NCBI GenBank assembly: GCA_016777005.1
Contig: JADHSF010000008.1
Span: 1 to 46,372 of the forward strand
Direction: 5' to 3'
Length of the DNA stretch: 46,372 bases
Source of the DNA: SAR86 cluster bacterium
GTDB taxonomy: Bacteria > Pseudomonadota > Gammaproteobacteria > Magnimaribacterales > Magnimaribacteraceae
A program made the translations under genes and the position numbers. Below, piece after piece: positions 1 through 46,372 of the stretch (position 1 is its first letter; every line of letters starts with the position of its first letter). The notes under the pieces are model-generated. The model was not told where the DNA came from and did not search any database. It saw only the letters and a list, made by a program, of their open reading frames with translations.

Positions 1-322
1 AGTATCTTTTTTTAGGTCGATTTGGTGGTCTATGTGTATGACCATGTATCCCTGACGTAACTTCTACTTCTTTATCTAGAACTAGCTTTCTTGGGTCTTC
101 AAATTTCACACACCTAGCTTACACCCAAAATCTATAATTTTGTAGAAGCACTACAATATATCCCATACACCCACCCTGTAGCTCCTGCCACGCCTCTAAG
201 AGAGATGAAACTACACTATCTGTGAAAGAATAGGGCAGTTCGATTTAGGTTGTTTATGATTACGTGATGATTACTTTATAGATTTCTTAATATATCTAAA
301 TCCATGAAAGCCTTATATATCT
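1..322. other. Left-edge region without a convincing complete gene
   Basis: No complete reading frame of useful length is visible on either strand. Two overlapping minus-strand readings run off the left edge. One starts at GTG 109 and is open for 36 codons, rich in His, Arg, Pro and Lys. The other starts at ATG 45, has an AGGGA sequence just upstream and is open for 15 codons. Either could be the 5' end of a gene lying mostly outside the window, but neither is long enough to be persuasive. I see no strong hairpin, repeat or RNA-gene signature here; it may hold the 3' trailer of the tRNA-Phe transcript. Confidence 0.3.
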
Positions 323-398
323 TGGTGCCCAGAGGTGGAATCGAACCACCGACACAAGGATTTTCAGTCCTTTGCTCTACCGACTGAGCTATCTGGGC
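323..398 (-). tRNA. tRNA-Phe (anticodon GAA)
   Basis: Read on the minus strand, this 76-base segment folds as a full cloverleaf. The 7-bp acceptor stem is GCCCAGA with TCTGGGC, the D-arm carries GCTC/GAGC, and the 5-bp anticodon stem is AAGGA/TCCTT around the loop CTGAAAA, giving anticodon GAA. The T-arm is GGTGG/CCACC with loop TTCGATT. The discriminator is A, and the 3' CCA is encoded in the DNA (bases 325-323). It lies about 50 bases downstream of yggX on the same strand, so it may be transcribed both from its own promoter and by readthrough from mutY-yggX. Confidence 0.97.
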
Positions 399-413
399 AT
401 TGAAGATGTTGCG

Positions 414-448
414 ATTGTATACAATTAATTGATTCTAAAAAAGTAAGT
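414..448 (-). promoter_or_regulatory. Candidate promoter for tRNA-Phe
   Basis: On the minus strand a TACAAT -10-like hexamer (plus bases 414-419) lies 15 bases before the tRNA 5' end. It is embedded in the perfect 12-bp palindrome ATTGTATACAAT (414-425). A T-rich stretch about 17 bases upstream would be a poor -35. It also overlaps the 3' end of yggX (stop near 450). The placement is right for a stable-RNA promoter, but the call rests on hexamer matches only. Confidence 0.3.
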
Positions 449-449
449 T

Positions 450-716
450 TTAATCTACTGGTTTAAAGCCAGTAGGCTTAGCGTAATCTTTTCCTGAGAG
501 GAAGAGGTCCATTTGTTCATTTAACCATTTTCTAGATTCTCTATCCGCTAAATTAATCTGTCCTTCATTAATTAGCATTTTTTGATGTTCCAACCACTCT
601 TCCCAAGCTTTTTTGGATATGTTGTTGAATAAGTCTTCACCTTTTTGACCAGGGTAGGGAGCGGCACTCATGCCTTCCAGCTCCTCATTATATTTTTTGC
701 AAAAAACAGTGCGCAT
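450..716 (-). CDS. yggX: Fe(2+)-trafficking / oxidative-damage-protection protein YggX
   Basis: An 88-residue protein, the usual length for this family. It has the characteristic N-terminal TVFCKKY with the conserved Cys (residue 6), a PYPG motif (residues 21-24), and the AWxxWLEHQKMLINE helix segment followed by an RKWLNEQM region. YggX family members are small cytosolic proteins thought to limit iron-driven oxidative damage and help protect Fe-S proteins. It begins 5 bases after the stop of mutY, and mutY-yggX is a conserved pair in Gammaproteobacteria. That fits, since MutY repairs oxidised-guanine mispairs and is itself an Fe-S protein. Assignment is confident from sequence similarity and context. 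Confidence 0.95.
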   Translation of the reverse strand: MRTVFCKKYNEELEGMSAAPYPGQKGEDLFNNISKKAWEEWLEHQKMLINEGQINLADRESRKWLNEQMDLFLSGKDYAKPTGFKPVD

Positions 717-721
717 CTTTT

Positions 722-1753
722 TTATATAAATGTTTTTAAAATCTTACTTACAGGTGAAGGTAGACCTATACCTGCTAATTCTTCTGTATTAAACCATACT
801 TTATTATTATCTAAATCCTGAAAATCTTTATTTATCTTGATTAAGGTTATATCGATATCTAACTTATAGTGCGTAAAAGCATGTCTGAGCTTTAACCCTT
901 CTTCTAACAGTTCATATCCTTTTGGTAGTCTGTCTTGGAAATTTTCTCTTGATACAGGCTCTTCAAATCCTATGAAAGTCCATAGGCCTTCCCAGACCCC
1001 TTTAGAATTTCTGTTTTCTAAAAGTACTTCGCCATGTTTGTTTTGTAAAAGGAGCCAATAGAGCTGCCTTATGGGTTTTTCTTTCTTAGGAGATTTATTA
1101 GGCAGTAAGTTTTGAATCTCTTGATTAAATGAGATACATTTTTTCTTTAATGGACATTCTATGCAATCTGGATTTCTTCGCTTACAGATTAAAGACCCTA
1201 CATCCATAATTGCCTGGGTGTAGACATTACACTCTTTGATAGGCAAATTTTCTTCGGCTATTTTCCATAGTTGCTTAGTTGTCTTACTCAAGTCTATGGG
1301 ATCTTCGACTTTAAAATATCTCACTAGAACCCTCTTAGCATTTCCATCAAGAATCGGAGCTTTCATCCTAAAGCCTAAGGAAAGTATTGCACCGGCAGTG
1401 GATTTTCCTATTCCTGGAAATGATTCTAGTTTCTCAGAACAAGATGGCATGCTGGAGTCGAATTCTTCTTGAATTATCTTTGCAGTTTTGAGTAAATTTC
1501 TTCCTCTAGAGTAGTAACCTAATCCAGACCAATAACTGAGCACTTCATTTTCATTAGAATTAGCCAATGAATCTATGTCAGGATATCTTTTTATAAATTT
1601 TAGAAAGTAGGGGATAACTGTTTGGACTTGGGTCTGTTGCAGCATTACTTCTGATATCCAGACTTTATATGGATTAGTGTCAATTTGCCAAGGCAAGTCC
1701 TTGCGCCCAAATTGTTTGTGCCATCGGATGAGTTGAGTACTTAAATAAGACAT
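722..1753 (-). CDS. mutY: A/G-specific adenine DNA glycosylase MutY
   Basis: Removes adenine mispaired with 8-oxoguanine or guanine in base excision repair. The 343-residue protein shows the family layout. The HhH-GPD core has SEVMLQQT carrying the catalytic Glu35, the helix-hairpin-helix ESFPGIGKSTAGA near residues 110-122, and catalytic Asp136 in ILDGNAKRV. A [4Fe-4S] site has the classic C-x6-C-x2-C-x5-C spacing (Cys190, 197, 200, 206). The C-terminal third, from about residue 225, matches the NUDIX-like 8-oxoG recognition domain by position. The upstream neighbour is hisB on the other strand across a 78-base divergent spacer, and yggX follows directly. Confidence 0.97.
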   Translation of the reverse strand: MSYLSTQLIRWHKQFGRKDLPWQIDTNPYKVWISEVMLQQTQVQTVIPYFLKFIKRYPDIDSLANSNENEVLSYWSGLGYYSRGRNLLKTAKIIQEEFDSSMPSCSEKLESFPGIGKSTAGAILSLGFRMKAPILDGNAKRVLVRYFKVEDPIDLSKTTKQLWKIAEENLPIKECNVYTQAIMDVGSLICKRRNPDCIECPLKKKCISFNQEIQNLLPNKSPKKEKPIRQLYWLLLQNKHGEVLLENRNSKGVWEGLWTFIGFEEPVSRENFQDRLPKGYELLEEGLKLRHAFTHYKLDIDITLIKINKDFQDLDNNKVWFNTEELAGIGLPSPVSKILKTFI

Positions 1754-1780
1754 GAAAATAATATGCTAATTGTACAAGTA

Positions 1781-1809
1781 ATGAACAAGTTGGACATATT
1801 AGATATAAT
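1781..1809 (+). promoter_or_regulatory. Candidate sigma70-type promoter for hisBHAF
   Basis: A perfect TATAAT lies at 1804-1809. A weak -35 (TGAACA, 1782-1787) sits 16 bases upstream. It is followed by a GC-rich patch (GCGCGCCCC) and then GAGG (1821-1824), 7 bases before the hisB ATG at 1832. This lies in the divergent mutY/hisB spacer and gives a 5' leader of under 20 bases. There is therefore no room for a His leader-peptide attenuator of the enterobacterial type. Confidence 0.5.
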
Positions 1810-1831
1810 GCGCGCCCCTTGAGGATTTATT

Positions 1832-2419
1832 ATGAGAAAAGTTGTTATAAATAGAGATACATCAGAAACTCAAATTACAATTGAACTAAATTTAGACGGC
1901 ACTGGTAAAACAGAGTTTGATACAGGACTGCCCTTTTTAGAGCATATGTTAGATCAGATCGGCAGACATGGCATGATAGACCTTAGTGTTAAGGCCAAAG
2001 GTGATCTGCACATAGATGATCATCACACTATAGAAGATATAGGCATTTCTTTGGGTGAGGCACTGAATGAGGCTGTAGGAGATAAAAAAGGTATCAAACG
2101 ATATGGTTATTCCTATGTACCTCTTGATGAAGCTCTTTCAAGAGTAGTACTAGATTTCTCAGGAAGGCCAGGGTTGCACATGAAAGTGGATTTCGTAAAA
2201 GAAGATGTAGGCGGAATTGATGTGAATATGTTCGAGCACTTTTTTCAATCCCTTTGTAACCATGCATTCCTAACATTACACATAGAGAACTTTTCGGGAG
2301 AAAATACTCATCATCAAATAGAGACCATATTCAAAGCTTTTGGCAGGGCAATACGTATGGCTGTTGAGATAGACGAAAAGCAACAAGATATCATTCCTTC
2401 CACAAAAGGAGCTTTGTAG
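1832..2419 (+). CDS. hisB: Imidazoleglycerol-phosphate dehydratase HisB
   Basis: Catalyses dehydration of imidazole glycerol phosphate to imidazole acetol phosphate in histidine synthesis. At 195 residues it is the monofunctional form, without the histidinol-phosphatase domain fused in enteric bacteria. The two metal-binding halves are visible: LEHML and the HHTIED motif (residues 64-69) in the first half, and CNHAF plus the THHQIE motif in the second. It has its own GAGG ribosome site 7 bases before ATG and opens a four-gene run, with hisH starting 11 bases after its stop. Confidence 0.97.
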
Positions 2420-2430
2420 GACTTTAAAAA

Positions 2431-3042
2431 ATGACACAAGTTGTTGTTATCGATTATGGAATGGGAAATCTTCATTCTGTAAGTAAAGCACTAGAAGCTG
2501 TGTCTGTTTCTGAAACCATAACGGTATCTTCTGATCTAGAGGTTATTAAAAAATCAGATAAGTTAGTATTTCCAGGAGTAGGAGCTATTAAAGATTGCAT
2601 GGAAGCTTTCTCTGTTGACTTAAAAGAAACTGTACTTGATGAGGTTAAAAGGAAACCTACATTAGCAATATGTGTAGGGATGCAAATGCTTCTAGAATCA
2701 AGTGAAGAAAATGATGGAGTGGAAGGATTAAGTATCCTTGATGGGACAGTAACTAAAATTCAATCCTCTAGGGAGATAAAGGTTCCTCATATGGGATGGA
2801 ACCAAGTTAAGTTTTTAAAAGATCATCCATTATTAAAGAATATTGATGATTCGAGCTTCTTTTACTTTGTTCATAGTTACTGTTGTCTTTCTTCTAAGGA
2901 TGCATTGACTGAAACTACTCATGGAGAAAGATTTATTTCATCTCTAGCTAAAGATAATATTTTTGCAGTCCAGTTTCATCCTGAAAAAAGCCAAACTGCA
3001 GGCCTTGAATTGTATAAAAATTTTTTAGATTGGAGTGTATGA
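2431..3042 (+). CDS. hisH: Imidazole glycerol phosphate synthase, glutaminase subunit HisH
   Basis: Class I glutamine amidotransferase that supplies ammonia to HisF. The 203-residue protein has the nucleophile Cys81 in AICVGMQ, and the catalytic His183 and Glu185 in QFHPEK near the C-terminus. An N-terminal IDYGMGN strand-turn is typical of HisH. The stop codon TGA is followed immediately by the hisA ATG, with no spacer, which suggests translational coupling. The cyclase partner HisF is encoded two genes downstream. Confidence 0.97.
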   Translation: MTQVVVIDYGMGNLHSVSKALEAVSVSETITVSSDLEVIKKSDKLVFPGVGAIKDCMEAFSVDLKETVLDEVKRKPTLAICVGMQMLLESSEENDGVEGLSILDGTVTKIQSSREIKVPHMGWNQVKFLKDHPLLKNIDDSSFFYFVHSYCCLSSKDALTETTHGERFISSLAKDNIFAVQFHPEKSQTAGLELYKNFLDWSV

Positions 3043-3765
3043 ATGTTAGTGATTCCAGCGATAGATCTTAAAGAGGGTAAATGCGTTAGATTGAGGGAAG
3101 GGAAGATGGATGAAGAGACCATCTTTTCAGAAGATCCATTATCAACGGCTGGTTCTTGGTTTTCTCAAGGTGCCGAGCTTTTACATATTGTTGATTTGGA
3201 TGGAGCGATTAATGGCACGCCAGTGAATCATGAAATTATTTATTCCATAGCTTCTGAATTCCCCCAAAAGAGAATACAAGTTGGAGGAGGGATCAGGAAT
3301 TTTGATTCAGCGTCGAATTATCTAGAAAAGGGAATTGAAAGAGTCATTATGGGAACTTCTGCAGTGGAAGATCCTGAGATGTTAAAAGCATTCTGTAATC
3401 GTTATCCTCAAAGATTGGTATTAGGAATAGATGCCTTGGAGGGACTAGTCAAAACACAAGGTTGGCTCAAGGGATCTGAAATTACCCCATCAGATTTAGT
3501 TAAAAAATTTGAAGCGGATCCTGTTGCGGCGATTATCTTCACGGATATTTCCAAAGATGGGATGATGATGGGACCTAATATTCAGGCGACTGCAGAATTA
3601 GCACAGCAAACAGAAATTCCAGTAATTGCATCTGGAGGAGTGTCTTCACTTGATCACATCAAACAACTTGCTGATCAAAAAACTATTTCTGGTGTCATTT
3701 GTGGAAGAGCATTATATGAAGAAGCTTTTACCTATTCAGATGTCTTGGAGATCTTAAGCAAATAA
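3043..3765 (+). CDS. hisA: Phosphoribosyl-formimino-AICAR-phosphate isomerase HisA
   Basis: A (beta/alpha)8-barrel isomerase that opens the ribose ring of ProFAR. The 240-residue protein begins [11 protein letters not shown] with the catalytic Asp8. The second catalytic Asp130 is in LGIDALEG, and phosphate-binding glycines are seen in QVGGGIR and ASGGVS. The internal HisA/HisF-type half-barrel repeat is apparent. It is directly abutted by hisH upstream and separated by 2 bases from hisF. A HisA/TrpF dual role cannot be excluded, because no trpF lies in this window. Confidence 0.96.
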
Positions 3766-3767
3766 TT

Positions 3768-4535
3768 ATGGCCGTCGCAAAAAGAATTATCCCTTGTCTT
3801 GATGTAGATAAAGGGAGAGTTGTAAAAGGTGTAAACTTCTTAAATATTAGGGATGCTGGAGATCCTGTTGAGATTGCAAAGAGATACGATAAAGAAGGTG
3901 CAGATGAGATTACAATGCTTGATATTACAGCCAGCCACGAAACTAGAGAAACCACATATAAAACAGTTGAAAGCATAGCAAGCCAGGTTTTCATACCGCT
4001 AACCGTTGGAGGTGGCGTCAGAAGCATAGATGATATCAAAAGGTTGCTGAGATCCGGGGCAGATAAAGTCAGTATTAATACATCTGCGGTAGAAAATCCT
4101 GATTTTGTTAAAGAAGCTGCAGACAAGTTTGGATCTCAATGCATTGTTGTAGCTGTTGATGCTAAAGCATCCAGCAAATCAAAAGATTTTTGGGAAGTAG
4201 TGACTTACGGTGGCAGGAATAGAACCGGCATGGATGTTTTAGGATGGACCCAACAAGTTGCAGACTATGGTGCCGGTGAGATTTTACTGACTAGTATGGA
4301 TAGAGATGGCACAAAAGAGGGCTTTGATAATGATTTAGTATTTCGGGTTGCGAATGGAATATCTCTTCCTGTGATCGCTTCCGGAGGGGTAGGTAATCTT
4401 GATCATTTAATTGATGGTATAAAAGTAGGTGGAGCTGAGGCTGTTTTAGCAGCAAGTATCTTCCACTTTTCAGAATATACAATCAAAGAAGCAAAAGAGG
4501 CTATGCGTGCCTCGGGTATAGAAGTTAGGTTCTAG
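3768..4535 (+). CDS. hisF: Imidazole glycerol phosphate synthase, cyclase subunit HisF
   Basis: Combines PRFAR with HisH-derived ammonia to give imidazole glycerol phosphate and AICAR. The 255-residue barrel shows catalytic Asp12 in [14 protein letters not shown] and Asp131 in VVAVDAK. Phosphate-binding loops VGGGVRS and ASGGVGN are present. It ends the his run: hisI/hisE, hisG, hisD and hisC are not in this window. Its TAG stop lies in the tetranucleotide CTAG, which also encodes the stop of convergent gpmA on the other strand. Confidence 0.97.
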
Positions 4536-5140
4536 TTGGTCCTTTCAATTTTTCCTTCTGAACATACATAAGTCAATGGATCTCCTGTAGCTATCTCTAG
4601 TTTTACAATATCTTCCGAGCTGATTGATTCTAATTCCATTACGAGCGCCCTTAACGAATTCCCATGTGCAGCCACAAGAATATTCAATCCATCTTTTACC
4701 TTAGGCATTATCTCTGTTTCAAAGTAAGGAAGAACCCTTTCTGCAGTATTTTTTAAACTTTCCCCTCCAGGCGGAGGTATATCAAAAGATCTTCTCCAAA
4801 TATGAACTTGCTCCTCGCCCCATTTCTTTCGAGCATCATCCTTATTGAGTCCAGCTAATTCGCCATAGTTTCTTTCATTTAGGCATTGATCTTTTATTGT
4901 CAGAATAGAACTCTGATCCATTTGTTCAAGTATCAAGCGTCCAGTTTCTTGTGCTCTAAACAAGTCTGAAGTAAACATGATATCGAATTCAATATTTCTT
5001 AACTTTAATAAATTGCCTGCCGTTATCGCCTCTTCAATTCCTAGTTCAGTTAATTTAGGATCTTTCCAACCTGTAAATAAATTTTTTTTATTCCATTCGC
5101 TTTGGCCATGTCTCACAAGAACTAGATTTGATTTCTTCAT
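4532..5140 (-). CDS. gpmA: 2,3-bisphosphoglycerate-dependent phosphoglycerate mutase GpmA
   Basis: Interconverts 3- and 2-phosphoglycerate in glycolysis and gluconeogenesis. The 202-residue protein has the phosphohistidine motif [10 protein letters not shown] (His11), the [13 protein letters not shown] segment typical of d[20 protein letters not shown], and the second histidine in [10 protein letters not shown]. It is shorter than the roughly 250-residue enteric enzyme and resembles the compact form found in other lineages. It is divergent from the rhodanese gene and convergent with hisF, sharing a 4-base overlap that holds both stops. Confidence 0.93.
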
Positions 5141-5178
5141 ATTATTAAAAGTTTTTTATATTTTAACTTAGTAATCTA

Positions 5179-5184
5179 TATAAT
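5179..5184 (+). promoter_or_regulatory. Candidate -10 element for the rhodanese gene, possibly leaderless
   Basis: A perfect TATAAT lies at 5179-5184, with its end only 11 bases before the ATG at 5196. A transcript from it would carry a leader of only a few bases. No purine-rich ribosome site precedes the ATG (the sequence is CCTGTCCGGAT). The -35 region is only T-rich. A leaderless or near-leaderless mRNA is inferred. Confidence 0.3.
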
Positions 5185-5195
5185 CCTGTCCGGAT

Positions 5196-5612
5196 ATGAA
5201 TAAATTACTGGTATTTTTAGGTGACAATTTTTTAGCTGTACTAGTTCTCTTATCCTTTATTGTAATTCTAATTATTTATGAAAGACGAAAAGGCGGTACA
5301 AAATTAGATACCTCCGAGATGACAAGGCTCATTAATAAAGGCGACCCTCTTGTTTACGATCTCAGAAGTTCAGCAGAATATGGAGCAGGTTCAATTGCAG
5401 GGGCTCTTAATATCCAGCCAAGTAGTTTAGTGAAAGGGGATTCTCTTTTTAAGGCAACAGAAGAAGATTGTGTGATATTAATTTGCAGTACAGGCACTAA
5501 TTCCTCTAAGGCAGCTGGAGATTTAATGAAGCAGGGATATACGAATATTAATGTTTTATCCGGTGGAATTATGAATTGGGTTCAGAGTGGCATGCCCTTA
5601 GTAAAGAATTAA
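5196..5612 (+). CDS. Membrane-anchored rhodanese-like sulfurtransferase (YibN-like)
   Basis: A 138-residue protein with one N-terminal membrane segment (about residues 8-27), then a basic stretch ERRKGG, then a single rhodanese domain. The domain shows YDLRSSAEYGAGSIAGALNI, the active-site Cys97 in ICSTGTNS, and the C-terminal LSGGIMNWVQSGMPL. The layout matches the YibN family of inner-membrane rhodaneses. Sulfur transfer is the family role, but the substrate is unknown. Its TAA stop shares TTAA with the stop of convergent ntrC. It stands alone between gpmA and ntrC, so context gives no further hint. Confidence 0.85.
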   Translation: MNKLLVFLGDNFLAVLVLLSFIVILIIYERRKGGTKLDTSEMTRLINKGDPLVYDLRSSAEYGAGSIAGALNIQPSSLVKGDSLFKATEEDCVILICSTGTNSSKAAGDLMKQGYTNINVLSGGIMNWVQSGMPLVKN

Positions 5613-6994
5613 TTTTCTATACCGAGCTCTTTAATCTTTCTTGTAAGGGTGTTACGTCCCCATCCCAGTAATTCTGCAGCTTCCTTCTTCCGTCCCATTG
5701 TCTTCTTCAGTGCCACTTTAATGATTGTTCTTTCGAACTCAGGTATGGCCTCTTCTAGTAAATTATTATTCCCTTTCGCAAGGTAATTCTCAGACCATGA
5801 CCGAAGTACTTTGGCCCAATCATTTAAATTTTCTATATTTTCTACTTTAAGGTCATCAGGTAAATCTTCAAGCTTAATCTCTCTTGTTGGGGACATGACC
5901 GTTAACCATCTGCAAGTATTCTCAAGTTGTCTTACATTCCCAGGCCAAGAAAGAGTCATAAAATATTCTTCAACTTCAGCTGAAAGATATTTTTTTTCCT
6001 CATTGAGTTCATCCGAAACATCCTGAAAAAAATGTTTAACCAGCGCAGGGATGTCTTCTTTTCTTTCGCAGAGTTTCGGTAGAGAAAGCTTTATTACATT
6101 GAGTCTATGAAAAAGGTCTTCACGAAAACTTCCTGCTTTCACAAGATCTTCTATATTCTGATGAGTGGCGGTAATTATTCTCACATCTACTTTTATTGGC
6201 TCTCTGCCTCCAACTCTATAAAATTCTCCATTAGACAAAACTCTTAACAATCTTGTCTGAGTTTCTAATTGCATATCACCTATTTCATCTAGAAATAAGG
6301 TTCCGCCATTTGCTTGTTCGAATCTTCCAATTCTTTTTTCATCTGCTCCGGTAAAAGCACCTTTCTCATGACCAAAAAGTTCAGCCTCTAAAAGCTCTTT
6401 TGGAATATCACCCATATTGAGGGCGATGAAGGATTTATCTTTCCTTGGGCTATGTTGAAAAAGAGCTCTTGCAACTAGTTCCTTCCCGGTTCCCGATTCT
6501 CCAACAAGTAAAACCGTTGAATTGGAATTTGAAAGTTTACCAATAGCCCTAAAGACTTCTTGCATAGCTGGGGCTTCACCAATGACTTCAGCTTGAGTGT
6601 CAGTAATATCTTCTTTATCAGTATCTTCTGTAGCAGTTGCCCTTTTAATCATAGATACTGCCTCTTCAATATCGAAGGGCTTGGGGAGGTACTCCCACGC
6701 TCCATGCTCATAAGACTCCACCGCACTTTCAAGATCTGAATGAGCGGTCATAATAATTACAGGTATATCAGGACGGAGTTCTTTGACTTTATCAAGCAGA
6801 TCTATTCCACTTGGCCCTGGCATTCTTATGTCAGTTAGTATCAGTTGAGGGTTTTCTGTTTCTAGTTTTTTAATGACTTTATTAGCGGAATCAAATGTTT
6901 GAACATCCATGCCACTCTCTCCTAGGCCCTTTTCAAGTACCCAACGGATGGACTCATCGTCATCTACAACCCAAATAGTTTTATCCATTTGCAA
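5609..6994 (-). CDS. glnG: Nitrogen regulation response regulator NtrC (GlnG)
   Basis: A sigma54-dependent transcription activator of 461 residues. It has a receiver domain with acidic pocket VDDDE and phosphoacceptor Asp55 in LTDIRMPG. The AAA+ domain has Walker A VGESGTGKE, the sigma54-contact loop GAFTGA, and the Walker B region GGTLFLDEIGDM. A C-terminal Fis-type HTH contains EAAELLGWGRNTLTRKI. It overlaps the 3' end of ntrB by 14 bases (8 if translation starts at the second Met, base 6988), so the two are probably translationally coupled. It implies that rpoN is present elsewhere. Confidence 0.95.
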   Translation of the reverse strand: MQMDKTIWVVDDDESIRWVLEKGLGESGMDVQTFDSANKVIKKLETENPQLILTDIRMPGPSGIDLLDKVKELRPDIPVIIMTAHSDLESAVESYEHGAWEYLPKPFDIEEAVSMIKRATATEDTDKEDITDTQAEVIGEAPAMQEVFRAIGKLSNSNSTVLLVGESGTGKELVARALFQHSPRKDKSFIALNMGDIPKELLEAELFGHEKGAFTGADEKRIGRFEQANGGTLFLDEIGDMQLETQTRLLRVLSNGEFYRVGGREPIKVDVRIITATHQNIEDLVKAGSFREDLFHRLNVIKLSLPKLCERKEDIPALVKHFFQDVSDELNEEKKYLSAEVEEYFMTLSWPGNVRQLENTCRWLTVMSPTREIKLEDLPDDLKVENIENLNDWAKVLRSWSENYLAKGNNNLLEEAIPEFERTIIKVALKKTMGRKKEAAELLGWGRNTLTRKIKELGIEN

Positions 6995-8066
6995 TCTTTA
7001 AGTCTAGTTCTTTATGAGCATTAATAGGGATATTTATAAAGAATTCAGTTCGATTAGGTTCGCTTGTGAAATGAATATTACCTTTATGTTGAGAGATAAT
7101 TCCTTGAGTAATAGATAGACCTAGACCAGTACCCTTATCTTTACCTGTAATCATTGGAAAGAAAATTGAGTCTTTGATTTCTTCTTGAATTCCAGGGCCA
7201 TTATCTACTACTGATATCTTGCAAACTGTTGAATTTTTTTCTCCATCAATAATTTCTCCGTGCGAAATTCTTGTAATAATATTAATTTCTGGTGATGAGG
7301 TTTCAGAGTCCATTAAAGCATCGCGGGCATTCTTAGTAAGATTTAAAATGCTATTTTCTATTAAATAACTATCTATATATAAGTCGGGAATGCTCGGATC
7401 AAAATCTTTAGATACTTTAATATTTTTGTATCCTGATTCGTTTTCTATAAGATTTAAAACGTTCTCAATTGGATAATGAATGTTTTGATATTGGAAATCA
7501 GGCTTCTTATTTGGTCCGAGAATATTGTCAACCAATGATGTAAGTCTATCAGTCTGTTTAATTACAATATCAGTATATTCTTTAAGTTCTTGAGTATTGA
7601 GTTTATTACTCAGGAGCTGGGCAGATCCTCTTATTCCGCTGAGAGGATTCTTAATTTCGTGCGCTAGTTGTCTGACGAAATCTTGAGAAATTTGTTGGTT
7701 TGCTCTCATCCTATATCTTTCAATAAGCTCAGAAGATGCCTCTTTATTTATTATCTCAAGCAGTAATCCATTTTCATCATTATCTCTTAATGGGTGGGCA
7801 ATATATGTACATAAAACCTTACTGCCTTTTTTTAAATTCAAAACCGCATCTGTTTTCGTGAAGCTTCTTTTTTGTTCGATAGATTCATTGAAAGCCTCAA
7901 AACTCTCTGGATCTTCATAAAAAAGTTGATCTATCTTCTGGCCCACAGACATTTTTTCAGTAGTGTCCAGAATTGTTAGGGCAGAAGCATTTATAAATTT
8001 AACTCTTAAGGCAGTGTCTAGAATGACAATACCCGTATTAAGTTCAGAAAGAAGAGATTGATTCAA
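6981..8066 (-). CDS. glnL: Nitrogen regulation sensor histidine kinase NtrB (GlnL)
   Basis: A cytosolic histidine kinase of 361 residues with no membrane segment. An N-terminal PAS domain (about 1-110) leads into the HisKA helix with phosphoacceptor His136 in RQLAHEIKNPLSG. The ATPase domain has the N box NLTKNARDAL, G1 VVDNGPGI and G2 GTGLGLSI. In the family it phosphorylates or dephosphorylates NtrC under control of PII. The start is TTG at 8066; no Met follows until residue 39, which would cut into the PAS domain, so TTG is preferred. A strong hairpin separates it from glnA. Confidence 0.94.
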   Translation of the reverse strand: MNQSLLSELNTGIVILDTALRVKFINASALTILDTTEKMSVGQKIDQLFYEDPESFEAFNESIEQKRSFTKTDAVLNLKKGSKVLCTYIAHPLRDNDENGLLLEIINKEASSELIERYRMRANQQISQDFVRQLAHEIKNPLSGIRGSAQLLSNKLNTQELKEYTDIVIKQTDRLTSLVDNILGPNKKPDFQYQNIHYPIENVLNLIENESGYKNIKVSKDFDPSIPDLYIDSYLIENSILNLTKNARDALMDSETSSPEINIITRISHGEIIDGEKNSTVCKISVVDNGPGIQEEIKDSIFFPMITGKDKGTGLGLSITQGIISQHKGNIHFTSEPNRTEFFINIPINAHKELDLKIANG

Positions 8067-8082
8067 GTTACTCTTAATAGAT

Positions 8083-8105
8083 ATCCGGAGATAGAATCTC
8101 CGGAT
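8083..8105 (-). terminator. Perfect hairpin between glutamine synthetase and ntrB
   Basis: A 10-bp perfect stem (ATCCGGAGAT / ATCTCCGGAT) closed by a 3-base loop. It lies 17 bases downstream of the glnA stop and 17 bases upstream of the ntrB TTG start. No long T run follows on the minus strand (ATCTATTAAG), so it is more likely a leaky terminator or an mRNA-stabilising or processing hairpin than a strict terminator. A glnA-distal terminator before ntrB is known in enteric glnALG operons. Here it would let glnA be made in excess over the regulators. Confidence 0.65.
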
Positions 8106-8121
8106 TGCCTATCAAAGTTAA

Positions 8122-9093
8122 TTATGAATTTAAGGTTCCTACTAGGTGAGCTATGATTTTGTATGGATCAGCGTTTGAAGCAGGTCTTCTATCTTCAAGA
8201 TAACCATTCCAATTATGCTCTACTGTATAGATAGGAATTCTAATACTTGCGCCTCTATCACTTACACCATAAGAAAATTGGTCTATGCTCTGAGTTTCGT
8301 GTAGTCCGGTCAGCCTCATATCATTGTCTGATCCATATAGAGCAATTCCTTCATTGTGAACAGCTCCAAGCTTTTCACACATTGAATTGAATAGTTCTTC
8401 TGACCCTGCAGTTCTCATAGCTTCGTTAGAGAAGTTAGCATGCATTCCAGATCCATTCCAATCACCTGATTTAGGCTTAGGATGGAAATTAACTGAAACA
8501 CCAAATTCTTCTGCTACTTTATGTAATAAATATCTACTAACCCAAAGATCATCACCTGCTTTGATTCCCTTACCTAGACATTGGTATTCCCACTGCCCAA
8601 GAGCAACCTCTGCATTAGTTCCAGTAAGTTCAATGCCAGCATCCAAGCATGCATCCAAGTGCGCATCACTTATTTCTCTTCCCACAACATTACCAGCTCC
8701 AACGGCGCAGTAATATTCTCCTTGAGGTCTGCTAGGAGTTCCATCTTCCCATCCAAGAATAGTTCCATCTTTATCAGTCAAGAAATACTCTTGCTCAAAG
8801 CCAAACCACCATTCGTCAGTCACTACAGCTTCTGCAGCAGCTCTAGAATTAGAGGGATGAGTTTCATGTTCACCAGTTTCAACTTGGCACATTACCAGAG
8901 ACCCTTCATTAGTTGGATTCTCATATTGCTCTACTGGTACTAAGATACAATCTGAACTTCCACCTTCAGCTTGCATAGTTGAAGAGCCATCAAAGGACCA
9001 AGCTGGCGGTTCCCCGTCAGTGACTTTAACTTTACTTCTAAGATTAGCTTCAGGTTCATAACCATCTAGCCATATATATTCATATTTTGTCAT
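8122..9093 (-). CDS. Glutamine synthetase, type II (GSII, eukaryote-like)
   Basis: ATP-dependent ligation of ammonia to glutamate. At 323 residues it is far shorter than the roughly 470-residue GSI expected beside ntrBC, and its motifs are those of GSII: YIWLDGYEP near the start, WSFDGSST, WFGFEQEYFL, GQWEYQC, NGSGMHANFS, and the ending EDRRPASNADPY. No GSI-type Tyr adenylylation segment is present, so control by GlnE-style adenylylation is not expected. A GGAGAAA ribosome site precedes the ATG. Position upstream of ntrB-ntrC implies nitrogen control. The symbol is left empty because glnA usually denotes GSI; glnII or glnN would be used by analogy. Confidence 0.95.
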   Translation of the reverse strand: MTKYEYIWLDGYEPEANLRSKVKVTDGEPPAWSFDGSSTMQAEGGSSDCILVPVEQYENPTNEGSLVMCQVETGEHETHPSNSRAAAEAVVTDEWWFGFEQEYFLTDKDGTILGWEDGTPSRPQGEYYCAVGAGNVVGREISDAHLDACLDAGIELTGTNAEVALGQWEYQCLGKGIKAGDDLWVSRYLLHKVAEEFGVSVNFHPKPKSGDWNGSGMHANFSNEAMRTAGSEELFNSMCEKLGAVHNEGIALYGSDNDMRLTGLHETQSIDQFSYGVSDRGASIRIPIYTVEHNWNGYLEDRRPASNADPYKIIAHLVGTLNS

Positions 9094-9218
9094 TTAGTTT
9101 CTCCATTCATAATTTAACTGTAAAGATTTTATCATGCAAAAACTCAGAAAAGAACATTTACTGTGCAAAAAATAGAAGTTTTATATATTAAAAGTACTAA
9201 TTAAGTGCAAATGCACTG
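9094..9218 (-). promoter_or_regulatory. Upstream region of glutamine synthetase with TGCA-type repeats
   Basis: This 125-base spacer should hold the promoter of the GS-ntrB-ntrC operon. Three TGCAAA copies (9135-9140, 9164-9169, 9206-9211) read as TTTGCA on the gene strand. The last forms part of the 14-base inverted repeat AGTGCA-AA-TGCACT (9204-9217), about 110 bases before the start codon. NtrC boxes are TGCAC-N7-GTGCA, so the half-sites here are in the opposite order. No GG element sits at -24 relative to any TTTGCA, so I cannot call a sigma54 promoter. Confidence 0.3.
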
Positions 9219-9674
9219 TTATAGAGCATTTTTTAATATACTTAGACCATGTTTCTTGGTGTGCGTTAAGAATTCTTCAAGAAAATAATTCCATTGGAAC
9301 TTTTCATCCCGACTTAACATATTTTTATTTGGATACTTATTCCTTAACCAAAATTGTTTTTTATCATTAAACTTTCTGACTTCGGCCATTTTTGCGTCAT
9401 GATAAATGAATATTTCAATTCTAGTATCTTGCATTAATGAAAATGATTTTGATTTCTTTATATCTATTATAGAAGTATGGCTGGAAAGTCTCTTACAAGT
9501 AATACGGATTTCGTAGTTAAGAGGCCCTTCAGGAATTAGATAATGAATTTTATTTTCTGTTTTATTGAGAGGAAAAAAACCAACTAGTTTTTGATAGTTT
9601 CTTTCATATAGTCGCAAAAGCTGGTTGAGCCCTCTTTGACTATTCTTCGATATAATTGCCTTATTCTTTATCAT
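9219..9674 (-). CDS. DUF1249 family protein (YqiB-like)
   Basis: A 151-residue protein of unknown function that matches the YqiB family from memory of its conserved blocks. These are the N-terminal LLRLYERNYQKLVGFFP, the central YHDAKMAEV, the segment YPNKNMLSRDEKFQWNYFLEEFL, and the ending KHGLS. No membrane segment or signal peptide is seen, so it is likely cytosolic. Its start overlaps the 3' end of the AlkA-like gene by 14 bases, suggesting coupling. In enteric bacteria yqiB lies near nudF and cpdA, which are not present here. Function unknown. Confidence 0.82.
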   Translation of the reverse strand: MIKNKAIISKNSQRGLNQLLRLYERNYQKLVGFFPLNKTENKIHYLIPEGPLNYEIRITCKRLSSHTSIIDIKKSKSFSLMQDTRIEIFIYHDAKMAEVRKFNDKKQFWLRNKYPNKNMLSRDEKFQWNYFLEEFLTHTKKHGLSILKNAL

Positions 9675-10287
9675 AAGTAGACCATAATATTAACGCAGCT
9701 AAGGTTCTATAGGGAGACCAAGGTTCTGAAATTTTTTCTATTGTCAAATAATCTGGTCTATCTTTAAGACCATTCAGTCTCTGAATAGCAACAATTAATC
9801 CTAAATCTGATGATGGCCAACCATCGAGTCTTTTTAAACATGCCATCAAATAACATTGAGCAGTCCATTCTCCAATACCTCTCACTTTGACTAATTCTTT
9901 AATGACTTCCGAATCTGCCTTCTTCGAGAGTCCATTAAGATCTAATTCTTTATTTATAATTAGGGTTGCAATACCTGAACAATAATCAATCTTTTGTTTA
10001 CTTAAGCCAGCTTCCTTTAATTTAACCGGATCAATTTGCAAGAAGGCGCTAGGCTTAAATGGTTTAACCAATAATTTTATTCTTCCAAAGATAGCATTCG
10101 CAGACGCAACTGATAATTGTTGTTCGACTATTAAACTTATTAGGCCTTCAAACCCCTCTTTCTTATTAAAGGGATTGATCTTGTAATCTTTTTCTTCAAG
10201 AATTTTTTTAAATTTCGGTTCTTTCTTTGCAAGAAATGAAAACCCTTCCTGAAGAGTCTTTTCATTTAACAACTTATAATCTGTCAT
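9661..10287 (-). CDS. DNA-3-methyladenine glycosylase II (AlkA-like, HhH-GPD)
   Basis: Probable base-excision glycosylase for alkylated bases. The 208-residue protein is an HhH-GPD domain: LISLIVEQQLSVASANAI at residues 49-66 is the family's N-terminal helix pair, the hairpin is VRGIGEWTAQCYLMA (residues 135-149), and catalytic Asp161 is in GWPSSDLGL. There is no C-terminal Cys cluster, so it is not an Fe-S glycosylase like MutY. It lacks the N-terminal domain of E. coli AlkA, as in the shorter MAG-type enzymes. It overlaps its upstream neighbour by 14 bases. Confidence 0.88.
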   Translation of the reverse strand: MTDYKLLNEKTLQEGFSFLAKKEPKFKKILEEKDYKINPFNKKEGFEGLISLIVEQQLSVASANAIFGRIKLLVKPFKPSAFLQIDPVKLKEAGLSKQKIDYCSGIATLIINKELDLNGLSKKADSEVIKELVKVRGIGEWTAQCYLMACLKRLDGWPSSDLGLIVAIQRLNGLKDRPDYLTIEKISEPWSPYRTLAALILWSTYDKE

Positions 10288-11437
10288 ATATCTCAGTAGT
10301 AACTTCTTCCTTGAAAGGTAACATCGATTTTCTGTCTTGATTGTATTCTAGGATATGAGCTCTTTCTCTTTCTAAAAAATCATCTATTGCTTCTTTAAAT
10401 CTGATATCTTTGATCCAATGAGCAGAATAAGTTTCTATGGGGCAAAATCCGCGCTTTATTTTATGCTCTCCTTGCACTCCAGGGTCAAAAGAATGAAGGC
10501 TTTTCTCTAGACAAAATTCTATACCTTGATAGTAGCAAGTTTCAAAGTGGAGAGAATCATATTCCTCTAAACAGCCCCAGTAACGCCCATAAAGCTTCTT
10601 GTCATCATAAAAGTTCAAAGCACCAGCTACAAAATTTCCATCAATGTTCTTTGCCAATACCAGCATAATTGACTCGGGAACACACTCTACAATCGCTTTA
10701 AAAAATTCAAAATTTAAGTAACCCCTCATGCCTCTTTTTAGATAGGTGACTTGATAAAACTGATAGAAAGTTTCGATCATTTTAATTGTAATATCTTCAC
10801 CTTTGATTCTGCTAAGAGTTACGCCTTGCTTAGAAATCTTATCTCTTTCCTTTCTGATATTTTTTCTTTGTCTGGAAGTCATGTCCTGTAAAAAAGAATC
10901 AAAGTCTTCATACTCTTTATTGAACCAGTGGAATGAGTAGCTTGTTCTTAAACTAAAGTCTTCTTGAGAAAATTTAGTAATCTCATCCTTTTCTGCAAGT
11001 AAGATATGCACACTTGAAAAATTTTGATCTTCTGCAAGATCTTGCAGAGACTTACTAATAATTTTTATTACCTCATCTTCCTTAGTCTGATCTGAAATTA
11101 ATAACCTCGGACCGCTAGCTGGAGTGAATGGTATAGAACAGACTAGCTTTGGATAATATTCCAAGCCATTTCTATAAAAAGCATCAGCCCAAGACCAATC
11201 AAATATAAACTCTCCTTGAGAGTCTGTTTTTATATACAAAGGCATTACGGCAATAATCCGATCTTCCTCAGTAACCACAGCATGAATGGGCTGCCATCCT
11301 TGATCAGATGAAACACAGTTAGTTGTCTCAAGACATTTTAAGAATTCATATTTCAAGAAGGGATATTTATTGTTTAGCTTCCCATCCCAATCTTCTTTTG
11401 AGATTTTTTCAATGGAATCAAGAAATGCAACTTTCAC
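10274..11437 (-). CDS. FemAB-like acyltransferase (GNAT superfamily, PF04339/DUF482 type)
   Basis: A 387-residue protein matching the FemAB-like family common in Proteobacteria. Recognisable blocks are PFLKYEFLKCLE near the start, FDWSWADAF, FTPASGPRLLI, SYSFHWFNKEY, MTSRQRKNIRKER, GRYWGC, HFETCYYQGIEFCLE, FDPGVQGEHKIKRGF, and ALxxFLxRER near the end. The substrate is unknown; FemAB relatives move aminoacyl groups to peptidoglycan precursors, but this subfamily is uncharacterised to my knowledge. Translation starts at GTG 11437, overlapping the ubiA stop as GTGA. No transmembrane segment is seen. Confidence 0.85.
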   Translation of the reverse strand: MKVAFLDSIEKISKEDWDGKLNNKYPFLKYEFLKCLETTNCVSSDQGWQPIHAVVTEEDRIIAVMPLYIKTDSQGEFIFDWSWADAFYRNGLEYYPKLVCSIPFTPASGPRLLISDQTKEDEVIKIISKSLQDLAEDQNFSSVHILLAEKDEITKFSQEDFSLRTSYSFHWFNKEYEDFDSFLQDMTSRQRKNIRKERDKISKQGVTLSRIKGEDITIKMIETFYQFYQVTYLKRGMRGYLNFEFFKAIVECVPESIMLVLAKNIDGNFVAGALNFYDDKKLYGRYWGCLEEYDSLHFETCYYQGIEFCLEKSLHSFDPGVQGEHKIKRGFCPIETYSAHWIKDIRFKEAIDDFLERERAHILEYNQDRKSMLPFKEEVTTEIYDRL

Positions 11438-12294
11438 AGGGAAACACCTGCTATTGAACCCAAAAAAATAGACAAGCCAAGCCAGTTATTATTCTTGAAG
11501 GCCTTTAAACACTTCAGGTGATCTTGATCCTTTATTAGAAAGCCTTGATAAAGAGCTAAAAGCAAACTGATTAAAGCAAAGATATAAAAACTAAAGTGAA
11601 AATTCAGCATGTATGACACTAAGATTAAAACTGAGAGGGATATTATGTGGAATGCATAGAAAAAGAAGCGTACATTTTCACCAAATAAAATTGCGGAAGA
11701 ATTGATTCCGATTCCAAGATCGTCTTCTTTATCGCAAAGAGCATATGCTGTGTCATATGCCATTATCCAAAAAAAACATGAGGCAAATAATAATAAACTG
11801 ATTTCAGTGACCTCATTCAACTCTGCAGTTGAGACCATAATTATTCCCCAAGAAAATGCTAATCCTAGGAAAATCTGTGGAATTGAAAAAAATCTTTTAG
11901 TGAGTGGATAGATGATAGCAAGCATTAATCCAATTAATGCCATGAGGCAGGTAAGATAGTTCATCCATAGCAACAAGCTTGAAGATAATAAAAGTAAGAA
12001 AAAGAATAATGTTAGAGCCTCTTTTTCACTAATCTCACCAATTACTAGAGGTCTGTTTTTCGTTCGGGTTACTTTTCCGTCAAAATTTCTATCAAAATAG
12101 TCATTGATTACACAACCAGCAGAACGCATAAAGAAAGTCCCCAGCACAAATAAAGACATAAGAAATAAATCAGGATTGCCAGCAGTCAAAATAAAGAAGG
12201 ATGATAGTGTTGGCCATAATAAAAGCGTCGTTCCTATGGGCTTGTCTGCCCTCATCAGTCTAAAAAAACTAAAAATTTTGTGTGTTTTTAACAT
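11434..12294 (-). CDS. ubiA: 4-hydroxybenzoate polyprenyltransferase UbiA
   Basis: A membrane prenyltransferase of ubiquinone synthesis that attaches the polyprenyl tail to 4-hydroxybenzoate. The 286-residue protein has several hydrophobic helices, the N-terminal RADKPIGTTLLLWPT, and the first Asp-rich motif NDYFDRNFD (residues 64-72), followed by RTKNRPL. The second Asp-rich motif is DKEDDLGIGINSSAILFG. In Pseudomonas and enteric bacteria it follows ubiC, but no chorismate lyase is visible here. It is the first gene of a four-gene overlapped minus-strand run that includes the FemAB-like, AlkA-like and DUF1249 genes. Confidence 0.95.
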   Translation of the reverse strand: MLKTHKIFSFFRLMRADKPIGTTLLLWPTLSSFFILTAGNPDLFLMSLFVLGTFFMRSAGCVINDYFDRNFDGKVTRTKNRPLVIGEISEKEALTLFFFLLLLSSSLLLWMNYLTCLMALIGLMLAIIYPLTKRFFSIPQIFLGLAFSWGIIMVSTAELNEVTEISLLLFASCFFWIMAYDTAYALCDKEDDLGIGINSSAILFGENVRFFFYAFHIISLSVLILVSYMLNFHFSFYIFALISLLLALYQGFLIKDQDHLKCLKAFKNNNWLGLSIFLGSIAGVSL

Positions 12295-12375
12295 TAGTGG
12301 TTAATACTTCTCGGGAAGAGTGCTACTTTAGTCTAAGTTCATAATAAAGTTGAGTTAGAATGTAATTTTTTGAAG

Positions 12376-12381
12376 AAGGAG
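12376..12381 (+). promoter_or_regulatory. Shine-Dalgarno AAGGAG that fixes the rubredoxin start
   Basis: AAGGAG at 12376-12381 lies 6 bases before TTG 12388. An upstream in-frame TTG at 12370 would place this site inside the coding region. The ATG at 12383 is out of frame. The SD therefore selects TTG 12388. Confidence 0.8.
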
Positions 12382-12387
12382 TATGCA

Positions 12388-12555
12388 TTGAAAAAGTGGG
12401 AATGTATTGTATGTGGACTAATTTATGATGAAGAAGAGGGTTGGCCAGAAGATGGTATTGAACCCGGAACTAAGTGGGAAGATGTTCCTGAAGATTGGAT
12501 TTGTCCAGATTGTGGGGTTGGTAAAGAGGATTTCGAAATGGTAGAAATAGATTAA
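12388..12555 (+). CDS. Rubredoxin
   Basis: A 55-residue one-iron electron-transfer protein, exactly the usual length when translated from TTG 12388 ([10 protein letters not shown]). Iron ligands are Cys6 and Cys9 (CIVCG) and Cys39 and Cys42 (CPDCG), with the conserved aromatic core and the ending GKEDFEMVE typical of rubredoxins tied to alkane hydroxylases or oxidative-stress reductases. No rubredoxin reductase is nearby, so the partner is unknown. A longer reading from TTG 12370 adds six residues but is contradicted by the ribosome site. The symporter gene starts 3 bases after its stop. Confidence 0.95.
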
Positions 12556-12558
12556 TTT

Positions 12559-13821
12559 ATGAGCTTAACTTCTAGAATCGTTCTCTCCATGGTTTTGGCT
12601 ATGAGCGGAGGTATTCTTCTTAAGGTTATTAATGATGCGGGTTATTTGGGCGAAATAGGTCAATTAGTACTGATCAGTTTTTTTACCGAAGGTCTTTTGG
12701 ATGTTATTGGCCAAATCTTTATAGCCTCTTTGAGGTTGGTCATAGTTCCCTTAGTGTTCTTCTCCCTTGTATGCGGAGTTGTATCGATCTCATCAAGTTC
12801 GAGAATTGGAACGATTAGCTTAAAGACTTTATCTTTATACCTTTTGACAACAGCAATAGCCATTTCTATCGCTCTTACCTTTGCTTTATTATTTCAGCCT
12901 GGTGTTGGTGTGGATCTTGCCTTACCGACTGCATTTCAATCAACTGAAGCGCCTTCTTTAAAAGAAGTCCTGATTAATATCTTTCCAACGAATCCTGTTG
13001 CAGCTATGGCAGAGGGGAATATGCTGCAGATTATTGTATTTTCTCTACTATTCGGAATTGCATTGAAAAGCCTCGGTTCTTCTGGAGATGCATTGAAGGC
13101 TTCTTTTGAAACCATCAATAATGTCATTTTAAGTTTAGTTAAAATGCTTATTGAACTTGCACCATACGGAATATTCGCTCTGCTTTTCTCCCTTTTTGCA
13201 GTTCAAGGTTTTAGTATGATCGGTGATTTAGCTAAATACTTCTTTTTGTTAGTCTTTGTTTTAATTTTTCATGCATTCTTTACTTATGGAAGTCTTTTAT
13301 ATCTCTTAGCTCAGTTAAGCCCTTTCAAATTCTTTATGAAAGTTAGATCATTAGCAATATTTGCTTTCAGTACATCTTCTAGTAGTGCGACTATGCCAAT
13401 AACGCTCGATACAGTTAAGAACAAACTAGGCGTCAATTCATCTATAGGTTCTTTTACAGTTCCGCTTGGTGCCACCATCAATATGGATGGAACTGCGATT
13501 ATGCAAGGTATTGCTACTGTCTTTATTTCCCAGGCTTATAACATTGACCTAACTATGGTTGATTATTTGATGGTCATTCTTACAGCAACCTTGGCCTCTA
13601 TTGGAACTGCCGGCGTACCCGGCGTTGGCTTGATTATGTTGGCTATGGTTCTTGAGCAAGTCGGTCTACCAGTTGAAGGTATAGCATTAATTATAGGTGT
13701 AGATAGGCTATTGGATATGACTAGGACTGCGGTAAATGTATGTGGAGACGCCATGGTCTCTTGTGTTGTAGCGAAATCTGAAGACGAATTTAATTCTGAG
13801 ACCTTTCATTCAGAAAATTAA
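12559..13821 (+). CDS. Dicarboxylate/amino acid:cation symporter (DAACS family)
   Basis: A 420-residue inner-membrane secondary transporter of the GltP/DctA/SLC1 type. About eight membrane helices are apparent. The family signature sits in the second half: the Ser-rich re-entrant loop FSTSSSSATMPITL, then GATINMDGTAIM (NMDGT motif), then GTAGVPGVGLIMLAMV, and DRLLDMTRTAVNVCGDA. It should take up glutamate, aspartate or C4-dicarboxylates with H+ or Na+, but the exact substrate cannot be read. It lies 3 bases after the rubredoxin stop and is probably co-transcribed with it. Confidence 0.92.
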   Translation: MSLTSRIVLSMVLAMSGGILLKVINDAGYLGEIGQLVLISFFTEGLLDVIGQIFIASLRLVIVPLVFFSLVCGVVSISSSSRIGTISLKTLSLYLLTTAIAISIALTFALLFQPGVGVDLALPTAFQSTEAPSLKEVLINIFPTNPVAAMAEGNMLQIIVFSLLFGIALKSLGSSGDALKASFETINNVILSLVKMLIELAPYGIFALLFSLFAVQGFSMIGDLAKYFFLLVFVLIFHAFFTYGSLLYLLAQLSPFKFFMKVRSLAIFAFSTSSSSATMPITLDTVKNKLGVNSSIGSFTVPLGATINMDGTAIMQGIATVFISQAYNIDLTMVDYLMVILTATLASIGTAGVPGVGLIMLAMVLEQVGLPVEGIALIIGVDRLLDMTRTAVNVCGDAMVSCVVAKSEDEFNSETFHSEN

Positions 13822-13896
13822 TATTTAAATTAAAGCCCTATTCCGTTAGAATTCCGCGCTTAATAATAAGAATTACAGTATTTCTGAGGAGAAAAA

Positions 13897-15903
13897 ATGT
13901 TAGAAAGTTATCTTATAATCCCGCCATTACTAGGAGTCTTCGGATTGATAGTTGCCTTGGGTATTTATATTGTTGTCACTAGATTTCCTGAAGGTGATGA
14001 AAAAGTAAAGAAAATTGGTGATCAGATTCATCTAGGTGCAATGACCTTTATGAAAACTGAATACACCTACTTGAGTATATTTGCACTTGTAGTAATTATT
14101 TTGGTTTGGTTTTCCCTTGGAGAAGGCACAGCATTAGCAGTCCTTGCAGGAGCATTATCTTCATCAATCGCAGGTTGGATTGGTATGTATGCAGCAACAA
14201 AAGCTAATGTTAGAACTGCAACAGCTGCTTCTCAATCAGGTGCAGAGGCTGCTCTATCTGTAGCTTTTTATGGCGGCTCTATCATGGGTCTTTGTGTTGC
14301 TTCTCTGGGATTAATTGGCCTAGGGAGTATGTTTTATATCCTCAGTGGAGATGCGCACTCTATTGAAGGGTTTGCAATGGGCGCCTCTATAGTTGCTCTT
14401 TTTTCTAGAGTAGGTGGTGGGATCTATACTAAAAGTGCTGACGTAGGTGCTGATTTAGTAGGTAAACTCGAAGCAGGGATACCTGAAGATGATCCTAGAA
14501 ACCCTGGTGTTATAGCTGACAATGTTGGTGATAATGTTGGAGATATTGCAGGGATGGGTTCAGATATTTTCGAATCATATTGTGGTTCAATGGTTGCTTG
14601 TATAGCAATCGCATCAACTTACCTTATTACCTCTGAATTTTCTCAAGCGCAAAAAGAAGGCATGATGTTTTTACCGCTTGCTCTTGCTTCAATAGGCCTG
14701 ATAGCATCCATTTTAGGAATAATTATTGTTAGATTATTTTCTAAATCTTCGCCTGCAAATGCGATGAGATGGGGAACAATGGGAGCACCATTCATTTTTG
14801 TAATTGCTGCTTATTTCTTAACAACTGCCTTAGTTGGCGCTAACGGTGTAGATGTATGGCTTGCTGTAGTTTGCGGTTCCGTAGGTGGCATAGCAATTGG
14901 TCTAATTACAGAATATTACACAGGCTCCACCCCAGTAATTAAAATAGCTGAATCGGGTCAAACAGGTCCTGCGACGGTAATGATTACAGGACTTTCGGTA
15001 GGTATGCAGTCTGTTGTTCTTCCTGTTGCTTGTATCATCGTAATTATTTATCTCTCTACTCAACTCACCGGTTTATATGGTGTGGGTATTGCGGCTGTAG
15101 GAATGCTTTCAACTGTAGGTATAACCATGGCCATTGATGCATATGGTCCTGTTGCAGATAATGCTGGGGGAATAGCAGAAATGGCAGGTATGCCAGCTGA
15201 AACTCGAGTAATTACTGATGAGCTAGATGAGCAAGGCAATACTACTGCTGCGATCGGTAAAGGTTTTGCGATAGGAGCAGCTGCTTTAGCTGCACTAGCG
15301 ATTATTTCAGCTTTTGTTTCTACAGTATCTGCTAATAGATCAGAGCCATTAGAATTACTTTTATCTGATCCTATTGTTCTGATCGGTATCTTTATAGGAG
15401 GGGCTATACCTTTCCTTATAGCATCTATAACGATGACAGCCGTAGGCGATGCAGCATTTGAAATGATTAATGAAATCAGAAGACAGTTCAGAGAAATTCC
15501 TGGGTTACTAGAAGGTACTGCTGAGCCTGATACAGAGAAATGTGTTGATATTGCTACCGCTGCTGCTCTTAAAAAAATGCTCCTTCCTGGTGTTATCGCT
15601 GTTTCCGCTCCTCCTTTAGTAGGACTTGGAATTGGTGCTGAAGCTCTTGGAGGAATGTTAGCTGGTGGGCTTTTAGTCTGCGTCCTAATGGCACTCTTTA
15701 TGGCTAATGCCGGCGGTGCTTGGGATAATGCTAAGAAGTATATTGAAAAAGGTAACTTAGGTGGAAAAGGAACGGACACTCATACTGCAGCTGTTGTTGG
15801 CGATACAGTAGGAGATCCTTTCAAGGATACATCTGGACCGTCTATGAATATCTTGATCAACGTAATGGCCATTGTTAGTTTGGTTATTGCACCTCTTCTT
15901 TAA
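13897..15903 (+). CDS. hppA: Membrane-bound K+-dependent cation-translocating pyrophosphatase HppA
   Basis: Couples pyrophosphate hydrolysis to H+ and/or Na+ export across the inner membrane. The 668-residue protein has about sixteen hydrophobic helices and the pyrophosphate-binding motifs DVGADLVGK (from Asp182), [18 protein letters not shown], and the C-terminal [20 protein letters not shown]. The [10 protein letters not shown] segment carries Ala451 and Gly454, the pattern of K+-dependent enzymes; K+-independent ones have Lys and Thr. The SDIFESY helix has the gating Glu, but I cannot decide between Na+ and H+ transport. A clear GAGGAG ribosome site precedes the ATG. Confidence 0.96.
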
Positions 15904-16342
15904 AAGTTAACAATTTCTTCATAGTTTTATGAGGTATGCCCGTATCAGAAGTATACGGGCCTAGCTCTTCATACCCGAGCCTCGTATAAAATTTTATAGC
16001 TTTTTCTCTAGCATTCAGCACAACAGTTTCTGCTCCTTTTGATAATGCATGGTCTTCTAGTAAGCTGACAATTTCTGAGCCTATACCCATCCGTTTAAAG
16101 CTATCTTTAACCGCCATGTAACGTATTTGTGCTTCTGAATCTGTATTAAAATGTATTCTTCCAGAAGCTATCACTTCATTTTGGTTATCGATCCCCATGA
16201 CGTGAAAACTTTCTTCTTCGATCGAGTCTGCTAGAGACTCCTGAGACATCCCCAAAGGTTTTCTTAAGATTTCCCATCTAAACAAAAGATAGTCTTCCCA
16301 TTCCTGAGAAGTTTCTGGAGATTTAAGTGAGTAATTAGACAT
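15884..16342 (-). CDS. GNAT family N-acetyltransferase
   Basis: A 152-residue acetyl-CoA-dependent acyltransferase. The N-terminal [11 protein letters not shown] and the acetyl-CoA loop [23 protein letters not shown] (Q/R-x-x-G-x-G/A form: RMGIGS), followed by [19 protein letters not shown], define the GNAT fold. The ending GIPHKTMKK resembles GNAT domains found fused to thioesterases in marine Gammaproteobacteria. The substrate is unknown. Its 3' end overlaps hppA tail-to-tail by 20 bases, the longest overlap in the window, and a hairpin that could end hppA transcription lies inside this coding region. Confidence 0.88.
15938..15960 (+). terminator. Hairpin downstream of hppA, inside the convergent GNAT gene
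   Basis: GCCCGTAT and ATACGGGC form a perfect 8-bp stem around a 7-base loop, 35 bases after the hppA stop. No T tract follows on either strand, so it would be a weak intrinsic terminator at best. It may instead act as an mRNA 3' end-stabilising hairpin. It lies within GNAT codons for the PYTSDTG region. Confidence 0.35.
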
Positions 16343-16363
16343 ATTTTATATTTAGATTTTACA

Positions 16364-17095
16364 ATGGGTCTTATGGGAAAGCAGGATAATATTTTTGAAG
16401 ACGGTAATTTAAGCGGTTTACCATTCAGTTTCAATCAAGAAGTCACTGAAGTTTTTGAAGATATGATTGATCGATCTGTGCCGGGTTATAGAACTAGTCT
16501 GAATATAATCAAATATTTGAGTCAACAGCACTATCAAAAGAATACAAATTGCTATGATATAGGCTGTTCTCTAGGAGCTTCTAGTGCTGCTATTTTAAGT
16601 GGAGCTAAGTCGTCTCACGTAATTGCGATTGATAATTCTGAGGCGATGATTAATGAATGTAAGAAAAGATTTAAAACTCAAATTGATTCTAAACATATAG
16701 AATTTAAGACTGAAGACATCATGCATAGTAATCTTGAGAACGCTTCTGTAGTGGTTATTAATTATGTCATCCAATTCCTTGATCTTGATCAAAGGGATAA
16801 TCTTTTTAATAAAATTTTTAAGTCATTATTGCCTGGAGGCATATTAATACTGTCTGAAAAGATTCATTTTGATAATAAATTCGAAACAAATCGTGTATTT
16901 AAAACACATCATAGATTCAAATCAGCTAATGGTTATTCTGATATGGAGATTGCGAGCAAAAGAGACTCTTTAGATGGTGTGCTAATAACAGAAAGAGAGA
17001 ATGACCATATCAAAAGAGCTACAAACTCTGGATTCTCTAGGGTGGAAAAGATACTTTCTAATCTGAACTTCAGAACTTACAAGTTTATAAAATAA
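16364..17095 (+). CDS. cmoA: Carboxy-S-adenosyl-L-methionine synthase CmoA
   Basis: Makes carboxy-SAM from SAM and prephenate for wobble uridine modification. The 243-residue protein has the family N-terminus SFNQEVTEVFEDMIDRSVPGY, the SAM loop YDIGCSLGASS, and the segment VVINYVIQFLDLDQRDNLFNKI. The first ATG (16364) is followed by another three codons later (16373); either could be the start, since no clear ribosome site is visible in the 21-base spacer. It lies 2 bases before cmoB, its partner, which strongly supports the assignment. Confidence 0.95.
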   Translation: MGLMGKQDNIFEDGNLSGLPFSFNQEVTEVFEDMIDRSVPGYRTSLNIIKYLSQQHYQKNTNCYDIGCSLGASSAAILSGAKSSHVIAIDNSEAMINECKKRFKTQIDSKHIEFKTEDIMHSNLENASVVVINYVIQFLDLDQRDNLFNKIFKSLLPGGILILSEKIHFDNKFETNRVFKTHHRFKSANGYSDMEIASKRDSLDGVLITERENDHIKRATNSGFSRVEKILSNLNFRTYKFIK

Positions 17096-17097
17096 AA

Positions 17098-18024
17098 ATG
17101 TTCATCTCACAAGAAATTGATGATTTATTAAGTGTTTACTCTATTAATCCATTTGGAGATAAAAAAGATAAGAGAATAAACTTATGGCTAGATTTATTGG
17201 ATAGTCTGCCCTTATTGCAGTCATCTGCAATCGATTTGGTCAACGAAGTAGGAGTGGACGACGATAGTCAAGATATTGACCAAATAGAAAGCATATTGCT
17301 TCAATTTCTTCCTTGGAGAAAAGGCCCGTTTCGTATCAATCAGCTTCTTGTAGATAGCGAGTGGAACTCTGATATGAAATGGAGAAGATTCAAGTCGCTT
17401 GGAATCGATTTAGCCGGTAAGTCAATATTAGATGTCGGATCAGGAAATGGCTACTATGCATTCAGAATGTTAGGCATGGGGGCTAATCAGGTTCTATGCT
17501 TGGAACCAAACCTTATGCATCTCTCGCAATTTTTAGCTATCAATAAGCTAATTGGCCCTCTTCAAATCAAAATGATTCCTGAGAGGCTAGAAGATTCAGG
17601 AATTAAGGAAACAAAGTTTGATTGTATTTTTAGCATGGGTCTTTTGTATCATCAAAGAAATCCAAAAGAACACTTAAAGACATTAAAGGAATTTTTAAAA
17701 CTGAATGGGCAAATTATTATTGAGACTATTGTTGCCCCGGAGGAATATGATTTTGCATTAGAACCCAGTGACAGGTACGCCTCAATGCCAAATGTCCACT
17801 TTGTACATAGCGATAAAGGTTGTAAGGCAATATTTGATGAGCTTGGATTGAGCTTGGTTATGGAAACTGAAAGTATTTTCACTAATCATCTCGAGCAGAG
17901 AAAAACACGATGGATGCCCTTTAAGTCTTTTGAAGCAGCATTAAAGCCAGATGATCCATCGCTTACAATTGAGGGTTATCCGGCCCCATCCAGAAAGTTC
18001 TATTTGTTGGAAATAAGCTCTTAA
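17098..18024 (+). CDS. cmoB: tRNA U34 carboxymethyltransferase CmoB
   Basis: Transfers the carboxymethyl group of carboxy-SAM to 5-hydroxyuridine at tRNA position 34, giving cmo5U. The 308-residue protein is close to the usual length. Blocks include LPWRKGPFRI, DSEWNSDMKWRR, the SAM site ILDVGSGNGYYAFRMLG, the family segment FDCIFSMGLLYHQRNP, and RYASMPNVHFVHS with the ending YPAPSRKFYLLEI. It forms a two-gene unit with cmoA. Its TAA stop shares TTAA with the stop of convergent recG. Confidence 0.95.
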   Translation: MFISQEIDDLLSVYSINPFGDKKDKRINLWLDLLDSLPLLQSSAIDLVNEVGVDDDSQDIDQIESILLQFLPWRKGPFRINQLLVDSEWNSDMKWRRFKSLGIDLAGKSILDVGSGNGYYAFRMLGMGANQVLCLEPNLMHLSQFLAINKLIGPLQIKMIPERLEDSGIKETKFDCIFSMGLLYHQRNPKEHLKTLKEFLKLNGQIIIETIVAPEEYDFALEPSDRYASMPNVHFVHSDKGCKAIFDELGLSLVMETESIFTNHLEQRKTRWMPFKSFEAALKPDDPSLTIEGYPAPSRKFYLLEISS

Positions 18025-20105
18025 GAATCTGAGTAGTCTACTCTATTGCCAATCCACCTATCTACGATAGTCTTAGCAAATTTAATTTCATTTTTGCCTA
18101 TTTCGAGAGCTTCTTTTTGTGCATCCACTAACAAATCTGAATCTCTTATAGGGTTGGCAATCTTCAAATCCATCAGACCCGACTGTCTTAGTCCATAGAT
18201 ATCACCCGCACCTCTAAGCTCAAGATCTTTTTCTGCTATTTGAAAACCATCATTAGTAGCTTCCATAGTTTTTATTCTTTCTTGTGCTAAAACAGAAAGG
18301 GGTTCTTTATAAAGCAAAAGACAATGCGACTCTGTGTTTGCTTTTCTGCCAACTCTTCCTCTTAATTGATGGAGTTGAGATAGTCCTAATCTTTCGGGGT
18401 TTTCAATGATCATCAAAGTTGCTTCAGGAACATCGACACCGACTTCAATAACCGTCGTGCAAACTAGCAGTTGTATAGACCCTTTTCTGAATTGATCTAT
18501 GACAGAGTCCTTTTTTTCTTTTTTAAGCCTTCCGTGCACAAGTCCAACTTTTAGTTTAGGAAGAGAGTTTGAAATTTCTTTAAATAGCTCTTCTGCAGAT
18601 TGAGCTTCAAGTTCATCAGAGTCTTCAATTAAAGTACAAACCCAATAAGCCCTCTTATCGGTTAAGCAGACTTCTTCTACTCTTTTAATAACTTTATCTC
18701 TAAAAGAGTCTGGTCTTGAAGATGTCTTGACTGGATTTCTTCCAGGTGGAAGTTCGTCGATAATAGAGGTTTCTAAGGAGCCATAAACCGTCATAGCCAG
18801 TGTTCTTGGTATAGGTGTTGCTGTCATGATCAGTTGATGTGGACTTTGATTATCTGCTCCTCCCTTTTCTAACATAGAAAATCTTTGATGGACTCCAAAT
18901 CTATGCTGTTCATCTATAACAGTAAGACCTAGGTTCTTAAATTCAACTCCTAGTTGAAAGATTGCATGAGTTCCAATCAGTATGTCGATTTCTCCTGAGG
19001 CAAGATCTGTGATGAGCACTTTCCTCTCTTTAGCTTTAGTGGAACCTGTAAGAATTTTTACGTTTAGACCTATTTTCTCAAACCAATCTTTAAATGAGTT
19101 GTAATGTTGCTCTGCTAAAATTTCTGTAGGGCACAAAAGGGCAGTCTGCCAGCCATTCGACTCAGCATGCAGCGCAGCCAGCGCACCTACAAGTGTTTTT
19201 CCAGATCCAACATCACCTTGAAGTAGTCTTCTCATTGGAACTTCAGCCATCAAATCACTGCTAATTTCTTTCCAAACTTTTTGTTGTGCATTGGTAAGAT
19301 CAAAAGGCAGTGCATTAAGAAAATCATCTTCATGTTTGGATTCATCTTTCATAGAAGGTCCTCTTCTTCCTTCTAATTCATTTTTTAAAATACCAGCACA
19401 AAGCATATGGGCTATTAATTCTTCCTTAATTAAAGATTTTTGTGCGGGATGTTTCCCTTCAATTAGTTCATTTAAATTTGTTTCAACGGGAGGTTTGTGA
19501 AGAAATTTTAATGTTTCGAGTAGATTTCCATATTCCGAATAATTTTTATCCTTGGACTCTTCTTTTAGGAGATTATTTTGATCGCAAAAATCTAAGGAAC
19601 TTTCAATAATTTTTTTTAATTTATTTTGCTGAAGTCCAGAAGTAGTAGGATAAATAGGAGTAAGATTTTTATCTATCTCAATAACATCATCTTTTTCAAA
19701 TACTTGATATTGAGGATGAATCATTTGTTTCCCATTAGGCCCTGGCGTAATTACGCCAAAGCATCTAATCATTTTCCCGGTTTCAAGAGCTTTATGCTGA
19801 GCCATGGCAAAATTAAACATTCTCATTGTAATCCTGCCTGTACCGTCATAAATTTCAGAAAAGAGCATTCTTCTACCCCTAAAGACTACAGTAGACTTCA
19901 TAATCTCGCCCTCAATGAGAATATTGGTCTGATAGTTTGCTTCGCTTATTGGGGTAATAAAACTTCTATCTTCATAGCGAAAAGGTAAGTGGAATGCGGC
20001 ATCAGGAATTGAAAATATACCTAGATTATTAAGTGAAGAGGCACCTTTTGGTCCTACACCTTTTAAATTTTGAATTGAGTGAAGATCTTTAGATTCTTCA
20101 GTCAT
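18021..20105 (-). CDS. recG: ATP-dependent DNA helicase RecG
   Basis: Branch-migrating helicase of replication-fork repair and recombination. The 694-residue protein has an N-terminal wedge (OB-fold) domain, including YEDRSFITPI, and helicase motifs: Walker A GDVGSGKT, motif II VIDEQHRFGVHQR, motif III MTATPIPRTLAM, motif V CTTVIEVGVDVPEATLMII, and motif VI LHQLRGRVGR. The C-terminal region with DGFQIAEKDLELRGAGDIYG is typical of RecG. It starts 6 bases after the ridA stop, last in a gmk-rpoZ-spoT-ridA-recG run. That order, spoT adjacent to recG, resembles the enteric arrangement without spoU. Confidence 0.97.
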   Translation of the reverse strand: MTEESKDLHSIQNLKGVGPKGASSLNNLGIFSIPDAAFHLPFRYEDRSFITPISEANYQTNILIEGEIMKSTVVFRGRRMLFSEIYDGTGRITMRMFNFAMAQHKALETGKMIRCFGVITPGPNGKQMIHPQYQVFEKDDVIEIDKNLTPIYPTTSGLQQNKLKKIIESSLDFCDQNNLLKEESKDKNYSEYGNLLETLKFLHKPPVETNLNELIEGKHPAQKSLIKEELIAHMLCAGILKNELEGRRGPSMKDESKHEDDFLNALPFDLTNAQQKVWKEISSDLMAEVPMRRLLQGDVGSGKTLVGALAALHAESNGWQTALLCPTEILAEQHYNSFKDWFEKIGLNVKILTGSTKAKERKVLITDLASGEIDILIGTHAIFQLGVEFKNLGLTVIDEQHRFGVHQRFSMLEKGGADNQSPHQLIMTATPIPRTLAMTVYGSLETSIIDELPPGRNPVKTSSRPDSFRDKVIKRVEEVCLTDKRAYWVCTLIEDSDELEAQSAEELFKEISNSLPKLKVGLVHGRLKKEKKDSVIDQFRKGSIQLLVCTTVIEVGVDVPEATLMIIENPERLGLSQLHQLRGRVGRKANTESHCLLLYKEPLSVLAQERIKTMEATNDGFQIAEKDLELRGAGDIYGLRQSGLMDLKIANPIRDSDLLVDAQKEALEIGKNEIKFAKTIVDRWIGNRVDYSDS

Positions 20106-20111
20106 TGATTT

Positions 20112-20492
20112 TTATTTTGATTTAGCAAGGATAGCTTCAACCTCAATGGAAGAATTTAAAGGTAATTTAGCCACTTGAAGGGCTGCTCTTGCAGGATAAG
20201 GTTCAGTAAATAGTTCTTTCATAATTTCATTTACTAAATTGAATAATGCGAGATCTTGAAGAGAAACATTTAGTTTAACAATATGGTTTAAATCAAGACC
20301 CGCTTCTTCACAAAGCGCTTGTACATTTTTAAATACTTGTCGGATTTGATTTTCATCTCCTTCAACAAGCTCCATTGAATCTGGATCGAGGGGAATTTGA
20401 CCAGATAAGAAGATTAAGGTCTCCGTTTCTATACCTTGAGAGTAGGGTCCGATTGCAGCGGGAGCTTTATTTGTTTGGATCTTTTTTTTCAT
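20112..20492 (-). CDS. ridA: 2-iminobutanoate/2-iminopropanoate deaminase RidA
   Basis: Hydrolyses reactive enamine/imine intermediates from PLP enzymes. From the ATG at 20492 the protein has 126 residues, starting MKKKIQTNKAPAAIGPYSQG; a TTG two codons upstream (20498) is possible but less likely. Signature residues include the substrate-binding Arg in YPARAALQVAKLP and the ending SSIEVEAILAK. The ATG starts 2 bases after the spoT stop. A RidA gene between spoT and recG is common in Pseudomonas-type genomes. Confidence 0.95.
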   Translation of the reverse strand: MKKKIQTNKAPAAIGPYSQGIETETLIFLSGQIPLDPDSMELVEGDENQIRQVFKNVQALCEEAGLDLNHIVKLNVSLQDLALFNLVNEIMKELFTEPYPARAALQVAKLPLNSSIEVEAILAKSK

Positions 20493-20494
20493 AA

Positions 20495-22639
20495 TCAATG
20501 TAATGCTTTAGCTTGTCTCATTTCGTGATCATGTATTCTGGTAACAGATACCAGGCTCTTTAATGATCTTATTTTCTTTAAAATTCTAGATAAGTGCAGT
20601 CTATCAGATACTTCCAGGTGTAAAACGAACTCATGCATTCCGGTATTAATCTCAGTAGTCTGGATAGAGCTAATATTAGTTTCTTGGCTTGTTATCGCAT
20701 AGGCCAAATTAGCTAAAAGCCCAGGCTCATCTCTTGCAATTACCTTGATCTCAGCCGTAAATACTTTGCCTGATGACTCGCCCCAATTTACTGGAAAACA
20801 TTGTTGTGGATCTTCCCTCACCGAAAGAATATTTTTACACCTCTCTTGATGAACAACTAGCCCACGCTCAGCAGTAAAGTGACCAATGACGGAATCTCCA
20901 GGAATGGGTTTGCAGCAAGGAGCATAATTGACTATGAGGCCCTCAGAGCCCGTTATTTCTAACGGCACTATATTTTTTGATGTGATTTCTTTATTCTCTT
21001 TAAGAAAGCCTATGAATTGCTGGGCAACAATATTGCCTACTCTTAGGCCCAGGCCTATTTCTTCAAGTAATCTATTGAGGCTCCTAACTCCAATATTATT
21101 TAGCACTCTTCTGAGTTCCAATTTATCTATATCTCTAAGCTTAATATCCATATTTCCTAAAGATTGATCAAGTAAAGTCTTTCCAAATTTTCTTGCTTCG
21201 GATGTTTTTAAGTTACTAAGATAATGACGGATACTATTCCTTGCTCTTGGCGTTACTGCAAAGTTGAGCCAAGCAGGAGAAGTCTGTGGCACTTTTTCAG
21301 TTATTATTTCAATTGTCTGGCCGCTTTCAAGAGGAACACTCAATGGCGCTAGTCTCCTATTAATCCTGCAAGCTCTACAATGGTGACCGATATCAGTATG
21401 AACTGCATAGGCAAAATCTACAGCAGTAGAACCTCCAGACATTTCAATAATTTCGCCACGAGGTGTAAATACATAGATCTCATCTGGAAATATATCTGTT
21501 TTGACCGATTCTATAAATTCTTCTGTTGATTCAAAGTTTTCTCTCATCTCCAGTAAGCCCGCAACCCATCTTCTGGCTCTAACCTGTGGACTTGTATCAG
21601 ATTGATTGCCTGACTTATATAGCCAGTGCGACGCGATTCCATTTTCTGCCATATCATTCATTTCTTGCGTCTTCACTTGCACTTCAACCGGAAAACCTCT
21701 TAGACCCACAACACCAGTATGAAGGGACTGATAACCATTTGACTTAGGTATGGCTATATAATCCTTAAATCTACCCTCTACCGGCTTATACAGGTTATGT
21801 ATGTGGCCTAGTGTTCTGTAACAGTTTTCAGGAGTATCAACTATAATTTTTATAGCGTACACATCCATGATCTCTTCAAATGATCTTTTTCTCTCCTTCA
21901 TTTTTCTGTAAATACTGTAGACATGTTTCTCCCTTCCTTCTACTAAGGCTGGAATTCCCTGATCAAGAAGCTTCTTATTTAATTCTTTTTGAATCTTGTC
22001 TAATGTCTTCTTTTGACCTCCTCGATTCTTTTTCACAGCAGCAGTAAGCCGTTCGGAGCGAGTAGGGTATAAGACTTTAAATGCTAAATCTTCTAGTTCA
22101 CGATAGATATTATTCATCCCAATTCTGTGAGCGATTGGTGCATATATTTCTAAAGTTTCTCTTGCTATCTTCACCTGTTTTTCTCTATTCAGGTATAGCA
22201 GAGTTCTCATATTATGAAGTCTATCTGCAAGCTTAACTACTATGACTCTGATGTCTTTAGACATAGCAAGAACCATTTTTTGTAAATTTTCAGCTTCGCC
22301 TGTTGCCCGATTAGATATCGTCAATTTATCTAACTTACTTACTCCATCAACAAGATCTGCAACATCCTTATTAAATTTCTTTTCTATGACGCTTTTTGGG
22401 ATACCTGTATCTTCTATAACATCATGGAGCATAGCCGCTGCTATGCTATCTTCATCCATTCTAAAAGAACTTAATATCGTAGCCACTGCGATCGGGTGGG
22501 TAACATAAGGATCTCCACTTGATCTTAATTGACCAGAATGTGCTTCACAGGCAAAGTGATAAGCCTTGTTAACTTGGTCTACTTTTTTTGGATCTAGATA
22601 ATCCGAAAGTTTTTTAGATAAGGCGCCTATTGATTCCAT
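20495..22639 (-). CDS. spoT: Bifunctional (p)ppGpp synthase/hydrolase SpoT
   Basis: Makes and degrades the alarmone (p)ppGpp. The 714-residue protein has the full long-RSH layout: an HD hydrolase domain with AHSGQLRSSGDPYVTHPIA and AAMLHDVIEDTG; a synthetase domain with KDYIAIPKSNGYQSLHT; a TGS domain with EIYVFTPRGEIIEM; a conserved region with NYAPCCKPIPGDSVIGH; and a C-terminal ACT domain. Both catalytic halves look intact, so bifunctionality is inferred. It lies downstream of rpoZ with a 66-base spacer. Whether a separate relA exists cannot be told here. Confidence 0.95.
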   Translation of the reverse strand: MESIGALSKKLSDYLDPKKVDQVNKAYHFACEAHSGQLRSSGDPYVTHPIAVATILSSFRMDEDSIAAAMLHDVIEDTGIPKSVIEKKFNKDVADLVDGVSKLDKLTISNRATGEAENLQKMVLAMSKDIRVIVVKLADRLHNMRTLLYLNREKQVKIARETLEIYAPIAHRIGMNNIYRELEDLAFKVLYPTRSERLTAAVKKNRGGQKKTLDKIQKELNKKLLDQGIPALVEGREKHVYSIYRKMKERKRSFEEIMDVYAIKIIVDTPENCYRTLGHIHNLYKPVEGRFKDYIAIPKSNGYQSLHTGVVGLRGFPVEVQVKTQEMNDMAENGIASHWLYKSGNQSDTSPQVRARRWVAGLLEMRENFESTEEFIESVKTDIFPDEIYVFTPRGEIIEMSGGSTAVDFAYAVHTDIGHHCRACRINRRLAPLSVPLESGQTIEIITEKVPQTSPAWLNFAVTPRARNSIRHYLSNLKTSEARKFGKTLLDQSLGNMDIKLRDIDKLELRRVLNNIGVRSLNRLLEEIGLGLRVGNIVAQQFIGFLKENKEITSKNIVPLEITGSEGLIVNYAPCCKPIPGDSVIGHFTAERGLVVHQERCKNILSVREDPQQCFPVNWGESSGKVFTAEIKVIARDEPGLLANLAYAITSQETNISSIQTTEINTGMHEFVLHLEVSDRLHLSRILKKIRSLKSLVSVTRIHDHEMRQAKALH

Positions 22640-22705
22640 AACAATAATAAAACAAAGATTAAGTATCTCTGTTTTCGGAGGTTATTGCTAATTTTTTTAG
22701 ACTTC

Positions 22706-22978
22706 CTAGGATTGTGGCAGGTCTTCTGCTGATAATTCGTCAGAAAACTCTTGTTCTAAGTCTGCTATATCCACTTTGAGATCATTGACATTATCGACAG
22801 TGACTGTTCCGGCTTCGATCTCTCGCAATGCCATGACTGTAGGTTTATCTCCTTCCCAATCAAGAGTAGGGCGTCTGCCTCCAGTAGCGAGCTGCCTGGC
22901 TCTTTTTGCTGCAAGTATTATCAACTCATATCTAGTTGATACTTTTTCTAAACAATCTTCTACTGTAATTCTAGCCAT
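22706..22978 (-). CDS. rpoZ: RNA polymerase omega subunit RpoZ
   Basis: Small subunit that aids RNA polymerase assembly and, in many bacteria, ppGpp binding. From ATG 22978 the protein has 90 residues, beginning [20 protein letters not shown], with the conserved [13 protein letters not shown] and [14 protein letters not shown] longer in-frame reading to 23032 adds 18 residues that run into the gmk 3' end and match nothing in the family, so it is rejected. The C-terminal tail is acidic. The gmk-rpoZ-spoT order is conserved in Gammaproteobacteria. Confidence 0.96.
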
Positions 22979-23028
22979 TATTCTACCATTTGGTTGTGAG
23001 GGACAGCATTCTAAAGCAAACTCTTTAT

Positions 23029-23643
23029 TCAATCCAGCAATAGATTTAAAGAATCATCAGTAATGCCCTTTCTTTCTGGAGATAATGCATCTCCTGAGAA
23101 TATAAACTGTTTTAGATCATGAAGAGCGATTTCGAAATCGTCATTAACAATAATTTGATCAAATCTCTGCCCTATGAATATTTCTTTTTTAGCTTCCATC
23201 AATCTTCTTTTGATTTCCTCTTCGGTGTCTTGAGCCCTTTTTTCAAGTCTTGAAGAAAGATCACTATAGGAAGGTGGAATGATAAAGACTGTTTTTGTTT
23301 CAGGAAAAGTTTCTTTGACTTGCAACGCACCTTGGATATCCAGCTCTAGAATTACGTTTTCTTTATTAGATAAGCAATCTAGAACCCATCCTTTAGGAGT
23401 TCCATAGAAATTACCGAAAACTTCAGCGTATTCTAAAAACTCATTATTCTTTATCTTTTCTTCAAATTCTTCATTAGAGACAAAGAAATACGATTCATTA
23501 TTCTTCTCTTGAGCCCTTTTTTCCCGTGTTGTGCAGGAAATACCGAGTTTAGTTTTTTCTGCATTTTCGTCCTCTAGGGTGGCATGTATTAGAGAAGTCT
23601 TGCCTGTGCCAGACGGTGCAGAGATTACAAATAATTTGCCCAT
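23029..23643 (-). CDS. gmk: Guanylate kinase
   Basis: Phosphorylates GMP to GDP. The 204-residue protein starts [18 protein letters not shown] (P-loop), followed by [21 protein letters not shown] for GMP binding, [13 protein letters not shown], and [11 protein letters not shown]. The Lid/Core pattern [17 protein letters not shown] is present. It is first in the minus-strand gmk-rpoZ-spoT-ridA-recG unit and divergent from pyrE across 59 bases. Guanylate supply, the omega subunit and ppGpp metabolism are thus grouped. Confidence 0.97.
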
Positions 23644-23659
23644 GATTAAAAAAAGTTTA

Positions 23660-23688
23660 TTGTAGGTGAAATATATTTAAAATATTAA
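23660..23688 (+). promoter_or_regulatory. Candidate promoter for pyrE-ribE
   Basis: TTGTAG (23660-23665), a 17-base spacer, then TATTAA (23683-23688), ending 14 bases before the pyrE ATG. The divergent gmk gene may use TACAAT on the minus strand (plus bases 23659-23664), which overlaps this -35. The two promoters would then be back-to-back in a 59-base spacer. Based on hexamers only. Confidence 0.35.
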
Positions 23689-23702
23689 ACTTTTTAAAAT
23701 TT

Positions 23703-24332
23703 ATGAAAAAAAAAGAGGACATTTTCTTCGAGTTAGCACTAAAGTCTGACTCGTTGTTACTTGGAGATTTCACCTTAAAATCTGGTAAGAAGAGCCCTTA
23801 TTTCTTTAATGTCGGAGCATTTTTTAATCAAGGTCACATTGGAGAGTTGGCAGAGCTCTATGCAGATGTAATTCTAGAAAGTGGATTAGAATTTGATCTA
23901 ATGTTTGGACCAGCCTATAAGGGAATTCCTTTGGCGTCAGCAATCTCGACAATACTTAATCTTAGATCTTCGAAACCTTTCCCCTTTGCCTTCGATCGAA
24001 AGGAAGCGAAATCACATGGAGAGGGTGGATCGATAGTTGGAGAACTAAAAGATAAAAGAGTTCTTATAGTTGATGATGTGCTTACTGCAGGAACCGCGCT
24101 TAAACAGTCTATAGATACTATCAACAGTGAAGGAGGTACAGTAGTAGGAAGTCTAGTGGCTCTAGATAGAGAAGAAATTTTACATGGTGCCTTAGCCAGA
24201 GATATAATTCTTAATGACTTCAGTATCGATGTTATGTCAATCGCCAGAATTTCTCAGTTGGTAGAATTTTTCTATTTATCCGATAGAGAAGAAGAAGCTA
24301 CTACAATTAAAAATTACTTTACAAGCCTTTAA
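23703..24332 (+). CDS. pyrE: Orotate phosphoribosyltransferase PyrE
   Basis: Converts orotate and PRPP to OMP in pyrimidine synthesis. The 209-residue protein shows LGDFTLKSGKKSPYFFN at the substrate site, GPAYKGIPLA, the FDRKEAKSHGEGG loop with the mobile catalytic Lys, and the PRPP motif VLIVDDVLTAGTA. It lacks the usual partner rph. Its TAA stop shares one base with the ATG of ribE (TAATG), so the two are almost certainly translationally coupled. Confidence 0.97.
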   Translation: MKKKEDIFFELALKSDSLLLGDFTLKSGKKSPYFFNVGAFFNQGHIGELAELYADVILESGLEFDLMFGPAYKGIPLASAISTILNLRSSKPFPFAFDRKEAKSHGEGGSIVGELKDKRVLIVDDVLTAGTALKQSIDTINSEGGTVVGSLVALDREEILHGALARDIILNDFSIDVMSIARISQLVEFFYLSDREEEATTIKNYFTSL

Positions 24333-24934
24333 TGTTTACAGGAATAGTACAAGAAATAGGAATTATTTCTAAAAAAGAAGAAACCGATTCAGGGATTTCT
24401 TTAGAAATAAATACGTCTGAGATATTTTTGGAGAAGCTTGAAATTGGAGCAAGTATAGCTGTAAATGGTGTTTGTCTGACTGTCATAAAGTTTTCTAAAG
24501 CTAACGTTATGTTTGATGTTATTCCTGAAACCTTAAGGGTTACCAACTTAAATAATTTATCAAAAAACTCAAAAGTTAATCTTGAACGTTCCTTAAAATT
24601 TGGAGATGAAGTGGGAGGGCATGTTTTATCGGGTCATGTTTCATGTACCGCGTCATCAAAGCTTATTAAATCTGAAAATGAAATAGAACTGGTTATGTCA
24701 TGCCCCAAAGAATGGATTAATTATATATTTCATAAAGGATATGTTTCTATTAATGGAGCCAGCCTGACTGTTGCCAAGAAAGGAGATGAGACTTTTTCGG
24801 TGTTTCTGATACCTGAGACACTCAAGGGTACAAACTTATCTGAAGTTTTAGATGAAGATATAGTGAATATTGAAGTTGACCAGACTACGTATGCAGTTGT
24901 AAAAGCTGTTGAAGCTAGACTTGAAGAATCATAA
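24332..24934 (+). CDS. ribE: Riboflavin synthase, alpha subunit
   Basis: Dismutates two 6,7-dimethyl-8-ribityllumazines to riboflavin. The 200-residue protein is the usual tandem of two lumazine-binding barrels. The first begins MFTGIVQEIG and holds SIAVNGVCLTV; the second begins near GGHVLSGHVSC and holds YVSINGASLTVAKK. It overlaps pyrE by one base. No FMN riboswitch is visible upstream, and the coupling to pyrE rather than to ribD or ribBA is unusual in gene-order terms. The gene is also named ribC in some species. Confidence 0.95.
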   Translation: MFTGIVQEIGIISKKEETDSGISLEINTSEIFLEKLEIGASIAVNGVCLTVIKFSKANVMFDVIPETLRVTNLNNLSKNSKVNLERSLKFGDEVGGHVLSGHVSCTASSKLIKSENEIELVMSCPKEWINYIFHKGYVSINGASLTVAKKGDETFSVFLIPETLKGTNLSEVLDEDIVNIEVDQTTYAVVKAVEARLEES

Positions 24935-24945
24935 TTGGAACGCGA

Positions 24946-25398
24946 TTAGCCTTGAAGATTTTCTTTAACTAGCCTGCTAACAATTCCCATATCAGCATTT
25001 CCTTTGATCTTTGATTTTAGCAAACCCATAACCTTTCCCATATCTTGCGAGTCTTGAGCTTCTGTTTCTGCAATAGCTTTCAAGACTATGTCTTTAATCT
25101 CATCTTCGCTAAGCTGTTCCGGAAGAAAGACTTGCAGGATTGATATTTCAGAATTTTCCTTATTGGCTAATTCATCTCTTTTTGCTTCAAAGAATTGAGC
25201 AGCAGACTCTTTTCTCTGTTTGATCATTCTTTGTATTATCTTGGTAGTCTCTTCATCTGACAATTCTACTCTGCGATCAATCTCTTCTTTCTTGATTTCA
25301 GAAAGAGCCATTCTTAAAGTAGATGTTCTCTCTTTGTTTCTCTCTCTCATTGAGGTCTTGACTGCCTCTTCGATGAGATGTCTGATCGAGTTTGCCAT
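24946..25398 (-). CDS. yqeY: GatB/YqeY domain-containing protein
   Basis: A 150-residue helical protein homologous to the C-terminal tRNA-binding tail of the GatB amidotransferase subunit. Blocks are MRERNKERTSTLRMALSEIKKEEID, the long helix around MIKQRKESAAQFFEAKRDELANKE, and LQVFLPEQLSEDEI, followed by DMGKVMGLLKSKIKGNADM. Its role is unclear. It sits 11 bases downstream of rpsU, as in many Gammaproteobacteria, but the usual next genes dnaG and rpoD are absent; ribE ends convergently 11 bases away. Confidence 0.93.
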   Translation of the reverse strand: MANSIRHLIEEAVKTSMRERNKERTSTLRMALSEIKKEEIDRRVELSDEETTKIIQRMIKQRKESAAQFFEAKRDELANKENSEISILQVFLPEQLSEDEIKDIVLKAIAETEAQDSQDMGKVMGLLKSKIKGNADMGIVSRLVKENLQG

Positions 25399-25409
25399 AA
25401 GGCTGGTGA

Positions 25410-25625
25410 CTAAAATCTAGGAGGTCTTCCTAAACGATTTTTTCTTTGGTTTTTTTGCTCTCTTTTGACGGCAGCGGCTTTCTTACGTTTGAGAACAGAA
25501 GTTGGTTTTTCATAAAACTCCCTTTTTCTCACTTCAGGAATGATACCCGCTTTTTCACAGGCTCTCTTGAACTTCCTGAGCCCTACATCAAATGATTCGT
25601 TTGGTCTTATTTTAATTGATGGCAT
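25410..25625 (-). CDS. rpsU: 30S ribosomal protein S21
   Basis: Small-subunit protein near the anti-Shine-Dalgarno region of 16S rRNA. The 71-residue protein shows the invariant pattern [47 protein letters not shown] and a basic tail. A good AAAGGAC ribosome site precedes the ATG. It is divergent from tsaD, as in most Gammaproteobacteria. Confidence 0.98.
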
Positions 25626-25647
25626 AAATGTCCTTTACGGATGCGCA

Positions 25648-25676
25648 ATTCTATAGAACCATTTTTCATTTGGAAA
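25648..25676 (-). promoter_or_regulatory. Candidate promoter for rpsU-yqeY
   Basis: On the minus strand TTTCCA (plus 25671-25676) is followed by a 17-base spacer and TAGAAT (plus 25648-25653), a 5/6 match to the -10 consensus. It ends 22 bases before the rpsU ATG, and AAAGGAC lies between. Good geometry; hexamer evidence only. Confidence 0.45.
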
Positions 25677-25722
25677 GTGTTTCTTTTTTTTTATTTTCAA
25701 CCAGAATAGCTACCCTAGTCAT

Positions 25723-26733
25723 ATGAAAGTACTCGGAATTGAAACATCTTGTGACGAAACGGGTGTCGCTATCTTTGATACTGAAAAGAACACCATTGTT
25801 TCTGAGCAACTCTATAGTCAGGCTGCGAAGCATGCTCTGTATGGAGGTGTAGTGCCGGAGCTGGCTTCTAGAGACCATCTTAAAAAGCTGATTCCTCTTA
25901 TTCGTTTAACAGTTCAAGAATCTGGATATTTACTAAGCGAGATTGACGGAATAGCTTATACAGCTGGACCAGGATTAAGAGGGCCTCTTTTGATTGGGGC
26001 GTCTGCTGCAAAAGCTATTGCTCTGAGCTTAGGAAAACCTTCAATTGGTATCCACCACATGGAAGCTCATCTTTTAATAAATCTTTTAGAATCTCCTGCC
26101 CCGTCTTTTCCCTTTTTAACATTATTGATTTCAGGAGGCCATTGTTTGCTTATAAATTCGAAGTCTTTAGGCGATTATGAAATAATTGGACAAACTTTGG
26201 ATGATGCAGTCGGAGAGGCTTTTGATAAGGTCGCTAAGATTTTGGAACTTGGTTACCCCGGAGGTCCAAAAATAGAAGAATTAGCCAAAAAAGGAGATGC
26301 TTCAGCATTCAACTTCCCTAGACCGATGACTAATAAAAATAATTTAGACTTTAGCTTTAGCGGACTCAAGACAGCTGTCTATTATGAGTACAAAAAGTTT
26401 AAACAGATCTCTGATAATCAAAAGGCAGACATAGCAGCTTCTTTTCAGACTGCTGTAGCAGATACTTTATTGAATAAAACCAAAAAAGCACTGTTTGAAA
26501 CAGAACTCAATGAATTGGTTATTGGAGGCGGGGTTGCTTCTAATAAATTTATCAGAGAAAAACTGATCAATGGGCTCGAGAGTAATAAAATTTTCTTTCC
26601 CCCAATAGAAAGGTGCACTGATAATGGTGCAATGATTGCTTTTGCAGGAAGCTTTTACTTGAACGATAAGGAACAAGATATGAATTTAGACATTAAGCCA
26701 AGATGGCCACTTTCAGAATTAAATAATGGATAA
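25723..26733 (+). CDS. tsaD: tRNA N6-threonylcarbamoyladenosine synthase, TsaD subunit
   Basis: Transfers threonylcarbamoyl to A37 of ANN-decoding tRNAs, together with TsaB and TsaE. The 336-residue ASKHA-fold protein starts MKVLGIETSCDETGVAI, has the metal-binding HxxxH in IHHMEAH (His112, His116), then LISGGHC, LGYPGGP, FSFSGLKTAV and GGGVASNKFIRE. The length and all blocks are normal. Its end overlaps folB by 8 bases. The tsaD-folB-folK order beside divergent rpsU is as in Pseudomonas, but plsY is missing between tsaD and folB. Confidence 0.97.
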   Translation: MKVLGIETSCDETGVAIFDTEKNTIVSEQLYSQAAKHALYGGVVPELASRDHLKKLIPLIRLTVQESGYLLSEIDGIAYTAGPGLRGPLLIGASAAKAIALSLGKPSIGIHHMEAHLLINLLESPAPSFPFLTLLISGGHCLLINSKSLGDYEIIGQTLDDAVGEAFDKVAKILELGYPGGPKIEELAKKGDASAFNFPRPMTNKNNLDFSFSGLKTAVYYEYKKFKQISDNQKADIAASFQTAVADTLLNKTKKALFETELNELVIGGGVASNKFIREKLINGLESNKIFFPPIERCTDNGAMIAFAGSFYLNDKEQDMNLDIKPRWPLSELNNG

Positions 26734-27073
26734 AGTATTTATCAATAATTTAGAAGTTGAGGGTATTATTGGAATCTTCCAGTGGGAGAGAGAAGTAAGG
26801 CAATTAGTTTCTATAGATATAGAAATGGATTTTAATAATAAGAAAGCAGCAAAGTCTGACCAGATAGAAGACGCATTAAATTATAAACTTGTGGGCAAGA
26901 GAGTGACTGCGTATGTACAAAAATCAAGATTTAAATTGGTGGAGGCTCTTGCAGAGAATATCTCAAAAATCATTCTTAAAGAATTTCCTGTTTCTAAGGT
27001 TAAAGTCACCTTAAGAAAACCAGGTGCAATGAGAGGTTCGGATTCTGTAGGAATCTCGATTATTAGACCTTGA
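26726..27073 (+). CDS. folB: Dihydroneopterin aldolase
   Basis: Cleaves dihydroneopterin in folate synthesis. The 115-residue protein shows the family N-terminus VFINNLEVEGIIGIFQWEREVRQ, the DALNYKLVGKRV block, the FKLVEALAENIS segment with the catalytic Glu, and KVKVTLRKPGAM. It overlaps tsaD by 8 bases and folK by 4, so the three are coupled. Confidence 0.95.
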   Translation: MDKVFINNLEVEGIIGIFQWEREVRQLVSIDIEMDFNNKKAAKSDQIEDALNYKLVGKRVTAYVQKSRFKLVEALAENISKIILKEFPVSKVKVTLRKPGAMRGSDSVGISIIRP

Positions 27074-27516
27074 AAGAGACAGTCTTTATCAGCATTGGAA
27101 GCAATCTATATGCTGAAAAAAATATAATGCTTGTGAGAGATCATTTAGACCTTCTTTTTGATGTGACATATTCAAGCATTTACAAAACACCAGCCGAAGG
27201 CTTCGTAGGTGAAGACTTTTTAAATAGCGTTTGTAAGTTTGAAACTGAAGTGAATCCTTATGAAATACGCAGAATACTTAAAGAGATTGAAAAAGATATG
27301 GGCAGGACAATCGATCAGAAGGGTATGTCTAACAGAGTAATAGATCTTGATCTTATTTTGTATGGAGATTTAGAAATTAATGATCAAGAGCTAGAAATAC
27401 CAAGTGCTGATATAAAAAAGTATAAATTTATTCTAGAACCTTTGGCTGAAATTGCGCCTAACTCTATTCACCCGGTCCTAAAAGTATCTTATCTGGATTT
27501 ACTTGATCATTCCTAG
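27070..27516 (+). CDS. folK: 2-amino-4-hydroxy-6-hydroxymethyldihydropteridine pyrophosphokinase
   Basis: Transfers pyrophosphate from ATP to hydroxymethyldihydropterin in folate synthesis. The 148-residue protein has FISIGSNL, YKTPAEGFVGEDFLNSVCKFET, the Mg-binding segment NRVIDLDLILYGD, and the ending PLAEIAPNSIHP. The start is TTG 27070, overlapping the folB stop as TTGA. There is no in-frame ATG before the conserved SIGSN strand, so TTG is needed. A pteridine-reductase-like SDR lies about 4.5 kb further on, beyond the accessory block. Confidence 0.94.
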   Translation: MKETVFISIGSNLYAEKNIMLVRDHLDLLFDVTYSSIYKTPAEGFVGEDFLNSVCKFETEVNPYEIRRILKEIEKDMGRTIDQKGMSNRVIDLDLILYGDLEINDQELEIPSADIKKYKFILEPLAEIAPNSIHPVLKVSYLDLLDHS

Positions 27517-27539
27517 TCAGGATCGCTATCAATGATGCC

Positions 27540-27567
27540 TTGAATTAGTATCATAAATTGATATACG
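27540..27567 (+). promoter_or_regulatory. Candidate promoter for the secreted-protein gene
   Basis: TTGAAT (27540-27545), a 16-base spacer, TATACG (27562-27567), then an AAAGGA ribosome site 6 bases before the ATG at 27596. The spacing is good and the -10 match is 4/6. It suggests that this gene is transcribed separately from folK. Confidence 0.35.
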
Positions 27568-27595
27568 ATTGGAGGATTAATAACAAAGGAATACT

Positions 27596-28312
27596 ATGAA
27601 AAAATTAATCTTAATGATGCTTGCTTCATTATCACTGTTCATCTTTGCAGATGGCCATGAGAGTGCACCAATGTCTACTGATGGAGCATTTACTACTTTG
27701 CAGGTAGCTTCACCTGATATTGAAAAATACAGACAAACCCTTATTGATAATCCTTCAGCTTTCCAAGCCACAGGAGCCACGGCTGCTGGTATTTGTGTAA
27801 CCAATAGTGGGCATGAATACTTAGGTCAAATGATGGTTTGGAGTGCATTCCCGAATGTAGCTGCTGCGTTATCAGGAAGTACGATGTATGACCCTCAAAA
27901 AGCTCCTAGAAGCTTTGAAAGGCTAAGAGAAGTTAAATATGGAGTAACTTGGAAGCCTATAACTCCTTTTAGACTTGAACCAGGTTTTGAAAGAGTTCAA
28001 AGAATAAAAGTTTCTGCAGAAAACATGGATGCTTTTACGGCGGCAATCGATAATCTGGAAAAAGCCATTCAAGATGCCGGTTATGAAAATTTTTATAATG
28101 GAGCTTTTGTTTTAATTGGCGGAGGCGATCGTGATGTAGGAACAGTAATAGTTCGCTCTATAGTTCGAGATGCTAATGCTATGGGAGTCTTATTTGACGA
28201 ATTCTTTGCAGGTAATGCTTCTTGGGCTGATGAATATCAAACAGTTACTTCATTGGGAGAAGTGGTTTCGGACAATATGGAAGTTTGCGAACAACTCTAT
28301 TTCGGAAGTTAA
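27596..28312 (+). CDS. Secreted protein of unknown family, possible tandem alpha-beta barrel
   Basis: A 238-residue protein that I do not recognise. It has a clear signal peptide: Lys-Lys, a hydrophobic core (residues 4-17) and a likely cleavage after IFA (residues 16-18) before DGHES. There is no lipobox Cys. The mature part seems to be two similar halves. One runs from FTTLQVASPD to about residue 120, the other from RVQRIKVSAENMDAF onward; each starts with a strand followed by a helix and has a later GEYLGQ/GTVIVR-like strand. This resembles ferredoxin-like (ABM/EthD-type) dimeric barrels, which is inference only. Two Cys residues (67 and 232 by approximate count) could form a disulfide. 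It is monocistronic, with a terminator after it. Confidence 0.7.
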   Translation: MKKLILMMLASLSLFIFADGHESAPMSTDGAFTTLQVASPDIEKYRQTLIDNPSAFQATGATAAGICVTNSGHEYLGQMMVWSAFPNVAAALSGSTMYDPQKAPRSFERLREVKYGVTWKPITPFRLEPGFERVQRIKVSAENMDAFTAAIDNLEKAIQDAGYENFYNGAFVLIGGGDRDVGTVIVRSIVRDANAMGVLFDEFFAGNASWADEYQTVTSLGEVVSDNMEVCEQLYFGS

Positions 28313-28321
28313 ATAGTTATC

Positions 28322-28358
28322 AATGCCTGGATATCAAGGTATTCAGGCATTTCTTCTT
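28322..28358 (+). terminator. Intrinsic terminator after the secreted-protein gene
   Basis: AATGCCTG and CAGGCATT form a perfect 8-bp stem that extends inward with G-T, A-T, T-A and A-T pairs to about 12 bp around a 6-base loop. It is followed by TTCTTCTT. It lies 10 bases after the stop at 28312 and before the 3' end of the convergent MFS gene, which it may also serve. It is one of the few convincing terminators in the window. Confidence 0.75.
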
Positions 28359-28368
28359 GAACCTTTCA

Positions 28369-29949
28369 TTAGATGTTTTCACCAAGTGCCCTTGCTCTTT
28401 CCGTAACTGATTCTTCATCTTCCTTAAGATGTTTAACGGCCATAAATAAAGTGACTGTTGGTATTAACAGTATGAAAAGAATCAGCGCCATAGAAGTCTG
28501 CATTGCTTCTCCAGGAGCATAGCCTTGATATTCAAACATATCGCTTATTCTTCCCAAAGTATAAGGACCAAGCGCCAGTCCTATCATGCTTAGTGTAAGT
28601 ATAAAGAATGCACCTGCCATAGCCCTCATTCTTGGTAAGACCAAGTTTGTAACTGTTGTGGCTGCGCAACCTACATAAACAGAACTCCCTATGTGATAAA
28701 TAAAATTATAAACTAAAGAGGCATTTCTGCTTTCAGAGTAAATCATACCCAGACAACCTAATGTTGTTATTAAAACTCCACCAACGAATATAACGTAGAG
28801 TCTTCCCCCAGAATACTGATCTCTTAGTTTATCCCCAAAATACCCGCCACCAATGACTCCAATAAAAGATCCAATGGCAGTTATTAACCCAATCATAGTG
28901 CCAATTTCTAAGGCCGTCATACCATGATAGTTAATGTAGAAAGAAGGCGTGAAAGCAGAGTAGGCATAACCCACAAATGGTATGCAGGGGAAAGAGATAA
29001 ATGAATAGACTATTGCTTTACTTCTAAACATAAGAGAAAAGGCAACAATATCTCGTTTACTTAAACTCTGTATCCAGGTACATACTAAATAAGTACCAAT
29101 ACCCCAAGCCACCCACTGTAAGAAGTCTCCAGTCAGGCGATATAAGGAAAAGCACAAAAGAAAAATAGTGGTTGCAACTAGAAGATTTATAGCAAGAGAC
29201 TTTAGGGTATCTTTATTCCCTAAAAGAGATAAAGGCGTCAATCCTATAAATTCTTTAAATGTATCCTTGAAAGGTTCTTTGCTCTGCTCTGTGACAATGC
29301 CTTCACTCATACCCTTTATGGGTTCTTTAATAAATGTAAAAGTAATCAGTGAAAGTAAAATACCTGGAAGTCCAACGCCCATGAATGCTGCTTGCCATCC
29401 TTTGAGTCCTAATGGAGCCTGTGTGGGGTCAGGAAAAGCAGAATTCCAAGTATCTAAAATTGCACCTCCTAAAAATAAGCCAATTCCAGCTCCGAGGTAG
29501 AGACCACTTGAATATATTGATAATACAGTAGCTCTTACTCTGGGAGAGAAGTAATCTGAAAGAAGAGAATAGGCAGAAGGAGTTGCAGTTGACTCTCCAA
29601 TACCGACGCCAAATCTATAAATCGAAAGACTTAAAAAAGACTTTGCGGTCCCAGACATAAAAGTCATCAAGCTCCAAAATGCCAGTCCTACACTAATAAG
29701 ATTTTTTCTATTCCATGAGTCTGCTAATTTACCCATGGGAATACCCACTACTGAATAAAAAACTCCAAAAGCTGTTCCAAATAAGAAACCTATATCACTA
29801 TTGGAGATTCCAAGATCTGCCTTTATATCCTCCGCCAAGATAGAAAGAATCTGTCTATCGACAAAGTTAAAAATATAAACTAGTACGAGGAGGCTTAGGG
29901 CAACTTTGGCATGGTAACCACCAACCTCAGAATTTTTCTCTTCTGACAA
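28369..29949 (-). CDS. MFS transporter, spinster-like
   Basis: A 526-residue major facilitator with about twelve helices. The first helix has the NFVDRQILSIL motif and the loop 2-3 signature is GKLADSWNRKNLI. Helix 4-5 has RFGVGIGESTATPSAYSLLSDYF, typical of the Spns/ExuT-like marine MFS group. A long central loop and an extra helix pair make it longer than the usual 430-450 residues. The substrate is unknown. The start is TTG 29949, set by GGGGAG 7 bases upstream. It is the last gene of the minus-strand accessory run, so it may import or export the compound handled by the upstream hydratases. Confidence 0.88.
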   Translation of the reverse strand: MSEEKNSEVGGYHAKVALSLLVLVYIFNFVDRQILSILAEDIKADLGISNSDIGFLFGTAFGVFYSVVGIPMGKLADSWNRKNLISVGLAFWSLMTFMSGTAKSFLSLSIYRFGVGIGESTATPSAYSLLSDYFSPRVRATVLSIYSSGLYLGAGIGLFLGGAILDTWNSAFPDPTQAPLGLKGWQAAFMGVGLPGILLSLITFTFIKEPIKGMSEGIVTEQSKEPFKDTFKEFIGLTPLSLLGNKDTLKSLAINLLVATTIFLLCFSLYRLTGDFLQWVAWGIGTYLVCTWIQSLSKRDIVAFSLMFRSKAIVYSFISFPCIPFVGYAYSAFTPSFYINYHGMTALEIGTMIGLITAIGSFIGVIGGGYFGDKLRDQYSGGRLYVIFVGGVLITTLGCLGMIYSESRNASLVYNFIYHIGSSVYVGCAATTVTNLVLPRMRAMAGAFFILTLSMIGLALGPYTLGRISDMFEYQGYAPGEAMQTSMALILFILLIPTVTLFMAVKHLKEDEESVTERARALGENI

Positions 29950-29978
29950 AATTTTTCTCCCCTTAGTAGATTATTTTT

Positions 29979-30398
29979 TTAAGATTCTATTTTTGCTGTG
30001 GCGTTTCCAGTAATCACAGAGACATTATCTTGATTAGTAGTTTCAATCATTAGATCAATAACTTTCCCATCATCTTCTTGACGGATTTCTATAATAGTAG
30101 CTTTACCGGTCAGTGTGTCACCAGGCCAAACTTGATTAGTAAATCTAACGCCATATTTCTTTAAGGCTCCGTCACCTACATAATCGGTAAGCATTGTTCC
30201 AGTCAAACCCATTGATAGCATGCCATGAGCAAAAACGCTTGGGTAGCCTGCTATTTGGGTTGTGAAGATCTCATCAGTATGAAGAGGATTGTAGTCCCCA
30301 GAAGCTCCAGCATATTGGACTATCTGAGTTCTTTTGAGATCCTCTACTAAGACAGATGAGTGAGTATCTCCAACTTTTATTTCATTTTCTTTCAACAT
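29979..30398 (-). CDS. MaoC-like (R)-specific enoyl-CoA hydratase, catalytic subunit
   Basis: A 139-residue hot-dog-fold protein. The hydratase-2 motif is present: Asp35 and His40 in GASGDYNPLHTDE, then AGYPSVFAHGMLSMG, which carries the dyad and oxyanion features of the MaoC family. It is adjacent to a second MaoC-fold gene lacking the same motif spacing. The pair is therefore best read as a heteromeric hydratase, as in HadAB- or ChsH1/ChsH2-type enzymes. The acyl-CoA substrate is unknown. A strong AGGAGAAA ribosome site precedes the ATG. Confidence 0.88.
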   Translation of the reverse strand: MLKENEIKVGDTHSSVLVEDLKRTQIVQYAGASGDYNPLHTDEIFTTQIAGYPSVFAHGMLSMGLTGTMLTDYVGDGALKKYGVRFTNQVWPGDTLTGKATIIEIRQEDDGKVIDLMIETTNQDNVSVITGNATAKIES

Positions 30399-30407
30399 TA
30401 TTTTCTC

Positions 30408-30914
30408 CTAGCTATCTACAGCTCTTTCAGTTTGAACGCCAACACCAGTAGCCGTTATAACTAATTCACCGTCTTGATTTCTGTATTCAGTGACACTTTC
30501 ACTAAATTTTAATTTACCAGCTCTTTTGCTCTCTTTTTCCCAAGAGTTACCTGGTTTAGTGGTAGCCGTAAGAACATCTCCAGCTTTAAGGGTCATGTGA
30601 TACTCAAAATGTTGTTCAGCATGAAGGCCCATAGCAGCTCCACCGCCTCCACCACCACCTGAATCTTTTGAAGGTTTAGATCCAGTTGCCTCTTTTCCAG
30701 AACCAAACCAACCCTCTCCACCTATCTTCGGCCTTAGAAAGTAATCGGGATCAAATTGGGCACTTGATTGTGCAAAAGTTGGGGGTGCAATGATTCCACC
30801 TGAGTCTGTTCTTTTTGCATACTCTTCATCATGGTAAATTGGATTTGCGTCTCCAACAGATCTTGCGAACATCATAATGTGGCTTGCTTCTACTAAAAAT
30901 TTATCAATAGCCAT
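30408..30914 (-). CDS. MaoC N-terminal-type (FAS1-like) dehydratase subunit with Gly-rich insert
   Basis: A 168-residue hot-dog-fold protein of the MaoC_dehydrat_N type. FARSVGDANPIYHDEEYA (residues 16-33), IIAPPTFAQ, FEYHMTLKAGDVL, and EYRNQDGELVITATGVGVQTE are the family blocks. Residues 72-95 hold an insert with SGKEATGSKPSKDS and a run of seven glycines (86-92), probably a flexible loop. It is spaced 9 bases before the catalytic MaoC gene, and a strong ribosome site (AGGAGAAAA) precedes the ATG. Its role is as the non-catalytic or substrate-binding partner, by analogy with two-subunit hydratases. Confidence 0.82.
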   Translation of the reverse strand: MAIDKFLVEASHIMMFARSVGDANPIYHDEEYAKRTDSGGIIAPPTFAQSSAQFDPDYFLRPKIGGEGWFGSGKEATGSKPSKDSGGGGGGGAAMGLHAEQHFEYHMTLKAGDVLTATTKPGNSWEKESKRAGKLKFSESVTEYRNQDGELVITATGVGVQTERAVDS

Positions 30915-30923
30915 TTTTTTCTC

Positions 30924-31988
30924 CTATAAAAAATTCTTCTTAACTAAATCCCAAGCGGTGTCCGAAAGGTTACTAACTCCGCTTGCTCTTTCTGCAGCAT
31001 TTTGACTTGCTGCCGTTCCATCTCTAACTCTTCCCAGTATGCCTTGCAGGATACCTGCAAGTTTAAATAAATTATATGCCGTATAGAGATCCCATTCCTC
31101 ACTCAGATCAACATTAATTTTTTCTGAATAAAGTTTTACATAGTCTTCTATCACAGGAATTCCTTTTTCTTTGCAATATTCTTTATCTGCTAGCTTGGGA
31201 TTCATCGTGTACTGCATGCAATGATAATTAAAGTCCGCACAAGGATCTCCAAGAGTAGATAATTCCCAATCTAGAATAGCAATCACTCCGGGATCATTTT
31301 TGCCAACCATTACATTACTAAGACTATAGTCACCGTGAACAATTCCAGTTTTCTTTTCAGTTGGAAGATTTTTTGGCAACCATTCAATTAGATTATTCAT
31401 TGATTCAATAGTTTCTGTTTCCGAATCTATATATTGCTTTGACCATCTAGAAACTTGCCTACCAACATAATTTCCTGGCTTTCCAAAATTCTCTAAGCCT
31501 ATTTCCATGGGATCAACTGTGTGAAGTTTAGCCATAGAATCATTCATAGATTCATAAACTCCCCTGGCTTCTTCTTCATCGCTATCTTCCATGGCAGGGT
31601 CCCAAAGAACCCTTCCATCCTTAAATTCCATTAAATAAAACGCGGTACCGATAACTTCTTCATCTTCACAAAGTGTATAACTTTTTGGAACAGGAACATC
31701 TGTTTTGTTGAGAGCAGTTATGACTTGGTATTCTCTATCTACGGCATGAGCAGACTTTAGTAATTTTCCAGGTGGTTTTCTTCTAAGCACATAGGATTGA
31801 CTTGGACTGATAACTTTGTAAGTTGGATTAGACTGACCGCCTTTAAATTCTTCGACTTCTATTTCGCCTTCAAATCCTTCCACATTTTCATGCATATATT
31901 CCTCAAGTCTGGAAGCATCAAACTGATGCCTATCCAAGACCTCCATTGTTCCGGTATTCTCGTCAGTATTGTGAAGTTCATTACTCAT
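30924..31988 (-). CDS. Phosphotransferase family protein (ACAD10/APH-like)
   Basis: A 354-residue kinase-fold protein of the type found with acyl-CoA dehydrogenases and MaoC hydratases. Blocks are the N-terminal FKGGQSNPTYKV nucleotide region, SYVLRRKPPGKLLKSAHAVDRE, the catalytic loop IVHGDYSLSNVMV, and the metal-binding AILDWELSTLGDP, with the ending segment SNLSDTAWDLV. The family is proposed to phosphorylate hydroxyacyl-type substrates, but the actual substrate is unknown. The start at ATG 31988 is chosen because the upstream reading to 32063 runs into the SDR gene. First in the accessory run. Confidence 0.87.
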   Translation of the reverse strand: MSNELHNTDENTGTMEVLDRHQFDASRLEEYMHENVEGFEGEIEVEEFKGGQSNPTYKVISPSQSYVLRRKPPGKLLKSAHAVDREYQVITALNKTDVPVPKSYTLCEDEEVIGTAFYLMEFKDGRVLWDPAMEDSDEEEARGVYESMNDSMAKLHTVDPMEIGLENFGKPGNYVGRQVSRWSKQYIDSETETIESMNNLIEWLPKNLPTEKKTGIVHGDYSLSNVMVGKNDPGVIAILDWELSTLGDPCADFNYHCMQYTMNPKLADKEYCKEKGIPVIEDYVKLYSEKINVDLSEEWDLYTAYNLFKLAGILQGILGRVRDGTAASQNAAERASGVSNLSDTAWDLVKKNFL

Positions 31989-32037
31989 AATTTCATAATA
32001 AGATAGTTGTAAAAATGATAAAAGGAAAAAATGCAGC

Positions 32038-32769
32038 TTAGCTAATCGATCTTCCTCCATCAACTTTGATAACTTGGCCGGTTATATATTCTGCACTTGA
32101 TAGAAATACTGCTACAGAAGAAATATCTCTTGGATCACCTATCCTGCCTAGAGGAACTTTCGCTAACCTGACTTTTTTCTGCTCTTCTGTAAGATCTTCG
32201 TCTTCAGGCCATAGTATAGCGCCAGGAGAAATAGCATTAACCCGTATCTCGGGAGCTAATTCCTTTGCTAAGGATTTAGTAATACCTTCTAGGGCAGATT
32301 TAGCCCCAGCGTATAAACTAAAGTTTTTTATTCCACTTGGAGCTAATGTATCTGAAATATTGATGACACATCCTTTCCCTTTCATCAAAAAAGGGAGTAG
32401 GGCCTGGGTGAGGAATAGAGGTGTCGTGGCATTTGTGGCCATTAAGTCATTCCATTCTTCTATCGAAGCTCCCTTTAGAGGAGTAGGGTAGAAGCTAGAA
32501 GCATTATTCACTAAAACCGCCAAATCATCTGTAATTTTAGCAACCCCTTTTTGCAAGTCTTCTATAGAAGTTGAATTATTAAAATCTGCTTGAAGGATAA
32601 AGCAAGATTCACTTCGTATTTCATTTAATTCTTTCTGTATTTCTAAAGCCTTTGAAGCAGAAGAATTATAATGAAAGATAATATTGAAACCTTCATCATG
32701 AAAATGTTTACAAGTTGTTTTGCCAATCCTTTTAGCTCCACCAGTTAAAAAAATAAATTTATTTGTCAT
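32038..32769 (-). CDS. SDR oxidoreductase, pteridine reductase-like (FolM type)
   Basis: A 243-residue short-chain dehydrogenase. The cofactor motif is TGGAKRIG (residues 9-16) rather than TGxxxGxG; Arg in this position is characteristic of pteridine/dihydrobiopterin reductases. It is followed by NNASSFYPTPL, the catalytic YxxxK (Tyr153, Lys157), and SPGAILWPE. NADPH-dependent reduction of a pterin or dihydrofolate is inferred, and fits folB-folK a few kilobases away. Its ATG overlaps the cca stop by 4 bases (ATGA), so it is coupled to the housekeeping unit and not to the accessory run. Confidence 0.8.
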   Translation of the reverse strand: MTNKFIFLTGGAKRIGKTTCKHFHDEGFNIIFHYNSSASKALEIQKELNEIRSESCFILQADFNNSTSIEDLQKGVAKITDDLAVLVNNASSFYPTPLKGASIEEWNDLMATNATTPLFLTQALLPFLMKGKGCVINISDTLAPSGIKNFSLYAGAKSALEGITKSLAKELAPEIRVNAISPGAILWPEDEDLTEEQKKVRLAKVPLGRIGDPRDISSVAVFLSSAEYITGQVIKVDGGRSIS

Positions 32770-33833
32770 ATTTTTGAAAGATAATTTTCTAGAACTTGCA
32801 ATCTATCTTCCTGTAGTTTTTTTGCAATCAATTTTCCATTTTTTAGGGCGACTTCGGCTTCTATATTACTTACCAAGTCATAAAGCTTTTCCCAATCAAT
32901 GGCTGTTTGCTGAGTTGAGCTTTTAAAAAATGAAGATGCCTTTTCAGCCCTAAAGAACCTTTCAGGCTTTCTTATCAAGTCACTTTGATGAATTATTTCA
33001 AGGATTGAATGAGCAGAGAATGGGGTGGCTCTGAATTTAATCAACAAATCACATATACCAGAAATTTCAATAAATTCTTTTGGGAGATTAAAAGAAGTGT
33101 TTATTTCTTGCATATTTTTATTACCAGAAACAAGGACAGCCCATCTTATAGCAATGTCCTTAGTTTCTTCTGAAGAATTATTTAGCTCTTCAATATTCAT
33201 AATCTCAATAGGGCAGACTTCATCTAAAGCGCCTACCTCTTGAAGGGTTAAAAAATATATCTCAGGATTTTTTGTAATTAGGGCTTTATGGGTTTCCATC
33301 CAAATTCTTTCTTTGCTTAGTGTTTTGATTTCACCGGATAAAGAGATTTCTTTCATAGATTCAAGAGTGTCTTTTTCTATCTTAAATTGTAAGAAGTTAA
33401 GCTTTGAAGCAAACCGAGCAGCTCTCAAAACTCTTAAGGGGTCTTCTTTGAAGGATGAAGAGACTTTTCTGATAACTTTATTTTCTATGTCTTTAATGCC
33501 GTTATAAGGATCTATTAGTTTTCCTTCTTCATCTTGAGCAATTGCATTAATTGTAAGATCTCTTCTGAGTAAATCTTCTTCAAGGGTTACGGATGAGTCA
33601 AATTCAAACTCAAATGCTTTATGTCCTAGTCCGGATTTCCTTTCTTTCCTAGCTAGTGCATATTCTTCTTTACTATCTGGATGCAAAAATACAGGAAAGT
33701 CCTTCCCAATTTTTTTATAACCATTTCTTTTTAGATCATTTTCTGTCCCGCCCACAACAACCCAGTCTCGTTCTAATACCTCTATACCGAGTAATGTATC
33801 TCGTACAGCTCCACCAACTAAATAAATATTCAT
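32766..33833 (-). CDS. cca: CCA tRNA nucleotidyltransferase, apparently lacking the HD motif
   Basis: Adds or repairs the 3' CCA of tRNAs. From ATG 33833 the protein has 355 residues; the longer reading to 33854 adds seven residues that overlap apaH. The catalytic part is normal: IYLVGGAVRDTLLG, the acidic pair in LERDWVVVGG (Glu in place of the usual first Asp), KDFPVFLHPDSKEEYALAR, RRDLTINAIA, and DPLRVLRAARFASKL. The C-terminal region starts like the enteric protein (IRWAVLVSG), but the HD residues and Gly-His-rich loop expected there are missing, so the phosphatase/phosphodiesterase activity is probably lost. It is about 55 residues shorter than E. coli Cca. Confidence 0.92.
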   Translation of the reverse strand: MNIYLVGGAVRDTLLGIEVLERDWVVVGGTENDLKRNGYKKIGKDFPVFLHPDSKEEYALARKERKSGLGHKAFEFEFDSSVTLEEDLLRRDLTINAIAQDEEGKLIDPYNGIKDIENKVIRKVSSSFKEDPLRVLRAARFASKLNFLQFKIEKDTLESMKEISLSGEIKTLSKERIWMETHKALITKNPEIYFLTLQEVGALDEVCPIEIMNIEELNNSSEETKDIAIRWAVLVSGNKNMQEINTSFNLPKEFIEISGICDLLIKFRATPFSAHSILEIIHQSDLIRKPERFFRAEKASSFFKSSTQQTAIDWEKLYDLVSNIEAEVALKNGKLIAKKLQEDRLQVLENYLSKI

Positions 33834-33837
33834 AAAA

Positions 33838-34671
33838 CTAATTAAGCTTATCACATGAGAAGATTGTCTTATCTTCTAGTCTCAAGGCCGTCAGTTTATT
33901 TCCCCATGCACATCCAGTATCTAGCGCAGAGATATTATTTTTTCCAGTAAAGCCCTCTAATGCAGCCCAATGACCGAATAATAGATGGGTTTCTTCATTA
34001 AGAATTTTGGACTCATACTCAAACCAGGGCTTTAAATTTATTGGCGCATCTATAGTCCTTCCTTTGAATTTTAAGTCTAGAGAGCCATCTTTATCGAAAT
34101 ACCTCATCCGTGTAATATAGTTAATATTTAATCTCAGCCTTTCAATGTCGCTTTTACATTCGTTTGGAAGATTGGGGTAATTACCAAAAATATTATTTAA
34201 AAAATTTTCTGAATTTGCATTTGAAAGATATTTACTAAGTTCTTCTGAGCGCTCAAGAAGATCTTGTTTTGTCCAACTTGGCGGAACTCCAGCATGTGTC
34301 ATTATGAATTCTATTTCCATGCCATCACTTTTAACTTTCTCAATATGATGGAAGGGTAAGGTCTTCATCCACTCGGCAAGAATAATCAAATCAGAACTTT
34401 CCAGGACTTCTTCTAAGGTATCGGATTCAGCCGGACTTCTACTTCCTTCTATAATTCCAAGTAAGTGTAAATCATGATTTCCTAGGACAATCTTGCAGTT
34501 CTCTCGGATAGAATAGAGATAACTTAGACATTTAAGTGATTCAGGACCTCGATTAACGATATCTCCACATAACCATAAAGCGTCTCTATCTTCTCTAAAC
34601 TGTACTGTAGTTAATAGTTTTTGAAGCTCTTCGAAACATCCTTGTAGGTCACCAATTACATATGTGGACAT
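33838..34671 (-). CDS. apaH: Bis(5'-nucleosyl)-tetraphosphatase, symmetrical (ApaH)
   Basis: Hydrolyses Ap4A to two ADP. The 277-residue metallophosphatase has the metal-binding motifs VIGDLQGCFEEL, WLCGDIVNRGPESL, LGNHDLHLLG, and a later THAGVPPSW; LLFGHWAALEG is the family's GHWA motif. It shares one base with the rsmA stop (TAA/ATG overlap), and the expected apaG between rsmA and apaH is absent. cca follows 4 bases after its stop. Confidence 0.96.
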   Translation of the reverse strand: MSTYVIGDLQGCFEELQKLLTTVQFREDRDALWLCGDIVNRGPESLKCLSYLYSIRENCKIVLGNHDLHLLGIIEGSRSPAESDTLEEVLESSDLIILAEWMKTLPFHHIEKVKSDGMEIEFIMTHAGVPPSWTKQDLLERSEELSKYLSNANSENFLNNIFGNYPNLPNECKSDIERLRLNINYITRMRYFDKDGSLDLKFKGRTIDAPINLKPWFEYESKILNEETHLLFGHWAALEGFTGKNNISALDTGCAWGNKLTALRLEDKTIFSCDKLN

Positions 34672-35435
34672 TAGATCAATACTTTAGCTATCTTTACATA
34701 GTCTTCTACAGATAAGTTTTCTGGTCTTGATTTAGAATCGATATCTAACTGGGCTAACTGATTTTCAGAAAGGATTTTTTGAAGTGATTTACCGATCATT
34801 TTTCTTTTATGCATAAATGTAATCTTAGTTACTTCTTGTAATTTAATTGCAATTGGATCATTTAAGCTTCTCCCTTCGATGGGATCAAATCTTATGAAAA
34901 CACTATCAACTTTAGGTTTCGGAGAAAAACTTTCAGGTTCGATCATAAAACAATATTTTGGTTGGGTAAGGTACTGCGTAATGACTGAGATTCTTCCAAA
35001 AGTCTTTTTATTATTTTCAGACACCAATCTATCTCCAAATTCTTTTTGAAACATAAAATGCATATCAGAAAAAAATTCTAAATATTTAAAGCTCCAAAGC
35101 ATGATAGGAGTAGATATATTATATGGAAGATTGCCTATAACCCTCAAACCTCCATGAGAAATCTTATTTGGATCAAAATCAAGAATGCTTTGATTGTGGA
35201 GATAAAAATTATCAAGATGCTTAATCTGAGTTAAATCTCGTAGAAGGTCTTTATCAATTTCAACAGCATGAATTTCATTTACAGATTTAACTAATCTTTG
35301 AGTGATCACTCCTTTGCCTGGGCCTATTTCAAGAAATCTATGCGATGAATCAGGGTTAACAAATTGAATAATTTGATTAACAACAGAAGTATCAATAAGA
35401 AAATTTTGACCTAAGCTCTTCTTGGCTTTAGGCAT
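34671..35435 (-). CDS. rsmA: 16S rRNA dimethyladenosine transferase RsmA (KsgA)
   Basis: Dimethylates A1518 and A1519 of 16S rRNA. The 254-residue protein starts MPKAKKSLGQNFLID, has the SAM motif EIGPGKGVITQRL, the acceptor motif GNLPYNIST, and the C-terminal KSLQKIL domain. It overlaps pdxA by 8 bases and apaH by 1, so translation along pdxA-rsmA-apaH is coupled. Confidence 0.97.
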   Translation of the reverse strand: MPKAKKSLGQNFLIDTSVVNQIIQFVNPDSSHRFLEIGPGKGVITQRLVKSVNEIHAVEIDKDLLRDLTQIKHLDNFYLHNQSILDFDPNKISHGGLRVIGNLPYNISTPIMLWSFKYLEFFSDMHFMFQKEFGDRLVSENNKKTFGRISVITQYLTQPKYCFMIEPESFSPKPKVDSVFIRFDPIEGRSLNDPIAIKLQEVTKITFMHKRKMIGKSLQKILSENQLAQLDIDSKSRPENLSVEDYVKIAKVLI

Positions 35436-36417
35436 TTTTTATTCTGTTGCTAATAGAGTGAGCCATTTTAGATGCTGTTAGAAGACTGGTTTCATCTGCA
35501 AAGATACTTCCTGCTACGTCATAAGCAGTCCCATGATCTACAGAGGTTCTTATAAACGGCAAACCTAACGTTATGTTAACAATTTCTCCAAAGCTCATTG
35601 TCTTGATAACAGGTAGACCCTGATCATGGAACATTGCTAAAAATGCATCTGCTTTTTCATGGTCCTTCTCTACAAAAGCTGTATCTGCAGAAATAGGACC
35701 AACAATATTTAATCCATTTTTTTTTAAGGTCTCTATTGCCGGACTAATAGTCTCTATTTCTTCTTTACCGATAAATCCCCCATCACCAGCATGGGGATTT
35801 AAACCAAGAACCTTAATAAGAGGCTCTTTAATGTTCCATTGAAGCTTTAATGAATTATCAATAATAGAAATGATTTCAACCAGGAAGTCATGGTTAATGG
35901 CTGAGGATACTTCACTCAGAGGGATATGGGTAGAGGCCAAAGCAACTTTCATATTTTCATTGACCAGCATCATTACAACTTTATTGACATTGGACATTCT
36001 GGCTAATTCCTCTGTGTGGCCTGTAAAAGCAATACCACCTTTGTTGATGACCTCTTTATTAATTGGGCATGTGACTATCGCATCAAATTCTTTTGATATC
36101 GTTCTTTGAACAGACTCTTTAAATAAACTTATAGTGTATTGTGCTGAAAGATAAGAGGGGGTCCCTGGGATAGTATCTCCTTCTATGGGCTGATCAACCA
36201 TCCACAGACTGTTATGAGATAAATCATTAATGTCTTCTCCGCCATAGACTTGTATATCTGCATCAATTTCTAGTAACTTAGCTCTATCCCTAAAAAGATC
36301 AATGTTCCCGAAGATGACAGGGGAATAAGGTCGTATATTGTTTGATCCAAAAGCCTTGATACAAATATCAGGTCCTACTCCAGCTGGGTCTCCTGAAGAG
36401 ACAGCTATTTTGGTCAT
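35428..36417 (-). CDS. pdxA: 4-hydroxythreonine-4-phosphate dehydrogenase PdxA
   Basis: NAD-dependent oxidation in the DXP-dependent route to pyridoxal phosphate. The 329-residue protein has AVSSGDPAGVGPDI, CPINKEVINKGG, the metal-binding His in FTGHTEELA, GLNPHAGDGG and HDQGLPVIKT, and the ending SVDHGTAYDVAG. All ligand histidines appear present. It overlaps surA by 4 bases upstream and rsmA by 8 downstream. Confidence 0.97.
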   Translation of the reverse strand: MTKIAVSSGDPAGVGPDICIKAFGSNNIRPYSPVIFGNIDLFRDRAKLLEIDADIQVYGGEDINDLSHNSLWMVDQPIEGDTIPGTPSYLSAQYTISLFKESVQRTISKEFDAIVTCPINKEVINKGGIAFTGHTEELARMSNVNKVVMMLVNENMKVALASTHIPLSEVSSAINHDFLVEIISIIDNSLKLQWNIKEPLIKVLGLNPHAGDGGFIGKEEIETISPAIETLKKNGLNIVGPISADTAFVEKDHEKADAFLAMFHDQGLPVIKTMSFGEIVNITLGLPFIRTSVDHGTAYDVAGSIFADETSLLTASKMAHSISNRIKNA

Positions 36418-37733
36418 GTGGTAAGTTTTATATCAACATAGGCTTCTGCCCTCAATTCAATGAGAGTACTTTGAAGCTCTTGCTCAAATTTTCTTTTGAA
36501 AATGATTTGATAGGCTCTATTTTTTTGCTCTTCTTGACTTACGTCTTCATTTCTTCGATCCATTGCCTCGATGATATGCCAGCCAAAAGAAGATTGAACT
36601 GGTTCAGATATTTTCCCAATTTCAGTTGCATTTAATGTCTTTTCAAAAACAGGATCATAGTCACCTGGATTACTCCATCCAAGCTCACCACCATCCATCT
36701 TCGATCCAGGATCTTCAGAGAATTGCCTTGCAAGTTGTTTGAAGTCTTCTCCGTTGGTCAGTCTTTCGTAGATTTCATTGATTAATTCTTCCGCTTGGTT
36801 TTCTGTTCTGATTTCTGATGGTTGGACTAATATATGTCTTGCTAGAGTTTGATCTAAAAATTTAACTGTATTTCCTCTTTTGTCGGTCAGTTTTAGTATA
36901 TGGAAACCTGCTCCACTTCTTAAAGGTTGAGCGACTTCCCCAACCTTGAGTTCAGTCACCACATTTGCAAAAAGACTAGGTAATTCAGCAGAAGTTCTCC
37001 AGCCCAAAAAACCTCCCTCTAAAGCCTCTTGGCCCGACGAATAAGATGCAGCAAGTTTTTCAAAACTTTCATCGCCTTCTAATCTAGTAATTAAATTATT
37101 AGCTTCATTTCTGATTTTTTCTATTTGTTGCTCAGTAGATCCACTTTTCACTGAAAGCAGAATATGCTGGACATTATATTGCTCAGCAAGTTGAGATTTA
37201 CCTTCTTCTGAATTGATGAAGTTTTCTATTTCTTGCTCAGATATATCTACCTTCCCCCCAACTCTTCCTCTTTGAACCCTTTGAATAATAAGTTCTTTCT
37301 TTATAGTATCTCTAAAAGATTTATAAGAGGTGCCTTCGGCTTCTAACTTCAGTCTAAAATCATCTAGACTGAGATTATTCTGAGAAGAGACCCTTGAAAG
37401 AGTCTGATTTAATTCTGAATCACTTATTTTAATGCCAGCTCTATCAGCAAGTTGCAATTGTATTTCTTCAATTATTAATCTATCAAGAACTTGCTCTTCG
37501 AGCAGATTGATAGGCGGCAACTCGGTCGTATCGCTTTTTAATCGGATAAGAATTTCTTCAACTCTAGAGTTAAGCTGTGATTCCATTATGACGCCTGAGT
37601 CTACGACGGCAACGACTCTGTCAATCAACTCTATTTTAGAATAAATATTTATTGAAGCTAAAAGTGATACTAGTAATACGAAGAAATTTTTCTTAGTCCA
37701 AAATGATGTTTTGAGTATATTTAGTTGATTCAT
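36414..37733 (-). CDS. surA: Periplasmic chaperone and peptidyl-prolyl isomerase SurA
   Basis: Escorts outer-membrane proteins, including LptD, through the periplasm. The 439-residue protein has an N-terminal hydrophobic segment (about residues 16-31), probably a signal peptide with an unusually long basic n-region. The SurA N-terminal domain follows (IDRVVAVVDSGVIMESQL), then two parvulin domains: one near QYNVQHILLSVKSG to GFHILKLTDK, the other near LARHILVQPSEIRT to GWHIIEAMDRR. It ends with a short C-terminal helix. It lies directly downstream of lptD, its best-known client, as in most Gammaproteobacteria. Confidence 0.95.
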   Translation of the reverse strand: MNQLNILKTSFWTKKNFFVLLVSLLASINIYSKIELIDRVVAVVDSGVIMESQLNSRVEEILIRLKSDTTELPPINLLEEQVLDRLIIEEIQLQLADRAGIKISDSELNQTLSRVSSQNNLSLDDFRLKLEAEGTSYKSFRDTIKKELIIQRVQRGRVGGKVDISEQEIENFINSEEGKSQLAEQYNVQHILLSVKSGSTEQQIEKIRNEANNLITRLEGDESFEKLAASYSSGQEALEGGFLGWRTSAELPSLFANVVTELKVGEVAQPLRSGAGFHILKLTDKRGNTVKFLDQTLARHILVQPSEIRTENQAEELINEIYERLTNGEDFKQLARQFSEDPGSKMDGGELGWSNPGDYDPVFEKTLNATEIGKISEPVQSSFGWHIIEAMDRRNEDVSQEEQKNRAYQIIFKRKFEQELQSTLIELRAEAYVDIKLTT

Positions 37734-37768
37734 ATAGTCTATTGTCTTCTTTTTTTTACTTCTTGCAA

Positions 37769-39985
37769 TTATTGGAATTTTCTAGAGCTTAATACATCTG
37801 ATATTCTTTTCCCGAATCTACCCAATTCAACCAATTCAAAGAAGAAATACAGGTTATCTCTTTCTCTTTCTGGCAATCTACCACTTTCAAAAATATTTAT
37901 TCTTTCTTCGACGCTAGAGGCAATGAAGAAGTCTTGATCTTGCCATTTTCTCTTCATAACACCAATTTTCAAACAACAATTTGCATATTCAATTCCATAG
38001 GACAAATCTCTAGATAGACTGATATTTTCATCTCTAGATACTTTTCCAAAAAAAGATAAGTTATCTTTAAGTTTCCATTGAGTAATTAATTCTATTTGAT
38101 TGATAGAGGTATCTTCTTTTGACCATGGAGATTCGTTTAAGTATTGCGCATTTCTTTTAAAGACTGAACGAAGCTCTATTCGCTTCTTGTCTTCTGGAAC
38201 ATAGCTCACTCCAATAGAGCTTCTAAGCATTTTGTCTAGATCAGAATCTATTTCAAAAGAGCTATTGAGCTTCAAGGTATCTGTAAGGTTAGTTTTGAAT
38301 TCCGATACGAAAGAAGAATCCTTGTCATCATAGTCAGTAAGATTCTTTTCCTTATTATTGAAGAATGCTCTCCCAAAAGAAATATATCTTTGCTGTCCAG
38401 AAAGAGAATTGAAGAAATTATGTTCAATACCAAGGACTAACCTGCTTTCCTCTAAAAAAAGATCAGATCCTGAATACCAATTTCTTTTGAATAATGTATC
38501 AAAGTTCAAATTAAGAAGTTTTGAATCTACATTAGAATCTATAGTATTTTGACCATCTATCCAAATGGCCTTAAATATGGGATTAAATGTGCTGAAAGTA
38601 GTTTTTGTGCGCTTATCCATAAAGATCTTATGGGTAAACTCTGCCCAGTTATGAGAATTATCAATAGAATTATTTCCAGTCTGGTGGTTAGTCTTTTTTC
38701 TTCCAATCTCTAATGAACTCGCAGAAGAGGACTTAGATCTGTATGTTAAAATAGATGGCTGTACAGATATTCTTTTTAGATTTCTGTGCCTTTCAATTGG
38801 ATTATATGAATCATCAAAGGAAAACTTCGAATAGTCAGTTCGGAGCTTGAATTTCATTTGGCTGAATTGCTTTTCGAAATCAATGTTAAAGCTTGGTTGT
38901 GTATCATAGTCATTCGAGGAGAATGGATTCAGATTGTGATATTTGTTGACTGATCCTTGCAGTTTTAAGTTCTTAGTATTCCATCTAAGCAAAATATTTC
39001 TAACTAAATAATCTTTCTGCTGTGTGCCTATAATATTGTCATCAAGATCTTCAAAATATAAATCATCACTAGCTTGTTCAGTATTGATTTTTAGAAATAG
39101 ATTAGTTCCTAACTTAGACATATTTGTTAATTTTGCTGCCCATCTTTTTCCATCAAGACCTGTTTTATCAATAAATTTTTTATCTTTACCGAAGTGAGAA
39201 AAGGAAAGAACTCCTTTTGAGGATTTAGTTAGATATCTCGCCTCTGAGCTAATCCCAAGACCTCTTTCTTGTATATATCGAGGAGCCACTGTTACATCAT
39301 AGTTGGGGGCCAGACTGAAGAAATAAGGCAAGGAAAGATCTAAGCCATCGTCACCTTGTTTTATGGATGGAGAAAGAAATCCAGAAGTTTTTTCTTTCCC
39401 AATAGCTGTTCTGACAAAAGGTAAATAGAAAATAGAATATTTATTTACTTTAAGGCTGACATTTCTAATGACAGCATTCTCACCTTGATCTACAACAGAA
39501 ATTTTTTCTGCGATGAGGTCCCAAGACAGACTTTCTTTTTCACAGCTAGATATTGATACATTAAGTAATTCAATATCACTGTTGGTATTTATATTTATAT
39601 GTTTGGCTTCACCAAAAGCCTTCTCCATGAATTTAAAACTAGAACCTCTTAAATGGAACTCTTGTTTAAAAAAATCTGCTTTCATTGCCTCTGCATTTAT
39701 TTTTAGATTCTTTGAAAGAGCTCTTATGTTTCCATTTAAATTTATTACTTGTTTAGTTCGGTCATAGGTGGCCTCATCGGCCCAAAGATCCATAACATCA
39801 GTTTTTATAATGACATTACCTTTTAGGCTTAGAATATCGTCATCCAGAGACTTAATGATTTGGGCATTTATTGATTTAATTTCCAAATCGTTATCTTCAC
39901 TAGCTTGAAGAAAAAATGGGATAGAGATGATTAGATAACCAATCAAGAACTGGATAAAAGGGTATTCTTTGGACATATTACCCAT
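37769..39985 (-). CDS. lptD: LPS-assembly protein LptD
   Basis: Outer-membrane beta-barrel that inserts LPS with LptE. The 738-residue protein has a signal peptide (hydrophobic segment residues 9-27), an OstA/LptA-like jellyroll domain (about 35-150) and a C-terminal barrel. GFLSPSIKQGDDGLDLSLPYFFSLAPNYDVTVAPRYI-type motifs mark the start of the barrel. Only three cysteines occur: Cys148 and the pair 670-671. The N-terminal Cys of the enteric protein is missing, so only one of the two usual disulfides can form. A second Met at codon 4 (39976) is an alternative start. Confidence 0.93.
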   Translation of the reverse strand: MGNMSKEYPFIQFLIGYLIISIPFFLQASEDNDLEIKSINAQIIKSLDDDILSLKGNVIIKTDVMDLWADEATYDRTKQVINLNGNIRALSKNLKINAEAMKADFFKQEFHLRGSSFKFMEKAFGEAKHININTNSDIELLNVSISSCEKESLSWDLIAEKISVVDQGENAVIRNVSLKVNKYSIFYLPFVRTAIGKEKTSGFLSPSIKQGDDGLDLSLPYFFSLAPNYDVTVAPRYIQERGLGISSEARYLTKSSKGVLSFSHFGKDKKFIDKTGLDGKRWAAKLTNMSKLGTNLFLKINTEQASDDLYFEDLDDNIIGTQQKDYLVRNILLRWNTKNLKLQGSVNKYHNLNPFSSNDYDTQPSFNIDFEKQFSQMKFKLRTDYSKFSFDDSYNPIERHRNLKRISVQPSILTYRSKSSSASSLEIGRKKTNHQTGNNSIDNSHNWAEFTHKIFMDKRTKTTFSTFNPIFKAIWIDGQNTIDSNVDSKLLNLNFDTLFKRNWYSGSDLFLEESRLVLGIEHNFFNSLSGQQRYISFGRAFFNNKEKNLTDYDDKDSSFVSEFKTNLTDTLKLNSSFEIDSDLDKMLRSSIGVSYVPEDKKRIELRSVFKRNAQYLNESPWSKEDTSINQIELITQWKLKDNLSFFGKVSRDENISLSRDLSYGIEYANCCLKIGVMKRKWQDQDFFIASSVEERINIFESGRLPERERDNLYFFFELVELGRFGKRISDVLSSRKFQ

Positions 39986-39997
39986 TAGAGTGTGTAA

Positions 39998-40026
39998 AAC
40001 ATAAATTGTTCCATAAACTTATTCAA
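39998..40026 (-). promoter_or_regulatory. Candidate promoter for lptD-surA-pdxA-rsmA-apaH-cca
   Basis: On the minus strand TTGAAT (plus 40021-40026) is followed by a 17-base spacer and TATGTT (plus 39998-40003), ending 13 bases before the first lptD ATG. The match is 4/6 at -10, with good spacing. It shares the 91-base divergent spacer with amgK. Confidence 0.35.
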
Positions 40027-40034
40027 GATCATAA

Positions 40035-40065
40035 TTGAATATCGGGATAAATTACTAGATATAAG
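40035..40065 (+). promoter_or_regulatory. Candidate promoter for amgK-murU-rpe-trp
   Basis: TATAAG at 40060-40065 (5/6 of the -10 consensus) lies 12 bases before the amgK ATG at 40077. TTGAAT at 40035-40040 is the nearest -35-like hexamer, but its 19-base spacer is long. If used, this would be the only promoter I can see before trpE, since no spacer of useful size follows until the window ends. Confidence 0.3.
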
Positions 40066-40076
40066 GTCAAATCATT

Positions 40077-41093
40077 ATGACACAGCTAAAAGATGACTTT
40101 TTGAATTGGGTGATTTCAGAAGCATACAATTTAGGATTTTCTGAGGTCGAAAGTCTAGTTCCGCTTCGCGAGCAAGCTAGTTTAAGAAATTATTTCAGGA
40201 TAAAGACAGATATAGGTTCTTATGTGGGAGTTATTTCTGACCCAAAATCTGACATGAATTTGGTGTTTACAAACTATTCAAAATTCTTCTTGGAAAATAA
40301 TATAAAAGTTCCTGGTGTAGAAGCGCACAACCACAAAAAAGGTTTTTTGTTATTACAAGACTTTGGTGACAAAGTATTACAGCTTGAAATCAATACTTTA
40401 AATATGGACAGTTTTATTCAGTCTGCATTAAAGCAAATAGCTTTGATTCAGGAATGTGAATCCCCTAGAGGTGTGTTGGAGCTTTCTGAGAGAGCATTAA
40501 TTGACCAAATGTATCTTTTTGAGCATTGGCTTTTAGGTGAATTTATTAATTTTAAACTTTCAGAGAATGAAAAGAAGATTATCGATAATGCTTATAAGGT
40601 CATCTCTAAAGAGTGTATGAGCCAAGACCAATATTTATGTCATTTTGATTTTGAATTCAGAAATCTGATGCTCCTAGATGATGGAGCAATAGGTATCCTG
40701 GATTTTCAGGATTTATGCAAAGGTCCTTATGCCTTAGATCTAGTGTCTATATTAAAGGATATAGAAAACCCTTTAACCAATGGTCAAATTCAAATTTATT
40801 TAAATTTTTTCTGCAAACTCGCTCAAGTTCCAAAACCTATCAGTAGAAAAGCACTTAGTGCTTTAATTAGAGATGTTGATTTTGCAGGTTTTCAGCGTCA
40901 ACTAAGGATATTGGGCACACTATCAAGACTTCATATAAGAGATAAAAAATCTTTTAGACTTAATGACTTGATTCAAACATTAGACTTCTTAATTGATGAT
41001 TCCAAAAAATATCATCAGCTTGATGAGTTTAATCATTTACTTATGGGCAAAGTTAAACCCAAGCTTATCGCAGCTCTAAAGGATATAAAATGA
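40077..41093 (+). CDS. amgK: Anomeric N-acetylmuramate/N-acetylglucosamine kinase AmgK
   Basis: Phosphorylates MurNAc at C1 in the peptidoglycan recycling bypass. The 338-residue APH-fold kinase has EQASLRNYFRI, a Lys-poor N-lobe typical of this family, LLLQDFGDKVL, the catalytic loop HFDFEFRNLMLL, metal-binding GILDFQDLCKGPYALDLVSI, and RQLRILGTLSRL. The immediate downstream partner murU (4-base overlap) and divergent lptD reproduce the Pseudomonas arrangement. Together they imply UDP-MurNAc production independent of MurA, as known for that pathway. Confidence 0.94.
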   Translation: MTQLKDDFLNWVISEAYNLGFSEVESLVPLREQASLRNYFRIKTDIGSYVGVISDPKSDMNLVFTNYSKFFLENNIKVPGVEAHNHKKGFLLLQDFGDKVLQLEINTLNMDSFIQSALKQIALIQECESPRGVLELSERALIDQMYLFEHWLLGEFINFKLSENEKKIIDNAYKVISKECMSQDQYLCHFDFEFRNLMLLDDGAIGILDFQDLCKGPYALDLVSILKDIENPLTNGQIQIYLNFFCKLAQVPKPISRKALSALIRDVDFAGFQRQLRILGTLSRLHIRDKKSFRLNDLIQTLDFLIDDSKKYHQLDEFNHLLMGKVKPKLIAALKDIK

Positions 41094-41755
41094 AAGCTTT
41101 TTTATTGGCAGCAGGTAGAGGCAAGAGACTGTTGCCTTTCACTCTTGATAATCCGAAACCTCTTATTAAGATTGGCGGCCTTTCTCTTATTGAAAGAAAT
41201 ATAGAGAAACTAAAAAAATGTAAGGTTGATGAAGTCGTTATAAATCTTCATCATTTTGGAGAAAAGATAATAGATTTATTGGGAGATGGATCTAGATTTA
41301 ATATTAAAATTTCATATTCCATTGAAGAAAAGCTTCTAGGTACTGGAGGTGGAATTTTAAATTCTATTCATCATTTCTCTGATCCTTTTATTGTCCTAAG
41401 CGCTGATACTTGGACTGACTTTAATCTTGAGAATCTTGAGCTTAAAGACAATGCACTAGCGCATATGATTTTGATTCCTAATCCTGAAAATAATCCTGAT
41501 GGTGATGTATATTTTGAAGATAATCTTGTTAAGGAGAAGGGCTCAGGACTCAAATATACCTTTTCAGGATTATCAATACTCTCACCAGAACTATTTTATG
41601 AATTTAACCTAGAAGAAAAAGGTCTTTGGCAAGATATCTTAAAGCCAGCGTCAAATAAAAATCTTGTTACAGGGCAAATCTATGAAGGTAAATTTGAAAA
41701 TCTCAATACATTAGAAGATGTTGAAAGATTAGACGGTTTAATGGGCGAGGAGTAA
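41090..41755 (+). CDS. murU: N-acetylmuramate alpha-1-phosphate uridylyltransferase MurU
   Basis: Makes UDP-MurNAc from MurNAc-1-phosphate and UTP. The 221-residue nucleotidyltransferase starts MKAFLLAAGRGKRLLPFTLDNPKPL, has VVINLHHFGEKI, LLGTGGGIL, and VLSADTWTDF with the metal-binding Asp. It overlaps amgK by 4 bases. rpe starts 12 bases after its stop. Confidence 0.94.
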   Translation: MKAFLLAAGRGKRLLPFTLDNPKPLIKIGGLSLIERNIEKLKKCKVDEVVINLHHFGEKIIDLLGDGSRFNIKISYSIEEKLLGTGGGILNSIHHFSDPFIVLSADTWTDFNLENLELKDNALAHMILIPNPENNPDGDVYFEDNLVKEKGSGLKYTFSGLSILSPELFYEFNLEEKGLWQDILKPASNKNLVTGQIYEGKFENLNTLEDVERLDGLMGEE

Positions 41756-41767
41756 ACTTGCTGCATT

Positions 41768-42442
41768 ATGACCACTAATGATTACATTATTGCGCCTTCA
41801 ATTCTTTCTGCTGACTTTGCTCGTCTTGGCGAAGATGCAAAGCTAGTGCTGGATTCCGGAGCAGATTGGATCCATTTTGATGTAATGGATAATCACTATG
41901 TTCCAAATTTAACTATTGGACCTATGGTATGCAGGGCTCTTAGAGATTATGGAATTGAAGCCACTATCGATGCTCACCTTATGGTTCAACCAGTGGATAG
42001 CCTTATTGAAAGTTTTGCTGATGCAGGTGCTAATTATATAACTTTTCATCCCGAGGCGTCGGATCATGTTGGTAAATCCATCGAACTGATTAAATCTCAT
42101 GAATGCAAACCTGGTTTAGTTCTCAATCCCGCCACTCCATTAAGTATCCTAGAAGAATATATAGATGAATTAGATATGGTTTTATTGATGTCTGTTAATC
42201 CTGGATTTGGAGGTCAAAAATTTATAGATTCTGTGTTGAATAAGATATCTCAAGCCAGAATACTGATTGATAAAACTAATAAAGATATCAGGCTTGAAGT
42301 TGACGGCGGAATAACCCTTGAAAACATCTCGGAAGTTGCCTTAGCGGGAGCAGACACATTTGTTGCTGGCTCAGCAATATTCAGTCAATCTGATTATTCA
42401 AAGGTTATTAAACAGATGAGAACTAATCTAGAGCCTGGCTAG
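41768..42442 (+). CDS. rpe: Ribulose-phosphate 3-epimerase
   Basis: Interconverts ribulose-5-phosphate and xylulose-5-phosphate. The 224-residue (beta/alpha)8 barrel shows [33 protein letters not shown] with the metal-binding His and Asp, [22 protein letters not shown], and [10 protein letters not shown]. In Pseudomonas rpe-gph-trpE is the conserved order; here gph is absent and trpE begins 4 bases after the rpe stop. Confidence 0.97.
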
Positions 42443-42446
42443 AAAA

Positions 42447-43889
42447 TTGGATACACAAACTAAAATACCTGTTTCGAGAGAAATACTAGTTGATATGGAG
42501 ACTCCCTTGAGTGTCTATAGAAAATTGGCAAATTGCTCCTATAGTTATCTTTTTGAATCTGTAGAAGGAGGGGAGAAGTGGGCAAGATATTCTCTTATAG
42601 GGCTTAAGGCCAATAGGGTTATTAAGATTACAAAGAATACAATAGAGATTCACCAGGATAGCAAATTATCTGAAAGTTTTTTAGCTGAGAATCCTCTTGA
42701 TTATATTGATGAATTGCAAAAAAGTTACACCTTAGAAGAAGATCCAAATTTACCCAAGTTTAACGGGGGTTTGGTTGGTTACTTTTCTTATGACTGTGTA
42801 AGATTTATAGAACCAAAATTATCTGAAACAGCTCCCCCTGACACTTTAGGAACTCCGGATGCTTTATTTATGATTTCCGAAGAAGTTGCTGTTTTCGATA
42901 ATCTAAAGAATAAGCTTCATTTGATAATTCTAATCAACTCAAAAGAAGAGATGGAATCTGCAAATCAGCGCCTCGATGAGTTGGAAGAAAAATTGAGAGA
43001 ACCTCTTGGTTATCAAGATTTTAAGAAACCGGAAAGGAGTATCAGTGAATCTGATTTTATATCTGGATTTGGCGAGGAAGACTTTAAGAAATCTGTCCTT
43101 AAAGCAAGAAAATATATCGAAGATGGAGATATTATGCAAGTGGTATGCTCTCAAAGGATGTCTCTTCCTTTTACCGCAGATCCAGTTGCCCTTTACCGAT
43201 CAATCAGACAATTAAATCCTTCTCCTTATATGTATTATCTTAATTTAGATGATTTCCACATCGTAGGCTCGTCTCCAGAAATCTTGGCAAGACTGGAGGA
43301 TAATAAGGTTACTGTTAGACCTATTGCGGGCACAAGAAGAAGAGGCAAGGATAACAAGGATGATATGGCCATGGAGGAGGAGATGGTTAATGACCCTAAA
43401 GAAATTGCTGAACACTTGATGTTGATTGATCTTGGAAGAAATGACGTTGGTAAAATTGCTAAACCAGGTTCAGTTGAGGTTACAGAAAAATTTGGAGTAG
43501 AGCGCTATAGTCATGTCATGCATATGGTATCTAATGTAGAAGCAGAATTACGAGATCATTCATCAGCTATTGATTTATTTAAGGCTACATTCCCCGCTGG
43601 AACGGTTTCAGGTGCGCCTAAAATTAGGGCAATGGAAATTATTGATGAATTTGAACCCGTTAAAAGGGGAATATATGGAGGTGCAATAGGCTATCTGTCT
43701 TGGCAAGGAAATATGGACATGGCTATAGCTATTAGAACAGCAGTAATAAAGGATGAAGTCCTGTACATCCAAGCAGGAGGAGGCTGGGTCGCAGATTCTA
43801 TTCCTGAACTTGAATGGAAGGAATCACTTAATAAAGGCAGGGCTATTTTCAAGGCGGCTGAATTAGTACAAGAAAAATTGGAGGGTTGA
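42447..43889 (+). CDS. trpE: Anthranilate synthase component I
   Basis: Converts chorismate to anthranilate with ammonia from TrpG. The 480-residue protein has the regulatory Trp-site segment SYLFESVEGGEKWARYSLIG, the catalytic domain with GDIMQVVCSQRM, SSPEILARLEDN, RPIAGTRRRG, EEMVNDPKEIAEHLMLIDLGRNDVG, and FPAGTVSGAPKIRAMEIIDEFE. The start is TTG 42447 and no better start is seen. The N-terminus is about 10-15 residues shorter than in Pseudomonas. With only 4 bases after rpe there is no leader-peptide attenuator; feedback control by tryptophan is expected instead. Confidence 0.95.
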   Translation: MDTQTKIPVSREILVDMETPLSVYRKLANCSYSYLFESVEGGEKWARYSLIGLKANRVIKITKNTIEIHQDSKLSESFLAENPLDYIDELQKSYTLEEDPNLPKFNGGLVGYFSYDCVRFIEPKLSETAPPDTLGTPDALFMISEEVAVFDNLKNKLHLIILINSKEEMESANQRLDELEEKLREPLGYQDFKKPERSISESDFISGFGEEDFKKSVLKARKYIEDGDIMQVVCSQRMSLPFTADPVALYRSIRQLNPSPYMYYLNLDDFHIVGSSPEILARLEDNKVTVRPIAGTRRRGKDNKDDMAMEEEMVNDPKEIAEHLMLIDLGRNDVGKIAKPGSVEVTEKFGVERYSHVMHMVSNVEAELRDHSSAIDLFKATFPAGTVSGAPKIRAMEIIDEFEPVKRGIYGGAIGYLSWQGNMDMAIAIRTAVIKDEVLYIQAGGGWVADSIPELEWKESLNKGRAIFKAAELVQEKLEG

Positions 43890-43890
43890 A

Positions 43891-44463
43891 ATGTTATTGA
43901 TGATTGATAACTATGACTCTTTTACTTATAACTTGGTTCAGTATTTTTATGAAATGAACCAAGAAGTAGAGGTTTATAGAAATGATCAGATTAGTCTTTC
44001 AGAGATCAAAGATAAGTCTCCAGATTTCTTAGTGATTTCTCCAGGTCCATGTACTCCTAAAGAAGCGGGAATCTCTATTGAGATAATAAATAAATTTTCA
44101 GGAGAAATTCCAATATTAGGTGTTTGCTTGGGACATCAGTCTATAGGGGCAGCATATGGAGCCAAGATCGTAAAGGCCAAAGAGATCATGCATGGAAAAA
44201 TTTCAAAAATTACACACAATGGACAGGGTATATTTTCTTCTGTGGCAGAGGATTTTCTTGCTACTCGTTATCATTCCTTGATCATAGACGAAAACTCATT
44301 ATCAAAAGATTTTGAAATAACGGCTAGATCTGAAGATGGAACAATAATGGCCATTCAACATAGGACTCAACGAGTCACCGGTATGCAATTTCATCCAGAA
44401 TCTATCGCAACAGAATATGGTAAGGTCATGCTAAATAATTTTTTGGAAATGAATTTAAGATGA
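43891..44463 (+). CDS. trpG: Anthranilate synthase component II, glutamine amidotransferase
   Basis: Supplies ammonia to TrpE. The 190-residue class I amidotransferase has MLLMIDNYDSFTYNLVQYF, SPGPCTPKEAG, the nucleophile Cys in GVCLGHQSIG, RYHSL, and the His-Glu pair in GMQFHPESIATEYG. The gene starts 1 base after the trpE stop and overlaps trpD by 4. A shared role as PabA is possible, as no pabA is visible here. Confidence 0.97.
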   Translation: MLLMIDNYDSFTYNLVQYFYEMNQEVEVYRNDQISLSEIKDKSPDFLVISPGPCTPKEAGISIEIINKFSGEIPILGVCLGHQSIGAAYGAKIVKAKEIMHGKISKITHNGQGIFSSVAEDFLATRYHSLIIDENSLSKDFEITARSEDGTIMAIQHRTQRVTGMQFHPESIATEYGKVMLNNFLEMNLR

Positions 44464-45476
44464 ATATACAACAAGGTATAAGCTTAGTTGTCTCAAACAG
44501 AAATCTTGAAAAGGAGGAGATGGCAGAAGTCATGCTTCAAATTCTAAAAGGCGAGGCTACTGATGCCCAGATTGGGGCTTTTCTAATTGGCCTTTCAATG
44601 AAAGGAGAAACTGTTGAGGAGGTTCTGGGTGCGGTTGATGTCATGAGAAAATTATCAGCTAAAGTTGAGACAAATACTCCTAACTTAGTTGACACATGCG
44701 GAACCGGAGGTTCAGGAATAGGAATTTTTAATGTATCGACGACCTCTGCGTTTATAGCTTCTTCTTGTGGAGCAAAAATTGCCAAACATGGAAATAGGTC
44801 CGCAACAAGAAAAAGCGGGAGCGCAGATATTCTAGAAGAAGCTGGCGTTTCTCTTAACCTCACAACTTCTCAAGTTTCAGATTGTATAGAGGAAGTTGGT
44901 CTGGGTTTTATGTTTGCCCCTGCGCATCATAGTGCAATGAAATATGTTGTTGGACCAAGAAAAGAAATAGCTCAAAAAAGTATTTTTAATGTTCTGGGTC
45001 CTTTAACTAATCCTGCCTCAGCAAAACGACAGGTTATGGGTGTTTATGACAAGCAATGGATGGTGCCTTTAGCTACTGTTTTAAAAGAGCTTGGCAGTGA
45101 ACATGTGATGGTTGTTCATTCTGAAGACGGACTAGATGAAATTAGTATTGCTGCTCCTACTCTCGTCGCAGAATTAAAAGATGGAAACATCACTGAATAT
45201 AAAATTTATCCTGAAGAATTAGGATTTGAAACTAGTTCTTTAGAGGAACTTATAGTGAACTCGCCTAAAGAAAGCTTAGATCTAGCTCGACTGGCTTTGA
45301 GCGGTGGTCATCGGGAAGCAAGTGCTATGGTATCTATGACTGCCGGCGCTGCCTTGTATGTTGCAGGTATCTCTAGTTCACTTGAGTCTGGTGTCGATAT
45401 TGCAAAAACGTGTATTGGCGAAGGAAAAGGATTAAATAAATTGAACCAACTCATTGAGTTTACCTCTCAGTTGTAA
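44460..45476 (+). CDS. trpD: Anthranilate phosphoribosyltransferase
   Basis: Transfers phosphoribose from PRPP to anthranilate. The 338-residue protein has DTCGTGGSGIGIFNVSTTSAF (PRPP loop), AKHGNRSATRKSGSADILEE, FMFAPAHHSAMKYV, and NVLGPLTNPA. It overlaps trpG by 4 bases and shares 1 base with trpC, so trpEGDC is a coupled unit. Confidence 0.97.
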   Translation: MNIQQGISLVVSNRNLEKEEMAEVMLQILKGEATDAQIGAFLIGLSMKGETVEEVLGAVDVMRKLSAKVETNTPNLVDTCGTGGSGIGIFNVSTTSAFIASSCGAKIAKHGNRSATRKSGSADILEEAGVSLNLTTSQVSDCIEEVGLGFMFAPAHHSAMKYVVGPRKEIAQKSIFNVLGPLTNPASAKRQVMGVYDKQWMVPLATVLKELGSEHVMVVHSEDGLDEISIAAPTLVAELKDGNITEYKIYPEELGFETSSLEELIVNSPKESLDLARLALSGGHREASAMVSMTAGAALYVAGISSSLESGVDIAKTCIGEGKGLNKLNQLIEFTSQL

Positions 45477-46261
45477 TGCAAAGTTACCTGGATAAAATAA
45501 TAGAAACTAAGGCTTTAGTTGTAGCCGAACAAAAGGCCCAAGAAAGCCTAAAAGAAATCCACTCTAAGGCATCAGACTCGTCACCTCCTAAGGGCTTTAT
45601 AGATGCAATTAGAAAAAGAGATCAACAAGGATTGGTCTCTGTTATCGCGGAAATAAAAAAAGCATCTCCAAGTAAGGGCATTATAAGAAAGAAATTTTTG
45701 CCCGAAGAGATTGCTCGACAATATGAGAGAAAAAATGCAACTTGTCTCAGTGTTTTAACGGATGAAGAGTATTTTCAAGGTTCATTGAACTACCTAGAAA
45801 GTATCAGAACGTCTGTTGATTTACCGCTCTTGAGAAAAGATTTTACGATTGATGAGTATCAAATCTACCAAAGTAAGGCATATGGTGCAGATTGTATTTT
45901 ACTTATTGCCTCTGTATTAACAGATGCTCAGTTACAAGAATATAAAGAAATTGCTGAAAGTATTGGTCTAGATGTTCTTATAGAAATCCATAACAAAGAT
46001 GAACTAAGACGAATTAAACCAATAGATTTCTCTCTTATAGGTATAAATAACAGGAACCTCAGCACATTTGAAGTAGACTTAAATACAACAAAAGAACTGT
46101 CTTCAGAAATTGAAGATAAGTTGGTAGTTTCAGAAAGTGGAATTAAAACGAATGAAGATATTGATAGGATTTTATCTTTCGGAGTGCTTAATTTTCTTGT
46201 AGGTGAGTCCTTTATGAGAGCTGAAGATCCGGGTGAGGCTTTAGAAAATCTATTTTTTTAA
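45476..46261 (+). CDS. trpC: Indole-3-glycerol phosphate synthase
   Basis: Closes the indole ring in tryptophan synthesis. The 261-residue barrel has SVIAEIKKASPSKGIIR with the catalytic Lys, LSVLTDEEYFQGS, LPLLRKDFTIDEYQI, IGINNRNLSTFEVDL and VSESGIKTNEDI. It is the stand-alone form, without the TrpF fusion found in enteric bacteria. trpF, trpB and trpA are not in this window. Confidence 0.97.
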   Translation: MQSYLDKIIETKALVVAEQKAQESLKEIHSKASDSSPPKGFIDAIRKRDQQGLVSVIAEIKKASPSKGIIRKKFLPEEIARQYERKNATCLSVLTDEEYFQGSLNYLESIRTSVDLPLLRKDFTIDEYQIYQSKAYGADCILLIASVLTDAQLQEYKEIAESIGLDVLIEIHNKDELRRIKPIDFSLIGINNRNLSTFEVDLNTTKELSSEIEDKLVVSESGIKTNEDIDRILSFGVLNFLVGESFMRAEDPGEALENLFF

Positions 46262-46271
46262 AAGAACATTA

Positions 46272-46372
46272 ATGTTAGAAATTACAATAGCCTTAGTCTA
46301 CGAATACAAAATCATGGCTCTAATAATAGGAATTTTATTTGCCTTCGTTTCAATACAGCGAATCAGAGAATA
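46272..46372 (+). CDS. Possible truncated small membrane protein at the right edge
   Basis: An open frame from ATG 46272 runs 33 codons to the window end without a stop. It encodes a short start (MLEITIALVYEYK) followed by a hydrophobic stretch that looks like one membrane helix and then basic residues (QRIRE). It begins 10 bases after the trpC stop and no clear ribosome site is seen. Family unknown; it could also be chance. Confidence 0.3.
   Translation, partial: MLEITIALVYEYKIMALIIGILFAFVSIQRIRE

Follow-up and report, generated by a model that had tools for sequence, protein, structure and literature searches.

The gene studied here lies at positions 27596 to 28312 of the plus strand of the window, by which we mean the whole stretch of DNA analyzed, 46,372 nucleotides of a contig from a SAR86 cluster bacterium. 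It starts with ATG and encodes an exported protein of 238 amino acids with two halves, which has relatives in 10 species genomes at 52-98% identity, seven of them titled SAR86 cluster and three Gammaproteobacteria. The dN/dS ratios are well below 1 against the relatives L002 (dN 0.009, dS 0.23, ratio about 0.04), L003 (dN 0.059, dS 1.09, ratio about 0.05) and L004 (dN 0.21, dS 1.71, ratio about 0.13), and the gene is therefore real and under purifying selection.

Residues 1-18 (27596 to 27649, plus strand) read as a signal sequence, MKKLILMMLASLSLFIFA, followed by DGHES, and the leader is probably cleaved after A18. The signal peptide of the original prediction is borne out by the hydrophobic leader seen by eye in all 11 rows of alignment A1, which holds the window protein and its relatives; in the full-length AlphaFold2 model, residues 2-18 form a low-confidence helix. 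The leader of the window protein contains no cysteine and hence no lipobox. VISC is found in the leaders of 2 of the 11 rows, L010 and L011, and these two proteins might be lipoproteins.

A ribosome binding site, AAAGGA, is present on the plus strand at 27585 to 27590, 5 bases 5' of the ATG; it is kept in L002 and L003, agrees with the good site described before, and the upstream sequence AAAGGAATACT is identical in these two and the window. Downstream, the strong terminator anticipated from the sequence corresponds to a terminator-like hairpin between convergent genes (28322 to 28351, plus strand), with 13 pairs, -16.3 kcal/mol and a z score of -3.27, a fold equaled in 1 of 200 shuffles; the terminator scan returned this 1 site against 0.7 expected by chance. 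Since the neighboring downstream gene is convergent and ends at 28369, the hairpin may serve both genes. The gene had also been credited with a promoter of its own, which the promoter scan did not bear out: between 27450 and 28450 it gave 2 promoter-like sites, both on the minus strand, against 3.0 expected by chance. By eye, TTGAAT (27540-27545) and TATACG (27562-27567) are spaced by 16 bases, with 8 of 12 matches. The convergent genes between 28369 and 32769 were named by eye as a major-facilitator transporter, two MaoC-like proteins, a phosphotransferase-like protein and a short-chain dehydrogenase, and their order is the same in L004 and L006.

An exported family of the SAR86 order and its gene rows

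SAR86 bacteria are abundant in the surface ocean and have small genomes, in which many genes are nameless; the genomes of the order that we searched measure 0.7-1.8 Mb. The window protein very probably represents one branch, group A, of an unnamed exported family with at least three groups in this order, as judged from profile comparisons. Neither Pfam nor NCBIfam gave any match to it at E values up to 10, consistent with the original prediction, in which the family went unrecognized. Searching Pfam with the 30 members of the group A alignment (A2) at E values up to 1 yielded 15 families, each matched by at most four members and none of them ABM or EthD. Two of these matches, both weak, were to DUF1330 (two members, best 0.018) and NIPSNAP (one member, 0.012), which we take to be of the same superfamily as the window protein; TcaA_2nd (0.0025), Alginate_exp (0.0026) and the other Pfam names were taken as chance. 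Pfam searches with one group C protein, two group B proteins and one neighbor protein gave nothing convincing, viral contigs contained no relative of the window protein or of A2, and a literature search of titles and abstract openings found nothing on this exported barrel family of SAR86.

The groups were compared by hhalign using A2, A3 (group B, 14 rows) and A4 (group C, 18 rows). With leaders included, the E values were 4.9e-26 for A2-A3, 1.3e-9 for A2-A4 and 1.7e-7 for A3-A4. Because leaders inflate the similarity between groups, the comparison was repeated without them, with 50 column shuffles as a mild control and E values that apply to a single comparison: groups A and B still aligned over nearly their whole length (7.5e-22; best shuffle 0.0071), and group C aligned with either over one half only, its second half with the first half of A (3.1e-5; best shuffle 0.033) or of B (5.9e-6; best shuffle 0.027). 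A putative common repeat ancestor explains this crosswise match.

Within the order, the A2 profile, whose matches extend to group B, hit 79 of 203 genomes at E values up to 0.001, and a single group C sequence matched in 100 of 202 at E values up to 0.01. The union of both, 145 of about 203 genomes with 34 in common, is a lower bound, since incomplete genomes are numerous and the group C search used a single query; genomes G039 and G013 indeed carry group C-like genes missed by that search. The original prediction had suggested a profile search for homologues, and in class samples the relatives all belong to the window's own order (A2 profile, 2 of 369 genomes; A4, 3 of 369; A3, 1 of 166). The A4 profile, which did match in the class sample, found 0 of 369 in a phylum sample that contains no known positive genome. 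So far, the family appears to be confined to SAR86, which is not to claim its absence elsewhere.

Rows of family genes occur in at least 23 genomes, which were picked by eye from the A2 and group C listings for adjacent matches on the same strand and then checked. The gene orders are AAC, AAAC, ACC, BAC, BC and CC, so that C comes last wherever it is present with another group. Gaps between matches are of 1 to 48 bases in 29 of 36 cases; the seven larger ones (116-125 in six genomes and 416 in G036) occur at incomplete matches to group B, and with whole reading frames the gap in G036 is 15 bases instead of 416. Directly adjacent members were also present in 6 of 17 longer regions, a chosen, nonrandom set: four belong to the 23 genomes, and the two additional ones are L130 (G039), with A followed by C, and L143 (G013), with B followed by C. 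In the genome of the window, which is 82.6% complete, there is one family member and no group C match.

Neighbors of the family differ between lineages. In L004 and L006, which are of the window's lineage, the gene is flanked by folK and a major-facilitator transporter, and in L008 and L011 pheST is found upstream of it (all names by eye). Among the regions listed, which exclude most of L133, all of L134 and the start of L135, recurring neighbors are limited to one order family or a few regions: an oxidoreductase-like (c3) and a SelO-like (c4) protein in L128, L129, L144 and L145, all of order family f3 and three of them also with a nuclease-like protein (c6); and a small membrane-like protein (c18), shared by L128, L136 and L141. 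We read the recurring neighbors in f3 as probable shared synteny, not as partners.

Some further exported or ABM-like proteins occur near family genes. The group C gene of L143 precedes a gene that belongs to a different exported family. Cluster c5 consists of four exported proteins of about 250 amino acids (L143:5205-5981 and 7472-8236, both on the minus strand; L128:9974-10714; L137:9275-10027), and its genes flank the B-C pair of L143 on both sides; no c5 protein was matched by the group A, B or C profiles at E values up to 10, and c5 is possibly another two-half group. Directly upstream of the group A gene of L008, a gene at 4662-4979 (plus strand) encodes a 105-amino-acid single-half protein, ABM-like by eye, with a weak match to NIPSNAP (E 0.13). 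Cluster c23 has three lipoprotein-like exported members adjoining or near group C genes (among them L136:12780-13580 and L139:5476-6282), and these proteins show, by eye, a repeated pattern that contains cysteine.

A predicted barrel of two ferredoxin-like halves

AlphaFold2, given 11 sequences with 52-98% identity to the first, produced models of the full-length protein (pLDDT 74.4, pTM 0.69) and of the mature form (pLDDT 80.7, pTM 0.76), and in both the order beta-alpha-beta-beta-alpha(-alpha)-beta appears twice. In the full-length model, the first half comprises residues 31-121 (27686 to 27958, plus strand), with strands at 31-38, 63-69, 78-85 and 114-121 and helices at 42-51, 88-98 and 105-110. 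The second half comprises residues 130-234 (27983 to 28297, plus strand), with strands at 130-138, 167-175, 183-190 and 222-234 and helices at 141-160, 193-204 and 211-219. The mature-form model has the same order of strands and helices in both halves. Two related segments at about residues 33-120 and 131-238 had been proposed from the sequence, together with a tandem ferredoxin-like fold; the predicted boundaries agree closely with the former, and the two models, the fold comparison and the half-to-half alignment agree on the latter, with neither a single nonrepeated domain nor an unrelated fold emerging from structure prediction or fold comparison.

PMC4835899 describes the ferredoxin alpha+beta barrel as two beta-alpha-beta-beta-alpha-beta domains, carried on one chain or two, and lists both ABM and EthD in the superfamily. 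Two such domains are found in both predicted models, which match solved members of the superfamily across both halves. The window protein thus belongs, with high probability as modeled, to the ferredoxin alpha+beta barrel superfamily (Pfam clan CL0032) as a single-chain, two-half barrel. The ABM/EthD type assigned by the original prediction holds for the fold, which is shared, and is unsupported as membership of ABM (PF03992) or EthD (PF07110), for which profile matches are absent as for every Pfam family at E values up to 10.

Both models were compared with solved structures by Foldseek and VIA-align. The first solved match in Foldseek was 2pgc in either case (E 7e-10 for the full-length model, 1.9e-10 for the mature form). 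With VIA-align, 2pgc led for the mature model (Z 17.9, next 15.9; 191 residues aligned, 2.7 A), the best 15 rows of which have Z scores of 13 to 18 over about 190-210 residues, and it tied for the full-length model (Z 16.1) with 5f9p (16.2) and sulfur oxygenase reductase (15.9). The next rows include 3gn6, a Chlorobium ORFan whose title calls it a ferredoxin-like domain repeat, and putative monooxygenases. The protein in 2pgc is JCVI_PEP_1096685590403, an uncharacterized marine metagenome protein with a single chain of about 206 residues. It resembles the window protein in being marine and in giving the best fold match over the mature protein, but identity is only about 10-14%. It was the best sequence match of the group C profile in the PDB (E 0.013), and neither the window protein nor the profiles of groups A and B recovered it there at E values up to 10, their matches being at chance level. 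When a 134-residue piece of 2pgc was searched against 202 genomes of the order, no convincing relative emerged (best E 0.0186), so that close kinship with SAR86 is unsupported and 2pgc is at most a distant cousin, although one of the 12 chance-level matches of this piece falls inside a group C gene. None of the 10 papers listed out of 373 in a literature search mentions 2pgc, nor do two passages of PMC2744874.

The halves were also aligned with each other after removal of the leaders, with 100 column shuffles as a mild control and again with E values for a single comparison. The result was weak for group A (E 0.0015 over 68 columns; best shuffle 0.017), better for group B (1.8e-4 over 55 columns; 0.0066) and clear for group C (7.3e-11 over 90 columns; 0.029). 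We infer that the barrel arose from an ancient duplication of a beta-alpha-beta-beta-alpha-beta half, the half alignment of group A being weak by itself.

Conserved residues and possible functions

The window protein contains exactly two cysteines, Cys67 in strand 2 of the first half (codon at 27794 to 27796, plus strand) and Cys231 in strand 4 of the second (codon at 28286 to 28288, plus strand). Each is a cysteine in 30 of 30 A2 rows and in 14 of 14 rows of the aligned A3 column. A ferredoxin-like sheet has beta2 and beta4 at its edges, so Cys67 and Cys231 could meet at the barrel seam, and they may form a disulfide. Tyr45, Trp82, Arg111, Tyr115, Lys120, Arg133, Arg136 and Arg187 are likewise kept in all 30 A2 rows, and no histidine column reaches 85% in A2 (30 rows) or A3 (14 rows). 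Group C has another pattern: in A4, the cysteines are not conserved columns, and the first half contains an invariant Asn-Gly ... Thr-His motif (residue 77 of L076:1674-2411), with the one invariant histidine (18 of 18 rows). At the matching place of the second half, located by eye, Thr-His occurs in 12 of 18 rows and Ser-His in 2 more, and this repeat-symmetric histidine pair of group C could bind metal or heme.

We infer a function as a ligand-binding barrel, possibly a cofactor-free oxygenase. In the mechanism that we propose, the leader would be removed upon export to the periplasm, where the two sheets would close into one barrel. A disulfide between Cys67 (beta2) and Cys231 (beta4), each on an edge strand, would lock the barrel seam, and the barrel and the pockets under the helices would hold a small organic ligand. 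This ligand would probably be anionic or aromatic, given the conserved Arg, Lys, Tyr and Trp and the lack of a conserved His in A2. As a whole, identity and modeled mechanism together, this is our best explanation, on which our confidence is evenly balanced. Its more specific part, ligand binding without a metal or heme cofactor, seems plausible from the alignments, with doubt slightly outweighing confidence. Because genes of several groups often form one row of fixed order, groups A, B and C may work together, either assembled into a mixed oligomer or as several binders that differ in specificity. Cooperation of this kind could equally be true or false to our mind. The window's genome has one member, so its branch gets by without groups B and C there.

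One alternative is that the exported protein would work as an ABM-like oxygenase or isomerase that needs no cofactor and whose substrates would be dissolved compounds of aromatic or polyketide-like nature. The invariant Trp, Tyr and Arg residues could form a site for such chemistry, and high fold rows include the anthrone oxidase-like 5f9p, the monooxygenase PenE (9kdp) and two putative monooxygenases, 3f44 and 3mcs, with alignments that cover about 190-207 residues at Z scores of 13.3 to 16.2. However, these structures share 7-13% identity with the window protein in the fold alignments and have no profile match to it, no ABM profile matches it at E values up to 10, the best fold match, 2pgc, is titled merely as a marine metagenome protein, and a fold by itself does not give a function; we hold this alternative to be somewhat unlikely.

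Alternatively, the genes of a row might encode subunits of a single mixed multibarrel assembly, in which ligand binding would be secondary to a structural role. The adjacency of the genes in 23 genomes, with C in last place, fits this idea, as does the formation of large oligomers by barrels of the superfamily, for instance in sulfur oxygenase reductase with its 24 barrel units (PMC4835899). Against it, many genomes, including the window's, have a single match; we hold such an assembly to be rather unlikely. As a fold match, sulfur oxygenase reductase (2cb2, 6m35) aligns over about 205-210 residues with Z scores of 15.1 to 15.9, but it is about 90 residues longer than the mature window protein. 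Its mononuclear iron site needs His ligands, and no conserved His is present in A2 or A3.

An exported binder or enzyme for heme or another tetrapyrrole is clearly improbable. Chlorite dismutase, HemQ, DyP and HmoB share the fold, with Z scores of about 8 to 12, but the first three have a conserved heme-ligand His, whereas A2 and A3 lack a His column at 85% or more and the one invariant His belongs to group C. Heme binding is known in several ferredoxin alpha+beta barrels, according to PMC4835899. Finally, that the two halves resemble each other by chance in one ordinary domain is most improbable, for although the group A halves alone give just E 0.0015, and 0.055 when aligned poorly end to end, two models, the fold searches and the group C halves at 7.3e-11 speak against it.

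Preferring the ligand-binding barrel, we note that the fold is already well known and the surprise moderate; of greater interest is the setting of the family in SAR86. It is doubtful, though conceivable, that SAR86 evolved its own periplasmic system of disulfide-locked duplicated barrels, in three groups encoded in one row of fixed order, which would coassemble to capture or oxidize one class of dissolved organic compound. An exported family whose window member has no Pfam or NCBIfam name now has a fold, a probable origin by repeat and a closest solved structure, together with candidate residues and a gene order that enable the design of a binding or activity screen.
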